Source: Streptomyces sp. NBC_01454 (GTDB taxonomy: Bacteria; Actinomycetota; Actinomycetes; Streptomycetales; Streptomycetaceae). Taken from it: a DNA stretch of 64,000 bases. Where the stretch lies: the NCBI RefSeq assembly GCF_036227565.1, contig NZ_CP109460.1:6076001-6140000 (forward strand), given 5' to 3'. The notes under the pieces were generated by a model, which saw nothing but the letters and a program-made list of their open reading frames with translations, did not search any database and was not told the DNA's origin. This document shows positions 1 to 64,000 of the stretch, piece after piece. Within the stretch, counting starts at the first letter, position 1; every line of letters begins with the position of its first letter. The translations under genes and the position numbers were made by a program.

Positions 1-1505
1 CGCGAACCGGTGTTGCTGATGGTGAAGGTCGCACCGGACAGCTCGTCCGGCGTGATCTTGTTCGCGCGGACCTTGCCCGCCAGGTCCGCCGTCTTGCGGG
101 CGATACCGGCGATGTTGAGGTCACCGGCGTCCTTGATGACCGGGGTCATCAGGCCCTTCTCCGCGTCCACCGCGATACCGACGTTCTCGGTGTCGAAGTA
201 GGTGATGGTGCCCTCGTCCTCGTTGATCCGGGCGTTGACGACCGGGTGGGCCTTCAGCGCCTGGACAGCGGCCTTGACGAAGAACGGCATCGGGGAGAGC
301 TTGACGCCCTCACGCTGCGCGAAGGCGTCCTTGGCCTGGTTGCGCATCCGCATGATCTTGGTGATGTCCACCTCGACCACGGTGGTCAGCTGCGCCTGGC
401 CGTGCAGGGCCTTCATCATGTTGTCGCCGATGACCTTGCGCATCCGCGGCATCTTGACGGTCTGACCGCGCAGCGGGGACGCCTCGATGGCCGGGCCCGT
501 CGACTTGGCAGCCGCGGCCGCCGGCGCAGCCGGAGCGGCGGCCTTGGCGGCCTCCGCGGCGGCGATGACGTCCTGCTTGCGGACGCGGCCACCGACACCG
601 GTGCCCTTGACCGTGGCCAGGTCGACGCCGTTCTCCGCGGCGAGCTTGCGCACCAGCGGGGTGACGTACGCGCCCTCGCCGGCGGCCGGAGCCGGGACGA
701 CGGGAGCGGCGGCGGGCGCCGGGGCAGCGGCGGCCGGAGCCGGAGCAGCAGTGGCCGGAGCCGGCGCGGGGGCCGGAGCCGGAGCCGGAGCCGGCGCGGC
801 GGCGGGCGCCGGGGCGGCAGCGGCCGGAGCCGGAGCCGGGGCGGGCTCCGGAGCGGCGGCGGGGGCCGGGGCAGCAGCGGCCGGGGCGGCAGCTGTCTGG
901 CCGGCCGCACCGATCACGGCGAGCTTGGCGCCGACCTCGGCGGTCTCGTCCTCACCGACGACGATCTCCAGCAGGGTGCCGGAGGCCGGCGCCGGGATCT
1001 CGGTGTCGACCTTGTCGGTGGAGACCTCCAGCAGCGGCTCGTCGGCCTGGACCTCCTCGCCGACCTCCTTCAGCCAGCGGGTGACGGTGCCCTCGGTGAC
1101 GCTCTCGCCGAGCGCGGGGAGGACGACGTCCGTGCCCTCGGCGCCACCCGTGGGGGCGGCGGCGGGGGCGGGGGCCTCGGCAGCCGGAGCCGCGGAGGGC
1201 TCGGGCTGCGGCTCGGCCGCGGGGGCCTCGGCAGCGGCCGGGGCCGGGGCAGCGGCAGGCGCGCCGGTGCCGTCGTCGATGACGGCCAGCTCGGCGCCGA
1301 CCTCCACGGTCTCGTCCTCGGCCACCTTGATGGCGGACAGGACACCGGCGGCCGGGGCCGGGATCTCGGTGTCGACCTTGTCGGTCGACACCTCGAGCAA
1401 CGGCTCGTCGGCCTCGACGCGCTCACCCTCGGCCTTGAGCCAGCGGGTGACGGTGCCCTCGGTGACGCTCTCGCCGAGCGCCGGCAGGGTTACAGAAACC
1501 GCCAT
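1..1505 (-). CDS. sucB: 2-oxoglutarate dehydrogenase E2 (dihydrolipoamide succinyltransferase), C-terminus cut by window edge
   Basis: E2 core of a 2-oxo-acid dehydrogenase complex, which moves the acyl group from E1 to CoA. Two lipoyl domains are visible (about residues 1-76 and 126-201), each with the DKVDTE lipoylation motif (Lys43 in the first). A long Ala/Pro linker follows, then the E1/E3-binding domain (about 278-315) and the start of the catalytic acyltransferase domain. The protein runs off the left edge in TFTISNTGS, so the catalytic His motif is not seen. ATG at 1505 has a GGAGC Shine-Dalgarno sequence. It lies 56 bp downstream of lpdA on the same strand, so E3 and E2 are probably co-transcribed. 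Actinobacterial double-lipoyl E2s of this type may serve both pyruvate and oxoglutarate complexes. Confidence 0.93.
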
Positions 1506-1561
1506 GGTTTCAGTTGCTCCTTACAAATGTGGTGCGGATGTGGTCGCGCCCGGGACTGGGG

Positions 1562-2950
1562 TCAGTCGTGGGAGTGGAGAGGCTTGCCGGCCAGGGCCAG
1601 GTGGGCCTCGCCGAGGGCCTCGTTCTGCGTCGGGTGCGCGTGCACGAGCTGCGCAACCTCGGCCGGCAGGGCCTCCCAGTTGTAGACCAGCTGGGCCTCA
1701 CCGACCTGCTCGCCCATACGGTCACCGACCATGTGGACGCCGACCACGGCACCGTCCTTGACCTGGACGAGCTTGATCTCGCCCGTGGTCTTGAGGATCT
1801 TGCTCTTGCCGTTGCCCGCGAGGTTGTACTTGAGAGCGACGACCTTGTCGGCGCCGTACAGCTCCTTGGCCTTGGCCTCGGTGATACCCACCGACGCGAC
1901 CTCGGGGTGGCAGTACGTGACGCGCGGCACGCCGTCGTAGTCGATCGGCACGGTCTTCTGACCGGCCAGCCGCTCCGCCACCAGCATGCCCTCGGCGAAG
2001 CCGACGTGCGCGAGCTGGAGGGTGGGAACGAGGTCACCGACGGCCGAGATGGTCGGCACGTTGGTCTGCATGTACTCGTCGACGAGGACGTAGCCGCGGT
2101 CCATCGCGACGCCCTGCTCCTCGTAGCCCAGGCCCGCCGAGACCGGCCCGCGGCCGATCGCGACCAGCAGCACCTCGGCCTCGAAGGTCTTGCCGTCGGC
2201 GAGGGTGACCTGCACGCCGTCGGCGGTGTACTCGGCCTTGTCGAAGAAGGTGCCGAGGTTGAACTTGATGCCCCGCTTGCGGAAGGCCCGCTCCAGCAGC
2301 TTGGAGCTGTTCTCGTCCTCGACCGGGACGAGGTGCTTGAGGCCCTCGACGATGGTCACGTCGGTGCCGAAGGACTTCCACGCGGAGGCGAACTCGACGC
2401 CGATGACGCCGCCGCCCAGCACGATCGCGGACTTCGGCACGCGGTTCAGCGTCAGCGCGTGGTCGGAGGAGATGATGCGGTCGCCGTCGATCTCCAGGCC
2501 CGGCAGCGACTTGGGCACGGAGCCCGTCGCCAGCAGGATGTGGCGGCCCTGGACCCGCTGGCCGTTCACGTCGACGGAGGTCGCGGAGGACAGCCGGCCC
2601 TCGCCCTCGATGTACGTCACCTTGCGGGAGGCGATCAGGCCCTGCAGGCCCTTGTACAGGCCCGAGATGACCTCGTCCTTGTACTTGTGGACCGCCTCGA
2701 TGTCGATGCCCTCGAAGGTGGCCTTGACACCGAACTGCTCGCTCTCGCGAGCCTGGTCGGCGATCTCACCGGCGTGCAGCAGAGCCTTCGTGGGGATGCA
2801 GCCGTTGTGCAGGCAGGTACCGCCGACCTTGCCCTTCTCGATCAGGGCGACGTCCAGGCCCAGCTGCGCCCCGCGCAGAGCCGCGGCGTAACCACCGCTG
2901 CCGCCGCCGAGGATCACTAGGTCGAAAACGGTGCTGGCGTCGTTCGCCAC
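1562..2950 (-). CDS. lpdA: dihydrolipoamide dehydrogenase (E3)
   Basis: FAD-dependent E3 that reoxidises lipoyl groups and reduces NAD+. The N-terminal FAD-binding motif (LGGGSGGYAAA) is followed by the redox-active pair GGTCLHNGCIPTK. A second dinucleotide fold is seen at LGGGVIGVEFASAW. The C-terminal dimer domain contains the AHPTQNE motif, whose His-Glu pair is catalytic in the family. I chose the GTG start at 2950 because GGAGG lies 7 bases upstream; an in-frame ATG at 2968 lies before this site. About 462 residues, normal for the family. It is the first gene of the E3-E2 pair; its promoter should lie in 2951-3198. Confidence 0.95.
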   Translation of the reverse strand: MANDASTVFDLVILGGGSGGYAAALRGAQLGLDVALIEKGKVGGTCLHNGCIPTKALLHAGEIADQARESEQFGVKATFEGIDIEAVHKYKDEVISGLYKGLQGLIASRKVTYIEGEGRLSSATSVDVNGQRVQGRHILLATGSVPKSLPGLEIDGDRIISSDHALTLNRVPKSAIVLGGGVIGVEFASAWKSFGTDVTIVEGLKHLVPVEDENSSKLLERAFRKRGIKFNLGTFFDKAEYTADGVQVTLADGKTFEAEVLLVAIGRGPVSAGLGYEEQGVAMDRGYVLVDEYMQTNVPTISAVGDLVPTLQLAHVGFAEGMLVAERLAGQKTVPIDYDGVPRVTYCHPEVASVGITEAKAKELYGADKVVALKYNLAGNGKSKILKTTGEIKLVQVKDGAVVGVHMVGDRMGEQVGEAQLVYNWEALPAEVAQLVHAHPTQNEALGEAHLALAGKPLHSHD

Positions 2951-3198
2951 GTCACGTCCTCCATGCATGGGTGCGCCGGAACCGGTCCTCGATGACCGGA
3001 CCGCGGCTGTTGTTCGGCCGCTTTAACTTCGGCCCTGGGTAAGGGGGGCCCTGTCCTGCCGAGAACCCATCTTCGCACTTGTTCCGTGAAGCCGGGACGG
3101 CGGGCCGGGCTGTGGGACGGTGATCAGCCGCCCCGTATGGGTTACTGGCGCGTACGGGCGTACGGATTTCGTCGAGGGCGAACGCGGACGAACGCGCA

Positions 3199-3233
3199 CC
3201 CAAGGCCCCGGGCGGGATGCCCGGGGCCTTGGG
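3199..3233 (-). terminator. intrinsic terminator of pepA
   Basis: Perfect 15-bp stem (3199-3213 with 3219-3233) around a 5-base loop, 41 bp beyond the pepA stop. There is no long T-run, as is usual in Streptomyces. The rest of the 2951-3274 gap shows no gene and probably carries the lpdA promoter. Confidence 0.8.
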
Positions 3234-3274
3234 GATCAAGCGGACAGCGGGGTGGAAATGCCCCGGCCGGGCGG

Positions 3275-4810
3275 TCAGCCCAGGTCGCCCGCGGCGGTGC
3301 GCTCCGCCAGCCGGACCAGGGTGCGCACCGCGGATCCCGTGCCGCCCTTGGGGGTGTAGCCCCAGGGCGCGCCCTCGTGGAAGGCCGGGCCCGCGATGTC
3401 CAGGTGGGCCCAGGTGATGCCCTCGCCGATGAACTCCTTCAAGAAGAGCCCGGCGACCAGGCCGCCGCCCATCCGCTCACCCATGTTGGCGATGTCGGCG
3501 ATCGGGGAGTCCATGCCCTTGCGCAGCTCGGTGGGCATCGGCATCGGCCAGGACTGCTCGCCGACCTCCTCCGCGATCTCGTGGATCGAGGTGCGGAAGG
3601 CGTCGTCGTTGGCCATGATCCCGAAGGTGCGGTTGCCCAGGGCGAGCACCATGGCACCGGTCAGGGTGGCGACGTCCACGATCGCGTCCGGGGACTCCTC
3701 CGAGGCGCGGGTCAGCGCGTCGGCCAGCACCAGCCGGCCCTCGGCGTCGGTGTTGAGGACCTCGACGGTCTTGCCGCTGTACATGGTCAGCACATCGCCG
3801 GGGCGGGTGGCCGAGCCGGACGGCATGTTCTCGGCGAGCGCCAGCCAGCCGGTGATGTTGACCTGGAGGCCGAGGCGGGCGGCGGCCACGACCGCGGCGA
3901 ACACGGCGGCCGCACCGCTCATGTCGCACTTCATGGTCTCGTTGTGGCCGGCCGGCTTGAGCGAGATGCCGCCCGAGTCGTAGGTGATGCCCTTGCCGAC
4001 CAGCGCCAGGGTCTTGTCCGCCTTGGGGTGGGTGTGCGCGATCCGCACCAGCCGCGGCGGAGCGTCCGAGCCCTGGCCGACGCCCATCAGGCCGCCGTAG
4101 CCGCCCTTCTTGAGCGCCTTCTCGTCCAGCACCTCGACCTTGAGGCCGAACTCCTTGGCGGCGGCCTGGGCCTGGGCCGCGAAGGACTTCGGGTCGAGGT
4201 CGTTGGAGGGCATGTTGATCAGGTCGCGGGCGCGGTTGATCTCCTCGGCCAGCGCCACGGCGCGCTCGGCCGCGGCCTTGAACTCCTTGTCGCGCGGCTT
4301 GCCGCCGAGGATCGCGGCCTCGCCGAGCGGCGCCGACCGGTCGTCGTTCTTCTTGCCCTTGGCGCCGGCGCCGTTGCTGCGGTACGCGGTGAAGGTGTAC
4401 GCGCCGAGCAGCGCGCCCTCGCTCACCGCGGCGGCCGCCTCGGCGTCCTCGACGGGCAGGGCGAAGCCGGCCTTCTTGGTGCCGGACAGGGCACGGGCGG
4501 CGCTGCCCGCGGCACGCCGCAGCGCCTCGTTGTCGTAGGCGTCGCCCTTGGCCGGGGCGTCGCCCAGGCCGACCGCCAGCACGACCGGCGCCTTGAGGCC
4601 GTCGGCGGCGGGCAGCTTGGTCACCTCGCCCTCGGCACCACTCGCGCCGAGGGTCTCCAGCACGGCGGCGAGCTTGCCGCCGAAGGCCTTGTCCACGGCC
4701 TCCGCGCCGGGGGCGACAACGACGCCCTTGGCGCCCTTGGCCACGCCGACGACGACGGCATCCGCACGCACCGTTGCGGCGGGAGAAGTACTGAGGGTCA
4801 GTGCAGTCAC
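3275..4810 (-). CDS. pepA: leucyl aminopeptidase (M17 family)
   Basis: Cytosolic di-metal aminopeptidase that removes N-terminal residues from peptides. The M17 signature NTDAEGRLVLADAL and the metal and substrate residues around GKGITYDSGGISLKP are present. A macro-like N-terminal domain (about 1-170) precedes the catalytic domain. The GTG at 4810 gives 511 residues and a beginning (VTALTLSTSPAATVRAD) like known Streptomyces homologues. Transcribed alone, with a strong hairpin downstream and about 200 bp separating it from cobS. Confidence 0.95.
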   Translation of the reverse strand: MTALTLSTSPAATVRADAVVVGVAKGAKGVVVAPGAEAVDKAFGGKLAAVLETLGASGAEGEVTKLPAADGLKAPVVLAVGLGDAPAKGDAYDNEALRRAAGSAARALSGTKKAGFALPVEDAEAAAAVSEGALLGAYTFTAYRSNGAGAKGKKNDDRSAPLGEAAILGGKPRDKEFKAAAERAVALAEEINRARDLINMPSNDLDPKSFAAQAQAAAKEFGLKVEVLDEKALKKGGYGGLMGVGQGSDAPPRLVRIAHTHPKADKTLALVGKGITYDSGGISLKPAGHNETMKCDMSGAAAVFAAVVAAARLGLQVNITGWLALAENMPSGSATRPGDVLTMYSGKTVEVLNTDAEGRLVLADALTRASEESPDAIVDVATLTGAMVLALGNRTFGIMANDDAFRTSIHEIAEEVGEQSWPMPMPTELRKGMDSPIADIANMGERMGGGLVAGLFLKEFIGEGITWAHLDIAGPAFHEGAPWGYTPKGGTGSAVRTLVRLAERTAAGDLG

Positions 4811-5009
4811 GGTGATAAGGGTCCTGTTCCGTCCGGGGAATCCGTCTGCGCGCAGCGCGCTGCTGCGGCCGAGCCTACGCTCGGCGGCGCCCCGCGGCCC
4901 TGTCCCCAGCCACACCGGCGACAACGCACGTCGCGGCGGAACGTGCCGCAGGAGGTGAACTGCCATGAAAACACGGTGAGTTGGAGGGTCGGGGGAGGGT
5001 GTGTGGCGG

Positions 5010-5804
5010 TCAGCCGAGTGCGAGCGCCAGCAGCGCCGTGAGCCCGGCGCTCTCCGCCAGGGCCCCGAACACATCGCCGGTCACCCCGCCGAACCGGCGC
5101 CGGCAGTGCCGCAGCACCAGCTCGCCCAGCCCGAGGCCGGCCACTGCCGCGAGCGCGGCGTGCAGCGCGCCGTACGGACCGAAGAGGGCGCCGGCCGCCG
5201 CACATCCGGCGGTCACCAGCGCCGCGCACAGCAACGCCGCCCGCACCGGGACGCTTTCCGCGACGGCCGCGCCGAGTCCCTCCGGGCGGGCGGCCGGTAC
5301 CCCCGTACGGGAGGCGAGGGTCAGCGCGGTGCGGGAGAGGACCGCGGCGACGGCCGCCGCGGCCGCGCCGCGTGCCCAGCCCCCGGCGTACAGCCCGGAC
5401 AGCGCGGCCACCTGCGCCAGCAGGGTGAACAGCAGCGTGAGGACCCCGAACGGGCCGATGTCCGACTGCTTCATGATGCGCAGGGCGTCCTCGGCGGGCT
5501 TGCCGCTGCCCAGGCCGTCGGCGGTGTCGGCCAGCCCGTCCAGATGCAGTCCGCGGGTGAGCACCGCGGGCACCGCGGCGGTGCCGACCGCGGCCAGCAG
5601 CGGACCGCCGCCGAGCAGCAGCAGCGCCCCGCCGACCGCGGCCGCGCACAGCCCGACGACCAGCCCGGCCAGCGGCGCACAGAGCATTCCGCCGCGCGCC
5701 GCCGCCCGGTCCCAGCGGGTCAGCTGCACCGGCAGCACGGTCAGCGTCCCGAACGCGAAGCGCAGGGCGTCGGCGGCGGACGGGGGAGCGGGAGTGTCGG
5801 TCAC
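5010..5804 (-). CDS. cobS: adenosylcobinamide-GDP ribazoletransferase (cobalamin synthase)
   Basis: Integral membrane enzyme that joins adenosylcobinamide-GDP to alpha-ribazole, the last step of the cobalamin lower-ligand pathway. The N-terminus (DALRFAFGTLTVLPV) and the motif HLDGLADTADGLGSGKPAEDALRIMKQSDIGPFG region (DGLADTADG, SDIGPFG) are typical of CobS, and several hydrophobic segments follow. 264 residues. GTG start at 5804; the Shine-Dalgarno is weak. It is separated from cobT and cobU, at 9-12.5 kb, by three membrane-protein genes. Confidence 0.93.
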   Translation of the reverse strand: MTDTPAPPSAADALRFAFGTLTVLPVQLTRWDRAAARGGMLCAPLAGLVVGLCAAAVGGALLLLGGGPLLAAVGTAAVPAVLTRGLHLDGLADTADGLGSGKPAEDALRIMKQSDIGPFGVLTLLFTLLAQVAALSGLYAGGWARGAAAAAVAAVLSRTALTLASRTGVPAARPEGLGAAVAESVPVRAALLCAALVTAGCAAAGALFGPYGALHAALAAVAGLGLGELVLRHCRRRFGGVTGDVFGALAESAGLTALLALALG

Positions 5805-5912
5805 CGCGGCAGGCTATCCGGGCGCCCCCGGCGTTTGGCTGCCGGTCCCGGGCGCCGGGAGGGGGCCTAATGGTGGCCAGGTGTCCTTACGCGGCAAAGG
5901 GGAGCGTGTGGG

Positions 5913-6650
5913 ATGGGCCACTGGTGGTACCGCAACATCGTCGAGCCGGGGAAGCTGCCGCTGCTGCTCGCCCTGGCCTCGTTCGTGCTGACCTTCCTCG
6001 TCACCCGCGTCATCACCCGCCTCATCCGCGCGGGCCGGGGGCCGTTCCGCAACATCAGCCCGGGCGGCGTCCATGTGCACCACGTCGTGCCCGGTGTGGT
6101 GCTGATGGTCGTCGGCGGCTTCATCGCGCTCGCCGGCGGCCGGCGCGGCTTCGGATCCGGTATCGCGGCGGTGCTCTTCGGCATGGGGGTGGGCCTCGTC
6201 CTGGACGAGTTCGCGCTGATCCTGCATCTGGACGACGTCTACTGGACCGAGGAGGGGACCAAGAGCGTCGAGATCGTCATCCTCACCGTCGCCCTGGTCG
6301 CCCTGATCCTCGGCGGGTTCCTGCCGTTCGGCGTCAACGAGCTGTCCCCGGAGGAGTCCACGAACCGCGTCACCGTCGTACGGACCGTGGCCGTCAACTT
6401 CCTCTTCGCGCTCGTCGCGCTCACCAAGGGCAAGGGCCGGATGGCGATCATCGGCGTCTTCGTGCCGTTCGTCGCGCTGTTCGGCGCGATCCGGCTGGCC
6501 CGGCCGCACTCGCTCTGGGCCCGGCGCTTCTACCGCAACCGGCCCCGGGCGCGGGCCCGCGCCCGGGTCCGCGCCTTCCGCCACGACCGCCGCTGGTCCG
6601 GGCTGCGCCGCAGGGTCGAGCAGTTCATCGGGGGTGCTCCCAGCCGCTGA
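5913..6650 (+). CDS. conserved integral membrane protein of unknown function
   Basis: 245 residues with about five hydrophobic segments and a strongly basic C-terminus (about 200-245, many Arg). I do not recognise a catalytic motif. A His-rich stretch (GGVHVHHVVPG, about residues 50-60) lies near the second membrane segment. ATG at 5913 has GGGGAG upstream. Its 3' end overlaps the convergent gene at 6625 by 26 bp, so the two transcripts are antisense at their ends. Function unknown. Confidence 0.85.
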   Translation: MGHWWYRNIVEPGKLPLLLALASFVLTFLVTRVITRLIRAGRGPFRNISPGGVHVHHVVPGVVLMVVGGFIALAGGRRGFGSGIAAVLFGMGVGLVLDEFALILHLDDVYWTEEGTKSVEIVILTVALVALILGGFLPFGVNELSPEESTNRVTVVRTVAVNFLFALVALTKGKGRMAIIGVFVPFVALFGAIRLARPHSLWARRFYRNRPRARARARVRAFRHDRRWSGLRRRVEQFIGGAPSR

Positions 6651-7374
6651 CGGGCCGCAGGCCCGCCGGTGCGCGCGGCCGGCACACCTCCCGCAGCAGA
6701 CAGGCCGCCAGCACCGCCAGCACCGCCGCCACATGCTCCTTGCCCGCCAGGTTGTTCTTGATGAACACCACCTCGAGGACCATCGCGGCCACCACCGCGG
6801 CACAGGTGAACCACGCGCGATGGCGCCAGCACACGTACACCGCCAGCCCCACCACGGCCGCCGAAGGCCCGGTGTCCAGCACGTACTTGTCCGCGTCGGC
6901 CAGCCCGATGGGGCTCTGCGGGCCGATCCAGATGCCGATCCGGGCGTACATCGTCCCGGCGAGCGTGGCCAGGTAGGCGACCCCCAGCGTCTGCCGCCAG
7001 CCCACACAGATCTCGGCGATCCCGAAGACCACCAGGATCTGCGCCAGCGCACCCCACACCGGAAGGTCCAGCGCGGGCACGAACAGCGACAGCGGGGTGC
7101 GCAGCAGCGCCAGCCACAGGTGCTCCCAGGCCTGGACGGAGCCGATGTCCTGCACCGCCCGATAGCCCCAGGCCTGGTTCTGTACGCACTGGAAGACCAG
7201 GGTCAGACAGACCGCGACGAGCGTCACCGGAATCGCCCGCAGCTTCCGCACCGCCAGCGCGGACCACACCGTGCCCAGGAGGGGGCCCCACTCGGCAGCC
7301 GCGGCGCGGCGCAGGACCGAGGTCTCCCGCCGCCCCGGCGCAGGCACCTGACGCCCCGCCCCGGCCTCGCTCAT
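6625..7374 (-). CDS. rhomboid-like integral membrane protein
   Basis: 249 residues with about six membrane segments. A GPSAA motif (Ser171) sits at the start of a membrane helix, as the GxS catalytic motif does in rhomboid proteases, and a His (His214, GKEHVAAVL) lies in the last helix. This suggests a divergent rhomboid fold; activity is not proven. The ATG at 7374 overlaps the stop of the upstream gene (ATGA), which indicates translational coupling. An earlier ATG at 7407 lies inside the upstream gene and is less likely. Its partner is a lysyl-phosphatidylglycerol-synthase-like gene. Confidence 0.8.
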   Translation of the reverse strand: MSEAGAGRQVPAPGRRETSVLRRAAAAEWGPLLGTVWSALAVRKLRAIPVTLVAVCLTLVFQCVQNQAWGYRAVQDIGSVQAWEHLWLALLRTPLSLFVPALDLPVWGALAQILVVFGIAEICVGWRQTLGVAYLATLAGTMYARIGIWIGPQSPIGLADADKYVLDTGPSAAVVGLAVYVCWRHRAWFTCAAVVAAMVLEVVFIKNNLAGKEHVAAVLAVLAACLLREVCRPRAPAGLRPVSGWEHPR

Positions 7375-9119
7375 CTCGCCTTCTCCAGGTGCTTGCGGTT
7401 CAGCCACTTGGGCAGACCAGGTGCTTCCAGAAAGCCTTCCGCGCGGCCCGCGGCGATTCCGATCCGCAGCAAATCGGTGCTCTTTTCGAAGAGCATGTAC
7501 CGCGGCTCCCAGATGGGCCGGTATTTCGCATTGGCGCGATAGAGCGATTCAATCTGCCACCACCGGGAGAAGAAGCTGAGCAGTGAGCGCCACAGGCGCA
7601 GCACCGGGCCCGCGCCGAGCCGTGAACCGCGTTCGAAGACGGAACGGAACATCGCGAAGTTCAGTGAGAGCTGAGTGATCTCCACCTCTTTCGCGCGCTG
7701 GATCAACTCCAGCACCATGAACTCCATCAGGCCGTTCTCGGAGTTCCTCTCCCGCCGCATCAGATCCAGCGAAAGGCCCTTTGCGCCCCACGGCACAAAG
7801 CTCAGCAGCGCCCGCAGCTCACCGTCCGCATCGCGGCACTCGAGGAACACACAGCTGCCGTCGGCCGGGTCGCCGAGCCGGCCCAGCGCCATCGAGAAAC
7901 CGCGCTCGGTCTCCCCGTCGCGCCAGTCGTCGGCCAGCTCCAGCAGCCGGTCCATCTCCTGCGCGGGGATGTCCTCGTGGCGCCGGATACGGACGGTGTA
8001 GCCGGCCCGCTCGATGCGGTGGTAGGCCTGCCGTACGGTGCGCATCGCCCGCCCGGCGAGCGTGAACTCCGCGGTCTCCACGAGCGCTTCGTCGCCGAGC
8101 TCCAGGGCGTCCAGCCCGTGCCGGGCGTAGATCGTGCCGCCCTCCTCGCTCGCGCCCATCACGGCCGGCGCCCAGCCGTGCTCCCGCGCCTCGGTCAGCC
8201 AGCCCTCGATGGCACCGGGCCAGGCCTCGGGGTCGCCCAGCGGATCACCGGAGGCCAGCGACACCCCGCCCACCACGCGGTAGGTGACCGCGGCCTTGCC
8301 GCTGGGGGAGAACAGCACGCTCTTGTCGCGGCGCAGCGCGAAGTAGCCCAGCGAGTCGCGGTCGCCGTGCCGGGTCAGCAGCCCGCGCAGCCGCTCCTCG
8401 TCGTCCGCGGTGAGCGCGTCGGTGGTGCGGACCGAGCGGAAGGCCGCCCACAGGACCGCGACCAGCAGCAGCGTGCTCAGCACATTGATCGCGACATTGA
8501 CCCAGTTCGGGGTGGTGATCTCCGGGAACGCCCGGTCGTCGGCGGCCAGCGACACCAGCCGCATCAGGCCGTAGCGCCAGCGCTGCACGAAAGTCGAGGG
8601 GCCGTCCGCGGTGTTGGTGGCGCTCACCAGCAGCGCCGCGAGCAGCGAGGCGACCAGCAGGCCGCCGGCCGCGACCGCCGCCGCCAGTTTCGGATTCGAG
8701 CGGTCGCCCTTGGCGTAGAACTCCCGGCGTCCGACCACCAAGGCGGCGACGAACAGCGCGGTCAGCCCCAGCGACACCCAGTTCTGCACATGTTCGCGGA
8801 ACTCCGGGAACGAGGCCAGCACGACGCCGAACAGCAGCATCAGCAGAGCGGAGAGCACCAGATTCAAAATCCACGCCGCCCGCTTGCGCCGCCGCAGGGT
8901 GATGCAGAGGAAGAGTGAGAAGGCGCCGGAGGCGAAGCCCGCCGTCAGCAGATACGGAGTGAAGAATTCCGCGCTGTTGTGCCGGCGGATGCCGTTACCG
9001 AACGACACCCACACCGCACTCAGCACATTGATGAACGTGACCGTACGCAGATACCAGATTCCGAAACCGGCACCACGCCGTGACCATGGACCGCGCGAGC
9101 GGCCTTCCTCCGGACTCAA
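7371..9119 (-). CDS. phosphatidylglycerol lysyltransferase-like membrane protein (DUF2156)
   Basis: About 582 residues. The N-terminal half has about six hydrophobic segments; the C-terminal half (about 250-560) is a DUF2156 aminoacyl-transferase domain with two GNAT-like repeats (YFALRRDKSVLFSPSGKAAV; GFSMGRLGD-type region). Family members transfer lysine from Lys-tRNA to phosphatidylglycerol, lowering the negative charge of the membrane. No lysyl-tRNA synthetase domain is attached, unlike mycobacterial LysX. I chose the TTG at 9119 because GGGAGA lies 7-8 bases upstream; no in-frame ATG or GTG fits better. Coupled to the rhomboid-like gene downstream. Confidence 0.85.
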   Translation of the reverse strand: MSPEEGRSRGPWSRRGAGFGIWYLRTVTFINVLSAVWVSFGNGIRRHNSAEFFTPYLLTAGFASGAFSLFLCITLRRRKRAAWILNLVLSALLMLLFGVVLASFPEFREHVQNWVSLGLTALFVAALVVGRREFYAKGDRSNPKLAAAVAAGGLLVASLLAALLVSATNTADGPSTFVQRWRYGLMRLVSLAADDRAFPEITTPNWVNVAINVLSTLLLVAVLWAAFRSVRTTDALTADDEERLRGLLTRHGDRDSLGYFALRRDKSVLFSPSGKAAVTYRVVGGVSLASGDPLGDPEAWPGAIEGWLTEAREHGWAPAVMGASEEGGTIYARHGLDALELGDEALVETAEFTLAGRAMRTVRQAYHRIERAGYTVRIRRHEDIPAQEMDRLLELADDWRDGETERGFSMALGRLGDPADGSCVFLECRDADGELRALLSFVPWGAKGLSLDLMRRERNSENGLMEFMVLELIQRAKEVEITQLSLNFAMFRSVFERGSRLGAGPVLRLWRSLLSFFSRWWQIESLYRANAKYRPIWEPRYMLFEKSTDLLRIGIAAGRAEGFLEAPGLPKWLNRKHLEKAR

Positions 9120-9265
9120 GCGATGTCTCCCATAAAACGTGTAAAGCGCGATCTTATGGGGCGCACACCGGTGGTCCGGTACGGCAGGAAGCAACGAGCG
9201 CCCGCAAAGGGGCGCTCGTCCGGTCGCTTCGTCCCGGCGGCCGGCCGCGGTGGGCCGGTGCCGGG

Positions 9266-10312
9266 TCAGTCGCGCACGGGCAGTTCCGCCGCCAGGGCCG
9301 CGGCCGCCTGCACCAGTGGCAGGGCGAGCAGTGCCCCCGTCCCCTCACCCGCAGTGACGCCGTGGTCGAGCAAAGGGTTGAGCGCGATCCGGTCCAGCGC
9401 CTTCGCCTGCGCCGGCTCCCCGCTCGCCTGCCCGGCCACCCACCAGTCCGGCGCCCGGAACGCCACCCGCTGCGCCACCAGCGCACAGGCCGCCGAGACC
9501 ACCCCGTCCAGGATCACCGGGGTGCGGCGCACCGCGCTCTGCAGCAGAAAGCCGGTCATCGCGGTCAGATCCGCGCCGCCGACCGCGGCCAGCAGCTCCA
9601 GCTGATCGCCGAGCACCGGACGGGCCCGCCGCAGGGCGTCGCGGATCGCCGCACACTTGCGCATCCACGCCAGATCGTCGATGGGGGCCCCGCCCCGCCC
9701 CGTGACCACCGAGGCGTCCGTGCCGCACAGCGCGGCGATCAGGGTGCTCGCCGCCGTCGTCCCGCCGACGCTCAGATCGCCCAGCACCACCAGATCGGTG
9801 CCGGCGTCCGCCTCCTCGTCCGCGAGGGCCATCCCGGTCCGGAACGCGGCCTCGGCCTCCTCGGCCGTCAGCGCGTCCTCGATGTCGATCCGCCCCGAAC
9901 CGCGCCGCACCCGGTGCCGGGTGACCTCCTCGGGCAGCTCCCCGGGCTCGCAGTCCACCGCCAGATCGACCACCCGCAGCTGCGCCCCCGCGCCGCGGGC
10001 CAGCACCGCCGCCGGGCTCGCACCGTCCAGCACGGCCCGTACGAGATCCCTGGTGGTCCCCGCCGGCCGGGCCGAGACACCCAGCTTCGCCACACCGTGA
10101 TCGCCCGCGAACAGCAGCACCCGCGGCCGCGCGACGGGCCGCACCGGCACCTGCTGCTGCGCGGCGGCCAGCCACTCGCCCAGCTCGTCGAGGCGGCCCA
10201 GCGCCCCCGGCGGCACGGCCAGGCGCGCCCGCCGCTCCTCGGCGGTGCGGCGTACCCCGCCGTCGGGGCGCTCGATCAGGTGGGCGAAGTCATCGAGATT
10301 CAGGGCGCTCAT
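9266..10312 (-). CDS. cobT: nicotinate-nucleotide-dimethylbenzimidazole phosphoribosyltransferase
   Basis: Activates 5,6-dimethylbenzimidazole to alpha-ribazole phosphate for cobalamin. Typical motifs are FAGDHGVAKLGVSA, GDLSVGGTTAAST and GRGGAPIDDLAW, and the C-terminal GVTAGEGTGALLAL holds the catalytic Glu. 348 residues, normal length. ATG at 10312. It follows the methyltransferase gene by 16 bp and belongs to a cobU-methyltransferase-cobT operon read leftward. Confidence 0.95.
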   Translation of the reverse strand: MSALNLDDFAHLIERPDGGVRRTAEERRARLAVPPGALGRLDELGEWLAAAQQQVPVRPVARPRVLLFAGDHGVAKLGVSARPAGTTRDLVRAVLDGASPAAVLARGAGAQLRVVDLAVDCEPGELPEEVTRHRVRRGSGRIDIEDALTAEEAEAAFRTGMALADEEADAGTDLVVLGDLSVGGTTAASTLIAALCGTDASVVTGRGGAPIDDLAWMRKCAAIRDALRRARPVLGDQLELLAAVGGADLTAMTGFLLQSAVRRTPVILDGVVSAACALVAQRVAFRAPDWWVAGQASGEPAQAKALDRIALNPLLDHGVTAGEGTGALLALPLVQAAAALAAELPVRD

Positions 10313-10328
10313 TGGGCGCAGATTACCG

Positions 10329-11102
10329 TCAACTCACCGCTGACGAGGCACGTCGGGGGGAACGGGCTCCCGCGAAGCGCACCTCGCACACCAGGGGCGT
10401 CAGCGCCCGCAGCACCGGCGCCCGCTGCCCCAGCCACGACGGCAGGACCCACGCCGCCGGCCGCCCCGCCCGGCCCGGTGCCGGCACCGGCGCGACCTCG
10501 CGCACCGCGGCGATCCCCGGGTGCGTACCCGCCACCCGCGGCAGGTCACCGCGGTCCAGCCCCCAGCGCACCGGAGCCGGCCGCCGGCCGCCGCCCGGCG
10601 CGGCCGCGGCCCGCCGGGCCAGCGCCGCGGTCAGCCGTGGCAGGGCGTCAAAGACCAGCGCACCACCGGGAAACCGCTCCGCACACGCCGCCAGCAGCGC
10701 CCGCACCGCCGCCGGCGACAGCCGCATCAGCACCCCCGGCGCGGTGACGATGACCCCGCGCTGCGGTTCCCGCACGGCGTCCAGCCAGCCGTGGCCGCCC
10801 GCCGCGCAGGCGACCGTACGCCGCCGGGGCCCGTCCGGCAGCAGCATCCGGCGCACCGCCGCGGCCTCCGGCACCACCACCGTCAGCCAGGTCAGCCGCC
10901 CGTTGTCCAGCCGCCAGAAGCCGGTATCACCGGTATCGAGGCCCTCCCCGAGCGCGACCACCGTGGCCTGCGGGTACCGCTCCAGATAGGCGCGGACGGC
11001 CGCGTCGAATCGCCGCCCGCGCGCCCCCGGCTCCCGGGCGGGCGACGCGGCCCGCCCGGCCGGTGCATCAGTCTGGGGCCGGGTCCGCTCGGATTCACTC
11101 AC
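10329..11102 (-). CDS. class I SAM methyltransferase, leucine carboxyl methyltransferase (LCMT/PPM)-like
   Basis: 257 residues. RFDAAVRAYLERYPQATVVALGEGLDTGFWR-like sequence (residues about 31-62) resembles the N-terminal Rossmann region of the LCMT/Ppm1 family, in which the glycines of ALGEGLDT bind SAM. The region GVIVTAPGVLMRLSP resembles its later core strand. The substrate is unknown. It sits between cobU and cobT, 62 bp after the former and 16 bp before the latter, so it is likely co-expressed with cobalamin genes; a role in that pathway is only inferred. GTG start at 11102 with a weak, close GAGG. Confidence 0.75.
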   Translation of the reverse strand: MSESERTRPQTDAPAGRAASPAREPGARGRRFDAAVRAYLERYPQATVVALGEGLDTGDTGFWRLDNGRLTWLTVVVPEAAAVRRMLLPDGPRRRTVACAAGGHGWLDAVREPQRGVIVTAPGVLMRLSPAAVRALLAACAERFPGGALVFDALPRLTAALARRAAAAPGGGRRPAPVRWGLDRGDLPRVAGTHPGIAAVREVAPVPAPGRAGRPAAWVLPSWLGQRAPVLRALTPLVCEVRFAGARSPRRASSAVS

Positions 11103-11164
11103 ACCTCAAGAGCACCCGGCGCCGCACCCCGGGGCAAGCGGACACGGGCCCCGCCGGGCATCCG

Positions 11165-12556
11165 TCATCCACGCAGCGCAAGCGCCTGGCCCGCGACGAC
11201 CAGCAGCACCTGCTCGCACTCCGCGGCGAACGCCGCGTTCAGCCGCCCCAGTTCGTCGCGGAACCGGCGGCCCGCCGGCGTCGCCGGGACGACTCCGGAG
11301 CCGACCTCGTTGCTGACCGCCACCACCGGCCGCGGGGTCGCGCGCACCCCCGCCACCAGTGCGTCGGTCCGCTCCCGCAGCGCCTGCCGGCCCCCGGCCT
11401 CCCACGTCTCGTCGTCCCACGCCCCGACCTCGTCCATGACATGCGTCAGCCACAGCGCCAGACAGTCGATGAGCAGCGGCGAGGCATCGGCCGCCCGGCC
11501 GGCCCCGGACCCCGCGACGGCCCCGGCGGCATCCGCCCCGGGACCCGCGGCCTCCACACCGGGCCACACGGCGCCGGCGTCCCGCCGAGCCCCGGCCGCT
11601 TCCTGCCCGGCCGGGGCGGCTGTCTTCCCCGGCCTCCCCGCTTCCAGCAGCGGCACCAGATCGCACGTCTCGACCGTCCGCCAGCTGCCCGGGCGCCGCT
11701 CGCGGTGCAGCGAGACCCGCTGCGCCCAGTCCTCGTCGCCGTCCCGGGTCCCCCCGGTGGCCACGTACACCACGTCCGGGAAGGCCGCGAGCCGCCGTTC
11801 CGCCTCCACCGACTTCCCGCTGCGCGCCCCGCCCAGCACCAGCGTGCGCCGCGGCAGATCCGGCACCGCGTGATACTCACCGACCACCAGCGAACTGCCG
11901 TCCGCCACCGCGCGGGCACCCACCGCCGCCAGCCTGCGGTGCAGCTCGGGCCCCGGCGGCACGCCGTGATCCACGTGCACCGCGACCACATCCGTCGCCG
12001 CGTCGACCAGGCCGCCCGCCCGCAGCCGGGCCAGCGCGTCCGGCCGCTCCAGCACATCGAGCAGCACCAGGTCGTAGGGCCCCGCGCCGCCCTGGCCGCG
12101 GTCACCGCCGCCCGCCGCCCGGCCGGTGCCGCCCGGCAGCCCGGCCGGTGCCGCGCCCGGCGGCAGATACAGCAGCCGCTCGCCGTCGGTGCCGGAGATC
12201 TCATAGCCGGTGCCCGGGATGTCCACCGCGACCGCCCGCACCCGGTGCCCGTCGAGCAGGGCCAGCTCCCGCCCGTCGGCGACCCGGCCCGGCTGCGGCA
12301 GCCCGGCCGGCACCTCCATCGCCGGGCCGTCGTGCGGATGCGAGAGCAGTACCTGCCGGACGCCCGCCAGCGACCGCCCGGCCCGGGCGGCCGCGAAGGC
12401 CGGCCCCGGCGTCAGATCGATCAGCAGCACGCCGTCGACGAGCAGCGCGGTCGCCGCCCGCGCCCCGTCGCCGACGGCGGTCGCACAGGCGGCACACGGG
12501 CAGCCGGGGCGCGGCAGCCCCTGCGGGGCCCCGGTGCCGAGGAGAGTCACATCCAC
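11165..12556 (-). CDS. cobU: fusion: PhnP/PqqB-like metallo-beta-lactamase fold plus adenosylcobinamide kinase/guanylyltransferase
   Basis: 463 residues. The N-terminal part (about 1-235) begins VDVTLLGTGAPQGLP with a CPCAAC pair, like the PhnP branch of the metallo-beta-lactamase superfamily. Its metal motif is degenerate: SHPHDGPAME at about 72-81 instead of HxHxDH. The C-terminal part is CobU: Walker A GGARSGKS (about 242-249), the guanylylated His in RVSLHRERR (about 284) and the VAVSNEVGSG motif. An Ala/Gly-rich insert of about 50 residues (about 305-360) interrupts the kinase domain. GTG at 12556 is the likely start. CobU phosphorylates adenosylcobinamide and adds GMP; the role of the N-terminal domain is unknown. 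Confidence 0.88.
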   Translation of the reverse strand: MDVTLLGTGAPQGLPRPGCPCAACATAVGDGARAATALLVDGVLLIDLTPGPAFAAARAGRSLAGVRQVLLSHPHDGPAMEVPAGLPQPGRVADGRELALLDGHRVRAVAVDIPGTGYEISGTDGERLLYLPPGAAPAGLPGGTGRAAGGGDRGQGGAGPYDLVLLDVLERPDALARLRAGGLVDAATDVVAVHVDHGVPPGPELHRRLAAVGARAVADGSSLVVGEYHAVPDLPRRTLVLGGARSGKSVEAERRLAAFPDVVYVATGGTRDGDEDWAQRVSLHRERRPGSWRTVETCDLVPLLEAGRPGKTAAPAGQEAAGARRDAGAVWPGVEAAGPGADAAGAVAGSGAGRAADASPLLIDCLALWLTHVMDEVGAWDDETWEAGGRQALRERTDALVAGVRATPRPVVAVSNEVGSGVVPATPAGRRFRDELGRLNAAFAAECEQVLLVVAGQALALRG

Positions 12557-12717
12557 ACCGCCGAGTTTCTCGCGTCCGGCCGCGGTGAGCGCGGCGGGGG
12601 CGGACTCGACACGGCCGTTAGGCTGCCGATCAGCACGGAAGCACGGCACCGCGCAACGTGGCAGGACCACTTCCGCGGTGGCACGGACTCGTACCCGGTG
12701 GGATCCAGGAGGCGGAC

Positions 12718-12933
12718 ATGGCGTGGACGTGGCGGTTCGAGACGGCGGACGGCGCGGAGGCGGCGCCCGCCGTGCAGCCGGAGGAGTTCACCACGCAGGG
12801 CGACGCGGAGTCCTGGATCGGCGAGGAGTGGAAGGCCCTCCTTGAGGGCGGCGTCGACCAGGTCAGGCTCTTCGAGGACGGCACGGAGATCTACGCGGGC
12901 CCGATGAGCCTGCACGCGGACGCCGAGGGCTGA
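12718..12933 (+). CDS. small acidic conserved protein
   Basis: 71 residues, acidic, with several Trp (MAWTWRFE, ESWIGEEWK). No known motif is recognised; similar proteins are common in Streptomyces. ATG at 12718 has a perfect AGGAGG seven bases upstream, which fixes the start. It ends 7 bp before a strong hairpin shared with the convergent gene. Confidence 0.85.
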   Translation: MAWTWRFETADGAEAAPAVQPEEFTTQGDAESWIGEEWKALLEGGVDQVRLFEDGTEIYAGPMSLHADAEG

Positions 12934-12939
12934 GCGCGC

Positions 12940-12987
12940 GAACGCGGCGCGGCCGGCCCCCACAGAGGGGCCGGCCGCGCCGCGTTC
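12940..12987. terminator. bidirectional terminator
   Basis: Perfect 21-bp stem (12940-12960 with 12967-12987) and 6-base loop CACAGA, between two convergent genes. Confidence 0.9.
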
Positions 12988-13017
12988 ACGTCCGCACCAT
13001 CGGAGCGAACCCGCCGG

Positions 13018-13614
13018 TCAGGGTCGCTGACCCCGCTTGACCTGCGGCTTCGGCAGCCGCAGCCGCCGCATCTGGAGCGTGCGCATCACCGCGTACGCCT
13101 TCACGCCCTTGAGGTTCTCGTTCGGGAAGCGCTCCTCCAGCCGCTTGCCCATACGGAACCAGATCAGCACCGAGTCGAGCACGATCAGCACGATCAGCAC
13201 CAGCCACAGCAGCAGCGCGATGCTCTGGATCGAGGGCACCCGGATCATGGTGAGCACCAGGATCACCACGGCCATCGGCAGGAAGAACTCGGCGACGCAC
13301 CAGCGGGAGTCGACATAGTCCCGCGCGAACCGGCGCACCGGCCCCTTGTCGCGCACCGGCAGATACCGCTCATCGCCGTTGGCCAGCGCCTCGCGCTGAC
13401 GGGCCATGTCGGTACGGCGGGCCTCACGCTGGGCCTTGGTCGCTTCCTTGCGGTTGGCCGGCGTGTGCGCACGGGAGCGGCGCTGCGACTGCGCCTGGTT
13501 GCGTTTGGGCGTCGGGCGGCCCTTGGGGGCCTCCGGATCGCGGGGCTGCTGGGGCTGGTCCGCGGTCACCTTGGCGGTCGCGGCCTGCTCATCCTTCGAA
13601 CGGCTTCGGAACAC
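13018..13614 (-). CDS. DUF3043-type membrane protein
   Basis: 198 residues. A basic, Gln/Lys/Arg-rich cytoplasmic N-terminus (about 1-105) is followed by two adjacent membrane helices (about 110-160) and a basic tail ending PKPQVKRGQRP. This is the DUF3043 arrangement common in actinobacteria; function unknown. The GTG at 13614 gives VFRSRSKDEQ, similar to homologue beginnings I recall; the Shine-Dalgarno is weak. Divergent from pspA. Confidence 0.85.
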   Translation of the reverse strand: MFRSRSKDEQAATAKVTADQPQQPRDPEAPKGRPTPKRNQAQSQRRSRAHTPANRKEATKAQREARRTDMARQREALANGDERYLPVRDKGPVRRFARDYVDSRWCVAEFFLPMAVVILVLTMIRVPSIQSIALLLWLVLIVLIVLDSVLIWFRMGKRLEERFPNENLKGVKAYAVMRTLQMRRLRLPKPQVKRGQRP

Positions 13615-13843
13615 AACACCCAAGATACGTGCTCGCCGCGGTGGGACCACGGTCCGACGGGCACGATCCGGCAACGGAGCACCCCCGGCCGTACCGTTTC
13701 ACCAGGACCGCCGACGCCGCATACCCGGTCAGAGCGGACATCACGCCGATGGTCCGGACTCTCCACTACTCCCTGCGCGGGAGGAGCGGCGCCCGCGATC
13801 GTCCTGGAGGAGGAGCGCATCCGGGCGCGAACAGTGCGGTAAT

Positions 13844-13871
13844 GGAACCAGGGCCCGTACTGTGGGGTCTG
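13844..13871 (+). promoter_or_regulatory. possible ECF-type promoter of pspA
   Basis: GGAAC (13844-13848) and GTCTG (13867-13871) are separated by 18 bases, similar to the GAAC/GTC promoters of envelope-stress ECF sigma factors, about 60 bp before pspA. One base longer than usual spacing. The rest of the 13615-13929 gap has no gene. Confidence 0.35.
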
Positions 13872-13929
13872 TAGATGTGCTGGAGCCTAAGCCCGAGGTG
13901 ACTCGGCCAGAAGGGGGCGCGCGAGGCCC

Positions 13930-14730
13930 ATGAGCGATGGTGTCATGAAGCGGATGGGGATGATCTTCCGCGCGAAGGCCAACAAGGCCCTGGACCGGGC
14001 CGAAGACCCGCGCGAGACCCTCGACTACTCGTACCAGAAGCAGCTGGAGCTGCTGCAGAAGGTGCGCCGCGGGGTCGCCGACGTGGCGACCTCCCGCAAG
14101 CGCCTGGAGTTGCAGCTCAACCAGCTCCAGGGCCAGTCCAGCAAGCTGGAGGACCAGGGCCGCAAGGCGCTGGCGCTCGGCCGCGAGGACCTGGCCCGTG
14201 AGGCGCTGACCCGCCGCAGCGCGCTGCAGCAGCAGGTCACCGACCTGGAGACGCAGCACCAGACCCTGCAGGGCGAGGAGGAGAAGCTCACCCTCGCCTC
14301 CCAGCGGCTGCAGGCCAAGGTCGACGCGTTCCGCACCAAGAAGGAGACGATCAAGGCCACGTACACGGCCGCCCAGGCGCAGACCCGGATCGGCGAGGCC
14401 TTCTCCGGCATCTCCGAGGAGATGGGCGACGTCGGCATGGCCATCCAGCGTGCGGAGGACAAGACCGCGCAGCTGCAGGCCAGGGCCGGTGCCATCGACG
14501 AGCTGATGGCCTCCGGCGCGCTGGACGACCCGTCCGGCATGGCCAAGGACGACATCACCGCCGAGCTGGACCGGCTCTCCGGTGGCAGCGATGTCGAACT
14601 GGAGCTGCAGCGGATGAAGGCCGAGCTCGCCGGAGGTTCGTCCGACGGCCAGCAGGCCCTCGAGAGCGGCCAGAACGGCGGGGCCCAGCCCGCCCGGCCG
14701 CAGGACCAGCCGCGTTTCGACAAGCAGTGA
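13930..14730 (+). CDS. pspA: phage shock protein A (PspA/IM30 family)
   Basis: 266 residues, almost entirely alpha-helical coiled coil (about 25-185) with the PspA N-terminus (MKRMGMIFRAKANKALDRAEDPRETLDYSY). Family members bind stressed membranes as oligomers and keep the proton-motive force. A low-complexity Gly/Gln/Pro tail (about 235-266) is extra. ATG at 13930. The partner gene pspAA follows after 56 bp. Membrane-damage induction is expected from the family; a possible ECF promoter lies upstream. Confidence 0.95.
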   Translation: MSDGVMKRMGMIFRAKANKALDRAEDPRETLDYSYQKQLELLQKVRRGVADVATSRKRLELQLNQLQGQSSKLEDQGRKALALGREDLAREALTRRSALQQQVTDLETQHQTLQGEEEKLTLASQRLQAKVDAFRTKKETIKATYTAAQAQTRIGEAFSGISEEMGDVGMAIQRAEDKTAQLQARAGAIDELMASGALDDPSGMAKDDITAELDRLSGGSDVELELQRMKAELAGGSSDGQQALESGQNGGAQPARPQDQPRFDKQ

Positions 14731-14786
14731 CGGTCCGCGGCGGCTAGCCTCGCAGAGATCGTCGGACCGGACCAAGGGAGACCGTC

Positions 14787-15065
14787 GTGATCGTACGGAT
14801 CATGGGGGAGGGCCAGGTGAAGCTGGACGACGCCCACTTCACCGAGCTCAACAAGCTGGACGATGAGCTGCTCGCCGAGATGGAGAGCGGCGACGAAGAA
14901 GGCTTCCGGCGCACCCTCGGCGCCCTGCTCGACGCGGTGCGCCGCCTGGGCACACCGCTTCCCGACGACGCCCTCGAACCGTCCGCCCTCATCCTGCCGT
15001 CCCCGGAGGCCTCCCTCGGCGAGGTCCGGGAAATGCTCAGTGACGACGGGTTGATCCCGGGCTGA
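14787..15065 (+). CDS. pspAA: PspA-associated protein PspAA
   Basis: 92 residues. It begins MIVRIMGEGQVKLDDAHFTELNKLDDELL and ends with an acidic segment, the pattern of the PspAA family found directly after pspA in actinobacteria. GTG at 14787 is preceded by AAGGGAG. It probably binds or regulates PspA; the mechanism is not shown by the sequence. A hairpin follows its stop. Confidence 0.85.
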   Translation: MIVRIMGEGQVKLDDAHFTELNKLDDELLAEMESGDEEGFRRTLGALLDAVRRLGTPLPDDALEPSALILPSPEASLGEVREMLSDDGLIPG

Positions 15066-15106
15066 ATTCCGGCCGGGCATCGCCCGGTCACTCCACTCCA
15101 GCGCAC

Positions 15107-15137
15107 AGCGCCCCGGCCCCTCGAGGACCGGGGCGCT
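15107..15137 (+). terminator. terminator after pspA-pspAA
   Basis: 10-bp perfect stem (15107-15116 with 15128-15137) and an 11-base loop. It separates pspAA from the kinase gene that begins 14 bp later, so the kinase probably has its own promoter or depends on read-through. Confidence 0.65.
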
Positions 15138-15150
15138 ACCGTTTGCTCTT

Positions 15151-16452
15151 GTGAGCCTCCTCGATCCCCGCCCGGACACGACGCGCGCCGGCCGCTTCCA
15201 GTGGCACCGCACGCATCCGCGCGCGTGGGACGCCCTCGTGGTCATCGTCGCCTTCGGGACCATCCTGTCCGGTGCGATGGCCGGTCCGCACGGCTCGCAG
15301 GGCGCGCGATTCGTCCGCCACGAGCTGTCCGCCGTCGGCGTGGCGCTGGCCGCGCTGGCCTGTGTCGTCCTGGTCCTGCGCCACCGGCTGCCGCGCACGG
15401 TTCTCGCGGTGACGGTCGTGCTCACCCTCGGGGAGCTGTTCACCCGCACCGGCTCCCAGGGGGTCCCGGTGGCCGCCGTCACCGTGATCGCCCTCTACGG
15501 ACTGGCCTCCCGCACCGACCGCCCCACCACCTGGCGGGTCGGCGCGCTGACCGTCGTCGTGCTGACCGCCGCCGCGATGCTCTACGGGCCCCGCCCCTGG
15601 TACGCGCAGGAGAACATCGGGCTCTTCGCCTGGACCGGCATGGCCGCGGCGGCCGGTGACGCGGTCCGCAGCCGCCGCGCCTTCGTCGACGCCATCCGGG
15701 AGCGCGCCGAACGCGCCGAGCGCACCCGCGACGAGGAGGCCCGGCGCCGGGTCGCCGAGGAGCGCCTGCGGATCGCCCGCGAGCTGCACGACGTCGTCGC
15801 CCATCACATCGCCCTGGTCAACGTCCAGGCCGGGGTCGCCTCGCACGTCATGGACAACCGTCCCGACCAGGCCAAGGAGGCGCTGGCGCATGTGCGCGAG
15901 GCGTCCCGCTCGGCGCTGGAGGAACTCCGCACCACCGTCGGCCTGCTGCGGCAGTCCGGCGATCCGAAGGCGCCGACCGAGCCGGCCCCGGGCCTGGGCG
16001 TCCTGGACCAGCTCGTCGACGGGTTCGTCCGCGCCGGCATTCCCGTCGATCTGGAGATCCCGCACTCGCCCCGGCCGCTGCCCGCCTCCGTCGACCTCAC
16101 CGCCTACCGCGTGGTCCAGGAAGCGCTGACCAACGTCCACAAGCACGCCGGGGAGGGGGCCCGGGCCACGGTCCGGATCGTCCACTCCGACACCGCGCTG
16201 ACCGTCACCGTCCTGGACGACGGCGCGGGCCGGGCCGGTGTACCGCGCCAGAAGGGCGGCGAGCGGCCGTCCGCGGATCCGGACCGCCCCGGCGGGACCG
16301 AGGACAGCGGCGGCGGCCACGGCCTGATCGGGATGCGCGAGCGGGTCTTCGCGCTGCGCGGCACCGTCGAGACCGGCCCCCGCGCGGCCGGCGGCTTCCA
16401 GGTGCGGGTGACCCTTCCACTGCAGTCCGTCCGTACGGGGGAGACGACATGA
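15151..16452 (+). CDS. sensor histidine kinase (NarL-partner type, HisKA_3)
   Basis: 433 residues. About five membrane segments fill residues 28-170, then a short coiled coil (Arg/Glu-rich, 175-205) leads to the HisKA_3 box with His213 (RELHDVVAHH). The HATPase domain follows (EALTNVHKHA, DDGAGR, GLIGMRERV). A Pro/Gly/Asp-rich insert sits between the N and G boxes. GTG at 15151. Its stop overlaps the response-regulator start (ATGA), so the pair is translationally coupled. No extracellular sensory domain is seen, as in intramembrane-sensing kinases; the signal is unknown. Confidence 0.92.
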   Translation: MSLLDPRPDTTRAGRFQWHRTHPRAWDALVVIVAFGTILSGAMAGPHGSQGARFVRHELSAVGVALAALACVVLVLRHRLPRTVLAVTVVLTLGELFTRTGSQGVPVAAVTVIALYGLASRTDRPTTWRVGALTVVVLTAAAMLYGPRPWYAQENIGLFAWTGMAAAAGDAVRSRRAFVDAIRERAERAERTRDEEARRRVAEERLRIARELHDVVAHHIALVNVQAGVASHVMDNRPDQAKEALAHVREASRSALEELRTTVGLLRQSGDPKAPTEPAPGLGVLDQLVDGFVRAGIPVDLEIPHSPRPLPASVDLTAYRVVQEALTNVHKHAGEGARATVRIVHSDTALTVTVLDDGAGRAGVPRQKGGERPSADPDRPGGTEDSGGGHGLIGMRERVFALRGTVETGPRAAGGFQVRVTLPLQSVRTGETT

Positions 16453-17126
16453 CGATCAGGGTGCTGCTCGCCGATGACCAGGCGCTGCTGCGCAGCGCGT
16501 TCCGGGTGCTGGTCGACTCCGAAGCGGACATGCGGGTCGTGGGGGAGGCCTGCGACGGCGCGGGCGCCTATGAACTGACCCGGGCCGAGCGCCCCGACGT
16601 GGTCCTGATGGACATCCGGATGCCCGGCGTGGACGGCCTGGCGGCCACCCGTCTGATCAGTGAGGACCCCGATCTCACCGGGGTCCGGGTGGTCATCCTG
16701 ACGACGTTCGAGGCCGACGACTATGTGGTGCAGGCGCTGCGCAACGGCGCCAGCGGCTTCCTCGGCAAGGGCGCCGAACCGGACGAGATGCTGCACGCCA
16801 TCCGGATCGCTGCGGCCGGTGAGGCGCTGCTGTCACCGGTGGCGACCAAGGGCCTGATCGCCAAGTTCCTGGCGCAGGGCAGCGGTTCGGGTGACGGCGG
16901 GCGGGCCACCGGGCGGCTGGCGACGCTGACCGGCCGGGAGCGGGAGGTGCTGACGCTGGTGGCCGGCGGGCTGTCCAACGACGGGATCGCCGAGCAGCTC
17001 GAGGTCAGCCCGCTCACCGTCAAGACGCATGTGAACCGTGCGATGGCCAAACTCGGCGCCCGCGACCGCGCCCAGTTGGTGGTCATCGCCTACGAGTCGG
17101 GGCTCGTACGCCCGAGGGTGCAGTAA
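16449..17126 (+). CDS. NarL/FixJ-family response regulator
   Basis: 225 residues. Receiver domain (about 3-120) with the acidic pair DD9-10, the phosphorylated Asp55 (VLMDIRMPG) and the conserved Thr in ILTTFE. A LuxR-type helix-turn-helix (about 160-218, LTGREREVL and VSPLTVKTHVNRAMAKLGA) binds DNA. It overlaps the kinase gene by 4 bp. The likely targets include the neighbouring RND transporter or the psp genes, but that is inference from position. Confidence 0.94.
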   Translation: MTIRVLLADDQALLRSAFRVLVDSEADMRVVGEACDGAGAYELTRAERPDVVLMDIRMPGVDGLAATRLISEDPDLTGVRVVILTTFEADDYVVQALRNGASGFLGKGAEPDEMLHAIRIAAAGEALLSPVATKGLIAKFLAQGSGSGDGGRATGRLATLTGREREVLTLVAGGLSNDGIAEQLEVSPLTVKTHVNRAMAKLGARDRAQLVVIAYESGLVRPRVQ

Positions 17127-17298
17127 GGGTGGAGTAAACGTACTCCGAACGCGGTACACCCCCCGACCGGAAACCGACCTGCGAGCGAGGAAATCCGGCC
17201 AGGGCGTGCCGGAAGGTTGAGGTGGGCTGCAAAGGCCCCTGTCGTCGGGCCTGAGCAGGCCCCGCCGCCCTTTCGGAACAGAAGAGAGTGACCCCACC

Positions 17299-20200
17299 AT
17301 GTCCTGGCTGTCCCGCCTCAGCCTCGTACAACGGGGCCTGATAGCGCTGATGTCGATCGTGGCGATCGCCTTTGGCGCCATTGCGATCCCGCAGCTCAAG
17401 CAGCAGCTCCTGCCGTCCATCGAACTCCCGATGGTGTCCGTGCTGGCCCCCTACCAGGGCGCCTCGCCCGATGTCGTCGAGAAGCAGGTGATCGAACCCC
17501 TCGAGGACGGCGTCCAGGGGGTCGACGGCATCAAGTCCGTCACCTCGACGTCGAGCGAGGGCTCGGGCGTCATCATGGCGCAGTTCGACTACGGCAACGA
17601 CTCCAAGCGCCTGGTCGCCGATGTCCAGCAGGCCGTGAACCGCGCCCGCGCCAAACTGCCCAAGGACGTCGACCCGCAGGTGGTGTCCGGCTCGACCGAC
17701 GACATCCCCACCGTGGTCCTCGCCGTCTCCTCCGACTCCAAGGACCAGCAGACGCTGGCCGACCAGCTCAACCGCAGCGTCGTACCGGACCTGAAGAACA
17801 TCGACGGCGTCAGCCAGGTCAGCGTGGACGGTGCCCAGGACCGGATCGTCGCCGTCACCCCCGACGACAAGAAGCTCGCCGCCGCCGGGCTGAGCACCCA
17901 GTCACTGGGCCAGGCGCTGCAGAACGGCGGGACCTCGGTGCCCGCCGGCTCGTTCTCCGAGGACGGCAAGAGCAAGACCGTTCAGGTCGGCGCCGGCTTC
18001 ACCTCCGTCGGGCAGATCAAGGACCTGAAGCTCGCCCCGTCGGCGGGCGGCGGCGCGGGCGGCGGTGCGTCCGCCGGCGGTGACGCGTCCTCGGGCGGTG
18101 CGGCCGCCGGTGGTGCGCCCTCCGCCGGCAGCGGCCCGTCCGCGGGCGGGCGTCCGGGCGCCGCGGTCCGCCTCGGCGATGTCGCCACCGTCAAGGAGGA
18201 GCAGGCCACTCCGACGTCCCTGACCCGCACCGACGGCAAGCCCAGCCTCGCCGTGAACGTGACGATGGACAAGGACGGCAGCGCGGTCGCCATTTCCGAC
18301 GGCGTCAAGGACAAGCTCTCCAAGATCCGTCAGAACCTGGGCAAGGGCACCCACATCACGGTCGCCTCCGACCAGGGGCCGCAGGTCTCCAAGTCGATCG
18401 ACTCGCTGACCACCGAGGGCCTGCTCGGCCTCGCCATGGCGGTCATCGTCATCCTGGTCTTCCTGCTCAGCCTGCGCTCCACACTGGTGACCGCGGTCTC
18501 CATCCCGCTCTCGGTCGTCATCACCCTGATCGTGCTGTGGACCGGTGACCTCTCCCTCAACATGCTCACCCTCGGCGCGCTGACCATCGCGATCGGCCGC
18601 GTCGTCGACGACTCCATCGTCGTCCTGGAGAACATCAAGCGGCACCTGGGCTACGGCGAGGAGCGCCGCGAGGCCATCCTCAACGCCGTCAAGGAGGTCT
18701 CCGGAGCGGTCACGTCCTCCACCCTCACCACGGTCGCGGTCTTCCTCCCGATCGGCGTGGTCGGCGGCATGATCGGCGCGCTGTTCGGCTCCTTCTCGGT
18801 GACGGTGACCGTCGCCCTGCTCTCCTCCCTGATCGTCTCCCTGACCGTCGTCCCGGTGCTGTCCTACTGGTTCCTGCGGGCTCCGCAGATCCCCGAGGGC
18901 ACCACGGTGGACGATCTGCGCCGGGCGGCCGAGGAGAAGGAGGCCAAGAGCCCCCTCCAGCGCTTCTACGTCCCGGTCCTGCGGTTCGCCACCCGCCGCC
19001 GGTTCACCAGTCTGGTCATCGCCGTGGTGGTCCTCCTCGGCACCTTCGCCATGGGCCCCCTGCTCAAGACCAACTTCCTCGACCAGGGCGCCCAGGACAC
19101 CCTCACCCTCAAGCAGGAACTCAAGCCCGGCACCAGCCTGGACGCGGCCGACAAGCAGGCCAAGCGGGTCGAGAAGGTGCTCGCGGCCAACGACGACATC
19201 GCCGACTACCAGGTCACCGTCGGCTCCTCCGGCTTCATGGCGGCCTTCGGCGGCGGCACCGGCGCCAACCAGGCCTCCTACCAGCTCAAGCTGAAGGACT
19301 CCGCGGACTCCGACAAGGTCACCAACGCGCTGCGCGCCGACCTCGACAAGCTCGGCAAGTCCATCGGCGACACCAGCTTCGCCACCGGCGGCGGCTTCGG
19401 CAGCCAGAACCTGAGCGTGGTCGTCAAGGCCGGTGACGCCGATGTCCTGAAGACGGCCGGCGAGCAGGTCCGCAAGACGGTCGCCGGCCTCGACCACGTC
19501 ACCGACGTCCAGAGCGACCTCTCCCAGAGCGTGCCCCGGATCTCCGTGAAGCCCAACGCCAAGGCGGCCGAGGCCGGTTACGACCAGGCCTCGCTCGGCG
19601 CCGCGGTGACCCAGGCGGTCCGCGGCACCACCAGCGGCAAGGCCGTCCTGGGCGACACCGAGCGGGACATCGTCGTCAAGTCGGCCCACCCGGCCACCAC
19701 CGAGGGCGAGCTGAAGAACCTGACCGTCCCGACCCCGTCCGGCCCGGCGAAGCTCAGCAGCCTCGCCACCGTGCAGACGGTCCCCGGTCCGGTCCAGATG
19801 ACCCGGATCGACGGCGCCCGCTCGGCGACCATCACCGCCAAGCCGACCGGCGACAACACCGGCGCGGTCAGCGCCGAGCTGCAGAAGAAGATCGACGCGC
19901 TGAAGCTGCCGGAAGGTGCCACCGCGACCATCGGCGGTGTCTCCCAGGACCAGTCCGACGCGTTCTCCTCGCTCGCCCTGGCGATGCTGGCGGCCATCGC
20001 CATCGTCTTCATGCTCCTGGTGGCCACCTTCCGCTCGATGATCCAGCCGATGATCCTCCTCGTCTCGATCCCCTTCGCGGCGACCGGCGCGATCGGCCTG
20101 CTGGTCGCCACCGGCACCCCGCTGGGCGTCCCGGCGATGATCGGCATGCTGATGCTGATCGGCATCGTGGTCACCAACGCCATCGTGCTGATCGACCTCA

Positions 20201-20550
20201 TCAACCAGTACCGGTCGCAGGGTTACGGGGTCGTCGAAGCGGTCATCGAGGGCGGCCGCCACCGGCTGCGCCCGATCCTGATGACGGCGCTCGCCACGAT
20301 CATGGCGCTGCTCCCGATGGCGCTGTCCATCACGGGCGACGGCGGCTTCATCTCCCAGCCGCTCGCCGTGGTCGTGATCGGCGGTCTGATCACCTCCACC
20401 CTCCTCACCCTCCTCCTCGTCCCGACGCTCTACGCGATGATCGAGCTCCGCAAGGAGCGCCGGGCGACGAAGAAGGCCGCGAAGCGGGGCGGCACCTCCG
20501 GCCCGCAGACCGGGGAGGACGACCGCACCCCGGAGCCGGCGACCGTCTGA
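17299..20550 (+). CDS. RND-family efflux permease (AcrB/HAE1-like)
   Basis: 1083 residues. One N-terminal helix, a large extracytoplasmic domain, then helix groups, repeated in the second half (about 12 helices). The fourth helix carries the paired Asp of the proton path in GRVVDDSIVVLENI. Closer to AcrB/CzcA-type pumps than to MmpL proteins. A Gly/Ala/Ser-rich insert of about 40 residues (18043-18165) lies in the first extracytoplasmic domain. ATG at 17299 has a GAAGAGAG-like ribosome site. No membrane-fusion or outer-membrane partner is nearby. It follows the two-component system by 172 bp. Substrate unknown. Confidence 0.93.
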   Translation: MSWLSRLSLVQRGLIALMSIVAIAFGAIAIPQLKQQLLPSIELPMVSVLAPYQGASPDVVEKQVIEPLEDGVQGVDGIKSVTSTSSEGSGVIMAQFDYGNDSKRLVADVQQAVNRARAKLPKDVDPQVVSGSTDDIPTVVLAVSSDSKDQQTLADQLNRSVVPDLKNIDGVSQVSVDGAQDRIVAVTPDDKKLAAAGLSTQSLGQALQNGGTSVPAGSFSEDGKSKTVQVGAGFTSVGQIKDLKLAPSAGGGAGGGASAGGDASSGGAAAGGAPSAGSGPSAGGRPGAAVRLGDVATVKEEQATPTSLTRTDGKPSLAVNVTMDKDGSAVAISDGVKDKLSKIRQNLGKGTHITVASDQGPQVSKSIDSLTTEGLLGLAMAVIVILVFLLSLRSTLVTAVSIPLSVVITLIVLWTGDLSLNMLTLGALTIAIGRVVDDSIVVLENIKRHLGYGEERREAILNAVKEVSGAVTSSTLTTVAVFLPIGVVGGMIGALFGSFSVTVTVALLSSLIVSLTVVPVLSYWFLRAPQIPEGTTVDDLRRAAEEKEAKSPLQRFYVPVLRFATRRRFTSLVIAVVVLLGTFAMGPLLKTNFLDQGAQDTLTLKQELKPGTSLDAADKQAKRVEKVLAANDDIADYQVTVGSSGFMAAFGGGTGANQASYQLKLKDSADSDKVTNALRADLDKLGKSIGDTSFATGGGFGSQNLSVVVKAGDADVLKTAGEQVRKTVAGLDHVTDVQSDLSQSVPRISVKPNAKAAEAGYDQASLGAAVTQAVRGTTSGKAVLGDTERDIVVKSAHPATTEGELKNLTVPTPSGPAKLSSLATVQTVPGPVQMTRIDGARSATITAKPTGDNTGAVSAELQKKIDALKLPEGATATIGGVSQDQSDAFSSLALAMLAAIAIVFMLLVATFRSMIQPMILLVSIPFAATGAIGLLVATGTPLGVPAMIGMLMLIGIVVTNAIVLIDLINQYRSQGYGVVEAVIEGGRHRLRPILMTALATIMALLPMALSITGDGGFISQPLAVVVIGGLITSTLLTLLLVPTLYAMIELRKERRATKKAAKRGGTSGPQTGEDDRTPEPATV

Positions 20551-20567
20551 CGGTTCCCGGCGCAGAA

Positions 20568-20605
20568 ACGATGCCCCCGCAGGCCGGTGCTTGCGGGGGC
20601 ATCGT
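20568..20605 (+). terminator. terminator after the RND permease
   Basis: Perfect 14-bp stem (20568-20581 with 20592-20605) and 10-base loop, 18 bp after the permease stop. It separates the permease from the small peptide gene. Confidence 0.85.
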
Positions 20606-20670
20606 GCTGGGCATCCCCTGACGGTGGAAGCCCGGCACGGGGGATCCCGCCATCGACGAAGGGGGCACAC

Positions 20671-20781
20671 ATGGGGAAGCACGGTGACGGCAAGGGCGGC
20701 ACGGACGGCGACAAGCAGCAGAGTCCGAAGGAGTCCGACGGCCGGTGGACCAAGCCGGTGACCGACCCGCCGAAGAAGTAG
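20671..20781 (+). CDS. 36-residue Asp-Gly-rich peptide, candidate RiPP precursor (imiditide type)
   Basis: The peptide has no Cys, seven Lys, one Arg and six acidic residues. It has three Asp-Gly steps (Asp6-Gly7, Asp12-Gly13, Asp23-Gly24), the dipeptide most prone to form aspartimide and isoaspartate. ATG at 20671 has AAGGGGG five bases upstream. The next gene, a PIMT-like methyltransferase, starts 10 bp after its stop. In imiditides, as I recall, a PIMT homologue acts on a small, charged precursor encoded beside it to make an aspartimide. By that analogy Asp23 (SDGRW) or another Asp-Gly is the likely target. Nothing else about the peptide is recognised. Confidence 0.7.
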   Translation: MGKHGDGKGGTDGDKQQSPKESDGRWTKPVTDPPKK

Positions 20782-20791
20782 GGGGCGCGCC

Positions 20792-21877
20792 ATGTCCTCG
20801 CCGGACCGGCTGGTGGAAATCCTGCGCAACAAGGGCGCGTTGACGCCCCAGTGGGCCCCGTCCGTCGCCGCGGTCGACCGGGCGCACTTCGTCCCGGACA
20901 CCTTCGAGGTGGGGGAGCGCACGGTCTCCCGCTCCGCGGACGAGGAGGAGTGGCGGCGGATGGTCTACGCCGACCTGCCCCTCGTCACCCAGCACAACGA
21001 CGGCCGGGCCGCCTCCGGTCAGGTCCCCGTCCCGACCTGCTCGACGTCCATGCCCTCCCTGATGCTCGACATGGCCTCGGTCGTCCGGGACGGCGACGCG
21101 GTACTGGAGATCGGCACCGGCACCGGCTACCACGCCGCCTGGCTGGCCCACCGGCTCGGCGAGGACCGCACCACCACCATCGAGACCGACAAGGCCCTGC
21201 ACGACCTCGCCCGCGACAACCTCGCCCGGGCCGGTCTGCGTCCCCATATGGAGTGCGGCGACGGTCTGGCCGGCGTCCCCGGGCGCGCGCCCTTCGACCG
21301 CACCATCGCCACCTGCACGGTGCGCGACATCCCCTACGCCTGGGTGGCACAGACCGCGCCGGGCGGCACGATCCTCACCCCGTGGGGCTCCTCGTTCCAC
21401 TCCTTCTCGTTCGCGACCCTGACCGTCCGCGACGGGCGGGCCACCGGCCGCTTCATCGGCCGCCCGGCCTTCATGTGGGCCCGTCAGCAGCGCCGCTCCT
21501 ACGGCAGGATCAGGGACTGGTACCACGGAGAGGAGGGCGAGCGCGCGACGACGACCGTCGACCCTCGGATCCTGGAGGACGACCTGCACGCCCGCTTCGC
21601 CGTCGGACTGCGGGTGCGCGACGCCTGGCCGCTGCTGTGCCCCGCCGACGACGGCAGCGACGAGGCCACCTACTGGCTCTTCGACGACGCCCGCACCTCC
21701 TGGGCGACCGTCGAATACGTACCCGGCCGCGACACCTACGAGACCGAACAGCACGGCCCCCGCCGCCTGTGGGACGAGGTGGAAGCCGCCTACCGCGCCT
21801 GGACCGCCCAGGGCAGCCCGCCCCGCCACCACTACCGCATCACGGTCACCCCCGAGGGGCAGCGCGTGTCGCTGTGA
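20792..21877 (+). CDS. protein-L-isoaspartate methyltransferase-like enzyme (RiPP-associated type)
   Basis: 361 residues, much longer than the about 210-230 of repair PIMTs. The Rossmann core has motif I VLEIGTGTGYHAAWL (104-118) and APFDRTIATCTVRDIP later. The active-site loop, ISxPH in repair enzymes, reads VPVPTCSTSMPSLM (78-91). A C-terminal domain (about 215-361) carries YWLFDD, SWATVEY and GPRRLWDEVEAAYRAW, which I recall from methyltransferases tied to lanthipeptides, graspetides and imiditides. ATG at 20792 has GGGGG upstream. It follows the Asp-Gly peptide by 10 bp, and a 16-bp terminator ends the unit. Likely methylates Asp to start aspartimide formation; a repair role is less likely. 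Confidence 0.88.
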   Translation: MSSPDRLVEILRNKGALTPQWAPSVAAVDRAHFVPDTFEVGERTVSRSADEEEWRRMVYADLPLVTQHNDGRAASGQVPVPTCSTSMPSLMLDMASVVRDGDAVLEIGTGTGYHAAWLAHRLGEDRTTTIETDKALHDLARDNLARAGLRPHMECGDGLAGVPGRAPFDRTIATCTVRDIPYAWVAQTAPGGTILTPWGSSFHSFSFATLTVRDGRATGRFIGRPAFMWARQQRRSYGRIRDWYHGEEGERATTTVDPRILEDDLHARFAVGLRVRDAWPLLCPADDGSDEATYWLFDDARTSWATVEYVPGRDTYETEQHGPRRLWDEVEAAYRAWTAQGSPPRHHYRITVTPEGQRVSL

Positions 21878-21878
21878 C

Positions 21879-21917
21879 GCACGGCTCGTCCCGGCGGTGC
21901 GCCGGGACGAGCCGTGC
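21879..21917. terminator. bidirectional terminator after the methyltransferase
   Basis: Perfect 16-bp stem (21879-21894 with 21902-21917), 7-base loop; 8 bp from the stop of the convergent DUF397 gene. Confidence 0.88.
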
Positions 21918-21925
21918 GGGTGTGC

Positions 21926-22111
21926 CTAGCCCAGCTCCTTGAGCGAGTCCACGAACATGGTCCAGGCGGCGGCCGGGACGAGGAGGGCCGGGCCGTGGGG
22001 GTTCTTGCTGTCGCGGACGGGGACGAGGCCGGGGAAGCCGTCGGCGACCTCGACGCAGCTGCCCCCGTTGGTGTTGCTGTAGCTGCTCTTGCGCCAGCGA
22101 GCCGCGCTCAA
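21926..22111 (-). CDS. DUF397 protein, copy 1 (ancestral start lost by nonsense codon)
   Basis: DUF397 proteins are small partners of Scr1-type regulators. The reading frame from TTG 22111 encodes 61 residues, about 85% like copy 2 (KSSYSNTNGGSCVEVADGFPGLVPVRDSK). The expected start, ATG 22129 with GGAGG upstream, is followed at once by an in-frame TGA (22126-22124) where copy 2 has CGA. Translation would have to begin at TTG 22111, which has no good ribosome site, or restart after the start-stop pair. The body has no other damage. It may be weakly expressed or on the way to a pseudogene. Confidence 0.6.
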   Translation of the reverse strand: MSAARWRKSSYSNTNGGSCVEVADGFPGLVPVRDSKNPHGPALLVPAAAWTMFVDSLKELG

Positions 22112-22176
22112 CTCGATTGTGTGTCACATGGTTTGTGGTCCTCCATAGCGTTTCGGAACAGGTCCGCCGCTTCCTC
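22108..22176 (-). pseudogene. C-terminal remnant of a duplicated Scr1-type regulator gene
   Basis: 22 codons plus stop encode EEAADLFRNAMEDHKPCDTQSS, matching the end of the intact regulator (TESANLIRKAMEDHRPCDTPQST). It lies directly before DUF397 copy 1, in the same overlapping arrangement as the intact pair. It shows that a regulator-tail plus DUF397 unit was duplicated in tandem and only the tail of the regulator was kept. No start codon or upstream body remains. Confidence 0.8.
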
Positions 22177-22209
22177 GTGAGGTGCCCGTGCCGCCGTGAT
22201 GCGGCCCCT

Positions 22210-22416
22210 CTAGCTCCGGCCCTTGAGGGAGTCCACGAACGTGGTCCAGGCGGCGGCCGGGACGAGGAGGGCCGGGCCGTGGGGGTTCTTGCTGTCGCGG
22301 ACGGGGACGAGGCCGGGGTAGTCGTCGGCGACCTCGACGCATTCACCGCCGTTGGAGTTGCTGTAGCTGCTCCTGCGCCACTGGGCGCCGCTCAGGTTGA
22401 CTGGGGCGTGTCGCAT
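22210..22416 (-). CDS. DUF397 protein, copy 2 (intact)
   Basis: 68 residues with the DUF397 pattern (WRRSSYSNSNGGECVEVADDYPGLVPVRDSK, AWTTFVDSLK). ATG at 22416 has GGAGG ten bases upstream. Its first 25 bp overlap the end of the regulator gene, so the two are coupled. In Streptomyces, Scr1/DUF397-type pairs affect secondary metabolism when overexpressed (Scr1/Scr2 in S. coelicolor); the molecular role is unclear. Confidence 0.88.
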   Translation of the reverse strand: MRHAPVNLSGAQWRRSSYSNSNGGECVEVADDYPGLVPVRDSKNPHGPALLVPAAAWTTFVDSLKGRS

Positions 22417-23240
22417 GGCCTGTGGTCCTCCATTGCCTTCCGAATCAGGTTCGCCGACTCCGTGAGAGAGAGGGCGTTCGCGCGCAGTACCTCGTACTGC
22501 CGCTGCCACTTGCTCACGATATCGGGGGCCTCGTACAAGTGACCGGCCTCAATACCTTCTTCGTAAGCCACCGTTGACCCGTCGGGCTGGGACAGCAGGG
22601 TCAGGGCGCCACCCATCAGCGCATGCAGCCCGAGCCGGAACGGAACCACCTGAATCTTGCAGTAGGGCGTATCCACCTGTGCCAGCAATGAGGCCAACTG
22701 CTCGTACATCGCTGATTCGCCGTCCAACTCCCTGCAGAGCACGGCTTCGTCGAGGATCGCCCAGCGGTAGGGCGGTGCCTGCGACCGTTGCCGTTCCTGA
22801 CGCGACATGCGGGCGTCGACCCGTTGCTCGACCTCTTCCGGGGACAGACTTTCCTGGCGGCTCAGGAAGGTCTGCGCGTACGTCCTGGTCTGCAGCAGGC
22901 CGGGTACCACCTGGCCTCCGTACTGCTCGATGACCGCGGCCTGTGCCTCGAAGTCCATATAGCGCCGGTACTGATCCGGATGCGCCTCCCGCCTGGCCAG
23001 TTGGTACAAGCCGTGGAAGTACGTCTCCGTGCCGAAGGCCGCGTCGAGCGCGGAGGGGAGTTCCGGCGGGGGCATCAACTCCGCCGTTTCCACGCGCGCC
23101 AGCGTGCTCTTGCTGAAGTTGACGATGGCCGCCAGCTGCATCAGCGACAGCTGTGCGCGCTCACGGTGGCGGCGCTGTTCGGATCCGAAGTAGTGGCGGG
23201 CGGACAGGTACGGGGTCAGTTCCTTCGAGGTGAACTTCAT
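22392..23240 (-). CDS. Scr1-family XRE transcriptional regulator (DUF5753)
   Basis: 282 residues. An N-terminal XRE helix-turn-helix (about 15-70, LSLMQLAAIVNFSKSTLARVE) is followed by the DUF5753 domain (about 90-270, QYGGQVVPGLLQTRTYAQTFL; ILDEAVLCRELDG). The ATG at 23240 is preferred; a GTG at 23273 would add 11 residues but has no ribosome site. It overlaps DUF397 copy 2. A tail remnant of a second copy lies downstream. Divergent from the Cys-rich gene at 23369. Confidence 0.9.
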   Translation of the reverse strand: MKFTSKELTPYLSARHYFGSEQRRHRERAQLSLMQLAAIVNFSKSTLARVETAELMPPPELPSALDAAFGTETYFHGLYQLARREAHPDQYRRYMDFEAQAAVIEQYGGQVVPGLLQTRTYAQTFLSRQESLSPEEVEQRVDARMSRQERQRSQAPPYRWAILDEAVLCRELDGESAMYEQLASLLAQVDTPYCKIQVVPFRLGLHALMGGALTLLSQPDGSTVAYEEGIEAGHLYEAPDIVSKWQRQYEVLRANALSLTESANLIRKAMEDHRPCDTPQST

Positions 23241-23368
23241 CTGCGTCAGCTCTCGGTCGTCCCAGCTCAACACATGTACGGAACAAGGGTGTTGCGGCCA
23301 TGTCCTCCAGGGTGGCCGCGGCGATACACACGGTAAGCAGACGGATCGACATCAAGAAAGCGGGCCAT

Positions 23369-23728
23369 ATGTTCGAGAGTTCGCCGCCGCGGTTGCTTCC
23401 CTGGACCAGGTCGGACGGGGCGCCGTGCTATCTGAGCACCGACGATCCCCACAGCCGGCTGTCCCAGCTCGCCGACGATGTCGAGGACGAGGTGCTCACG
23501 GCCGCCGGAACCGTGCTGGCCGAGGCCGAGCTGCTGTTCGCCGCGCCGGGCCCGGATCCCCAAGAGCTGCGCCGCACCGCGGCCGTGCTCCACGGGGCAC
23601 TGCGGGATGTCTTACGGATCGCCGACAGCCGGGGCGACCGGCTGCCGGAGCCGTGCGATCACGGCGAGACCAGGCTCTGCGAGGGGCGGACCTGCTGCCG
23701 CGCCTGCCGTCAGCAGATCTATCTCTAG
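23369..23728 (+). CDS. unrecognised protein with a C-terminal Cys cluster
   Basis: 119 residues. A helical, acidic middle (about 30-90) is followed by a cluster Cys96, Cys104, Cys109, Cys110, Cys113 with His98, which could bind zinc. Not recognised. ATG at 23369 is chosen; a GTG or other start up to 23300 is possible. It is divergent from the Scr1-type regulator, so it may be its target or partner; this is only positional. Confidence 0.65.
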   Translation: MFESSPPRLLPWTRSDGAPCYLSTDDPHSRLSQLADDVEDEVLTAAGTVLAEAELLFAAPGPDPQELRRTAAVLHGALRDVLRIADSRGDRLPEPCDHGETRLCEGRTCCRACRQQIYL

Positions 23729-23868
23729 ACCGAAGCGCGACGCCGACGCCCGGCCCGCCCTGCCCGCCGTCCGGGCGGCATACGCGTTCGGGGGTGCACC
23801 TCTCGCCGATCGCGGGGAGCGATGGTTTGGTGGCTGATGGTTGCCGAACCGACGAAAGGTGAGCGAGC

Positions 23869-24381
23869 GTGCCGCACGCCCCGGCCCGCAGGGCCGTCCC
23901 CGTCACCGCTGCCGCGCTGCTGCTCCCGCTGGCTCTCTCGGCCGCCGCGCCCGCCGGCGCCGACACCTCCACCGCCGCCGTTCGCGTGGCGGTCACCGGC
24001 GGGTCGTACACCGCCAGTGTGGGACTGGTCCGGACCGGCCCGCGCTCCCTGTTCGGCGGCCTCTACTGCGCGGCCGACGGCGTCAGCCCCACGCCCCTGA
24101 CCGCCCTGGTCGACGCCGACCGCATCTACGGCCTCGGCGGGGTACGGGCGAGCTGGGACACCGCCACCCAGGACTACGTGGTCACCGAGATCCACGGCGA
24201 CGTCGCGGACAGCACCAAGAAGTGGAACGCGTACGTGAACGAGAAGAAGATCACGACGGGGCCCTGCCACACCGCGATCAAGGGCGGCGACAAGGTCCGC
24301 TGGACCCTGGAGGCCGTCTCCGGCGCCGCGTCCGGGACCGGTACGGCCGAGCGGCCGCCGCGCCGGCGCCGGGAGCGCTGA
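23869..24381 (+). CDS. secreted protein, DUF4430/transcobalamin-C-terminal-like
   Basis: 170 residues. A clear Sec signal peptide (Ala/Leu core about 13-28, cleavage near AGADT at about 31-32). The mature part has two Cys (67 and 133), which could form a disulfide. The region GVRASWDTATQDYVVTEIHG and KWNAYVNEKKITTGP...GGDKVRW resembles the DUF4430 fold (transcobalamin-like). GTG at 23869 has AAAGGTGAG upstream. A basic tail ends the protein. Ligand and role unknown. Confidence 0.7.
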   Translation: MPHAPARRAVPVTAAALLLPLALSAAAPAGADTSTAAVRVAVTGGSYTASVGLVRTGPRSLFGGLYCAADGVSPTPLTALVDADRIYGLGGVRASWDTATQDYVVTEIHGDVADSTKKWNAYVNEKKITTGPCHTAIKGGDKVRWTLEAVSGAASGTGTAERPPRRRRER

Positions 24382-24417
24382 GCGGCCGCCCCGCCCGCGG
24401 GGGAGAGGTGGCCGCTC
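24380..24417. terminator. bidirectional terminator
   Basis: 8-bp outer stem (24380-24387 with 24410-24417) with an inner G/C stem, between the convergent secreted-protein gene and nadA. Confidence 0.65.
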
Positions 24418-24435
24418 CATCGTCGTCCGCGGCCG

Positions 24436-25626
24436 CTACGGCAGCGCCAGCATCCGCTCCAGCGCCAGCTTCGCGAAGCCGGCGGTCTCCTTGTCGACCT
24501 CGATGCGGTTGACGACCTTCCCGGCGGCGAGCGACTCCAGCGTCCACACCAGGTGCGGGAGGTCGATGCGGTTCATCGTCGAGCAGAAGCAGACCGTCTT
24601 GTCGAGGAAGACGATCTCCTTGTCCTCCGCGGCGAAGCGGTTGGCCAGCCGGCGGACGAGGTTCAGCTCGGTGCCGATGGCCCACTTCGAGCCGCGCGGG
24701 GCGGCCTCCAGGGCCTTGATGATGTACTCCGTCGAACCGACCTGGTCCGCGGCCGCCACGACCTCGTGCTTGCACTCGGGGTGGACCAGGACGTGCACGC
24801 CGGGGATGCGCGCGCGGACGTCGTTCACCGAGTCCAGCGAGAACCGGCCGTGCACCGAGCAGTGCCCGCGCCACAGGATCATCTTCGCGGCCCGCAGCTG
24901 CTCGACGGTCAGGCCGCCGTTCGGCTTGTGCGGGTTGTAGACCACGCAGTCGTCCAGGGACATGCCCATGTCGCGGACGGCGGTGTTGCGGCCCAGGTGC
25001 TGGTCCGGCAGGAAGAGGACCTTGCTCGTCGCGGGGTCACCCTGCTCGAAGGCCCAGTCCAGCGCGCGCTTGGCGTTGGACGACGTGCAGATCGTGCCGC
25101 CGTGCTTGCCGGTGAAGGCCTTGATGTCGGCCGAGGAGTTCATGTACGAGACGGGCACGACCTGCTCGGCGATGCCGGCCTCGGTGAGGACGTCCCAGCA
25201 CTCGGCGACCTGCTCGGCCGTGGCCATGTCGGCCATCGAGCAGCCGGCGGCCAGGTCGGGCAGGATGACCTGCTGCTCGTCGCCGGTGAGGATGTCGGCC
25301 GACTCCGCCATGAAGTGCACACCGCAAAAGACGATGTACTCGGCGTCCGGCCGGGCGGCGGCGTCCCGCGCGAGCTTGAAGGAGTCGCCGGTGACATCGG
25401 CGAACTCGATGACCTCGTCGCGCTGGTAGTGGTGCCCGAGGACGAAGACCTTGTCCCCGAGCTTCGCCTTGGCCGCGCGGGCGCGCTCGACGAGGTCGGG
25501 GTCCGACGGCGCCGGCAGATCGCCGGGGCACTCCACGCCGCGCTCGCTCTTCGGGTCGGCCTCGCGGCCGAGGAGGAGCAGCGCCAGCGGGGTCGGCTGG
25601 ACGTCCAGGGGCTGGGCGGTGGTCAC
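24436..25626 (-). CDS. nadA: quinolinate synthase A
   Basis: Condenses iminoaspartate and dihydroxyacetone phosphate to quinolinate, the first committed NAD step. 396 residues. The [4Fe-4S] ligands are expected in FCGVHFMAESADI, around the middle TSSNA region and in the C-terminal CFCSTMNR. GHHYQRDEV and HPECKHEVV are also typical. The GTG at 25626 is preferred because AGAGGG lies 8 bases upstream; a GTG at 25635 has no room for a ribosome site. No nadB or nadC is adjacent. Divergent from erpA, which encodes an Fe-S carrier. Confidence 0.96.
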   Translation of the reverse strand: MTTAQPLDVQPTPLALLLLGREADPKSERGVECPGDLPAPSDPDLVERARAAKAKLGDKVFVLGHHYQRDEVIEFADVTGDSFKLARDAAARPDAEYIVFCGVHFMAESADILTGDEQQVILPDLAAGCSMADMATAEQVAECWDVLTEAGIAEQVVPVSYMNSSADIKAFTGKHGGTICTSSNAKRALDWAFEQGDPATSKVLFLPDQHLGRNTAVRDMGMSLDDCVVYNPHKPNGGLTVEQLRAAKMILWRGHCSVHGRFSLDSVNDVRARIPGVHVLVHPECKHEVVAAADQVGSTEYIIKALEAAPRGSKWAIGTELNLVRRLANRFAAEDKEIVFLDKTVCFCSTMNRIDLPHLVWTLESLAAGKVVNRIEVDKETAGFAKLALERMLALP

Positions 25627-25679
25627 AACACGCACCCTCTCTTTTCTGCGGACAGCTCTTGCACAAGCCTTCTCGTCTA

Positions 25680-25720
25680 TTTGACGTTATCTATCATAGC
25701 TGCTTCACGTCAGTTTGACG
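25680..25720. promoter_or_regulatory. possible operator in the nadA-erpA divergent region
   Basis: TTTGACG occurs at 25680-25686 and again at 25714-25720, and the second is part of the inverted repeat CGTCA-GTT-TGACG (25708-25720). The sequence between is unusually AT-rich and contains TATGAT on the minus strand, a possible -10 of nadA. The factor is unknown. The rest of 25627-25951 shows no gene. Confidence 0.45.
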
Positions 25721-25951
25721 ATGGCGCTTGTGTCGATGTGACGCATCCGCACCCGCCGTGTGTGCTCGGCCACCTGTTCCTGTCCGCCGGTGTGCGAGCA
25801 TGGGGAGAACGAAGTAGGAGAAGCCGCCCCCGGGCGGTGCCCGGAAGGCTTCTCGACAAGTTGTGCCCAGCCGGAATTAATCCGGGACGTCGTGGGTTGC
25901 AGCTGGTTGCATCCGATGACAAGCGGTCCGTACAACCCGGGAGAGATCTAG

Positions 25952-26305
25952 ATGAGCGTTCAGGACGAGACCACCGTCAGCGACGGCATCATCCTGTCCG
26001 ACGCGGCCGCGTCGAAGGTCAAGAGCCTGCTGGAGCAGGAAGGCCGGGACGACCTCGCGCTGCGGGTGGCCGTTCAGCCCGGCGGCTGCTCCGGACTGCG
26101 CTACCAGCTCTTCTTCGATGAGCGCTCGCTCGACGGCGATGTCGTCAAGGACTTCGACGGCGTGAAGGTCGTCACCGACCGGATGAGCGCCCCTTACCTG
26201 GGCGGCGCCTCCATCGACTTCGTCGACACCATCGAGAAGCAGGGCTTCACGATCGACAACCCGAACGCCACCGGCTCCTGCGCCTGCGGCGACTCCTTCA
26301 GCTAG
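25952..26305 (+). CDS. erpA: A-type iron-sulfur carrier protein (ErpA/HesB)
   Basis: 117 residues of the HesB/IscA family. The three cluster-binding Cys are Cys46 (GGCSG), Cys110 and Cys112 (SCACGDSF). It carries Fe-S clusters from the SUF machine to target enzymes, among which NadA is a plausible one. ATG at 25952 has GGGAGAG upstream. Stand-alone unit with a terminator after it; divergent from nadA. Confidence 0.95.
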   Translation: MSVQDETTVSDGIILSDAAASKVKSLLEQEGRDDLALRVAVQPGGCSGLRYQLFFDERSLDGDVVKDFDGVKVVTDRMSAPYLGGASIDFVDTIEKQGFTIDNPNATGSCACGDSFS

Positions 26306-26324
26306 GGAGTTCGGGCAGCACGTA

Positions 26325-26365
26325 CGGAAGGCGGCGCCCCCCGAGTGGGGGAGTGCCGCCTTCCG
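26325..26365 (+). terminator. terminator after erpA
   Basis: 11-bp outer stem (26325-26335 with 26355-26365) with an inner 5-bp C/G stem, 20 bp after the stop. Confidence 0.85.
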
Positions 26366-26435
26366 CTGTTTCCGCGCCTCCCGGACCTCTTCCTCGCCTC
26401 CCGGACCTCCGCCTCCGACGGCCCGCGGGCGCGCC

Positions 26436-27962
26436 CTACTGCTTGGGCACGGACTCACCGGTCGAGACATCGACCACCTTCCGGCCGTCCAGCGGCTCGT
26501 GCAGAGTCACGGTCTTGGTGAACTCCTTGGCGATCTTCACGCAGACCTGGCCGGGCTTCTTGTCCTTGCCGACGACCTTGGTCCGCACGGTCGAGCCCGA
26601 CTCCTCGGCACTCACCGAGTAGACGCTGCACACCCCGCCCCAGAAGTGCACCGTCAGCTTCTTGCCGCCGTCGCTCACGCCGTACGACTCCAGGGCCATC
26701 ACCCCGGGCTTCCCGGACGGCTTCCCGGGCGCGTGGCCGGGGCCCTGCGAGCTGCCCCCGCCGTCCCGGTGGGCCAGGTACTTCGGGTTCACCGCCGGCT
26801 GCGCGACCGTCGAGGTGGCGTCCGGGCCGCTGCCGGCGCCCGGCTGGCGCACCGCGTACAGCCACGACGGCACCAGTGCCTGCCCGCCGTCCACGTACTG
26901 CACCGAGAGCCCGAATACGGCGCCGGTCACCTCGGACGGCTGCTGCGCCTTCGTCGGCGCCGGCTCGCACGGCGCGATCCCGCCGGCCTTGCCGTCCTTG
27001 CTGTCCTTCTTCCCGGGCGGCGAGGGGCAGCCGGCCGGCTTGCGGCCCTCGCCCGAGTTCAGCCGGTCCAGCGTCTTGTCGGCGTTCAGCACCGGATACT
27101 CCGCACCCTTGACCGGGTTCGCGAACTGGCCGCTGCCGCCGACCACTTGACCGTCCGAACCGACCTGCAGATCGCTCTGCCAGCCGTACGTCGGCAGCCC
27201 GCCCAGCACCGGGTTCGTGGTGACGATCCGCACCGCGCCGGACAGCCCGCCCGCATCGATCCTGGCGTCCTCCTGGCCGAGCGCCTTCAGCACCGGCCGC
27301 ACCGCCTGCTTGGCCTTCTCCGGCGACACCGCGCCCTTGCCGCTGCTGTCGTCCTCGGTGGCGATGTCCCCGCCCCCGCGGTACGACGGACAGCCGGGCC
27401 GGCTCGACGCGGCGGCACCGCCCCCGTCCTCACCCTTGCCGCCCTTGGGGGAGGCGGGCAGTGGGCAGTTGCTGCCGCCAGGGGTGCCGTACTGCGAGAA
27501 CGTCCAGGATCCCGAGCCGGTCTTGTTCACCTGCAGGACGGGGCCGCGGCCGTCCCGGGTCGGCCCGCCGACCTTCCAGGCGGTGCCCTCCGAACGGACC
27601 TTTCCGGCCACGTCCAGAGCCTTGGCCAGCCGCTCGACCGACTCCCGGCTGATCTCGCCCTTGGGGCGGTAGACGGGCGCGGCGGCCGGCCCGCCGGGCA
27701 GCTTCTTCACCGCCCGGTACTTCGCCCCCTGCGGATTGGGCTCACCGGCCGCGATCGAGCCGCCGGAGTAGCCGTCGAGGGCGAGGGGCGGCGGGTCGCC
27801 CTTGGCCGAGCCGGTGCCCCCGTCGCCCGACGCGGACGAGGCCCAGTACGCCGCGCCGCCCCCGGCCAGCAGCACCGCGGCGGCCACCGAGGCGACTACC
27901 ACCGGGGTGCGCCGCCGGCGCTCCGTGGGGTCCGGGCTGTCGTTGCTGTCCTCGGTGTTCAC
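26436..27962 (-). CDS. membrane-anchored extracytoplasmic protein of unknown function
   Basis: 508 residues. A short cytoplasmic N-terminus with RRRR, one membrane helix (about 19-45, VVVASVAAAVLLAGGGAAYWA), then a large Gly/Ser/Pro/Lys-rich extracytoplasmic part. Several Cys pairs (SNCPLPAS, RPGCPSY, AGCPSPPG, IAPCEP, GVCSVY, QVCVK) suggest disulfides. No enzyme motif is recognised; similar large membrane proteins occur across Streptomyces. GTG at 27962 with AAGGAG seven bases before it. Confidence 0.88.
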   Translation of the reverse strand: MNTEDSNDSPDPTERRRRTPVVVASVAAAVLLAGGGAAYWASSASGDGGTGSAKGDPPPLALDGYSGGSIAAGEPNPQGAKYRAVKKLPGGPAAAPVYRPKGEISRESVERLAKALDVAGKVRSEGTAWKVGGPTRDGRGPVLQVNKTGSGSWTFSQYGTPGGSNCPLPASPKGGKGEDGGGAAASSRPGCPSYRGGGDIATEDDSSGKGAVSPEKAKQAVRPVLKALGQEDARIDAGGLSGAVRIVTTNPVLGGLPTYGWQSDLQVGSDGQVVGGSGQFANPVKGAEYPVLNADKTLDRLNSGEGRKPAGCPSPPGKKDSKDGKAGGIAPCEPAPTKAQQPSEVTGAVFGLSVQYVDGGQALVPSWLYAVRQPGAGSGPDATSTVAQPAVNPKYLAHRDGGGSSQGPGHAPGKPSGKPGVMALESYGVSDGGKKLTVHFWGGVCSVYSVSAEESGSTVRTKVVGKDKKPGQVCVKIAKEFTKTVTLHEPLDGRKVVDVSTGESVPKQ

Positions 27963-28035
27963 CGCATCGCTCCTTCAGCTCCGCTGAACATCTGACGTGC
28001 CCTCCTCGGTGAGGTGGACGCCGATGGGACGGAGC

Positions 28036-28075
28036 GGGGGCGGATGCGGTTCCCCAAGGGGCCGCATCCGCCCCC
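28036..28075 (-). terminator. terminator of the small gene at 28089
   Basis: Perfect 14-bp stem (28036-28049 with 28062-28075) and 12-base C/G-rich loop, 13 bp past the stop. Confidence 0.85.
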
Positions 28076-28088
28076 GGCGGGCGGGTGG

Positions 28089-28316
28089 TCAGTCGCCGTA
28101 CTCGGACATTCCCTCCACCAGGGCGGCGGAGGAGGAGGGGACCTTGACGCCGTGCAGGTCGACGGCCCGCCCCGGTGCCGGCGCGGGACGCCGTCCGGCA
28201 TGCCAGCGGCCCTTCATCCGCGCGCAGTCACCGCGCAGCTCGTCGAGCGACTCCGGGTCCTGCCGGGCGGGCGAGGGGTCAGGGGACGGTGTGACGGCTT
28301 TCACAGGCTTGGTCAT
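28089..28316 (-). CDS. small conserved hypothetical protein
   Basis: 75 residues from ATG 28316, or 82 from ATG 28337; neither has a clear ribosome site. It is Pro/Ala-rich with the segment LRGDCARMKGRWHAGRRPAP and the end SSSAALVEGMSEYGD. Function unknown. The downstream terminator supports a real gene, and the AT-rich sequence at 28340-28380 may hold its promoter and that of the divergent kinase gene. Confidence 0.6.
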   Translation of the reverse strand: MTKPVKAVTPSPDPSPARQDPESLDELRGDCARMKGRWHAGRRPAPAPGRAVDLHGVKVPSSSAALVEGMSEYGD

Positions 28317-28474
28317 AGAGGCACCGTACGCAGCCATAAACTGAGGAGAAAGACCTACTATTGGGTAGTTTCAGTAGTTCAAGTGTCCGGGATGACCGGG
28401 TGGCGTGCCACCCCGCCGGGTAGCGTTGCTTCACGTCCGCCCGCCCCTACGCCTTCCGCAGGAGCAGACCCGTC

Positions 28475-29449
28475 GTGCGTATCGCAGTCACCGGCTCCAT
28501 CGCCACCGACCACCTGATGACCTTCCCCGGCCGCTTCGCCGATCAGTTGGTCGCCGACCAGCTGCATACGGTCTCCCTTTCCTTCCTGGTCGACCAGCTC
28601 GACGTCCGCCGCGGCGGCGTCGCCGCCAACATCTGCTTCGGCATGGGCCAGCTCGGCACCCAGCCGATCCTGGTCGGTGCCGCCGGCAACGACTTCGAGG
28701 AGTACCGCGCCTGGCTCGACCGCCACGGCGTCGACACCCGCTCCGTACGCATCTCCGAGGTCCTGCACACCGCGCGCTTCGTGTGCACCACCGACGCCGA
28801 CCACAACCAGATCGGCTCCTTCTACACCGGCGCGATGAGCGAGGCCCGGCTGATCGAGCTGCAGCACGTGGCCGAGCGGGTCGGCGGCCTGGACCTCGTG
28901 GTCATCGGCGCCGACGACCCCGAGGCGATGATCCGGCACACCGAGGAGTGCCGCAGCCGCGGTATCGCCTTCGGGGCCGACTTCTCCCAGCAGATCGCCC
29001 GGATGGACGGCGACGCCATCCGCACCCTCATGGAGGGCGCCGCCTACCTCTTCTCCAACGAGTACGAGAAGGGCCTGATCGAGTCCAAGACCGGCTGGAC
29101 CGACGAGGAGATCCTCGGCAAGGTCGGCACCCGCGTCACCACCCTCGGCGCCAACGGCGTCCGCATCGAGCGGGTCGGCGAGCCGGCCATCGAGGTCGGC
29201 GTCCCGGAGGAGAACGCCAAGGCCGACCCGACCGGCGTCGGCGACGCCTTCCGGGCCGGTTTCCTGTCCGGCCTGGCCTGGGGCGTCAGCCTGGAGCGCG
29301 CCGCGCAGATCGGCTGCATGCTGGCGACGCTGGTCATCGAGACCGTCGGCACCCAGGAGTACGAGCTCCAGCGCAGCCACTTCATGGACCGCTTCACCAA
29401 GGCCTACGGCCACGAGGCCGCGAACGAGGTCCAGCAGCACCTGGCCTGA
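28475..29449 (+). CDS. PfkB-family carbohydrate/nucleoside kinase
   Basis: 324 residues of the ribokinase/PfkB fold. The substrate-side motif VRRGGVAANICFGMGQLG (about 46-63) and the ATP-side motif DPTGVGDAFRAGFLSG (with the catalytic Asp in GVGDAF, about 257) are clear. Best matches in my memory are adenosine kinase or sugar kinases; substrate not set by sequence. GTG at 28475 has AGGAG upstream. Its stop is 10 bp from the stop of the convergent desulfurase fusion, with no clear terminator between. Confidence 0.9.
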   Translation: MRIAVTGSIATDHLMTFPGRFADQLVADQLHTVSLSFLVDQLDVRRGGVAANICFGMGQLGTQPILVGAAGNDFEEYRAWLDRHGVDTRSVRISEVLHTARFVCTTDADHNQIGSFYTGAMSEARLIELQHVAERVGGLDLVVIGADDPEAMIRHTEECRSRGIAFGADFSQQIARMDGDAIRTLMEGAAYLFSNEYEKGLIESKTGWTDEEILGKVGTRVTTLGANGVRIERVGEPAIEVGVPEENAKADPTGVGDAFRAGFLSGLAWGVSLERAAQIGCMLATLVIETVGTQEYELQRSHFMDRFTKAYGHEAANEVQQHLA

Positions 29450-29458
29450 CCCACCGCG

Positions 29459-30904
29459 TCAGGCGCGGCGCCGCACCACATAGGCGGCGCCGCGCCCGGC
29501 CGCCCGCTCACCCACGTACTCCTGGCCGCGCATGGCGCACCAGGCCGGGATGTCCTGCCGGGCCGCCTCGTCGTCGGAGAGCACGGTCACGGTCCCGCCG
29601 ACCGGCACCTCCCCGATCACCTTCGCGAGCTCGATGACCGGGATCGGGCAGCGCCGGCCCAGCGCGTCGACGACCAGCCCGGCCGCCGCGCCGGGCTCCT
29701 CGGCCGGTGGCGCGGGGTCCGTCCGCGGGGCCCCGCCGGCCGCCGCCGGCGTGTCCCTTCCCTCCTCCGCCGGGACACCCAGCCGCTCCCGCACCGCCCG
29801 CACCACCCGCGGCAGCACCTCCAAGAAGCGCTCCACGTCCGCCTCGGGCGCGCCGTACGGCAGCGAGATCCGGACATTTCCTTCGGACAGCACCCCCATC
29901 GCCCGCAGCACATGGCTCGGCGTCAAGGTGCTGGACGTACAGGACGATCCGGACGACACCGAGAAGCCCGCCCGGTCCAGCTCGTGCAGCAGGGTCTCCC
30001 CGTCGACATAGAGACAGGAGAAGGTGACGAGATGCGGCAGGCGGCGCACCGGGTCGCCGACCACCTCCACATCCGGCACCAGCTCCGGCACCCGCGCGCG
30101 GATCCGGTCCACCAGCCGCCGCAGCCGCGCCGCTTCGCCGTCCGTCCCCGGGTCCGCCCGCAGCGCGCGCAGGGAAGCCGCGGCCGCCACGATCGCCGGA
30201 AGGTTCTCGAAGCCCGGGCTGCGGCCCGACTCCCGCTCGTCCGCCGGCCCCTGGGCCGCGAACCGGGTCCCCTTGCGGACCACGAGCAGGCCCACCCCGG
30301 GCGGCCCGCCCCACTTGTGGGCGCTCGCCGCCAGCACGGACCAGGGACCGGGCACCGGCCCCCACGGCAGCGACTGGGCCGCGTCCACCAGCAGCGGCAC
30401 CCCCGCCTCGCGGCAGAGCTCCGCCACCTCGCCGACCGGCTGCTCGGTGCCCACCTCGTGATTGGCGGACTGGAGGCAGACCAGCGCGGTGTCCGCGGTG
30501 AGCGCGGCGGCCACCTCCCCGGGTGCCACCCGGCCGGCCGGGTCCACCGGCAGCTCCACCCGGCTGCCCCCGGCCGCCTCGTGGACCTCGGCGGCGTGCA
30601 GCACCGAGGAGTGCTCGACGGCGGAGTGCAGCAGCCGGCGGCCGACACGCCGGCGGGGCGCCAGCGCCCCGGACACCCCGGAGTGCACCGCGCGTGTCCC
30701 CGAAGGGGTGAAAACCAATTCGTCCGGGCGGCAGCCCACGGCCTCGGCCGCCGCCTCCCGGGCGGCGTCCAGCAGCAGCCGGGCGCGCCGCCCCTCGCGA
30801 TACAGGCGGGCCGGGTCGGCCCACCCTTCGTCGAGCGAGGCGAGCAGCGCCTCGCGGGCGACCGGGTGCAGCGGGGCGGCGGAGGCCGCGTCGAAGTAGG
30901 GCAC
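29459..30904 (-). CDS. cysteine desulfurase-TusA fusion protein
   Basis: 481 residues. The N-terminal part (about 1-375) is a NifS/IscS-type PLP enzyme: PLP Lys197 in SAHKWGG, His of VEHSSVLH, and the catalytic loop SSGSSCTSS with Cys322. An Ala/Pro linker (about 378-408) joins it to a TusA/SirA domain (about 409-481) whose sulfur-accepting Cys419 lies in RCPIPVIELAK. The fusion would pass persulfide sulfur from desulfurase to carrier within one chain. GTG at 30904; weak ribosome site. Divergent from ctaC. The sulfur acceptor downstream is unknown. Confidence 0.9.
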   Translation of the reverse strand: MPYFDAASAAPLHPVAREALLASLDEGWADPARLYREGRRARLLLDAAREAAAEAVGCRPDELVFTPSGTRAVHSGVSGALAPRRRVGRRLLHSAVEHSSVLHAAEVHEAAGGSRVELPVDPAGRVAPGEVAAALTADTALVCLQSANHEVGTEQPVGEVAELCREAGVPLLVDAAQSLPWGPVPGPWSVLAASAHKWGGPPGVGLLVVRKGTRFAAQGPADERESGRSPGFENLPAIVAAAASLRALRADPGTDGEAARLRRLVDRIRARVPELVPDVEVVGDPVRRLPHLVTFSCLYVDGETLLHELDRAGFSVSSGSSCTSSTLTPSHVLRAMGVLSEGNVRISLPYGAPEADVERFLEVLPRVVRAVRERLGVPAEEGRDTPAAAGGAPRTDPAPPAEEPGAAAGLVVDALGRRCPIPVIELAKVIGEVPVGGTVTVLSDDEAARQDIPAWCAMRGQEYVGERAAGRGAAYVVRRRA

Positions 30905-31255
30905 GTACGTGACGGTAGAACACCGGCCGCGGGCGGTGCGCGGCCTCGGGCCGACGGCGGGCGAGGGCGGCCGGCCGGGACCCGGCGAAACGGCCCGGAC
31001 ACGGTGCCGGGCACGGCGTCAGATGCCTGGTGGAAGCGGGTATTCGGGGGTGCGCCGGACCTTTCGCGGGGGCCCTGGCCACCCCTTAGGGGTGCGTCGC
31101 GGCGCGTTGGGCACCCTCCCCGCGCGACCCCAAATAGCGTCCAGTAGGGTTTGGTCCGCATAAACATCCAAACCCCTGCCCGACGCAGGGCGGCGACCGA
31201 CCAGCGAGTAAGGCCGCAGCCGACCGCGCGGGCGAGACTCTCGGGAAGGCGCTAC
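30905..31255. promoter_or_regulatory. intergenic region between desulfurase fusion and ctaC
   Basis: 351 bp between divergent genes without a convincing ORF. It must hold both promoters. The only structure I see is a small inverted repeat, CACCCC-TTA-GGGGTG (31080-31094). No clear -35/-10 pair was identified. Confidence 0.5.
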
Positions 31256-32218
31256 GTGAGTCCCAACGGCTCCGACCGCTCGTCGCGGCGCCCGATGCGG
31301 CGGAAGCTGCCGCAGGTGCTTGCTGCGGGCCTGGTCCTGGCGACCGCTACTGGTTGCACATATAAGGACTTCCCCCGCCTCGGCATGCCAACGCCCGTCA
31401 CCGACGAGGCGCCGCGGATCCTCTCTCTTTGGCAAGGCTCCTGGGCCGCCGCCCTCGCAACGGGCGTGTTGGTGTGGGGCCTGATCATCTGGAGTGTGAT
31501 CTTCCACCGCCGCAGCAGGACCAAGGTGGAGGTCCCCGCGCAGACGCGGTACAACATGCCGATCGAGGCGTTGTACACGATCGTCCCGTTCATCATCATT
31601 GCGGTGCTTTTCTACTTCACCGCACGTGATGAGAGCGCGCTGCTGAAGACTTCCAAGAAGCCGGACCACGTCGTGAACGTGGTGGGCTTCCAGTGGAGCT
31701 GGGCGTTCAACTACCTGGAGAACGTGGACGGCAACAAGTCGACCACCAACATCAACTCCAGTGCACTCTCCGCGGTCCCGGACAAGTGGAAGAAGACCGC
31801 GCCGGCCGGTGCGGACGGTGTCTACGACGTCGGCACCCCGGGCGAGCGCAACCCGCAGACCGGCAACCCCGGTCCGACCCTGTGGCTGCCGAAGGGCGAG
31901 ACGGTTCAGTTCGTGCTGACCTCTCGTGACGTCATCCACTCCTTCTGGGTGGTGCCGTTCCTGATGAAGCAGGACGTCATCCCGGGTCACACCAACGTCT
32001 TCGAGGTGACTCCCAACAAGGAGGGCACCTTCATGGGCAAGTGCGCCGAGCTCTGCGGCGTCGACCACTCCCGGATGCTCTTCAACGTCAAGGTCGTGTC
32101 CCCCGAGCGGTACCGGGCGCACCTGAAGGATCTGGCGAAGAAGGGCCAGACCGGATACCTGCCGTCGGGCATCAAGCAGACGGATCACGCCAGGAATGCG
32201 GAGACCAAGAACCAGTGA
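31256..32218 (+). CDS. ctaC: cytochrome c oxidase subunit II
   Basis: 320 residues. A lipoprotein-type signal (LATATGC, Cys about 33) is followed by two membrane helices (about 60-85, 105-125) and the cupredoxin domain. The CuA site is seen in the C-terminal [12 protein letters not shown] with the upstream His (DVIHSFWV). It takes electrons from the cytochrome cc head of QcrC. GTG at 31256 has GGGAAGG upstream; longer starts lie in the leader. Its stop overlaps the ctaD start (GTGA). Confidence 0.95.
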
Positions 32219-33951
32219 GCATCCTCAACGAACCTCAGGGTGCCGCCGCCGACACGGCTCCGGCAGCACCGCCCGTACGCAAGAAGCAACCCGGTATCGC
32301 TGTCGTTCAGTGGCTCACCACCACTGACCACAAGACCATCGGCACGCTCTACCTGGTCACGTCGTTCGCGTTCTTCTGCATCGGCGGCCTGATGGCGCTC
32401 CTCATGCGCGCCGAGCTGGCTCGTCCCGGCACGCAGATCATGTCGAACGAGCAGTTCAACCAGGCGTTCACGATGCACGGCACGATCATGCTGCTGATGT
32501 TCGCGACGCCGCTGTTCGCCGGCTTCGCGAACTGGATCATGCCGCTGCAGATCGGCGCGCCCGACGTGGCGTTCCCGCGGCTGAACATGTTCGCCTACTG
32601 GCTGTACCTCTTCGGCTCGCTGATCGCGGTGGCCGGCTTCCTCACCCCGCAGGGTGCGGCGGACTTCGGCTGGTTCGCGTACTCGCCGCTGTCGGACGCG
32701 GTGCGTTCGCCGGGCGTCGGTGCGGACATGTGGATCATGGGTCTGGCCTTCTCCGGCTTCGGCACGATCCTCGGTTCGGTCAACTTCATCACGACGATCA
32801 TCTGCATGCGGGCACCGGGCATGACGATGTTCCGGATGCCGATCTTCGTCTGGAACGTCCTGCTGACCGCCGTGCTGGTCCTGCTGGCCTTCCCGGTGCT
32901 GGCGGCGGCGCTGCTCGCGCTGGAGGCGGACCGTAAATTCGGGGCGCATGTCTTCGATGCCGCAAATGGCGGTGCGTTGCTCTGGCAGCACCTCTTCTGG
33001 TTCTTCGGCCATCCAGAGGTGTACATCATCGCCCTGCCGTTCTTCGGCATCATTTCCGAGGTCATTCCGGTGTTCTCCCGGAAGCCGATGTTCGGTTACA
33101 TCGGTCTGATCGCGGCGACGGTTTCGATCGCCGGTCTTTCGGTCACGGTGTGGGCGCACCACATGTATGTGACGGGCGGCGTGCTGTTGCCGTTCTTCTC
33201 CTTCATGACGTTCCTCATCGCGGTGCCGACGGGTGTGAAGTTCTTCAACTGGATCGGCACGATGTGGAAGGGCTCATTGTCCTTCGAGACGCCGATGCTG
33301 TGGGCGATCGGCTTCCTGATCACCTTCACCTTCGGTGGTCTGACCGGTGTCATCCTGGCCTCGCCGCCGATGGACTTCCACGTCTCCGACTCGTACTTCG
33401 TGGTGGCGCACTTCCACTACGTGGTCTTCGGCACGGTCGTCTTCGCGATGTTCGCCGGGTTCCACTTCTGGTGGCCGAAGATGACCGGCAAGATGCTGGA
33501 CGAGCGGCTCGGCAAGATCACCTTCTGGACGCTGTTCGTGGGCTTCCACGGCACCTTCCTCGTCCAGCACTGGCTGGGTGCCGAGGGCATGCCGCGGCGT
33601 TACGCGGACTACCTCGCGGCCGACGGCTTCACGACGCTGAACACCATCTCGACGATCAGCTCGTTCCTGCTGGGCCTGTCGATCCTGCCGTTCCTCTACA
33701 ACGTCTGGAAGACGTCGAAGTACGGCGAGAAGATCGAGGTCGACGACCCGTGGGGCTACGGCCGTTCGCTGGAGTGGGCGACGTCCTGCCCGCCGCCGCG
33801 GCACAACTTCCTCACCCTGCCGCGCATTCGCTCCGAATCTCCGGCGTTCGACCTGCACCACCCGGAGATCGCAGCCCTTGACGCGCTGCACAACGGCCAC
33901 GGCACCGAGGCCGACAAGGCCCTCGCCGGCGGCAAGGAGGCGGGCAAGTGA
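32215..33951 (+). CDS. ctaD: cytochrome c oxidase subunit I
   Basis: 578 residues, 12 membrane helices. The catalytic core reduces O2 and pumps protons. Heme and copper ligands are recognisable: His of FTMHGTIM, the His-Tyr pair GHPEVYI, the HH pair in [10 protein letters not shown], and HFHYVVFGT. The C-terminal tail is cytoplasmic and charged. GTG at 32215 overlaps the ctaC stop, so subunits II and I are coupled; its own stop overlaps ctaF. Confidence 0.97.
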
Positions 33952-34346
33952 AGATCCAGGGCAAGATGTTCATCTGGCTCGCCGTCTTCGTCCTCGTCAT
34001 GGCGATCGTCTATGGCCTGTGGTCGAAGGAGCCGGCGGGCACCACCGCGCTGTTCCTCGCCTTCGGCCTGTGCATCATGGTCGGCTACTACCTGGCCTTC
34101 ACGGCCCGGCGGGTCGACGCGGGCGCACAGGACAACGAGAACGCCGAGGTCTCGGACGACGCCGGCGAGCTGGGCTTCTTCAGCCCGCACAGCTGGCAGC
34201 CGCTGTCCCTGGCCATCGGTGGCGCGCTCGCCTTCCTGGGCGTGGTCTTCGGCTGGTGGCTGCTGTACTTCTCGCTGCCGGTGATCTTTGTCGGACTCTT
34301 CGGCTGGGTCTTCGAGTACTACCGCGGTGAGAACCGCACACAGTAA
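33948..34346 (+). CDS. ctaF: cytochrome c oxidase subunit IV (actinobacterial type)
   Basis: 132 residues with four membrane helices and a charged loop (about 56-75). This small subunit is specific to actinobacterial aa3 oxidases within the bcc-aa3 supercomplex. GTG at 33948 overlaps the ctaD stop. A terminator follows, so ctaCDF is one unit. Confidence 0.93.
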
Positions 34347-34365
34347 GCACGCGCAGTGCCGTACG

Positions 34366-34402
34366 GCGGGCCCGGACACCCCTGGGGGGCGTCCGGGCCC
34401 GC
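34366..34402 (+). terminator. terminator after ctaCDF
   Basis: 12-bp perfect stem (34366-34377 with 34391-34402) and 13-base loop. Confidence 0.8.
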
Positions 34403-34480
34403 TGCGTTTCCCGGCCCGGGGCAGACCCGTTTGCAGTCCTCCAGCGCGCTGGGACAGGTGATTCTTCATATTTTTGGGAC

Positions 34481-35755
34481 ATGAGTCACAGACCTCGAAC
34501 CCGGACGGTGCTGAGCTGCGGCCTCCTGCTCGTGCCCCTTGCGGTGAGCGCCACCGCGTGCGGGGGCTCGGATTCGGAAGCGCTCTCCGCCACTCCCTAC
34601 GACGCGGCCGACCAGATCACGGCCAACACCCCCGACGGAAAGAAGAAAGCGGACCCCGACAAGCCGCTGGAGGTTTCCGTCAAGGGGGACGACGCGCGGA
34701 TCACCGATGTGACCGCCACCGATTCCACCGGCCGCTTCGTCCGCGGCGAACTGAGCGCCGACGGCAGGCGCTGGCGCACCACGGTGCCCCTGGCCGCCGG
34801 CAGCCGCTACACGGTGCGGGTGAGCACCGAGGACGAGGACGGTTCACCCGGCCGCAAGACGCTCACCGTCAACACCGCGGCCGCCGCCGGTCAGTTGTCC
34901 GCGGCCTTCGGGCCGGTGGGCGGCGAGTACGGCGTCGGCCAGCCGGTCACCGCCGAGCTGAGCCGGCCGGTCAAGGATCCCCAGCAGCGAGCCATCGTCG
35001 AGAGTGCCCTGAAGGTCGACTCCATGCCGCGCGTCGAGGGCGCCTGGCACTGGGTGGACGGCAAGAAGCTGCACTTCCGCCCGAAGGAGTACTGGCCCGC
35101 CCACGCCACGATCTCGGTGCACAGCAACCTGGCCGGCCTGAAGATCGCCAAGGGGCTCTACGGCGGCCCGTCCAAGCCGCTGCGGCTCACCACCGGCGAC
35201 CGGGTGGAGGCCATCACCGACGCGGGGTCGCACCAGATGACGGTGCTGCGCAACGGTGAGGCGGTCAACACCATCCCCGTGACCACCGGCAAACCCGGAT
35301 TCTCCACCCGTAACGGCGTCAAGGTCGTCCTCGGCAAGGAGAGCTTCGTACGGATGCGCAGCTCGACCGTCGGCATCGCCGCCGGGAGCGGGGATTCCTA
35401 CGATCTGCCGGTCTACTGGGCCACCCGGGTGACCTGGAGCGGCGAGTATGTGCACGCCGCACCCTGGTCCGTCGGCTCCCAGGGCGCGGCGAACGTCAGC
35501 CACGGCTGCACGGGCATGTCCACCAGCAACGCCCAGTGGTTCTTCAACCACGTCCGGGTCGGCGACATCGTCAAGGTCGTCAACAGCGGCGGCGACACCA
35601 TGACGCCGTTCGACAACGGCTTCGGCGACTGGAACATGCCCTGGCAGGAGTGGCGGGCCGGCAGCGCGCTGAAGAACAAGGCCGCCAGCACCACAGGAGC
35701 CGCCGAGCGCGAACAGAACCCCGCCGACGACGCCCGGCTGCGCCCGACCCTCTGA
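34481..35755 (+). CDS. L,D-transpeptidase lipoprotein
   Basis: 424 residues. Lipobox SATAC with Cys27. Two immunoglobulin-like domains (about 55-230) precede the YkuD domain (about 235-365). The catalytic motif is complete: His325 (EYVHAAPW) and SHGC with His341 and Cys343. It makes 3-3 cross-links in peptidoglycan or anchors proteins, outside the membrane. ATG at 34481 follows an AT-rich stretch (TTCTTCATATTTTTG) that may hold the promoter. Confidence 0.93.
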   Translation: MSHRPRTRTVLSCGLLLVPLAVSATACGGSDSEALSATPYDAADQITANTPDGKKKADPDKPLEVSVKGDDARITDVTATDSTGRFVRGELSADGRRWRTTVPLAAGSRYTVRVSTEDEDGSPGRKTLTVNTAAAAGQLSAAFGPVGGEYGVGQPVTAELSRPVKDPQQRAIVESALKVDSMPRVEGAWHWVDGKKLHFRPKEYWPAHATISVHSNLAGLKIAKGLYGGPSKPLRLTTGDRVEAITDAGSHQMTVLRNGEAVNTIPVTTGKPGFSTRNGVKVVLGKESFVRMRSSTVGIAAGSGDSYDLPVYWATRVTWSGEYVHAAPWSVGSQGAANVSHGCTGMSTSNAQWFFNHVRVGDIVKVVNSGGDTMTPFDNGFGDWNMPWQEWRAGSALKNKAASTTGAAEREQNPADDARLRPTL

Positions 35756-35774
35756 GCGCCTCTCAGCAGGCCGC

Positions 35775-36176
35775 TCAGGCCTGTACGAGGTGCTTGCGGC
35801 GCAGCAGGCCGGCCAGCGCGTCGGCGAAGGCGACCGGGTCCAGCGGATGGGTCACCGCCGCGTCCGCACGGCTCCAGGTCGCCAGCCAGGCGTCCTGGGG
35901 GCGGCCGATCAGCAGCAGCACCGGTGGGCACCGGAAGATCTCGTCCTTGATCTGCCGGCAGACGCCCATGCCGCCCGCGGGGGCGGTCTCGCCGTCGAGC
36001 ACGCAGACGTCGATGCCGCCCTGCTCCAGCGCCGTGAGAACGGCCGGGGCGGTGGCGCACTCCAGGATCTCGATCTGCGGGGCATCGGCGGCGGGGCGCC
36101 GGCCGGCCGCCAGCCGGACCTGCTCGCGGGTGCCTGCGTTGTCGCTGTAGACCAGCACCGTGGCAGTCGCCTGCAT
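35775..36176 (-). CDS. degenerate single-domain receiver protein
   Basis: 133 residues, receiver fold only. The acceptor-like Asp61 is present (VCVLDGETAP), but the acidic pair is reduced to SDN at residues 11-13, the switch Ser/Thr is replaced in LLLIGR, and the conserved Lys before Pro is His (VTHPLDP). It may not be phosphorylated in the usual way. ATG at 36176 has GGAGG five bases upstream. It lies between the L,D-transpeptidase and the divergent ctaE. Confidence 0.8.
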   Translation of the reverse strand: MQATATVLVYSDNAGTREQVRLAAGRRPAADAPQIEILECATAPAVLTALEQGGIDVCVLDGETAPAGGMGVCRQIKDEIFRCPPVLLLIGRPQDAWLATWSRADAAVTHPLDPVAFADALAGLLRRKHLVQA

Positions 36177-36428
36177 CGTTCCTCCACGCTTTGTAGCGGC
36201 ACAGCATCGGGTGGGGCGGATGCTACTCCCGCGACGGGTGCCCGCAGGAGGGGTCGGACGGATCCGGGATCTTCCCGACGGGCCGTCAGGAGCGGCACCG
36301 CCGCGGCCCGGGCCCCGCGCCGCGCGCGCCGCGTCCCTCCTTCGAGCGACCGCCGAAATGCGCCGTACGAGCAGGGCATACGCCCTTGACACACCGAACG
36401 GCACCCCCCGGAGTGAGGGCGGGATAAG

Positions 36429-36449
36429 CGACCGACATAATGTCGGTCG
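36429..36449. promoter_or_regulatory. palindrome covering the ctaE start codon
   Basis: Perfect inverted repeat: ten bases 36429-36438 (CGACCGACAT), one central A, and their complement 36440-36449. The right arm begins with the ctaE ATG. There is no Shine-Dalgarno sequence. It could be an operator or an mRNA hairpin hiding the start. A TTGACA lies at 36386-36391, but no good -10 is seen. The rest of 36177-36439 has no gene. Confidence 0.55.
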
Positions 36450-37060
36450 TGGCGACAGCAACGACAGTAGAAACCGGGCACGCGCACCCGTCGGTCAATC
36501 GGCCGAACCTCACCAGCGTCGGAACCATCATCTGGCTGAGTTCCGAGCTGATGTTCTTCGCGGCCCTCTTCGCGATGTACTTCACCCTTCGATCGGTGAC
36601 CGGCGAGGCGTATTGGAAGGAATCCGCCAGTGCGCTGAATCTTCCGTTCTCCGCGACCAACACCACGATCCTGGTGCTCAGCTCGCTGACCTGCCAGCTC
36701 GGCGTATTCGCCGCCGAGCGTGGCGACGTCAAGAAGCTCCGGGCCTGGTTCGTGGTCACCTTCATCATGGGTGCGATCTTCATCGGCGGTCAGGTCTTCG
36801 AGTACACCGAGCTGGTCAAGCACGAGGGCCTGTCGCTCTCGTCCGGCCCCTACGGCTCGGTGTTCTACCTGACCACCGGCTTCCACGGACTGCATGTGAC
36901 AGGCGGTCTGATCGCCTTCCTGCTGGTCCTGGGCAGGACGTACGCGGCCAAGAGGTTCACCCACACGCAGGCCACCGCGGCCATCGTCGTGTCCTACTAC
37001 TGGCACTTCGTCGATGTCGTCTGGATCGGCCTCTTCGCCACGATCTACCTGATCCGGTAA
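36440..37060 (+). CDS. ctaE: cytochrome c oxidase subunit III
   Basis: 206 residues with five membrane helices. Typical motifs are [26 protein letters not shown] and the C-terminal [23 protein letters not shown] at 36440 lies in a palindrome and lacks a ribosome site. It is followed after 84 bp by qcrC, forming the ctaE-qcrCAB operon that links the oxidase and bcc complexes. Confidence 0.96.
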
Positions 37061-37144
37061 CCGGTACGGGGCCTTGCCGGGCCCGCATATCAGACAGACA
37101 TAGCCAAAGCATCGACGCAGAAGATCCTGACACCGGGGTAATCC

Positions 37145-37954
37145 GTGAAAAAGCTCTCCGCACGACGGCGCCATCCGCTGGCGGCGCTCGTCGTCCTACT
37201 CCTCGCGCTGGCGGTCACTGGGGGGCTGTACGCCGCGTTCGCGCCGGCGGACAAGGCTCAGGCCGATGACACCGCCCAGTCCCTTGCCATCAAGGAGGGC
37301 AAAAAGCTCTTCGCCGTGGGTTGCGCAAGCTGCCACGGCACCGGCGGTCAGGGCACCTCCGACGGCCCGAGCCTGGTCGGCGTGGGCGCCGCCGCCGTCG
37401 ACTTCCAGGTCGGCACCGGCCGTATGCCCGCCCAGCAGCCCGGCGCCCAGGTGCCGCGGAAGCGGAACATCTACAACAATGCCCAGATCGACCAGCTCGC
37501 GGCCTATGTCGCGTCGCTGGGTGCCGGTCCGTCCGTCCCGGAGAAGTCGCAGTACAACTCCGACGGCGCCAACATCGGCAAGGGCGGCGAGCTGTTCCGC
37601 ACCAACTGCGCGCAGTGCCACAACTTCACCGGTAAGGGCGGCGCCCTCACCAACGGCAAGTTCGCACCGACGCTCGAGGGCGTGGACCCGAAGCACATCT
37701 ACGAGGCCATGCAAACCGGCCCGCAGAACATGCCCTCCTTCGGTGACGGTTCGCTGTCGCAGCAGAACAAGAAGGACATCATCGCGTACCTCGGCGCCGT
37801 CAACGGCGATGAATCCGAGAGCCCGGGCGGCCTTGACCTCGGTGGTCTCGGTCCGGTCAGTGAGGGTCTCTTCGGTTACATCTTCGGCCTGGGCGCGCTG
37901 ATCGCGGTCGCCATCTGGGTCGCAGCCCGGACTACGAAGGCCAAGAAGTCATGA
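37145..37954 (+). CDS. qcrC: cytochrome bcc complex di-heme cytochrome c subunit
   Basis: 269 residues. An N-terminal anchor (about 10-33), two cytochrome c domains with heme motifs CASCH and CAQCH, and a C-terminal membrane helix (about 238-262). It replaces a soluble cytochrome c by passing electrons straight to CtaC in the supercomplex. GTG at 37145. Its stop overlaps the qcrA start (ATGA). Confidence 0.96.
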   Translation: MKKLSARRRHPLAALVVLLLALAVTGGLYAAFAPADKAQADDTAQSLAIKEGKKLFAVGCASCHGTGGQGTSDGPSLVGVGAAAVDFQVGTGRMPAQQPGAQVPRKRNIYNNAQIDQLAAYVASLGAGPSVPEKSQYNSDGANIGKGGELFRTNCAQCHNFTGKGGALTNGKFAPTLEGVDPKHIYEAMQTGPQNMPSFGDGSLSQQNKKDIIAYLGAVNGDESESPGGLDLGGLGPVSEGLFGYIFGLGALIAVAIWVAARTTKAKKS

Positions 37955-39015
37955 GCGAGACTGGACGACACGAAGACGTGCCAGAAGAAACCCTTCCCAG
38001 TGAGCGGGAGACGGCTCACGAAGGCGCGGTGGCCACGGCGGAGAACCCGTTCGCCGACCCGGGGCTCCCGCCCCACGAGCACCGTGCCCAGGACATCGAC
38101 GAGCAGGCCGCCAAGCGCTCCGAGCGCACCGTGGCTCTCCTCTTCGTGGTGTCGATGATCGCCACGGTCGCCTTCATCGCCGCGTACGTGGCGATCCCGA
38201 TCGACGAGATCGTCTACATCTGGCCGATCGGTCACATCAGCGCGCTGAACTTCGCGCTGGGTCTGACCCTCGGTGCGGCCCTGTTCTGCATCGGCGCCGG
38301 CGCGGTCCACTGGGCCCGCACGCTGATGTCGGACGAGGAGGTCGCCGACGAGCGCCACCCGATCGAGGCGGCCCCGGAGGTCAAGGCCAAGGTCATGGCG
38401 GACTTCGCACAGGGTGCGAAGGAGTCGCAGATGGGCCGCCGCAAGCTGGTCCGCAACACGATGTTCGGTGCGCTGGCCCTGGTGCCGCTCTCCGGTGTCG
38501 TCCTGCTGCGTGACCTCGGGCCGCTGCCCGGCACCAAGCTGCGGACGACGAACTGGAAGAAGGGCGTACGCCTGGTCAACCAGTCGACCAACCTCCCGCT
38601 GCGTCCCGAGGACATCGCCGTCGGCTCGCTCACCTTCGCCAAGCCCGAGGGCCTGGAGGAGGACGACGAGGAGTTCGCGCAGAAGATCGCCAAGGACGCC
38701 CTGATGCTCGTGCGGATCCAGCCGCAGAACATCAAGGACAAGCACGAGCTGTCCTGGTCGCACGAGGGCATCGTGGCGTACTCCAAGATCTGCACCCACG
38801 TGGGCTGCCCGATCAGCCTCTACGAGCAGCAGACGCACCACGTGCTCTGCCCCTGCCACCAGTCGACCTTCGACCTCTCTGACGGCGGTCGAGTGATCTT
38901 CGGTCCGGCCGGTCACGCCCTGCCGCAGCTGCACATCACGGAGAAGGACGGCTTCCTGGAGGCCGCAAACGGCTTCGAGGAGCCCGTCGGCCCGAGCTTC
39001 TGGGAGCGCGGATGA
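37951..39015 (+). CDS. qcrA: Rieske iron-sulfur subunit of the cytochrome bcc complex
   Basis: 354 residues. Three membrane helices in the first half, as in other actinobacterial QcrA, then the Rieske domain with CTHVGCPIS and CPCHQSTFD ligands ([2Fe-2S], two Cys and two His). An acidic N-terminus (about 1-55) is extra. The early LFCIGAGAVHWARTL is part of the second helix. Overlaps qcrC and qcrB by 4 bp each. Confidence 0.96.
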   Translation: MSETGRHEDVPEETLPSERETAHEGAVATAENPFADPGLPPHEHRAQDIDEQAAKRSERTVALLFVVSMIATVAFIAAYVAIPIDEIVYIWPIGHISALNFALGLTLGAALFCIGAGAVHWARTLMSDEEVADERHPIEAAPEVKAKVMADFAQGAKESQMGRRKLVRNTMFGALALVPLSGVVLLRDLGPLPGTKLRTTNWKKGVRLVNQSTNLPLRPEDIAVGSLTFAKPEGLEEDDEEFAQKIAKDALMLVRIQPQNIKDKHELSWSHEGIVAYSKICTHVGCPISLYEQQTHHVLCPCHQSTFDLSDGGRVIFGPAGHALPQLHITEKDGFLEAANGFEEPVGPSFWERG

Positions 39016-40649
39016 GTAACGAGACGAGCGCGACCACCACGCGCCGTGGCCAGGCGCCACGGGGCGAGCGGATCGCCGACTGGGCGGACGGCCGGCTGGG
39101 CATCTACAGCCTCGCCAAGTCCAACATGCGCAAGATCTTCCCGGACCACTGGTCCTTCATGCTGGGCGAGGTCGCGCTTTACAGCTTCATCATCATCATC
39201 CTGACCGGTGTCTATCTGACGCTGTTCTTCCACCCGAGCATGGCCGAGGTGACCTATCACGGTTCCTATGTGCCCATGCAGGGAATCCGGATGACGCAGG
39301 CCTTTGAGTCGACGCTGAACATCAGCTTCGACGTGCGCGGTGGCCTGCTGATCCGCCAGATCCATCACTGGGCCGCGCTGGTCTTCCTGGCCGCGATGAT
39401 GGTCCACATGATGCGGGTGTTCTTCACCGGCGCCTTCCGCAAGCCGCGTGAGGTCAACTGGCTGTTCGGCTTCCTGCTGTTCGTGCTGGGCATGTTCACC
39501 GGCTTCACCGGCTACTCGCTCCCCGACGACCTGCTCTCCGGCACCGGCGTGCGGTTCATCGAGGGCGTCATCCTGGCGATGCCGCTGGTCGGTTCGTACC
39601 TGCAGTTCTTCATCTTCGGCGGGGAGTTCCCGGGGCACGACATCATCCCGCGGTTCTTCACGGTGCACGTGCTGCTGCTGCCGGGCATCATGCTCGGCCT
39701 GCTGGTGGCGCACCTGATCCTGGTCTTCTACCACAAGCACACCCAGTTCCCGGGTGCCGGCAAGACCAACAACAACGTCGTGGGCATGCCGCTGCTGCCG
39801 GTCTACATGGCCAAGGCCGGAGGCTTCTTCTTCCTGGTCTTCGGTGTGATCGCGGCGATCGCCGCGATCGCCAGCATCAACCCGGTGTGGGCCATCGGCC
39901 CCTACCGCCCCGACCAGGTGTCCACCGGCGCCCAGCCCGACTGGTACATGGGCTTCGCCGAGGGTCTGGTGCGTGTCATGCCGGGCTGGGAGTGGAACTT
40001 CTGGGGCCACACCATCAACTTCGGTGTGCTGATCCCGATCGTGATCTTCCCGCTGGTCCTGGTCGCGATCGCGGCCTACCCGTTCGTCGAGTCCTGGGTC
40101 AAGGGCGACAAGCGCGAGCACCACATCCTGGACCGCCCGCGCAACGTGCCCACCCGTACCGGCTTCGGTGTCGCCTGGCTGGTCGCGTACTTCGTGATGC
40201 TGATCGGTGGCGGTAACGACCTGTGGGCCACGCACTTCCACCTGTCGCTCAACTCGCTCACCTGGTTCGTCCGGATCGGATTCTTCGTCCTTCCGGTGCT
40301 GTCCTTCATCGCCACCAAGCGGATCTGCATGGGTCTGCAGCGGCGCGACAGGGACAAGGTGCTGCACGGACGCGAGTCCGGGATCATCAAGCGCCTGCCG
40401 CACGGTGAGTTCATCGAGGTCCACGAGCCGCTCGACCAGGAGCAGCTGCACGTCCTGACCCAGCACGAGCAGCCCGCGCCGCTCGAACTGGGCCCGGAGG
40501 TCGACGAGAACGGCGTGGAGCGCAAGCTCTCGCGTTCGCAGAAGCTGCGCGCCAAGCTCTCCAAGAGCTACTACGGCGAGGACAACGTCATCGCCAAGCC
40601 CACGGTGGAGGAGTACAAGGAGATCACCAGCGGCCACGGCCACCACTGA
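39012..40649 (+). CDS. qcrB: cytochrome b subunit of the cytochrome bcc complex
   Basis: 545 residues. The cytochrome b core has nine or so helices with the heme His pairs (IHHWAALVF, MVHMMRVFF; PRFFTVHVLLLP, LVAHLILVFYHKH) and the quinol-site motif GAQPDWYMGF in place of PEWY. A long charged C-terminal extension (about 430-545) is typical of actinobacteria. It oxidises menaquinol. ATG at 39012 overlaps the qcrA stop. Confidence 0.97.
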   Translation: MSNETSATTTRRGQAPRGERIADWADGRLGIYSLAKSNMRKIFPDHWSFMLGEVALYSFIIIILTGVYLTLFFHPSMAEVTYHGSYVPMQGIRMTQAFESTLNISFDVRGGLLIRQIHHWAALVFLAAMMVHMMRVFFTGAFRKPREVNWLFGFLLFVLGMFTGFTGYSLPDDLLSGTGVRFIEGVILAMPLVGSYLQFFIFGGEFPGHDIIPRFFTVHVLLLPGIMLGLLVAHLILVFYHKHTQFPGAGKTNNNVVGMPLLPVYMAKAGGFFFLVFGVIAAIAAIASINPVWAIGPYRPDQVSTGAQPDWYMGFAEGLVRVMPGWEWNFWGHTINFGVLIPIVIFPLVLVAIAAYPFVESWVKGDKREHHILDRPRNVPTRTGFGVAWLVAYFVMLIGGGNDLWATHFHLSLNSLTWFVRIGFFVLPVLSFIATKRICMGLQRRDRDKVLHGRESGIIKRLPHGEFIEVHEPLDQEQLHVLTQHEQPAPLELGPEVDENGVERKLSRSQKLRAKLSKSYYGEDNVIAKPTVEEYKEITSGHGHH

Positions 40650-40692
40650 TCTCCGCGGCGCCTCGTAGCGCACGAAGGAAGCACGCCACCCA

Positions 40693-40725
40693 GAGGGCCC
40701 CGTCGCACGACCGGACGGGGCCCTC
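40693..40725 (+). terminator. terminator after ctaE-qcrCAB
   Basis: 12-bp perfect stem (40693-40704 with 40714-40725) and 9-base loop, 44 bp after qcrB. Confidence 0.85.
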
Positions 40726-40789
40726 CGGCATGCCCGGCGGCTCGATAGGGTGAACCGCAGAAGCAGGTGACGAACCAGGAGTGTGGACC

Positions 40790-41854
40790 ATGAGCGTTGC
40801 GACCCCCTTCGGCGGCGACAGCGTGGCGGCTCACACCTGGCCGGGCCTCCTCAACGCCCTGCTCGACGGCCGTGACCTCACCGCGGACGACACCGCGTGG
40901 GCGATGGACAAGATCATGCGGGGCGAGGCCGGCGACGCCCAGATCGCCGGGTTCGCGGTGGCGCTGCGGGCCAAGGGTGAGACCGTCGCGGAGATCTCCG
41001 GCCTGGTCCGGACGATGTACGAGCACGCCCGGCTGATCGACGTGCCCGGCCCGAGCGTGGACATCGTCGGCACCGGCGGGGACGGCGCCAAGACCGTCAA
41101 CATCTCCACGATGTCCTCGATCGTGGTGGCCGGCACCGGCGCCAAGGTCGTCAAGCACGGCAACCGCGCCGCGTCCTCGGCCAGCGGCGCCTCCGACGTC
41201 CTGGAGAAGCTGGGCGTCAATCTCGATCTCACCCCGCGGCGGGTCGTCGAGGTCGCCGAGGAAGCGGGGATCACCTTCTGCTTCGCGGTGAAGTTCCACC
41301 CCGCGCTGCGGCACGTCGCCAACGCCCGCAGCCAGCTCGGCATCCGCACCACGTTCAATGTGCTGGGCCCGCTGACCAACCCCGCGAAGGTCCGCGCGCA
41401 GGCGACCGGTGTCGCGGACGCCCGGATGGCGCCCATCCTGGCCGGGGTGCTCGCCGAGCGCGGCTCCTCGGCGCTGGTGTTCCGCGGCGACGACGGCATG
41501 GACGAGCTGACCACGACCGCGACCTCACGGGTGTGGATCGTCCGGGACGGCACGGTCCGCGAGGAGGCCTTCGACCCGCGGGACGTGGGGATCGAGCTGG
41601 TGCCGGTGGAGGCCCTGCGCGGCGCGGACGCCTCGTACAACGCGGAGGTGGCGCGCCGGCTGCTGGACGGGGAGACCGGGCCGGTGCGCGAGGCGGTGCT
41701 GCTGAACTCCGCGGCGGCGCTGGTCGCCCTGGAGCCCACTCACGCCCCGCTGGCGCAGCAGATCCGGTCCGCGCTCGACACCGCCGCCGCCTCGATCGAC
41801 TCCGGGGCGGCCAAGCGGGCGCTGGAGCGCTGGGTGGCGGCCAGCAACGCCTGA
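40790..41854 (+). CDS. trpD: anthranilate phosphoribosyltransferase
   Basis: 354 residues. Transfers phosphoribosyl from PRPP to anthranilate in tryptophan synthesis. The PRPP loop [17 protein letters not shown] (about 93-109) and [18 protein letters not shown] are typical. ATG at 40790 has AGGAG eight bases upstream, favouring it over a GTG at 40781. Stand-alone, with terminators on both sides; no other trp gene is near. Confidence 0.95.
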
Positions 41855-41877
41855 GCGCACGGTCACACAGGGTGTGC

Positions 41878-41914
41878 CGCAAGGCCCGTTCCGTCATATG
41901 GACCGGGCCTTGCG
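41878..41914 (+). terminator. terminator after trpD
   Basis: 11-bp perfect stem (41878-41888 with 41904-41914), 15-base loop. Confidence 0.8.
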
Positions 41915-41945
41915 CCGCACCGGCGGTATGGCATGATTCTGCGCA

Positions 41946-42060
41946 GGTCACGAGTGACAGCGACACAGGCCCCGGCCCGCTGTCCGGCAACCCTCCTTCC
42001 GTGGCGGGGTGCCCCGGGTGATGACCAGGCCGCAGGCAGCGAGGTCTGCGGCAAGCGCGG
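41946..42060 (+). ncRNA. SAM-IV-type riboswitch
   Basis: The sequence follows the SAM-IV pattern I recall: GGTCACGAGTGACAGCGACA at the 5' side, GGCCCCGGC, GTCCGGCAACCCTCC, GGCGGGGTGCCCCGGGTGAT, then GATGACC closing the outer stem with GGTCA. The hairpin CCGCAG...CTGCGG (42029-42050) fits the extra downstream helix. SAM-IV RNAs bind S-adenosylmethionine and usually repress sulfur and methionine genes. It stands before a class V aminotransferase. A covariance-model search was not possible here. Confidence 0.85.
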
Positions 42061-42078
42061 ATCCCTCGCCAGGGATCC
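42059..42078 (+). promoter_or_regulatory. hairpin between riboswitch and leader peptide
   Basis: Perfect 8-bp stem (42059-42066 with 42071-42078) with loop CGCC, directly after the aptamer; probably part of the expression platform. Confidence 0.55.
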
Positions 42079-42100
42079 TGGTCCTCGAGGGAGAACTTCC

Positions 42101-42121
42101 GTGAATCAGCGAATGCGATAG
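42101..42121 (+). CDS. six-residue leader peptide (MNQRMR)
   Basis: GTG-AAT-CAG-CGA-ATG-CGA-TAG with GAGGGAGA ideally placed upstream. It lies after the riboswitch and overlaps the start of a possible attenuator. The peptide has no Cys, and one internal Met (two counting the start). A role in attenuation is inferred. Confidence 0.5.
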   Translation: MNQRMR

Positions 42122-42153
42122 GGCTCGACGGCCCCTTCTCCGCATCCCTTTTT
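42113..42153 (+). terminator. possible attenuator before the aminotransferase gene
   Basis: ATGCG (42113-42117) can pair with CGCAT (42141-42145) and GGGC (42121-42124) with GCCC, followed by the T-rich run CCCTTTTTCCTTTCC (42146-42160). The stem is interrupted, but a T-run is rare in this genome. Confidence 0.5.
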
Positions 42154-42233
42154 CCTTTCCGCTGCGGTGCCCCGACGGCTGCTTCCGCGCGCCTGCCCGC
42201 AGCGAATTCGCTTACCTCTTACGGGAGTTCGCC

Positions 42234-43652
42234 ATGTCTGTTGCCGCCGTTGCCGCCGACCGTTCCGTTTGTCCCCCGCTGCCGGTTCTCGGACGGGATG
42301 TCCGCGTCCCGCTCGTGACCGGCGGCGAGGTCGATTACGCCGCGCTGGACTACGCCGCCAGCGCCCCCGCGCTGCAGCGGGTCTGGGACGACGTGGCGGC
42401 CTACGCCCCCTACTACGGCAGCGTGCACCGCGGCGCCGGATACCTCTCGCAGCTGTCCACCGACCTGTTCGAGAACAGCCGCCGGACGGTCGCGGAATTC
42501 CTCGGCTGCCGCGCCGACGACCAGGTGGTGTTCACCCGCTCGACCACCGACTCGCTGAACCTGCTCGCCGCCGCCCTGCCGCAGGGCACCCGGGTGTTCG
42601 TCTTCGAGACCGAGCACCACGCCTCGCTGCTGCCGTGGGAGCAGCGCGCCGATGTCGCGGTGACCTATCTGAGCGCCCCGCGCACCCCGCAGCAGGCGGT
42701 GGAGGGCCTGGAGAAGGCGCTGGCGGAGCTGGCGGCATCCCCAGCGGTGGCCGGGGGGGAGCCGTACGGGCCGGCGCTGGTCTGTGTGACCGGGGCGTCG
42801 AACGTGACCGGTGAGCTGTGGCCGGTGCGGGAGCTGGCGGCCGCCGCGCATGCGCACGGCGCGCGGATCGTGCTCGACGCGGCGCAGCTCGTCCCGCACC
42901 ACCCCGTGGACCTCGCCGAACTGGACGTCGACTGGGTCGCGTTCTCCGGGCACAAGCTGTACGCGCCGTTCGGCTGCGGGGTGCTGGCCGGCCGGGCGGA
43001 CTGGCTGCGCGACGCCGCGCCCTACCTCGCCGGCGGCGGCGCCAGCCGCAAGGTCACGCGACGCGTGAGCGGGGAAGGGGCCGGCGGGGTGGACGTCGAG
43101 TGGCACACCACTGCGGCCCGCCACGAGGCCGGCTCGCCGAACGTCATCGGCGCCTATGCGATCGCCTCCGCCTGCCAGGCGTTGACCGAGGCCGGCTTCC
43201 CGGAGCTCATCGCCCGTGAGCAGGCCCTGATCGAGCGGGTCCGGGCGGGCCTGGCCGAGGTGCCCGAGGTCCAGGTGCTGTCGCTCTTCGGCGCGGACGC
43301 CGCCCGGGTGGGCGTGCTCTCGTTCGTCGTCGAGGGCTGGAACAGCTCACACTTCGCGGCGGCGCTGTCGGCGGAGTACGGCATCGGCGTCCGCGACGGC
43401 CTGTTCTGCGCCCACCCCCTCGTCCGGACCCTGCTGGGCAGCGAGCCCCAGGACCCGGGCGAGTGCGGCGCCCCCGAGGCGGCCCCCGGCGAGCGGTCCC
43501 TGAACGCCATCCGCGTCAGCTTCGGCGCCGGCACGCCGGAGGAGCACATTGACCGCTTCCTCCACGCGGTCCGCGAACTGCTGACGGACGGCGCCCGCTG
43601 GAACTACCGCACGGAGGACGGCCGTTGCGTGCCGGCGCGTAGCGCGGATTGA
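42234..43652 (+). CDS. class V aminotransferase (SufS/CsdA-like PLP enzyme)
   Basis: 472 residues. PLP Lys241 in FSGHKLYAPFG, the Asp of VLDAAQLVPH, and the TEHHASLLPW His. A Cys is present in GLFCAHPLVR, near where desulfurases hold the active-site Cys, but the loop differs from group I or II desulfurases. The reaction is not fixed: desulfurase, beta-lyase or transaminase. The SAM-IV-type leader upstream points to sulfur or methionine metabolism. ATG at 42234 follows a GGGAG. Its stop lies at the edge of a long repeat block. Confidence 0.85.
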   Translation: MSVAAVAADRSVCPPLPVLGRDVRVPLVTGGEVDYAALDYAASAPALQRVWDDVAAYAPYYGSVHRGAGYLSQLSTDLFENSRRTVAEFLGCRADDQVVFTRSTTDSLNLLAAALPQGTRVFVFETEHHASLLPWEQRADVAVTYLSAPRTPQQAVEGLEKALAELAASPAVAGGEPYGPALVCVTGASNVTGELWPVRELAAAAHAHGARIVLDAAQLVPHHPVDLAELDVDWVAFSGHKLYAPFGCGVLAGRADWLRDAAPYLAGGGASRKVTRRVSGEGAGGVDVEWHTTAARHEAGSPNVIGAYAIASACQALTEAGFPELIAREQALIERVRAGLAEVPEVQVLSLFGADAARVGVLSFVVEGWNSSHFAAALSAEYGIGVRDGLFCAHPLVRTLLGSEPQDPGECGAPEAAPGERSLNAIRVSFGAGTPEEHIDRFLHAVRELLTDGARWNYRTEDGRCVPARSAD

Positions 43653-43750
43653 TTCCCACGTTGTCGGCTTTCCCGCCGTGGTGGTTGCTCACCGTTTGTC
43701 GCCCGCTTCGCGGTGCGCCCGTCGTTGCGCCTTTCCGCTGCGCGGGGCTG
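43651..43750 (+). repeat. partial copy of the long repeat
   Basis: This 100-bp stretch matches the left half of the two full repeat copies (CCCGCCGTGGTGGTT, CCGCTGCGCGGGGCTG) with several changes. It lacks the hairpin. The aminotransferase stop codon lies in its first bases. Confidence 0.65.
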
Positions 43751-43920
43751 ATTCCCGCGTTGTTGTCTGTCCCGCCGTGGGTGTTGTTCGCCGTTGCGCC
43801 TGCGGCGGGCGGGTGGGTGTGGGGTGCGGTGACGGGCCTCCGGGGGTGGGTGTTCGGACTGCTTCGCTTTACGTCCGAACACCCACCCCCTCCGGCCCGT
43901 CCCCTCCCGTGGGGGGATGA
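43751..43920 (+). repeat. long structured repeat, copy A
   Basis: About 170 bp with CCGTTGCGCCTGCGGCGGGC, GTGCGGTGACGGGCCTCCGG and a perfect 18-bp hairpin (43842-43859 with 43873-43890) whose 13-base loop is TGCTTCGCTTTAC. The same blocks occur in copy B on the other strand. No ORF in it looks real. Confidence 0.85.
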
Positions 43921-43989
43921 GTGAACGTGTGTGGGGGCGGGCCGCCGATGGCCGTCTCGGTACGACCTGTCAGGCGCGCTGGACCAGCT

Positions 43990-44216
43990 ACGTCCACCCC
44001 CACCGGCTGTTCCTCTCCCACAACGGGAGGGGGCGGGCCGGAGGGGCCGGTGTGTGGGACGTAAAGCGAAGCAGTCCCACACACCGGCCCCGGAGGTCCG
44101 TCACCGCACCCGACAGCCCCGCGCAGCGGACCCCGCCCGCCGCAGGCGCAACGGCGAGAAACCACCACGGCGGGACAGCCAAAAACGTGGGAGGGAAGCC
44201 AAGCGCAGCGGAGTGG
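43990..44216 (-). repeat. long structured repeat, copy B (inverted)
   Basis: On the minus strand this repeats the blocks of copy A in the same order. Its 18-bp hairpin (44043-44060 with 44074-44091) has the identical 13-base loop, but 7 of 18 stem positions differ from copy A, and each is matched on the other arm. The left boundary is uncertain. It ends at the stop codon of the Lrp-like gene. Confidence 0.85.
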
Positions 44217-44498
44217 CTAGGCTTCCAGCCCGATCGCAAAGGCGGCCTCGAGGTCGTGCTGGGAATACGTGCGGAATGCGATGTGCGTTTCCGTGGAGGC
44301 GACGCCCGGGACCTTGCTGATGTGGCCCGGGATGACGTCCGCGAGGTCGTCATGGGCGGCGACCCGCACCATCGCGATCAGGTCGTGGGCGCCGGTGACC
44401 GAGTAGACCTCGCTGACCCCGTCCAGGGCGGCGATCTTCTCGGCGATCTCCGGGATCTGGTCCACGCTGGTCTTGATGAGCACGATCGACGTGATCAC
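44217..44498 (-). CDS. Lrp/AsnC ligand-binding domain protein (no DNA-binding domain)
   Basis: 93 residues. This is only the C-terminal RAM domain of Lrp/AsnC regulators (ITSIVLIKTSVDQIPEIAEKI, GVSEVYSVTGAHDLIAMV), without the helix-turn-helix. Such proteins may bind amino acids or modulate full-length Lrp proteins. GTG at 44498 has GGGAGAG upstream and overlaps the stop of the rhomboid gene by 4 bp. Confidence 0.92.
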   Translation of the reverse strand: MITSIVLIKTSVDQIPEIAEKIAALDGVSEVYSVTGAHDLIAMVRVAAHDDLADVIPGHISKVPGVASTETHIAFRTYSQHDLEAAFAIGLEA

Positions 44499-45274
44499 GG
44501 CTGGCTCTCTCCCTCGGTCGCCCGGTCGTTCCGCCTGGTGGCCCCCACACTATCCCTCCTGTAGCGGGCCCAGGCGTAGAGGAAGCCGAGGGCGAATCCG
44601 ATGACATGGGCGAGGTAGGCGACCCCGGGGCCGCGCGAGTCGTGCTGCGCGGCCTGCCACTGCAGGAAGAACCAGAACAGCAGCACGATCCAGGCGGGAA
44701 AGCGCAGCGGCAGGAAGAAGAGGAAAGGGAAGACGCTGGTCACCCGGGCCGTGGGAAACAGGTAGAGGAAGGCCCCCAGCACACCGGAGATCGAGCCGGA
44801 GGCGCCCACCAGGGTCTGGCCCGAGGAGGCGTGGGCGGCCGCGTAGCCGAGCAGCGCGAGGTAGCCGATGATGAGGTAGAAGGCGGCGAACGGGAGCCGG
44901 CCCATACGTGCCTCGGCCATTCCGCCGAACACGTAGAGAAAGAGCATGTTGCCGAGCAGGTGCAGCCAGCTGCCGTGCACGAACAACGCGGTCAGCGGCG
45001 TGATCAGGGCGCGCAGCGAGCCGCTCCACAGCTCCAGCGGGATCACGCCCCACCGCTCGAAGTACGCGGTCTGGGCCTTCAGCAGGGCGTCGCCGGTGCC
45101 GTATATGCGGTTCAGGCCGGATGCCGGGCCGATCACGAAGACCGCGCAGCACAGGCCGATCAGCACATTCGTCACCCGCGAGAACACCGCGGTCAGCGAC
45201 CGGGTGGCATGCGGCGGACGCGGAAGGAGACCGGACGAGCGGGGTGAACGGGGAGAGGGGGCCGGCGCCGTCAT
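44495..45274 (-). CDS. rhomboid family intramembrane serine protease
   Basis: 259 residues, six or more helices. The catalytic dyad is Ser159 in GASGSISGVLG and His223 in AHVIGFALGF; HLLGNMLFLYVFG is also conserved. It cleaves proteins within the membrane; substrates are unknown. ATG at 45274 is chosen over an upstream start. It overlaps the Lrp-like gene, so they are coupled. Confidence 0.93.
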   Translation of the reverse strand: MTAPAPSPRSPRSSGLLPRPPHATRSLTAVFSRVTNVLIGLCCAVFVIGPASGLNRIYGTGDALLKAQTAYFERWGVIPLELWSGSLRALITPLTALFVHGSWLHLLGNMLFLYVFGGMAEARMGRLPFAAFYLIIGYLALLGYAAAHASSGQTLVGASGSISGVLGAFLYLFPTARVTSVFPFLFFLPLRFPAWIVLLFWFFLQWQAAQHDSRGPGVAYLAHVIGFALGFLYAWARYRRDSVGATRRNDRATEGESQP

Positions 45275-45478
45275 GAAGTGATCATTGCTCAATGCGGGCA
45301 ATCGGGACAGAGTGCCTCGCCGCATCCCGGCACCCGGGCAGGGCCCGCACCCGCCCCCCGTCAGGCCGTAGGGTTACAGGCAGAACTTTGCGTATTTCCG
45401 CAGTCCGACGGCGCACCGCGTGAACGGCGCAGCAGCACGAGATCGATGAGATCGACGAGCACGAAAGAGGACGACAGG

Positions 45479-45718
45479 ATGTCTGTTCCCCTGCCGACGG
45501 CCGAAACCCGGTGGCGCTGCACGCTGTGCGGCAACCTCACCCGTTTCGACGTGACCCGCCAGGCCAAGGTGGTGGAGTACGTCCATCTGGACCTGGCCGG
45601 CGAGCCGAAGGTGGAGGAGCGCGAGGTCCTCAGTGAGAGCATCGAGTCCGTGCGCTGCCGCTGGTGCAACGCGGTCGACCAGATCGAGCTGGTGGACCGC
45701 CCGGGCGCGAACGCCTGA
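45479..45718 (+). CDS. small zinc-ribbon protein
   Basis: 79 residues with two Cys pairs (CTLC at 14-17 and CRWC at 60-63), forming a likely zinc ribbon. ATG at 45479 has AAGAGGAC upstream. It lies 18 bp before the NYN-domain gene on the same strand, and the pair is probably an operon. Role unknown. Confidence 0.88.
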   Translation: MSVPLPTAETRWRCTLCGNLTRFDVTRQAKVVEYVHLDLAGEPKVEEREVLSESIESVRCRWCNAVDQIELVDRPGANA

Positions 45719-45736
45719 GATCGGAGCGAGGCAGCC

Positions 45737-47110
45737 GTGGTGGACCGTCCAGAAGGGGAGCCGGGGGCCCAGCGTGACGACGTACCCGAGGGTGCGGCGG
45801 ACGAGGTGCTCGACCGACCGCTGCCCGAGGGCGTACGGCGCCGTGTCGTGGCGCTCACCGCGGAGTCGTTCGGCGCGCTGACGGTCGCCGAACTCCCGCC
45901 CCCACTGCGGCAGTACGCCCGTTTCACCCCGACCCGTCGGGCCAAATTCGCCGGAAATGCGATGGCTTCCGCCCTGGAGGGCGATGCGGTCTTCCGGCAG
46001 CGGATCGCCGGCAAGCTGCGCGAGGCGCAGCCGGAGCTCGCCTCGGCGCTGGAGCACGGCAATCCGCCGGCGGCCGCCGAACCGCTCGATGTCGCGGCGG
46101 CCGCCTATGTGCTGCGCCCCGAGGGCTGGGTCAAGCTCGTCGAGGCCGCCGGTGAGGAGGCCCAGCGGGCGCGCGCCGAGCGGGCCGGCGAGGAGGCCGA
46201 GCGGGAACTGGCCAGGCTGCGAGAGGAGCTGGCGCAGGCGCGCGGCGAGGCCCGTACGGAGGCCGACCGGATCCGGGCCGACCTCGACACGGTCCGCAAG
46301 GAGAACGAGTCGCTGCGGCGCAAGCTGCGCAGCGCGCTGAGCGACGTCAAGCGCGGTGAGGCCGCGGTGCGCAAGGCCGATGCCGCCCTCGCGGAGACCC
46401 GGGACCGGGCGGCCACCGAGAAGACCGCGGCGGACAGCGAGGTGCGCCGGCTCAAGGCCCGGATCGCGGAGGCCGAGACGGCGCTGGAGACCAGCCGGCG
46501 AGCCGCCCGCGAGGGCCGCAGCGTCGAGGACATGCGGGTGCGGCTGCTGCTCGACACGGTGCTGGACGCGGCCCAGGGACTGCGCCGCGAGCTGGCGCTG
46601 CCGCCGGCCAACGTCCATCCCGCGGACACCGTCGAGGCGGTCGCGCCGGGCCGGATGACGCCCAAGGACATCGCCACCCGCGCGCTGTCGGAGATGGACC
46701 CGGCGCTGCTCGACCAGCTTCTGGCGCTGCCGCAGGCGCATTTGGTGGTGGACGGCTACAACGTCACCAAAACCGGCTATCCGACCATGCCGCTCGACAA
46801 GCAGCGGCTGCGGCTGCTGGGCGGCCTCGCGGTGCTGGCGGCGCAGACCGGCGCGGAGATGACCTGTGTCTTCGACGGGGCGGAGCTGGCGGCGCCGGTG
46901 CTGCTCGCGCCCCCGCGCGGCGTAAGGGTCCTTTTCAGCAAACCGGGCGTAACGGCCGATGAGTTGATTCGTCAGCTGGTTCGGGCCGAACCGCCCGGCC
47001 GTCCGGTCGTCGTGGTCTCCACGGACCGGGAAGTGGCCGACGGAGTGGCGAAGGCCGGGGCGCGCCCGGTCGCATCGGCCCTGCTCCTCAAGAGGCTTGC
47101 CCGGACCTGA
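45737..47110 (+). CDS. NYN (YacP/Rae1-like) domain protein with coiled coil
   Basis: 457 residues. A helical N-terminus (about 30-135), a long coiled coil (about 140-260, Arg/Glu/Ala-rich) and a C-terminal NYN/PIN-like domain (about 325-457). The domain has the acidic motifs LVVDGYNVTKTGYP, CVFDGAE, TADELI and STDREV, like YacP/Rae1 ribosome-associated endoribonucleases. The coiled coil is an addition to the short Firmicute enzyme. GTG at 45737 follows GGAGCGAG. Confidence 0.92.
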   Translation: MVDRPEGEPGAQRDDVPEGAADEVLDRPLPEGVRRRVVALTAESFGALTVAELPPPLRQYARFTPTRRAKFAGNAMASALEGDAVFRQRIAGKLREAQPELASALEHGNPPAAAEPLDVAAAAYVLRPEGWVKLVEAAGEEAQRARAERAGEEAERELARLREELAQARGEARTEADRIRADLDTVRKENESLRRKLRSALSDVKRGEAAVRKADAALAETRDRAATEKTAADSEVRRLKARIAEAETALETSRRAAREGRSVEDMRVRLLLDTVLDAAQGLRRELALPPANVHPADTVEAVAPGRMTPKDIATRALSEMDPALLDQLLALPQAHLVVDGYNVTKTGYPTMPLDKQRLRLLGGLAVLAAQTGAEMTCVFDGAELAAPVLLAPPRGVRVLFSKPGVTADELIRQLVRAEPPGRPVVVVSTDREVADGVAKAGARPVASALLLKRLART

Positions 47111-47244
47111 GGCGCCGGGCTCCCGGGGCACCGGACGGCGGGAAAACCGCTGCGCTCCGTGTCTGAGCGTCAGTTGGCGCTCACTGCCTGTGTGACGTTG
47201 GTAAAGGATGGGGCTGGTGGCGCAGTTTTTTCCCCTGGGGATTT

Positions 47245-47400
47245 GAAGCGATCACAGCTCGGTTACTAAGGTCAGCCCCGAACCTTCATGCAGATGATTA
47301 TCCAACCGGGATGAACAGTGAAGGTACCGCCGAGTCCGCGGCGTTCACGCGGAGCCGGGGTCTCACCCCCCCCCACTTCCCGGTAGGCGGCTGGAGGAAG
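47245..47400 (+). ncRNA. structured 5' leader, possible c-di-AMP (ydaO-type) riboswitch
   Basis: 305 bp separate the previous stop from the hydrolase start. The 3' part ends CCCGGTAGGCGG, the typical end of actinobacterial ydaO RNAs as I recall, just before the ribosome site; GATGAACAGTGAAGG upstream may match the GGGGUGAA block. In S. coelicolor, ydaO riboswitches precede cell-wall hydrolase genes. The 5' part does not match clearly. Needs a covariance search. Confidence 0.55.
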
Positions 47401-47415
47401 AAGGAGCTCGCCCCC

Positions 47416-48441
47416 GTGGCGTCCCACCGTCGACCCAAGCAGCCGAGCCGTACCCGCGTGACCGTGCTCACCGCCACCGCCGCGGCGGCCGTCGCCCTGT
47501 CGTCCCAGGCCGCCCAGGCCGACCCCCACCAGTCGAAGAAGGACGTCAAGTCCGAGGTCGACAAGCTCTACAACGAGGCCGAGCAGGCCACGGAGAAGTA
47601 CGACGGGGTCAAGGAGCAGCAGGACAAGCTCCAGAAGGAGGTCGACGACCTCCAGGACAAGGTGGCGCGCGGTCAGGGTGACCTCAACCAGCTGCGCAAG
47701 GGTCTCGGCGCGGTCGCCTCCGGCCAGTACCGCAGCGGCAGCATCGACCCCTCGGTCCAGCTGTTCCTCTCCGGCGACCCGGACACCTACCTCGAGAAGG
47801 CCGCCACGCTCGACCAGTTGAGCGGCAAGCAGGCCGAGCAGCTGAAGACCATCGCGGACAAGCAGCGCCGGCTCGCCCAGGAGCGCGCCGAGGCCGCGGG
47901 CAAGATCAAGGACCTCACCGACACCCGTAAGGCGCTCGGTGACAAGAAGGACGAGATCAAGGGCAAGCTCGCCAAGGCGCAGCAGCTGCTCAACCGGATG
48001 ACCGCCAAGGAGCGGGCGGCCATGCAGGCCGAGGAGAACCGCGCCAACCGCAGCAACGACCGGGCCAACCTCGGCAGTGACGTCCCGGCGTCGCAGCGCG
48101 GTGCGGCCGCCCTCCAGGCCGCCCAGTCCAAGATAGGTTCGCCCTACGTCTGGGGCGCCACCGGCCCGTCGTCCTTCGACTGCTCCGGTCTGACCTCCTG
48201 GGCCTACGCGCAGGCCGGCCAGTCGCTGCCGCGCACCTCGCAGCAGCAGGCCAACGCCGGTACCCGGATCTCCTCGCAGAGCGACCTCAAGCCGGGCGAT
48301 CTGGTGCTCTTCTTCAGCGACCTGCACCACATCGGCCTCTATGCGGGCAACGGCATCGTGCTGCACGCGCCGAAGCCGGGCGCCCAGGTGCGCTACGAGC
48401 CCATCGGCAACATGCCGTTCGCGTTCGGCGTGCGGGTCTGA
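47416..48441 (+). CDS. NlpC/P60 family cell-wall hydrolase, copy 1
   Basis: 341 residues. Signal peptide (about 12-35, cleavage AQA-DP), coiled coil (about 40-200) and NlpC/P60 domain (about 235-341) with Cys256 (FDCSGL), His305 (HHIGLY) and His317. It cuts peptidoglycan peptide links outside the cell. GTG at 47416 with AAGGAG upstream; starts further up lie within the leader RNA. Closely related to the next gene. Confidence 0.93.
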   Translation: MASHRRPKQPSRTRVTVLTATAAAAVALSSQAAQADPHQSKKDVKSEVDKLYNEAEQATEKYDGVKEQQDKLQKEVDDLQDKVARGQGDLNQLRKGLGAVASGQYRSGSIDPSVQLFLSGDPDTYLEKAATLDQLSGKQAEQLKTIADKQRRLAQERAEAAGKIKDLTDTRKALGDKKDEIKGKLAKAQQLLNRMTAKERAAMQAEENRANRSNDRANLGSDVPASQRGAAALQAAQSKIGSPYVWGATGPSSFDCSGLTSWAYAQAGQSLPRTSQQQANAGTRISSQSDLKPGDLVLFFSDLHHIGLYAGNGIVLHAPKPGAQVRYEPIGNMPFAFGVRV

Positions 48442-48506
48442 CAAGCCTCACAACACTCTCAACCTGCCGCCCGAACGGGCGAATTGCGGCCGCGGCCGCT
48501 GACTTA

Positions 48507-48545
48507 CCGCCCCGTCGGTGACCTGCACAGTCACCGGCGGGGCGG
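48507..48545 (+). terminator. terminator between the two hydrolase genes
   Basis: 16-bp stem with one G-T pair (48507-48522 with 48530-48545), 7-base loop. Confidence 0.82.
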
Positions 48546-48673
48546 CGCCGTGTGGGCGAAATGCGGTCTTTGGTCGGTGTGGACCGCCGCCGTTACTGTC
48601 TGCCCTCGCAGCATCCGGTCACCGACGCCCTCCCGGGGCGGCAGGGGCTGCACAGGGAAGGAGTGCGGCTTTC

Positions 48674-49720
48674 GTGGTGTCCCACCGCCGTACCTCGCAG
48701 CACGGCCAGAGCACCCTCGCCGGGGTCACCGTTGTGTCGGCCGCCCTGGCGACCGCGGCCGCCGCGCTGTCGGCACCGCCGGCGTCCGCCGATCCGGCCG
48801 GTCACGCGGCCGCCGGCCGCGCGGCGGCGACCGCACACGTCGAGCGTCTCTACGCGCAGGCGGAGCGGGCCACCGAGAAGTTCGACGGTGCCCAGGCACG
48901 GACCAAGGAACTGCGCGGCCGGGTGACGGCCCTGCAGGACCGCACCGCCCGTGCCCAGGAGCGGGTCAACCGGATGCGGGGCCGGCTGGGCGCGCTGGCC
49001 GCCGCCCAGTACCGGTCCGGCGGCATGGACCCCACCCTCCAGCTGATGCTCTCCGAACGGCCCGACACCTTCCTGGAGAAGGCCTCCGCGCTCGACCGGC
49101 TCGGCGCCGACCAGGCCGGCCAGCTGCGCAGGCTCCGGGCGGCACAGCGCTCCCTGGAGCAGCAGCGCAGGGAGACCACGGCGAAGCTGGCGCAGCTGGA
49201 GGCCAGCCGCAAGGACGTCGCCCGCCACAAGCGGGACGTCCAGCGCCGGCTGGCCACCGCGCGGCGGTTGCTGCACGCGCTCCCCAAGGACGCCAGGAAG
49301 GCCTTCGAGCGGGCCGCCAGGAGCGACGGGCGCCACGGGGTGGTCCCGGACCTGCACGGCGCCGTCCCCGCCTCCGGGCGGGCCGCGGCGGCCGTCGCCG
49401 CGGTGCGCGCCGCGGTCGGCTCGCCGTACGCCTGGGGGCGCAGCGGCCCCTCGGCCTTCGACTGCTCCGGGCTCACCCAATGGGCCTACGGCCGGGCCGG
49501 AGTCTCCATCCCGCGGACCTCGCAGGCCCAGCGCGGCGCCGGCCGGCAGGTGCCGCTCAGCCAGGCGCAACCCGGTGACCTGGTCATCTACCGCGCGGAC
49601 GGCAGTCATGTCGGGATGTACGTGGGCAACGGCCAGGTGGTCCACGCGCCCTATCCCGGCGCACGGGTGCGCTACGACCCGGTCGGGATGATGCCGATCT
49701 CGGCCGTCACCCGCCCCTGA
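48674..49720 (+). CDS. NlpC/P60 family cell-wall hydrolase, copy 2
   Basis: 348 residues, same layout as copy 1: signal peptide (cleavage near ASA-DP at about 39), coiled coil richer in Arg, and NlpC/P60 domain with Cys264 (FDCSGL) and His of SHVGMY. GTG at 48674 aligns with the start of copy 1 and has AAGGAG ten bases upstream. A terminator separates it from copy 1, and its 5' region lacks the CCCGGTAGGCGG leader, so control differs. Confidence 0.93.
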   Translation: MVSHRRTSQHGQSTLAGVTVVSAALATAAAALSAPPASADPAGHAAAGRAAATAHVERLYAQAERATEKFDGAQARTKELRGRVTALQDRTARAQERVNRMRGRLGALAAAQYRSGGMDPTLQLMLSERPDTFLEKASALDRLGADQAGQLRRLRAAQRSLEQQRRETTAKLAQLEASRKDVARHKRDVQRRLATARRLLHALPKDARKAFERAARSDGRHGVVPDLHGAVPASGRAAAAVAAVRAAVGSPYAWGRSGPSAFDCSGLTQWAYGRAGVSIPRTSQAQRGAGRQVPLSQAQPGDLVIYRADGSHVGMYVGNGQVVHAPYPGARVRYDPVGMMPISAVTRP

Positions 49721-49771
49721 GACGCAGCCCAGCGTTTTTGCCCCGGCCGGGCCCGACCTACGATCATCCGC

Positions 49772-51154
49772 ATGTCAGAGCAGAGGGCGGCAGCGCGGCT
49801 GTCGCGGGCCGGGGCGGCGGGGTGTGCCGCCCTGGTCCTCGCGCTGCTCGCCCCGCTGGCGGGCTGTGGGCCGACGGCCTCCACGCCGGCCCGTTTCCCG
49901 GACGTCCAGCGGATGCTCGATGCCCGTGCGCAGGCCGTACGGAAGCGGGACGCGGCGGGCTTTCTCGCCTCCGTCGACCCGCGGGCCACCGGCTACCGCA
50001 GCCGGCAGCGCGCGATGTTCGCCCACCTCGCGGGCGTACCGCTGGCCGACTGGCGCTACGACCTCGACTCGACCGGCGCCTTCCCGCTCCCGTCCGGCGG
50101 CGGCACCCACCTGGCCGCGAAGGTGCGGCTGCGCTACCGCCTCAAGGGCTATGACACCGCGCCGGTGCACTCCGTGCAGTACCTCACCCTGACCGAGCGC
50201 GACGGCCGCTGGCTGATCTCCTCCGACACCGACGGCGCCGACGAGGGCCGCACCGGCACCCGGCAGCTGTGGGACCAGGGCCCGGTGCGGCTGGTGCGCG
50301 GCCGGCACAGCCTGGTCCTCGGCGGCCCGGCACATCCGGGGCGGCTGAAGGACCTGGCGCGCCGGGTGGACCGGGCGGTGCCCGCGGTCTCCGCGGCCTG
50401 GAAGGGGAAGTGGGCGCGCAAGGTCGTCGTGGAGGCGCCGGACTCGGTCGAGCGGATGGCGCAGCTGATGGGCAGCGACGACCCGTCCGGCTATGCGGGG
50501 ATCGCGGCGGTCACCACCGGGGAGGCGGGCGTCGAGGCGGCCGCGCCCGCGGACCGCGTGATCATCAACCCGGACGCCTACGAGGAGCTCAACGACCTGG
50601 GCCGCACCGTGGTGCTCACCCACGAGACCACCCATGTCGCCACCCGCACGGCCACCACTCGGGCCACCCCACTGTGGCTCTCCGAGGGCTTCGCCGACTG
50701 GGTCGCCTACCGCGGCATCCGCCACAAGGCCGTCACCACCGCCCCCGAACTCACCCGCGCGGTCGCCGGCGGCAAGCTCCCCGCCCGGCTGCCGACCGAC
50801 GGGGACTTCGGCTTCCGGGCCGGCGCCGACCGGCTGGCGAAGGCGTACGAGGGCAGCTGGCTGGCCTGCCGGATGATCGCGGAGAAGTGGGGCGAGGCCA
50901 AGCTGATCGCCTTCTACAAGGCGGCCGGCAAGAGCGCGATCCGCATCGCGAGCGGGAGCACGGGGGCCCCGATGGAGGCGGCCACGGCCGCGACGCCGGG
51001 CACCGGTCCGGCCTGGCCGGCCGCCGGCACCGGGCACCGGCCACCGTCCCGCACCGACCGGACGGACCGCGCCATGCGCACCCAACTGGGCATCGGTATG
51101 GCGGAGTTCACCCGTCGGTGGCGCGCTTTCGTACGGCAGCAGCTGCGGCGGTGA
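49772..51154 (+). CDS. lipoprotein zinc metallopeptidase (HExxH)
   Basis: 460 residues. Lipobox LAPLAGC with Cys32. The zinc motif HETTH (284-288) is followed by WLSEGFADW with the likely third ligand Glu305, the gluzincin pattern. A low-complexity insert rich in Ala/Thr/Gly/Pro lies at about 390-430. The N-terminal half resembles a small beta domain (VQYLTLTERDGRWLIS). Substrate unknown, probably outside the membrane. Its last 47 bp overlap the convergent glycosyltransferase gene. Confidence 0.88.
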   Translation: MSEQRAAARLSRAGAAGCAALVLALLAPLAGCGPTASTPARFPDVQRMLDARAQAVRKRDAAGFLASVDPRATGYRSRQRAMFAHLAGVPLADWRYDLDSTGAFPLPSGGGTHLAAKVRLRYRLKGYDTAPVHSVQYLTLTERDGRWLISSDTDGADEGRTGTRQLWDQGPVRLVRGRHSLVLGGPAHPGRLKDLARRVDRAVPAVSAAWKGKWARKVVVEAPDSVERMAQLMGSDDPSGYAGIAAVTTGEAGVEAAAPADRVIINPDAYEELNDLGRTVVLTHETTHVATRTATTRATPLWLSEGFADWVAYRGIRHKAVTTAPELTRAVAGGKLPARLPTDGDFGFRAGADRLAKAYEGSWLACRMIAEKWGEAKLIAFYKAAGKSAIRIASGSTGAPMEAATAATPGTGPAWPAAGTGHRPPSRTDRTDRAMRTQLGIGMAEFTRRWRAFVRQQLRR

Positions 51155-52430
51155 GCCGGGGCGCGGCGGCAGCGGTCCCGTCGGCCGGCGTGCGGGCGCC
51201 GACCACGCCGGCGCCGGCCCCGGGCCCGTCCTCCCCGCATCCGCCGTCCCCGGCCGTGACCCACAGCCGGCGGCAGGCGAGGAGCGAGGCGGCGACCAGC
51301 AGACCGTTGCGCACGACCAGCAGGGCGATGCCCTTCGGGTCGCTCGCCACGACATCGGCGAACCGGACGGGGAACTCCAGCAGGGTGACCCCGGTGGCGA
51401 GCAGCACCAGCACCGCCGGCAGCGTCTGCCGGCACCCGCGTACGGTCACGCACACCGCGGCGAGCCCCACCAGCCACAGCATGTACTGCGGGCTGATCAC
51501 CCGGCTGGTGGTCGTGAACAGCAGGGTCGCGGTGAAGGCCGCCTCGCACAGCGTCGCCGGGCCCGGTGCCCGGGTCCGCACCCGCCACAGGAACAGCCAG
51601 CCCACGGCCGCCAGGCTCAGCGTGAGCGCGACGGTGCCGGCGACGGCGACGCCCGGCCCGAGGAACTCCAGCGAGCCGTAGTTCAGCAGCACCTGGCCCT
51701 GCCACCCGAAGTGCCGGGCGAAATGGAAGGCCAGGGCGCCGAGTGACTCGACCTCCGTCCCGCGGTCGCGCTGGAAGGTGAGGAATGTGAGCGCGCCCGG
51801 TGCGGCGGCGACGAAGAACAGGGTCAGCCCGGCGGCGGTGGCGGCCGCGCTCCACCACAGGGCACGGGCCCGCCGGCCGCGCACCGCCGCCCCGGTCAGC
51901 AGCAGCGCGGGCCAGACCTTCAGCAGCGCGCCGAAGGCGATCAGCGCGCCCGCCACCCGCGGCCGGCGCACGGCGGCGAACAGCGCGGCGACGGCGACCG
52001 CGGTGACCATCAGGTCGTAGCGGGCGTAGGCGGTCGGGCCCAGCAGCGCCACCCCCGCGATCCACACCCAGGCCCCGGCCGGGCGGTGGCCGGGCCGCCG
52101 GCCGGCTCGCAGGAAGAGGGCCAGCACCACCGCGTCGGTGAGCAGGATCAGGAGGAAGAACGCCGGGGCGTAGTCCAGGAACGGCAGCAGGCCGGGGGAG
52201 AGGATCGCGAGGGCGGCGGCCGGCGGGTACTGCCAGGTCACATCGGCCCGCGGGAAGGTGCCGGATCTCAGGACGTCGAACCAGCCCTGGTAGATCACCG
52301 AGACATCGGTGGTGACATCCGGCCCCGGCAGGACCAGCACCCGCAGGACGCACAGCAGCACCACGGCCCGGGTCACGGCCCATGCCGCCACCGGGAGCCA
52401 CACCCCGCGTGCCGTGCTGATCCTGGTCAT
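51108..52430 (-). CDS. GT87-like membrane glycosyltransferase (polyprenol-phosphate type)
   Basis: 440 residues with about ten hydrophobic segments and a periplasmic-loop motif near the N-terminus (TWQYPPAAALAI, preceded by DVSVIYQGWFDVLRSG). This pattern is typical of GT87 mannosyltransferase-like proteins of actinobacteria. ATG at 52430 with GAGG five bases before it. It is divergent from a GT4 glycosyltransferase, and both may act on cell-envelope glycolipids. Confidence 0.85.
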   Translation of the reverse strand: MTRISTARGVWLPVAAWAVTRAVVLLCVLRVLVLPGPDVTTDVSVIYQGWFDVLRSGTFPRADVTWQYPPAAALAILSPGLLPFLDYAPAFFLLILLTDAVVLALFLRAGRRPGHRPAGAWVWIAGVALLGPTAYARYDLMVTAVAVAALFAAVRRPRVAGALIAFGALLKVWPALLLTGAAVRGRRARALWWSAAATAAGLTLFFVAAAPGALTFLTFQRDRGTEVESLGALAFHFARHFGWQGQVLLNYGSLEFLGPGVAVAGTVALTLSLAAVGWLFLWRVRTRAPGPATLCEAAFTATLLFTTTSRVISPQYMLWLVGLAAVCVTVRGCRQTLPAVLVLLATGVTLLEFPVRFADVVASDPKGIALLVVRNGLLVAASLLACRRLWVTAGDGGCGEDGPGAGAGVVGARTPADGTAAAAPRLTAAAAAVRKRATDG

Positions 52431-52666
52431 CGTCACCTCGTCGCCGCTCGTCCGGGGCTCGCCGGCGCCGCGGGCGGCGCCGGGGTCACGGCGCCCTGCC
52501 TGCCGTTTCCCGCCCGTGCAGTCTGCCTGATCCCGGGGCCGGCCGGTCATGACCGTCAGGCAGGACGGGGAGGGCGGGGCGGGCCGTCCCCGTCCGGCGG
52601 CCGCCCGGTACTGTCGGGCCCGAACCGCCGAGACCGACCGCCCGGACCGACCGCCGAGAGACCATC

Positions 52667-53809
52667 GTGCACAAGACCCTGATCGTCACGAACGACTTCC
52701 CGCCCCGGCCCGGCGGCATCCAGGCCTTTCTGCACAGCATGGCGCTGCGGCTGGACCCCTGCGAGGTCGTCGTCTACGCCTCGACCTGGAAGCGCGGCGC
52801 GGAGGGCCGCGCGGCCACCGCCGCCTTCGACGCCGAGCAGCCGTTCCCGGTGGTCCGGGACCGTACGACGATGCTGCTGCCCACCCCGCGGGTGACCCGG
52901 CGGGCCACCGGGCTGCTGCGCGAACACGGCTGCTCCTCGGTGTGGTTCGGCGCGGCGGCGCCGCTCGGGCTGATGGCGCCCGCGCTCCGTGCGGCCGGCG
53001 CCCGGCGCATCGTGGCGACCACGCACGGCCACGAGGCGGGCTGGGCTCAGCTGCCGGCCGCCCGGCAGCTGCTGCGCCGGATCGGCGCGGGCACCGACAC
53101 CCTCACCTACCTCGGCGAGTACACCCGCACCCGGATCGCCGGTGCGCTCGCCCCCGGGGACGCCGCGCGGATGGTCCCCCTCCCGCCCGGCGTCGACGAG
53201 AAGACCTTCCACCCCGGCTCGGGCGGCGACGAGGTACGGGCCCGGCTCGGCCTCGCCGGCCGGCCGGTGGTGGTGTGTGTCTCCCGGCTGGTCCCGCGTA
53301 AGGGCCAGGACACCCTGATCGAGGCGATGCCGGCCGTCCTGTCCGCGGTGCCCGACGCCGTCCTGCTGATCGTCGGCGGCGGCCCGTACGAGAAGGACCT
53401 GCACGCGCTGGCGGCCGCCAAGGGCGTCGGGGACGCGGTGCGCTTCACCGGGGCGGTCCCGTGGGAGGAACTGCCGGCGCACTACGGCGCGGGCGATGTC
53501 TTCGCGATGCCGTGCCGCACCCGCCGCGGCGGACTCGACGTCGAGGGCCTGGGCATCGTCTACCTGGAGGCCTCCGCGACCGGACTCCCCGTGGTGGCGG
53601 GCGACTCGGGCGGCGCCCCCGACGCCGTCCTGGACGGCGAGACGGGCTGGGTGGTCCCCGGCGGATCTCCGGCGCCGACCGCCGAGCGCCTGATCACCCT
53701 GCTCCGCGACCCGGCCCTGCGCCGCACCATGGGCGCCCGCGGCCGCGCCTGGGTGGAGGAGAAGTGGCGCTGGGATCTGCTCGCGGAGCGGCTGAAGGAA
53801 CTTCTGTAG
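52667..53809 (+). CDS. GT4 glycosyltransferase, PimB-like
   Basis: 380 residues, GT-B fold. The N-terminus NDFPPRPGGIQAFLHSMA and the C-terminal FAMPCRTRRGGLDVEGLGIVYLEA (conserved Glu pair) match PimB, which adds the second mannose of phosphatidylinositol mannosides. SRLVPRKGQDTLIEA holds the nucleotide-sugar Arg/Lys. GTG at 52667. Substrate not proven. Confidence 0.9.
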   Translation: MHKTLIVTNDFPPRPGGIQAFLHSMALRLDPCEVVVYASTWKRGAEGRAATAAFDAEQPFPVVRDRTTMLLPTPRVTRRATGLLREHGCSSVWFGAAAPLGLMAPALRAAGARRIVATTHGHEAGWAQLPAARQLLRRIGAGTDTLTYLGEYTRTRIAGALAPGDAARMVPLPPGVDEKTFHPGSGGDEVRARLGLAGRPVVVCVSRLVPRKGQDTLIEAMPAVLSAVPDAVLLIVGGGPYEKDLHALAAAKGVGDAVRFTGAVPWEELPAHYGAGDVFAMPCRTRRGGLDVEGLGIVYLEASATGLPVVAGDSGGAPDAVLDGETGWVVPGGSPAPTAERLITLLRDPALRRTMGARGRAWVEEKWRWDLLAERLKELL

Positions 53810-53811
53810 GA

Positions 53812-53834
53812 CCGCCCGGGGAGAGCCCGGGCGG
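53812..53834. terminator. terminator between the glycosyltransferase and acyl-CoA synthetase
   Basis: 9-bp perfect stem (53812-53820 with 53826-53834), loop GAGAG. A weaker imperfect hairpin lies at 53878-53905. The genes are convergent. Confidence 0.7.
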
Positions 53835-53943
53835 CGTCCCCCGGGCACCCGGCCCGCACTCCCCGGCACACGCGATCCGCCGCCGTGGCGGCAGCCACGA
53901 CGGCGGATGACGGTGATGCGGGGCGGTCCGCCCTGGGGACACC

Positions 53944-55740
53944 CTAGGACCGGTAGATCGCCTCGATCTCCTCCGCGAAGTCCTTCGCGACCACGTTCCG
54001 CTTGAGCTTCAGCGACGGGGTGACATGGCCCGACTCCTCGGTGAACTGGGCCGGCAGAATGCGGAACTTGCGCACCGACTCGGCCTTGGAGACGGCCGCG
54101 TTGCCGTCGTCGATGGCGCGCTGGACGGCGGCCAGCAGCTCCGGGTCCTCGGCGACCTGGGACGGCGTCACATCGGCGGGGTGGCCGTGCTCCTCGGCCC
54201 AGCGGGGCAGGAACTCCTCGTCGAGGGTGATCAGCGCGCCGATGAACGGCCGGCCGTCGCCGACGACCATGCACTCGGCGATCAGGGCGTGCGCCCGGAT
54301 ACGGTCCTCGATCACGGCGGGGGCGACGTTCTTGCCGCCCGCGGTGACCAGTATTTCCTTCTTGCGGCCGGTGATGGCGAGGTAGCCGTCCTCGTCGAGG
54401 GTGCCGAGGTCGCCGGTGTGGAACCAGCCGTCGGACAGCGCCTCCTTGGTGGCCGACGGGTTGTTCCAGTACTCGGTGAAGAGGTGCTCGCCGTGCAGCA
54501 GCACCTCGCCGTCGTCGGCGATCCGCACCACCGAGCCGGGCAGCGGCTGGCCGACGGTGCCGATCTTCTGCCGGTCCCAGGGGTTGAACGCGGTCGCCGC
54601 ACAGGACTCCGTCAGGCCGTAGCCCTCCAGGGCGGTGAAGCCGATGCCGCGGTAGAAGTGGCCGAGGCGCTCGCCCAGCGGGGCGCCGCCGGAGATGGCG
54701 TGGGTGGCGCGGCCGCCGAGGACGGCCCGCAGCTTGCTGTAGACCAGCCGGTCGAAGACCTTGTACTTCAGCTTCAGGCCCAGCGCCGGGCCCTCCGGGG
54801 CGTCCAGCGCGCGGCTGTAGGCGATCGCGATGTCCGCCGCCTTGTCGAAGATCTTGCCCTTGCCGTCCGCCTGCGCCTTGGCCCGCGCCGAGTTGTAGAC
54901 CTTCTCGAAGACCCGCGGCACGCCCAGGACCAGCGTCGGGCGGAAGGAGGCGAGGTCCTCGGTGAGGTTCTTGATGTCGGGGGCGTGGCCCAGCTTGATG
55001 GGCGCCATCACGGCGGCGATCTGCACCAGCCGGCCGAAGACGTGCGCGATGGGGAGGAAGAGGAGCACCGAGGAGTCGCCGGTACGGAACAGCGGCCGCA
55101 GCCGCTCGACGATGTTGCCGCACTCCGCGAAGAAGCTGCGGTGGCTGAGCACACAGCCCTTGGGGCGGCCGGTGGTGCCGGAGGTGTAGACGATGGTGGC
55201 CGGGGAGTCGGCGTCGGCCAGCGCGCTGCGCGCCTCCACCTCGTCATCGGTGATGCCGGCGCCCGCGGCCTGCAGCCGGGCGATGGCGTCCCGCTCGATC
55301 TGCCAGATGTTCTCCAGGTCGGGCAGCCGGTCGCGCACCGATTCCACGGTCGCCTCGTGGGTGGGGGACTCCACCAGGCAGGCCACCGCGCCGGAGTCGC
55401 CGAGGATCCACTGGATCTGCTCGGCCGAACTGGTCTCGTACACCGGGACGGTGACGGCCCCGGCGCTCCAGATGGCGAAGTCCAGCAGCGTCCACTCGTA
55501 GCGGGTGCGCGACATCAGGCCGACCCGGTCGCCGGGCTGCACACCGGACGCGATCAGGCCCTTGGCCGCGGCGCGGACCTCGGCGAGGAAGGCGGTGGCG
55601 GTGACGTCCTGCCATACGCCGTTCACCTTGCGGCCCATGACGGCAACATCCGGATGCTGCGCGGCATTTCGGCGGATAAGATCCGTCAGATTGCCGTCTG
55701 CGGGGACCTCGTACAGGGCCGGAAGGCTGAACTCGCGCAA
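53944..55740 (-). CDS. long-chain fatty-acid-CoA ligase (FadD15-like)
   Basis: 598 residues of the AMP-forming acyl-CoA synthetase family. The ATP motif IVYTSGTTGRPKGCVLSH, the linker GDLGTLDEDGYLAITGRKKE and the GYGLTES motif are clear. It activates long-chain fatty acids for lipid synthesis or breakdown. TTG start at 55740 is well supported by GAGGAG nine bases upstream. Closest in my memory to mycobacterial FadD15. A palindromic site lies 94 bp upstream. Confidence 0.93.
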   Translation of the reverse strand: MREFSLPALYEVPADGNLTDLIRRNAAQHPDVAVMGRKVNGVWQDVTATAFLAEVRAAAKGLIASGVQPGDRVGLMSRTRYEWTLLDFAIWSAGAVTVPVYETSSAEQIQWILGDSGAVACLVESPTHEATVESVRDRLPDLENIWQIERDAIARLQAAGAGITDDEVEARSALADADSPATIVYTSGTTGRPKGCVLSHRSFFAECGNIVERLRPLFRTGDSSVLLFLPIAHVFGRLVQIAAVMAPIKLGHAPDIKNLTEDLASFRPTLVLGVPRVFEKVYNSARAKAQADGKGKIFDKAADIAIAYSRALDAPEGPALGLKLKYKVFDRLVYSKLRAVLGGRATHAISGGAPLGERLGHFYRGIGFTALEGYGLTESCAATAFNPWDRQKIGTVGQPLPGSVVRIADDGEVLLHGEHLFTEYWNNPSATKEALSDGWFHTGDLGTLDEDGYLAITGRKKEILVTAGGKNVAPAVIEDRIRAHALIAECMVVGDGRPFIGALITLDEEFLPRWAEEHGHPADVTPSQVAEDPELLAAVQRAIDDGNAAVSKAESVRKFRILPAQFTEESGHVTPSLKLKRNVVAKDFAEEIEAIYRS

Positions 55741-55833
55741 GACTGCTGCTCCTCAAAAGCGCCGGCACCACGACTGTGTGTGCACCGGCGGCGGTCCATG
55801 ATCATGCAGGGGGAGAGTGGACTGCCCGGACGT

Positions 55834-55845
55834 TACCCATGGGTA
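55834..55845. promoter_or_regulatory. 12-bp palindrome upstream of the acyl-CoA synthetase
   Basis: TACCCATGGGTA is a perfect palindrome between divergent genes, about 95 bp from the synthetase start. A TetR-like fatty-acid regulator is possible but not shown. The remaining 55741-56014 sequence has no gene. Confidence 0.4.
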
Positions 55846-56014
55846 TTGGACTTGGGATAGGGGGGAACGGTCAGATGTTCGATGCGTCACATGCTGCGGG
55901 ACACGCCATGGGGACTGTCCCGCGCAGACTAGACCAGCGGGTCGGTGACCCGAAAGTAACCCCAGGTCCCACCACCCCTCCCGCCCCCCCGCCCGGGCGA
56001 CCTAGGGTGACGTC

Positions 56015-56791
56015 ATGCGCGTGCATGTGGTCAGTGACGTACACGGCAACAGCCGGGACCTCGCGGCGGCCGGAGAGGGCGCCGATGCCCTGGTGTGCCT
56101 CGGTGACCTGGTCCTCTTCCTCGATTACGCGGACCATTCGCGCGGCATCTTCCCCGACCTCTTCGGACCCGAGAACGCCGGCGCCCTGGTCGAACTGCGC
56201 ACCGCCCGCCGCTTCGAGGAGGCCCGCGCCCTGGGCCGCCGGCTGTGGGGCGAACTCGACCGCACGGGCGCGAGCCGGGAGTCGGTCATCGAGGGCGCGG
56301 TCCGCCGGCAGTACGCCGAACTCTTCGCGGCCTTCCCCGCCCCCACGTACGCCACCTACGGCAACGTCGATATCCCGCGCCTGTGGCCCGAGTACGCCCG
56401 GCCCGGCACCACCGTCCTGGACGGCCAGCGGGTGGAGATCGGCGGCCGGGTCTTCGGGTTCGTCGGCGGCGGGCTCACCAGCCCCATGCGCACGCCGTAC
56501 GAGATCAGCGACGAGGAGTACGCCGCCAAGATCGAGGCGGTGGGCGAGGTGGACGTGCTGTGCACCCACATCCCGCCCGAGGTCCCCGAGCTCTGCTACG
56601 ACACCGTCGCCCGCCGCTTCGAGCGCGGCAGCGCGGCCCTGCTGCACGCCATCCGCACCACCCGCCCGCGCTACTCCCTCTTCGGCCATGTGCACCAGCC
56701 GCTGGCCCGGCGGGTCCGGATCGGGGGCACGGAATGCGTCAATGTCGGGCACTTCAACGCGACCGGTACGCCCTACGTCCTGCAGTGGTGA
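56015..56791 (+). CDS. metallophosphoesterase
   Basis: 258 residues. Calcineurin-like fold with metal motifs DVHGNSRD (about 8-15), GDLVLF, TYGNVDIP, THIPPE and FGHVHQP. It hydrolyses phosphoester bonds with a two-metal site. Substrate unknown. ATG at 56015 lies after GGGTGACGTC with weak ribosome pairing. Confidence 0.9.
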   Translation: MRVHVVSDVHGNSRDLAAAGEGADALVCLGDLVLFLDYADHSRGIFPDLFGPENAGALVELRTARRFEEARALGRRLWGELDRTGASRESVIEGAVRRQYAELFAAFPAPTYATYGNVDIPRLWPEYARPGTTVLDGQRVEIGGRVFGFVGGGLTSPMRTPYEISDEEYAAKIEAVGEVDVLCTHIPPEVPELCYDTVARRFERGSAALLHAIRTTRPRYSLFGHVHQPLARRVRIGGTECVNVGHFNATGTPYVLQW

Positions 56792-56950
56792 GGCCGCGCG
56801 CGCCCCGGCCGGGCGGGCGCGGGGGCCGGACGGCGGCCGCCCGGGCCCGTCGTGCCGGGCCTGCTGGTGTCCGCCCGCAGGTTCCCGCGCGGTAGCCTCG
56901 GAGCCTGTAGCAGCACAGACACCGCGCAATAGGGGTCTCCCCGGCTCATG

Positions 56951-56990
56951 GGGGTCCCCCCGCTCGAGCGAAGCCGAGAGCGGGGGGAGG
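56951..56990. repeat. intergenic hairpin, probable dispersed Streptomyces repeat
   Basis: 10-bp perfect stem (56956-56965 with 56978-56987) around a 12-base loop (GAGCGAAGCCGA). Very similar C/G hairpins with CTCGAGCG-AGCCGAG cores occur between many Streptomyces genes as I recall. The 56792-57051 gap has no gene. Confidence 0.6.
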
Positions 56991-57051
56991 AGCTGAGAAC
57001 TCGGGGAAGGGTCGGCGGACCGGCATGAATCGGCATGGAGGAGTCACGGCG

Positions 57052-57555
57052 ATGGCCGAACACACCAGCTCGAGCATCACGATCGAGGCGGCACCCGCCG
57101 AAGTGATGGGAGTGATCGCCGACTTTGACCGCTACCCGGACTGGACCGGTGAGGTCAAAGAGGCAGAGGTCCTCGAGAAGGACGACCACGGCCGCGCCGC
57201 GCAGGTGCGCCTGCTGCTGGACGCCGGGGCGATCAAGGACGACCACACCCTGGCCTACACCTGGACCGGCGAGAACGAGGTCAGCTGGTCCCTGGTCAAG
57301 TCGCAGATGCTGCGTGCCCTCGACGGCTCCTACCGCCTGGCCGCGCTGGACAACGGCGCGCGCACCGAGGTGACCTACCAGCTCACCGTCGACGTCAAGA
57401 TCCCCATGCTCGGGATGATCAAGCGCAAGGCCGAGAAGGTCATCATCGACCGTGCGCTGGCCGGGTTGAAGAAGCGCGTCGAGAGCGGCCCCGCCGGCCA
57501 CGCCGCGGAGCCTGCCGACGGGGCCGGTTCCGCCGACGAGGCCAAGAAGCTCTGA
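57052..57555 (+). CDS. SRPBCC/START-like protein
   Basis: 167 residues. The START-like fold begins TSSSITIEAAPAEVMGVIADFDRYPDWTGEVKEAEV, binding small hydrophobic ligands in the family. A low-complexity tail follows. ATG at 57052 has GGAGGAG upstream, fixing the start over the earlier ATG. Followed after 2 bp by the ArsA-like ATPase gene, so they are coupled. Confidence 0.9.
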   Translation: MAEHTSSSITIEAAPAEVMGVIADFDRYPDWTGEVKEAEVLEKDDHGRAAQVRLLLDAGAIKDDHTLAYTWTGENEVSWSLVKSQMLRALDGSYRLAALDNGARTEVTYQLTVDVKIPMLGMIKRKAEKVIIDRALAGLKKRVESGPAGHAAEPADGAGSADEAKKL

Positions 57556-57557
57556 GC

Positions 57558-58760
57558 GTGCGCACCGTCCTCGTCACGGGCCCCGGCGGCGCGGGCCGCA
57601 CCACGCTCGCCGCCGCGACCGCCCTGGCGGGCGCCCGGCGAGGCGTGCGGGCACTGCTGCTCACCACCGGGGGCGGCGCGGTGGAATCGGTGCTGGGCGT
57701 CCCCCTGGACGCCGATGCGCCCACCCCGATAGCGCCGGGCCTGCACGCCCGGCGCATCGACCCCGCCGGCCGCTTCCGCCGGGAGTTCCTCGCGTTCCAG
57801 GAGCGCGCGGGCGCCGCCCTCGATCTGCTCGGCGCCGCCCCGCTCGACGAGGACGAACTCACCGAACTCCCCGGCTCCGGGGACTTCGCGCTGTTGCAGG
57901 CGCTGCGCGCCGCACACGCCGCGGACGACTGGGACCTGGTCGTCGTCGACATGCCGCCGGCCGCCGAAGCGGTCCGGCTGCTCGCGCTGCCGGCCCAGGT
58001 GCGCCGCTATCTGCGCCGGCTGCTGCCTCCCGAGCGCCAGGCCGCCCGCGCGCTGCGCCCGGTGCTCGCCCAGCTCGCCGGCGTCCCGATGCCGGCCCAG
58101 AAGCTGTACGACGCCGCCGAGCGCTGGGAGCGGGAACTCGCCGCCGTCCAGCGCGTGATCGACGCCCCCGGCACCTCCGTCCGCCTGGTCACCGACGCCG
58201 GACCGGTCGCCGCCGCCACGCTGCGCGACCTCCGTGCCGGACTCGCGCTGCACGGCCGGCGCACCGACGGCCTGGTCGTCAACCGGCTGCTGCCCACCGG
58301 CTCCGCGGACCCCTTCCTCGCCGCCCTTTCCGGCAGCCAGCAGTCCGCCCTCAAGGCGCTGCGCGAGGAGTTCCCCGACGTCCCCGTCCACGAGGTGGCG
58401 CATCTGGGCCGCGACCCCCAAGGCGTCGCCGCACTCGAGGAGTTGGCCGGCGACGGAGCCGGTGAGACCGGCGTGGGCGCTCCCGCCGAGGGACCCGGCC
58501 GCGACCCCTGGACGGTCGAGGACCGCCTGGAGAGCGACGGCATCCTCGTTTGGCGGGTGCCGCTTCCCGGGGCCGAACGCCGGGGCCTGGGCCTGGTGCG
58601 CCGCGGCGACGAGATCGTGGTCACCGTGGGCCGCTTCCGGCGGATCCGTACGCTGCCCTCCGCGCTGCGCCGCTGCTCCGTCTCCGGTGCCGGACTGCGC
58701 GACGGCGTCCTGGACATCCGCTTCACCCCCGATCCCGGGCTGTGGCCCAAGAGCGACTGA
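57558..58760 (+). CDS. ArsA/Get3-like ATPase with altered P-loop
   Basis: 400 residues. The deviant Walker A of ArsA/MinD proteins, GKGGxGKT, reads GPGGAGRTT (8-16): the signature Lys is Pro and the P-loop Lys is Arg. Walker B LVVVDMPPAAEA is kept. A C-terminal domain (about 320-400) is small and beta-rich. It may bind but hydrolyse ATP poorly. GTG at 57558, two bases after the SRPBCC gene, a pairing I recall from other actinobacteria. Cargo unknown. Confidence 0.85.
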   Translation: MRTVLVTGPGGAGRTTLAAATALAGARRGVRALLLTTGGGAVESVLGVPLDADAPTPIAPGLHARRIDPAGRFRREFLAFQERAGAALDLLGAAPLDEDELTELPGSGDFALLQALRAAHAADDWDLVVVDMPPAAEAVRLLALPAQVRRYLRRLLPPERQAARALRPVLAQLAGVPMPAQKLYDAAERWERELAAVQRVIDAPGTSVRLVTDAGPVAAATLRDLRAGLALHGRRTDGLVVNRLLPTGSADPFLAALSGSQQSALKALREEFPDVPVHEVAHLGRDPQGVAALEELAGDGAGETGVGAPAEGPGRDPWTVEDRLESDGILVWRVPLPGAERRGLGLVRRGDEIVVTVGRFRRIRTLPSALRRCSVSGAGLRDGVLDIRFTPDPGLWPKSD

Positions 58761-58868
58761 ACGCGCCACCGCCGTTCGGGTACCGTCGAGGGTGGGGCGC
58801 CGCCCGCGACGTGCCCGTCTTGCACCCCTTCGCCGTACTGCCTCGCCGCAGGAGTCACGGAGTTCATC

Positions 58869-59345
58869 ATGAGTGATGCCACCGAGCGCCCCGCCGACCG
58901 CAGGGCCGAGCCCGATGCCGACGCCTGGGAGACCGCCTGCGCCGAGGACCTCGCGGCCGAGAAGGCCCGCCATCGCGACGCCCACGGCCCGCAGCCGGGC
59001 AGCGCCGCCGAGGAGCTGCGCAAGCTCGCCGAGGCGGTCACCGACAAGATCGCCGGCATCCAGCTGCCCGGTGCGCTCGGCGGGATCGCCGCGCAGGGCG
59101 CCGTCAACCAGCTGTTCAAGCAGGCCAGGGCCGCCGTCGAGCCGGTCATCGAGCGCAACCCCGCCATCTTCGACCACCTCGCCGCGGCCGGCTCCGAGCT
59201 GCTGGCCGCCTACCGCTCCGCCGTCGAGGGCAGCGAGCGCCGCTGGACCCGTGAGGACCTCGACGACCGGCCCGGCGGCCGCCGCGGTGACGATCCCCGT
59301 GACGACGACGGTCCCGCCGGCACCGAGCGGATCGATCTCGACTGA
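58869..59345 (+). CDS. DUF5304 family protein
   Basis: 158 residues. An acidic N-terminus, a helical middle (EELRKLAEAVTDKIAGIQLP...) and a very acidic, disordered C-terminus rich in Arg and Asp. Similar to the DUF5304 proteins of Streptomyces. ATG at 58869 has GGAGTCACGGAG upstream. Function unknown. Confidence 0.85.
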   Translation: MSDATERPADRRAEPDADAWETACAEDLAAEKARHRDAHGPQPGSAAEELRKLAEAVTDKIAGIQLPGALGGIAAQGAVNQLFKQARAAVEPVIERNPAIFDHLAAAGSELLAAYRSAVEGSERRWTREDLDDRPGGRRGDDPRDDDGPAGTERIDLD

Positions 59346-59364
59346 GCCCTCCGCCCCCCGCGCA

Positions 59365-59415
59365 CCGGCGGATACCCCTCCCGCCGGCCCCCTGAGGGGA
59401 GCGGCAGGCGCTCCC
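59365..59415 (+). terminator. possible terminator hairpins after the DUF5304 gene
   Basis: Two short stems: 7 bp at 59365-59371 with 59381-59387, and 7 bp at 59397-59403 with 59409-59415. Confidence 0.4.
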
Positions 59416-59467
59416 GCCTCCGGTACGGTGGATCCTGGCGGGGTTCGAGCGAAAAACTGAGGGACAC

Positions 59468-60409
59468 ATGGGACTCACCATCGGCGTCGACATCGGCGGC
59501 ACGAAGATCGCGGCCGGCGTGGTCGACGAAGAGGGCTCGATCCTTGAAACGTGCACGGTGCAGACTCCGCATGCCACCGAGGCGCTGACCGAGGCCATCG
59601 CGGAGGCGGTGCGCACCGTGGGAGCCGGCCATCAGGTCGAGGCCGTCGGCATCGGCGCCGCCGGCTACGTCGACGAGAAGCGGGCCACGGTCCTGTTCGC
59701 ACCGAACATCGACTGGCGCCACGAGCCGCTCAAGGACAAGGTCGAACAGCGCGTCGGCCTGCCCGTGGTGGTCGAGAACGACGCCAACGCCGCGGCCTGG
59801 GGCGAGTACAGGTTCGGCGCCGGCCAGGGCCACAGCGACGTCATCTGCATCACCCTCGGTACCGGCCTGGGCGGCGGCATCATCATCGGCAACAAGCTGC
59901 GCCGCGGCCGGTTCGGCGTCGCCGCCGAGTTCGGCCACATCCGGATGGTGCCCGACGGACTGCTGTGCGGCTGCGGCAACCAGGGCTGCTGGGAGCAGTA
60001 CGCCTCCGGCCGCGCCCTGCTGCGCTACGCCCGCCAGCGCGCCTTCGCCACCCCCGAGAACGCCCAGATCCTGCTGTCGCTCGGCGACGGCACGTCCGAG
60101 GGCATCCAGGGCCGGCACGTCAGCGAGGCCGCCCGCCAGGGCGACCCGGTGGCCATCGACTCGTTCCGCGAGCTGGCCCGCTGGGCCGGCGCCGGCCTCG
60201 CCGACCTCGCCTCGCTCTTCGACCCGTCCGCCTTCATCGTCGGCGGCGGGGTCTCCGACGAGGGCGAGTTGGTCCTGGGGCCGATCCGCAAGTCCTTCCG
60301 CCGCTGGCTGGTCGGCAACCAGTGGCGGCCGCACGCCCAGGTGCTCGCCGCCCAGCTCGGCGGCAAGGCCGGTCTGGTCGGCGCGGCCGACCTGGCGCGC
60401 CAGGGCTGA
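59468..60409 (+). CDS. glkA: ROK-family glucokinase
   Basis: 313 residues. Phosphorylates glucose with ATP. The ATP motif DIGGTKIAAGVVD (about 8-20), the sugar site ENDANAAAWGE and EFGHIRM, and the zinc motif CGCGNQGCWEQYASG are present. The Streptomyces GlkA also takes part in carbon catabolite repression. ATG at 59468 with GAGGGAC upstream. Stand-alone here. Confidence 0.94.
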   Translation: MGLTIGVDIGGTKIAAGVVDEEGSILETCTVQTPHATEALTEAIAEAVRTVGAGHQVEAVGIGAAGYVDEKRATVLFAPNIDWRHEPLKDKVEQRVGLPVVVENDANAAAWGEYRFGAGQGHSDVICITLGTGLGGGIIIGNKLRRGRFGVAAEFGHIRMVPDGLLCGCGNQGCWEQYASGRALLRYARQRAFATPENAQILLSLGDGTSEGIQGRHVSEAARQGDPVAIDSFRELARWAGAGLADLASLFDPSAFIVGGGVSDEGELVLGPIRKSFRRWLVGNQWRPHAQVLAAQLGGKAGLVGAADLARQG

Positions 60410-60513
60410 GGAGCCCGCGGGTCGTCGGTGTCCGATGGCCCGTTGTCACTGCGTCCGGCACCGCCCGTCGCGTCCCGTGGGGAGGCGGCGGGCGGTGCTC
60501 TATCTTGGCCCGC

Positions 60514-61338
60514 GTGACGATCCCGGTGAGAGGACCCGCCGCCTTGCTCTCGCTCCCCGAGTCCCGTACCGAGCCCGGCCCCGCTCCCGACGACCGGGAC
60601 ACCGGCACCACCGCGCGGCCCGGCGGCGCGGCCGTGATCCGGGTGCTCAGCTACAACATCCGCTCGATGCGCGACGACCGGGCGGCGCTGGCCAGGGTCA
60701 TCCGGGCCTGCGCCCCCGACCTCGTACTGATCCAGGAGGCGCCGCGGTTCTTCCGCTGGCGCAAGACCGCCGAGAAGCTGGCCCGTGCGGCCGGGCTGGT
60801 CCATGTCACCGGCGGCGCCACGGCCGCGGGCCCGATGATCCTGTCCACCCTGCGCGCCCATGTCGAGCGCACCGAGGACATCCTGCTGCCCCGCACCCCC
60901 GGACTGCACCGGCGCGGCTTCGCCACCGCCGTGGTCCGTATCGGCGGGGCCCGGCTCGGCGTGCTCAGCTGCCATCTCAGCCTCGCCGACCGGGAGCGCT
61001 ACGCGCAGGCCGGGCTGCTGCTGGAGCGGCTGGCCGCACTGGACGTGCCGTACGCCGTCGCCGGGGGCGACCTCAACGACCGGCCGGACGGCCGCAGTTT
61101 CCGCCGGCTGGCGGGGGCGCTCACGGACGCCTGGGCGGCCCAGCCGTGGGGCGGGGAGTTCACCTCCACGCCCGGTGACCCGCATCAGCGGATCGACGCG
61201 ATCTTCACCACCGACGGTGTGGAGGTGCTCGGCTGCGGGGTGCCGCACGGGCTGCCGGGGGTGGGCGAGGACGACCTCAGAGCGGCCACCGACCATCTGC
61301 CGGTGCTGGCCGCCCTGCGGGTGCCGGCCACGGGCTGA
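60514..61338 (+). CDS. endonuclease/exonuclease/phosphatase-family protein
   Basis: 274 residues from GTG 60514; a GTG at 60634 is an alternative and gives a start directly at the domain (VIRVLSYNIRSMRDD). The motifs LSYNIRSM, LIQEAP (metal Glu), GDLNDRPDG and ATDHLPVLA are those of the EEP fold. It hydrolyses phosphodiester or phosphomonoester bonds. There is no ribosome site; TATCTT (60501-60506) just before GTG 60514 would fit a leaderless transcript. Confidence 0.85.
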   Translation: MTIPVRGPAALLSLPESRTEPGPAPDDRDTGTTARPGGAAVIRVLSYNIRSMRDDRAALARVIRACAPDLVLIQEAPRFFRWRKTAEKLARAAGLVHVTGGATAAGPMILSTLRAHVERTEDILLPRTPGLHRRGFATAVVRIGGARLGVLSCHLSLADRERYAQAGLLLERLAALDVPYAVAGGDLNDRPDGRSFRRLAGALTDAWAAQPWGGEFTSTPGDPHQRIDAIFTTDGVEVLGCGVPHGLPGVGEDDLRAATDHLPVLAALRVPATG

Positions 61339-61339
61339 C

Positions 61340-61918
61340 TCACACCACCGCGCCGCTGCCCGGCAGGTCGTCGTCCTCGTCGTCGTTCTTCATCCGGGCC
61401 ACCAGGGTGGCGAACCCGCCGAGGAACCCGCCGATGCCCAGGAGCGTGATCCACCACGTCACCGGCTGCTGCAGCAGCACCATGGTCACCAGCAGCAACG
61501 GGCCGCCGAGCACCGCGATCCAGGCGAACTTGGCCGTGACGTCGGCCTGCGGCAGCGGGGGTGGTTCGGGCGGGGTGAAGTGCCCCTCGTCCGAGGACTC
61601 GGCGGCGTTCCAGTCGCGGGGGCCGACGCCCGGCGCGTAGACCACGAAGCTGCCCGGCCGCGCGGCGCCGGCCGGCGGGTCCCCGGCCCCGGGCCCGGCC
61701 GTGGCCGTGTCGTCCTTCGCGCCCGGATCGTCCGGGTCGTCCGGCGCGCCCTTCTCGTCCTTGCCGTCGCCGTCGCCGTCGCCGTCGTCGGCCGGGGCCG
61801 CCCGCGGGATGTCCTCCGCGGGGAACGCCGGCTGCTCGCCGTAGCCCGCCACGATCTCGGCCCAGGCGGCCTCTTCGTCCAGCGGGTCCCGGGGGTCGCG
61901 GGGGCTATGCTCCGCCAC
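61340..61918 (-). CDS. membrane protein with acidic disordered N-terminus
   Basis: 192 residues. Acidic and Gly/Pro/Asp-rich to about 130 (repeated GDG/DDP), then two adjacent helices (about 140-175) and an acidic C-terminus (KNDDEDDD). No enzyme motif. GTG at 61918 lies 13 bp inside the upstream hydrolase gene, so the two are coupled. Function unknown. Confidence 0.82.
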   Translation of the reverse strand: MAEHSPRDPRDPLDEEAAWAEIVAGYGEQPAFPAEDIPRAAPADDGDGDGDGKDEKGAPDDPDDPGAKDDTATAGPGAGDPPAGAARPGSFVVYAPGVGPRDWNAAESSDEGHFTPPEPPPLPQADVTAKFAWIAVLGGPLLLVTMVLLQQPVTWWITLLGIGGFLGGFATLVARMKNDDEDDDLPGSGAVV

Positions 61919-62711
61919 GGTCCGCCGTCCCCTCCCGGGCGGTGCCCGCCGCGTCCGCCCCCGTCTGCGGGGCGAGCCGGGTGATGAAGGCGAGGGTGTC
62001 CCGGAAGATCTGCTCGGCATCGTGGTCGAGCGTCGCGACGTGGTAGCTGCGCTCCAGCAGCGTCTGGCGGACATCGGTCGAGGAGACCCGGCTCAGGATG
62101 CGCTCGGAGTCCACCGGCGGGACGACATGGTCCTGCGGGCTGGTCATCACCAGCAACGGCTGGGTGACACGCGGGAGTTCGGAGTCGACCTGCTGGAAGA
62201 ACCGGCGCAGTGAATGCGCGGCGTGCAGCGGCACCCGGTCGTAGCCGACCTCCTCGGCACCGGGCTTGGCGATGTCGCTGGCGATCCCCTTGGTCGTCCG
62301 CACGAGATGGCGCAGCACCGGCAGCAGCGGCCCGGCCGCGTCGTGCACCTTGTTGGCGGGGTTGACCACCGCGACGCCGCTGATCGCGTCGCCGTGCTTG
62401 GCGGCCAGCCGCAGCGCCAGCGCGGCGCCCATCGACAGGCCGCAGACGAAGACCGCGGCGCAGCGCTCGGTCAGCGCCCGCAGTTCGCGGTCGACCTCGG
62501 CGTACCAGTCCTGCCAGGTCGTGATCTGCAGGTCCTGCCAGCGGGTGCCGTGACCGGGCAGCAGCGGCAGGCTGACCGTGAGCCCCTGGTCGGCCAGATA
62601 CTCGGCCCAGGGGCGCACGGACTGGGGGGAGCCGGTGAAGCCGTGGCACACGAGGACGCCGACCTCTCCGCCGTCACGGCGGAACGGCTCGGTTCCGGGA
62701 AGGAGCGGCAC
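61905..62711 (-). CDS. alpha/beta-hydrolase, carboxylesterase (Est30-like)
   Basis: 268 residues. Oxyanion motif CHGFTGSP, nucleophile elbow GLSMGAA (Ser about 94), acid in TSPQDHVVP and His in SYHVATLDHD. This set fits Est30-type carboxylesterases or monoacylglycerol lipases. GTG at 62711 with GGAG seven bases upstream. It overlaps the membrane-protein gene by 14 bp and is divergent from the acyltransferase gene, suggesting lipid metabolism. Confidence 0.9.
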   Translation of the reverse strand: MPLLPGTEPFRRDGGEVGVLVCHGFTGSPQSVRPWAEYLADQGLTVSLPLLPGHGTRWQDLQITTWQDWYAEVDRELRALTERCAAVFVCGLSMGAALALRLAAKHGDAISGVAVVNPANKVHDAAGPLLPVLRHLVRTTKGIASDIAKPGAEEVGYDRVPLHAAHSLRRFFQQVDSELPRVTQPLLVMTSPQDHVVPPVDSERILSRVSSTDVRQTLLERSYHVATLDHDAEQIFRDTLAFITRLAPQTGADAAGTAREGTADRGGA

Positions 62712-62858
62712 CGCGGGACTCCGATCGATGAGAGGGCCTGGCGAGTTACCCCAGGGTACGCAAAGTGACGGCGGGCGGGTAGGTCCGGCGACGGGCGCGA
62801 CGCGAGCGGGCCACCGCGGCAGGTTAAGGTCTTTGCGTCACACACAGGAGGCAGTCGG

Positions 62859-63608
62859 TTGATCTACGGCGCAATGAAGTTTTCCATCGGCGGGTCGCTG
62901 AAGCTTGCCTTCAGGCCCTGGGTGGAAGGCATCGAGAACATTCCCGCCGAGGGTCCGGCGATCCTCGCGAGCAACCATCTGTCCTTCTCGGACTCCTTCT
63001 TCCTGCCCGCGGTGCTGGACCGGAAGGTCACCTTCATCGCCAAGGCCGAGTACTTCACCTCGCCGGGCGTGAAGGGCAAGCTGACCGCCGCGTTCTTCAA
63101 GGGCGTGGGCCAGCTGCCGGTCGACCGCTCCGGCGGACGCGGCGCGGGCGAGGCGGCGATCAAGAGCGGCATCGACGTGCTGGAGCGCGGTGAGCTGTTC
63201 GGCATCTACCCGGAGGGCACCCGCTCCCCGGACGGCCGGCTCTACCGCGGCAAGCCGGGCGGCCTGGCACGGGTGGCGCTGGCCACCGGGGCGCCGGTCA
63301 TCCCCGTGGCGATGATCGACACCGAGAAGGTGCAGCCGCCGGGCAAGATCGTGCCCAAGATGATCCGGCCGGGCATCCGTATCGGCAAGCCGCTGGACTT
63401 CACCCGCTATCAGGGCATGGAGGGCGACCGCTTCATCCTGCGGTCGGTCACCGACGAGGTCATGTACGAGATCATGAAGCTGTCCGGCCAGGAGTACGTC
63501 GACATCTACGCGACCGCGGCCAAGCGCCAGATCGCCGACGCGGCGAAGGCGGCGGAGGCGAAGAAGAAGGCCGAGGCGGAGCAGGCCAAGAAGGCGGCCG
63601 CCGAATAG
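62859..63608 (+). CDS. 1-acylglycerol-3-phosphate acyltransferase (PlsC-like)
   Basis: 249 residues. Acyltransferase motifs NHLSFSD (His-x4-Asp, about 39-45), GIYPEGTRS and VIPVAMI are clear. A Lys/Ala/Glu-rich helical tail (about 215-249) is extra. TTG start at 62859 is supported by AGGAG eight bases upstream; the nearby ATG would lose the start of the domain. Role in phospholipid synthesis is expected. Confidence 0.92.
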   Translation: MIYGAMKFSIGGSLKLAFRPWVEGIENIPAEGPAILASNHLSFSDSFFLPAVLDRKVTFIAKAEYFTSPGVKGKLTAAFFKGVGQLPVDRSGGRGAGEAAIKSGIDVLERGELFGIYPEGTRSPDGRLYRGKPGGLARVALATGAPVIPVAMIDTEKVQPPGKIVPKMIRPGIRIGKPLDFTRYQGMEGDRFILRSVTDEVMYEIMKLSGQEYVDIYATAAKRQIADAAKAAEAKKKAEAEQAKKAAAE

Positions 63609-63657
63609 CACGGGCAGGGCCGAGACCGGGCGCGGGTGCCCGGCGAGGGGGACGGCG

Positions 63658-64000
63658 ATGACGGATACCGACACGGACACGGACACGGACACAGGGACGG
63701 TGCGCGGGGCCATGGCAGCCCGGCGCCACGGCAAGCGCCCCCCCAAGGTGCTGCGGATGTCCGTCGAACTCCCGCTGTGGCGGGCGCTCACCGGCTACCG
63801 GATCCTCACCCTCCTCTACACCCTGTGCCTGGTCGGTCTCTCCTACCGGCGCTACGCGCATCCGCTCGGCGCCGCCGCGTACATGGGTGCGCTGACCGTC
63901 TGGATGGTGCTGACCTGGCGGCGCACCATGTCACCGGAGCGCTGCACCCGGCAGTTCCTGGTCGCCGATCTCGCCTTCGCGGTCGGCGGCATCCTGCTCA
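63658..64000 (+). CDS. macS: sensor histidine kinase N-terminus (MacS-like), cut by window edge
   Basis: The first 114 codons are seen. After an N-terminal run of Thr-Asp repeats and a basic stretch (AARRHGKRPPK), MSVELPLWRALTGYRILTLLYTL and three membrane segments follow, like MacS of the S. coelicolor MacRS system as I recall. The kinase domain lies beyond the edge, so the call rests on the membrane part. ATG at 63658 after GAGGGGGACGGCG. A (GACACG)n hexamer repeat at 63670-63693 encodes the Asp-Thr run. Confidence 0.75.
   Translation, partial: MTDTDTDTDTDTGTVRGAMAARRHGKRPPKVLRMSVELPLWRALTGYRILTLLYTLCLVGLSYRRYAHPLGAAAYMGALTVWMVLTWRRTMSPERCTRQFLVADLAFAVGGILL

Follow-up and report, generated by a model that had tools for sequence, protein, structure and literature searches.

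A probable two-gene imiditide locus in Streptomyces sp. NBC_01454, with a conserved peptide and relatives that often lie near WhiJ-type regulators

Our analysis concerns two adjacent genes at positions 20671..21877 of a 64-kb stretch of DNA from Streptomyces sp. NBC_01454 (the whole of this stretch is called the window). The first gene encodes a peptide that is rich in Asp, Gly and Lys and contains no Cys. The second begins 10 bp further on and encodes a PIMT-like methyltransferase. Both reading frames were chosen by a coding-potential gene caller, and the sequence agrees with the original prediction of such a peptide, 36 residues long, at this distance before such an enzyme. The features of the locus and its surroundings are as follows.

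20568..20605, no strand assigned: hairpin between the upstream RND transporter gene and the peptide gene, without a T-run, probable transcription terminator
20659..20665, plus strand: Shine-Dalgarno-like AAGGGGG of the peptide gene, read from the sequence
20671..20781, plus strand: probable imiditide precursor peptide gene, 36 codons (36 aa), subfamily A
20737..20739, plus strand: codon of Asp23 (in ESDGRW), predicted methylation/aspartimide site; an Asp-Gly in 24 of 24 unique subfamily-A peptides, with counterparts in subfamilies B, C, D and E
20792..21877, plus strand: RiPP-type PIMT homologue (peptide/protein L-aspartyl O-methyltransferase, PAMT), 361 aa
21032..21067, plus strand: PTCSTSMPSLML loop (residues 81-92), replacing the SAPHM-type loop of ordinary PIMTs
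21107..21127, plus strand: SAM-binding motif EIGTGTG (residues 106-112)
21497..21874, plus strand: extra C-terminal domain (about residues 236-361), like that of Thermotoga maritima PIMT; the 1DL5 alignment reaches residue 361
21644..21667, plus strand: acidic loop ADDGSDEA (residues 285-292), candidate dock for the basic peptide tail by analogy with the DEDGD loop of NmaM (PMC13001092)
21800..21820, plus strand: WTAQGSP, the WxxxGxP motif (residues 337-343) of RiPP-associated PIMTs (motif according to PMC13001092)
21878..21918, no strand assigned: perfect hairpin with 19-nt arms between the convergent methyltransferase and DUF397 genes, without a T-run, probable bidirectional terminator
21926..22111, minus strand: DUF397 (BldB-type) protein, a neighbour outside the conserved pair
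22210..22416, minus strand: second DUF397-like protein, a neighbour, found with a model built in this analysis
22392..23273, minus strand: XRE/DUF5753 (WhiJ-type) regulator, a neighbour; such regulators are enriched around imiditide loci
23300..23728: 142-aa gene, divergent from the XRE/DUF5753 regulator, without a Pfam match

A run resembling AAGGGGG also precedes the peptide gene in eight close relatives. The closest named relative of the locus is that of S. kronopolitis, with a methyltransferase identity of 96%. It had been claimed that terminators close the unit on both sides. Hairpins do lie on both flanks; because neither has a T-run, their function as terminators is presumed rather than certain. 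The stem of the upstream hairpin is identical in L023, L061, L062, L063, L064 and L026, but not in L024 and L068. The RND transporter and two-component genes further upstream are shared within the close group of ten loci and not with the rest of the 26 that we compared.

The two genes very probably form an imiditide (type I pamtide) locus, which would make them members of a published class and not a new system. Loci of the class are defined as a small precursor rich in Gly, Pro, Asp and Lys together with a PIMT homologue that carries an additional C-terminal domain, while other RiPP enzymes are absent (PMC13001092 and PMC10787088). The sequence of the locus displays this layout: an adjacent precursor, the WTAQGSP motif, a C-terminal domain of the 1DL5 type and no further RiPP enzyme. 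The last point had also been part of the original prediction. By Pfam, no other RiPP primary enzyme was found in the 16 of 21 called genes that were profiled between 9.3 and 29.4 kb of the window, and no ATP-grasp ligase adjoins the pair among the genes on either side.

The same layout, with a small Gly/Pro/Asp/Lys-rich precursor that lacks a Cys motif, is shared by SpaA-SpaM of Streptomyces sparsogenes and NmaA-NmaM of Nonomuraea maritima. As far as their described features allow the comparison, SpaM and NmaM also share with our enzyme the extra C-terminal domain, WxxxGxP, the acidic C-terminal loop and the lack of another RiPP enzyme nearby. For SpaA and NmaA the modification has been shown; for our peptide it is predicted. 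In NmaA the modified Asp is followed by His (PMC13001092); in our peptide the next residue is Gly, if Asp23 is the site. Cysimiditides or type II pamtides (FcaA, NalA, TceA*) are two-gene systems of a precursor and a PAMT as well, but their precursors carry a zinc-binding pair of CxxCxGxG motifs (PMC13001092). The 36-aa peptide has no Cys, hence neither motif, and we rejected type II identity for this reason.

Pfam recognises a PCMT domain in the methyltransferase. A canonical protein-repair PIMT consists of the catalytic domain only and has a SAPHM-type loop, and our enzyme departs from it in both respects. Its loop resembles that of the Thermotoga maritima PIMT (PDB 1DL5). When the AlphaFold2 model was compared with 1DL5, the C-terminal domain aligned to the last residue, with an rmsd of 7.1 over both domains and an identity of 24% over the aligned residues. 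Both the changed active-site loop and the extra C-terminal domain that had been read from the letters are therefore found in the enzyme. Along with the PCMT domain and the WTAQGSP motif, these features agree with the literature description of RiPP-associated PIMTs (PMC10787088, PMC13001092). We know of no peptide gene that is tied to the Thermotoga maritima PIMT.

A search with the peptide in 392 Streptomyces genomes gave 18 matches at E ≤ 7e-9, followed by the next match at 0.007. All 18, our locus included, adjoin a methyltransferase or its remnant, 15 of them a full-length one. For 16 of the 17 other matches the methyltransferase was found in place by tblastn at 1e-10: fourteen are full-length, one lies in two pieces out of frame (L071, an apparent frameshift) and one extends into a run of N. 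In the remaining match, L073, the methyltransferase frame directly 3' of the peptide is shortened and carries an internal deletion.

The reverse search started from the enzyme and found at least 95 places at E ≤ 1e-65 in 64 of the 392 Streptomyces genomes, with up to five candidates scored per genome. From the best 56 of these at least 95 places we removed one seeming second copy with the same score, which left 55 loci. An Asp-rich small ORF lies directly upstream of the methyltransferase in 53 of these 55 best loci. Homologous methyltransferases without an adjacent small ORF would have spoken against the original prediction, and only two of the 55 (L118 and L121) are of this kind. In 51 loci the peptide belongs to a recognisable subfamily, A to E (one of them, L137, was found by eye and has a TTG start); in L145 and L148 the small ORF is Asp/Gly-rich and unclassified. 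An automatic blind rule for upstream peptides recovered 48 of the 55 enzyme genes as against 1 of 297 control genes. In each of eight pairs from other genera of the class (L164-L171, outside the 55), a short Asp-rich ORF can be seen by eye before the enzyme.

We also compared the neighbourhoods of 26 loci, that is our locus, the 17 other peptide matches and eight named contigs (L027 and L077 are apparently one contig). The recurring unit is the peptide with its methyltransferase, and the pair is kept in unlike neighbourhoods. Clustering of the neighbours over these 26 loci showed no recurring family of transporters, proteases or further modifying enzymes. The pair, its co-inheritance, its conservation, and the fold and family of the enzyme can thus be read from sequence comparison.

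The peptides of subfamily A follow the pattern GKHGDGKGG.xGDKxQSPxESDGxW...PPKK. An alignment of the peptide across Streptomyces had been proposed as a check. In 24 unique subfamily-A peptides, D23-G24 is invariant. So are Asp6 and Asp14; Asp12 is replaced by Glu in 13 of the 24, and Asp32 is variable. Asp23-Gly24 is seemingly the only Asp-Gly with a counterpart in every subfamily, as judged by eye: an Asp-Gly in 10 of 10 subfamily-B peptides (SDGH in six), DGHKP in all seven of subfamily C, NDG in 17 and SDG in two of the 19 of subfamily D, and DDGQQP in both of subfamily E. Two subfamily-D peptides, L147 and L141, have a middle part that is lost or degenerate and scrambled, and retain NDGQGP. 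Further out, the candidate peptides of L165 and L169 have no Asp-Gly (two of the eight pairs viewed from other genera of the class). On this pattern we predict that Asp23 is the modified residue, and we consider this quite likely. It remains a prediction and not a proof because D6-G7 is almost equally conserved within subfamily A (D in 24 and G in 23 of the 24).

The peptide subfamilies also follow the enzyme. When peptide labels were placed on an enzyme tree of 82 rows, 11 label changes were needed, compared to a mean of 49.6 after shuffling. Subfamilies A and B form one supported clade (100/99), in which A is scattered (5 changes). Hence, an A-like peptide may be ancestral in the A/B clade. 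Subfamily D (loci L123-L149) is a widespread second peptide subfamily, GNPQDDSDSGNKHGGGGSDEGGNTNDGQGPADG, without a Lys tail.

Between distant relatives the peptide changes less than the enzyme. Comparison of 22 subfamily-A loci gave 231 pairs, and in 210 of these the peptide is better conserved than the enzyme. For pairs with an enzyme identity below 60% this holds in all 177 cases (mean identity 48-53% for the enzyme, 76-78% for the peptide), and for pairs at or above 60% in 33 of 54. The corresponding figures are 44 of 45 pairs in subfamily B, 153 of 171 in D and only 12 of 21 in C. The pN/pS of the peptide is 0.37 in close and deep comparisons alike, which indicates purifying selection; that of the enzyme rises from 0.32 for eight close relatives to 0.67 for distant ones. 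These ratios have to be taken with caution, since the peptide is short and codon choice in GC-rich genomes restricts synonymous change. The greater conservation of the peptide between distant relatives argues for a fixed target.

We propose that the two genes would be read together and that the methyltransferase would recognise the unmodified linear peptide. SpaM and NmaM modify linear unmodified precursors (PMC10787088, PMC13001092). Recognition may be due partly to charge, with the PPKK tail docking to the ADDGSDEA loop. The enzyme would then methylate one Asp side chain, most likely that of Asp23 in ESDGRW. Attack of the following amide nitrogen on the methyl ester would form an aspartimide, and this may either last or be hydrolysed to isoaspartate or aspartate. 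We infer the reaction, the modified site and the charge docking, the reaction by analogy with the characterised homologues SpaM and NmaM.

The charge part of this proposal is only partly borne out by the comparison of subfamilies. In NmaM, replacement of the DEDGD loop lowered modification (PMC13001092). Counted as acidic minus basic residues, the charge of the corresponding loop is 4 in most members of subfamily A (range 1 to 5); it ranges from 1 to 4 in B, from -2 to 2 in D and from 0 to 2 in C. Subfamily-D peptides have no Lys tail, whereas subfamily-C tails are very basic despite a weakly acidic loop. Charge recognition would therefore fit A and D, B weakly, but not C. The model is further weakened by subfamily-A peptides that lack the basic tail (L074, L075, L076).

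One could also argue that the product that matters is isoaspartate and not the aspartimide, so that Asp23 would be converted to isoAsp via a short-lived aspartimide. This is the "pamtide" reading of the same class, and we give it slightly less than an even chance. With SpaA and SpaM, a type I pair from Streptomyces, most of the recovered peptide kept its mass, alongside species at -18 and +14 Da (PMC10787088), and in vitro hydrolysis had gone to completion within 24 h (PMC13001092). In addition, the predicted site is an Asp-Gly, and less aspartimide was formed when Gly followed the Asp in NmaA (PMC13001092). In contrast, about half of NmaA was aspartimide after 40 h of expression (PMC13001092), and for SpaM the change from Asp to isoAsp lacks direct confirmation (PMC10787088).

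While the chemistry of imiditides is known, their function is not, and linking the class to a biological function has been named as the main open challenge (PMC13001092). By itself our locus adds a single case to a class of which more than 1400 have been mined (1414 type I pamtides; PMC13001092). What lifts it somewhat above routine is its conservation pattern together with a regulator link. The surroundings of its relatives point to a definite regulator family. Of the 55 best loci, 22 have XRE/DUF5753 genes at a distance of up to 4 kb (28 genes), compared to 1.8 expected. This is about 16 times more, an approximate ratio because the loci were counted with a model built here (E ≤ 1e-6) and the density with Pfam PF19054 (E ≤ 1e-4). 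The expectation comes from 1265 DUF5753 genes in 345 Mb of the same 42 genomes (rounded sizes). DUF6879 is found near 16 and DUF397 near 11 of the 55. When loci are collapsed at 70% enzyme identity, DUF5753 occurs in at least one member of 9 of 25 clusters.

In ten of the 55 loci (L069, L112, L113, L115, L116, L119, L122, L129, L133 and L146) the regulator lies upstream on the same strand, with DUF6879 before it, and ends about 210-470 bp before the enzyme. L127 is arranged likewise, with a longer gap. The ten consist of one A, six B and three D loci. Of ten neighbours compared with Pfam, three have DUF6879, four have DUF5753, one has just a helix-turn-helix, and two are without a match.

These observations raise the possibility that a WhiJ/BldB-type switch (XRE-DUF5753 with DUF397 or DUF6879) either controls the pair as its output or responds to it as a ligand, and that the peptide is regulated and intracellular rather than exported. 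There is a precedent in S. venezuelae, where WhiJ9 binds beside its neighbour iosA and activates it (PMC10294661). We nevertheless regard this as unlikely. The other 33 of the 55 best loci have no such regulator within 4 kb, only 5 of the 25 clusters have one in every member, and the ten upstream cases reduce to three lineages by 70% clustering. It may also be that accessory genes simply cluster. We checked clustering as the cause in this one genome: a DUF5753 gene occurs within 4 kb of 5 of 15 genes with a PCMT domain, of none of 38 P450 genes and of 2 of 101 TetR genes (Fisher p 8e-5). These counts are low, the TetR genes come from the 150 of 289 candidates that were scored, and imiditide-type enzymes account for just two of the five PCMT genes (our pair and L153).

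For our locus the link is weaker. The neighbours at 21926-23273 belong to the same families as WhiJ-BldB (XRE-DUF5753/DUF397) pairs, and our first idea was that they are part of the unit. We rejected it and treat the island as a neighbour because it is missing in 6 of the 10 close loci (L062, L063, L068, L025, L026 and the closest relative, L023). At our locus it lies downstream, is convergent with the pair and has its own divergent gene (23300-23728). As to its distribution, the island with the 142-aa gene (21926-23728) is present in L061, L064 and L024 and absent in L025, L026 and L068; in L023, L062 and L063 only the next gene remains (170 aa in the window).

Conservation along the whole peptide, neighbourhoods in which clustering showed no recurrent family of transporters or proteases, and the frequent WhiJ-type neighbours favour a conserved, possibly intracellular, regulated role over that of a diversifying antibiotic. 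The more general claim, that Streptomyces imiditides are conserved regulated peptides wired to WhiJ-type switches as output or ligand and not diversifying antibiotics, is in our view likewise unlikely. Its clearest form would be the recurrent DUF6879-regulator-peptide-methyltransferase arrays (e.g., L113, L116, L146). If true, it would be a first role for the imiditide class. For graspetides of groups 11 and 13, a possible co-occurrence with DUF397/DUF5753 has been described (PMC13097080). For imiditides, the terms XRE, DUF397, helix-turn-helix, transcription and operon are absent from the review PMC13001092, and a link to DUF397, DUF5753 or DUF6879 was not found in the searched literature, outside which the original 2023 imiditide paper lies.

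A different origin is suggested by the nearest NCBIfam model of the enzyme, TIGR04188 (ATP-grasp-associated methyltransferase): the locus might be the remnant of a graspetide cluster that has lost its ligase. Group 13 graspetides with a PIMT ("graspimiditides" such as fuscimiditide and amycolimiditide) have a homologous methyltransferase of this model and the same expected chemistry, but they also have an ATP-grasp ligase, which was not found among the genes profiled here. The same genome contains four methyltransferases of the graspetide type (L154, L155, L156 and L158), with apparent ATP-grasp ends directly upstream as judged by eye. The score of our enzyme, 312.9 bits, is under the cut-off of 380. 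Of the four graspetide-type enzymes only L155 passes it (419.1 bits; L154 370.4, L156 370.6, L158 290.9), and seven imiditide-type enzymes score 285-361 bits. TIGR04188 fails to separate the two kinds because just one of four graspetide-type enzymes passes and the imiditide-type scores overlap with the rest. In the tree, however, the four enzymes form a separate branch outside the imiditide enzymes, and, by clustering of the neighbours, the pair occurs in many unlike places without a recurring third gene. We therefore rejected the remnant as highly improbable. Equally hard to believe, and also rejected, is a housekeeping protein-repair PIMT beside a spurious ORF: it would account for the PCMT domain, but the extra C-terminal domain, the altered loop, the patchy spread over 64 of 392 genomes (E ≤ 1e-65) and a conserved peptide adjacent at every clear match all speak against it.

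Some loci deserve mention in their own right. L118 (G231:C23) has a methyltransferase of the subfamily-A/B clade that is not preceded by a peptide ORF; a short way upstream, the opposite strand carries DUF397-like genes and a DUF5753 regulator. Genome G158 has an intact subfamily-A peptide beside the apparently frameshifted methyltransferase on its main contig (L071, G158:C1), and a methyltransferase with only a GPPKKK-like remnant of a peptide, seen by eye, on a 296-kb contig (L121, G158:C2). L071 and L121 could possibly be one system split over two replicons, or the result of a sequencing error. The genome of our locus holds a second imiditide-like pair (L153:4042-5217; G000:C1:2531674-2532783, minus strand). 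Its methyltransferase is about 40% identical to ours, a 40-aa Asp/Gly/Pro-rich ORF lies 3 bp upstream of it, and a DUF5753 gene is about 1.7 kb off. Finally, a second PIMT-like gene adjoins the imiditide pair in L030, on the same strand, and in L075, on the opposite strand.
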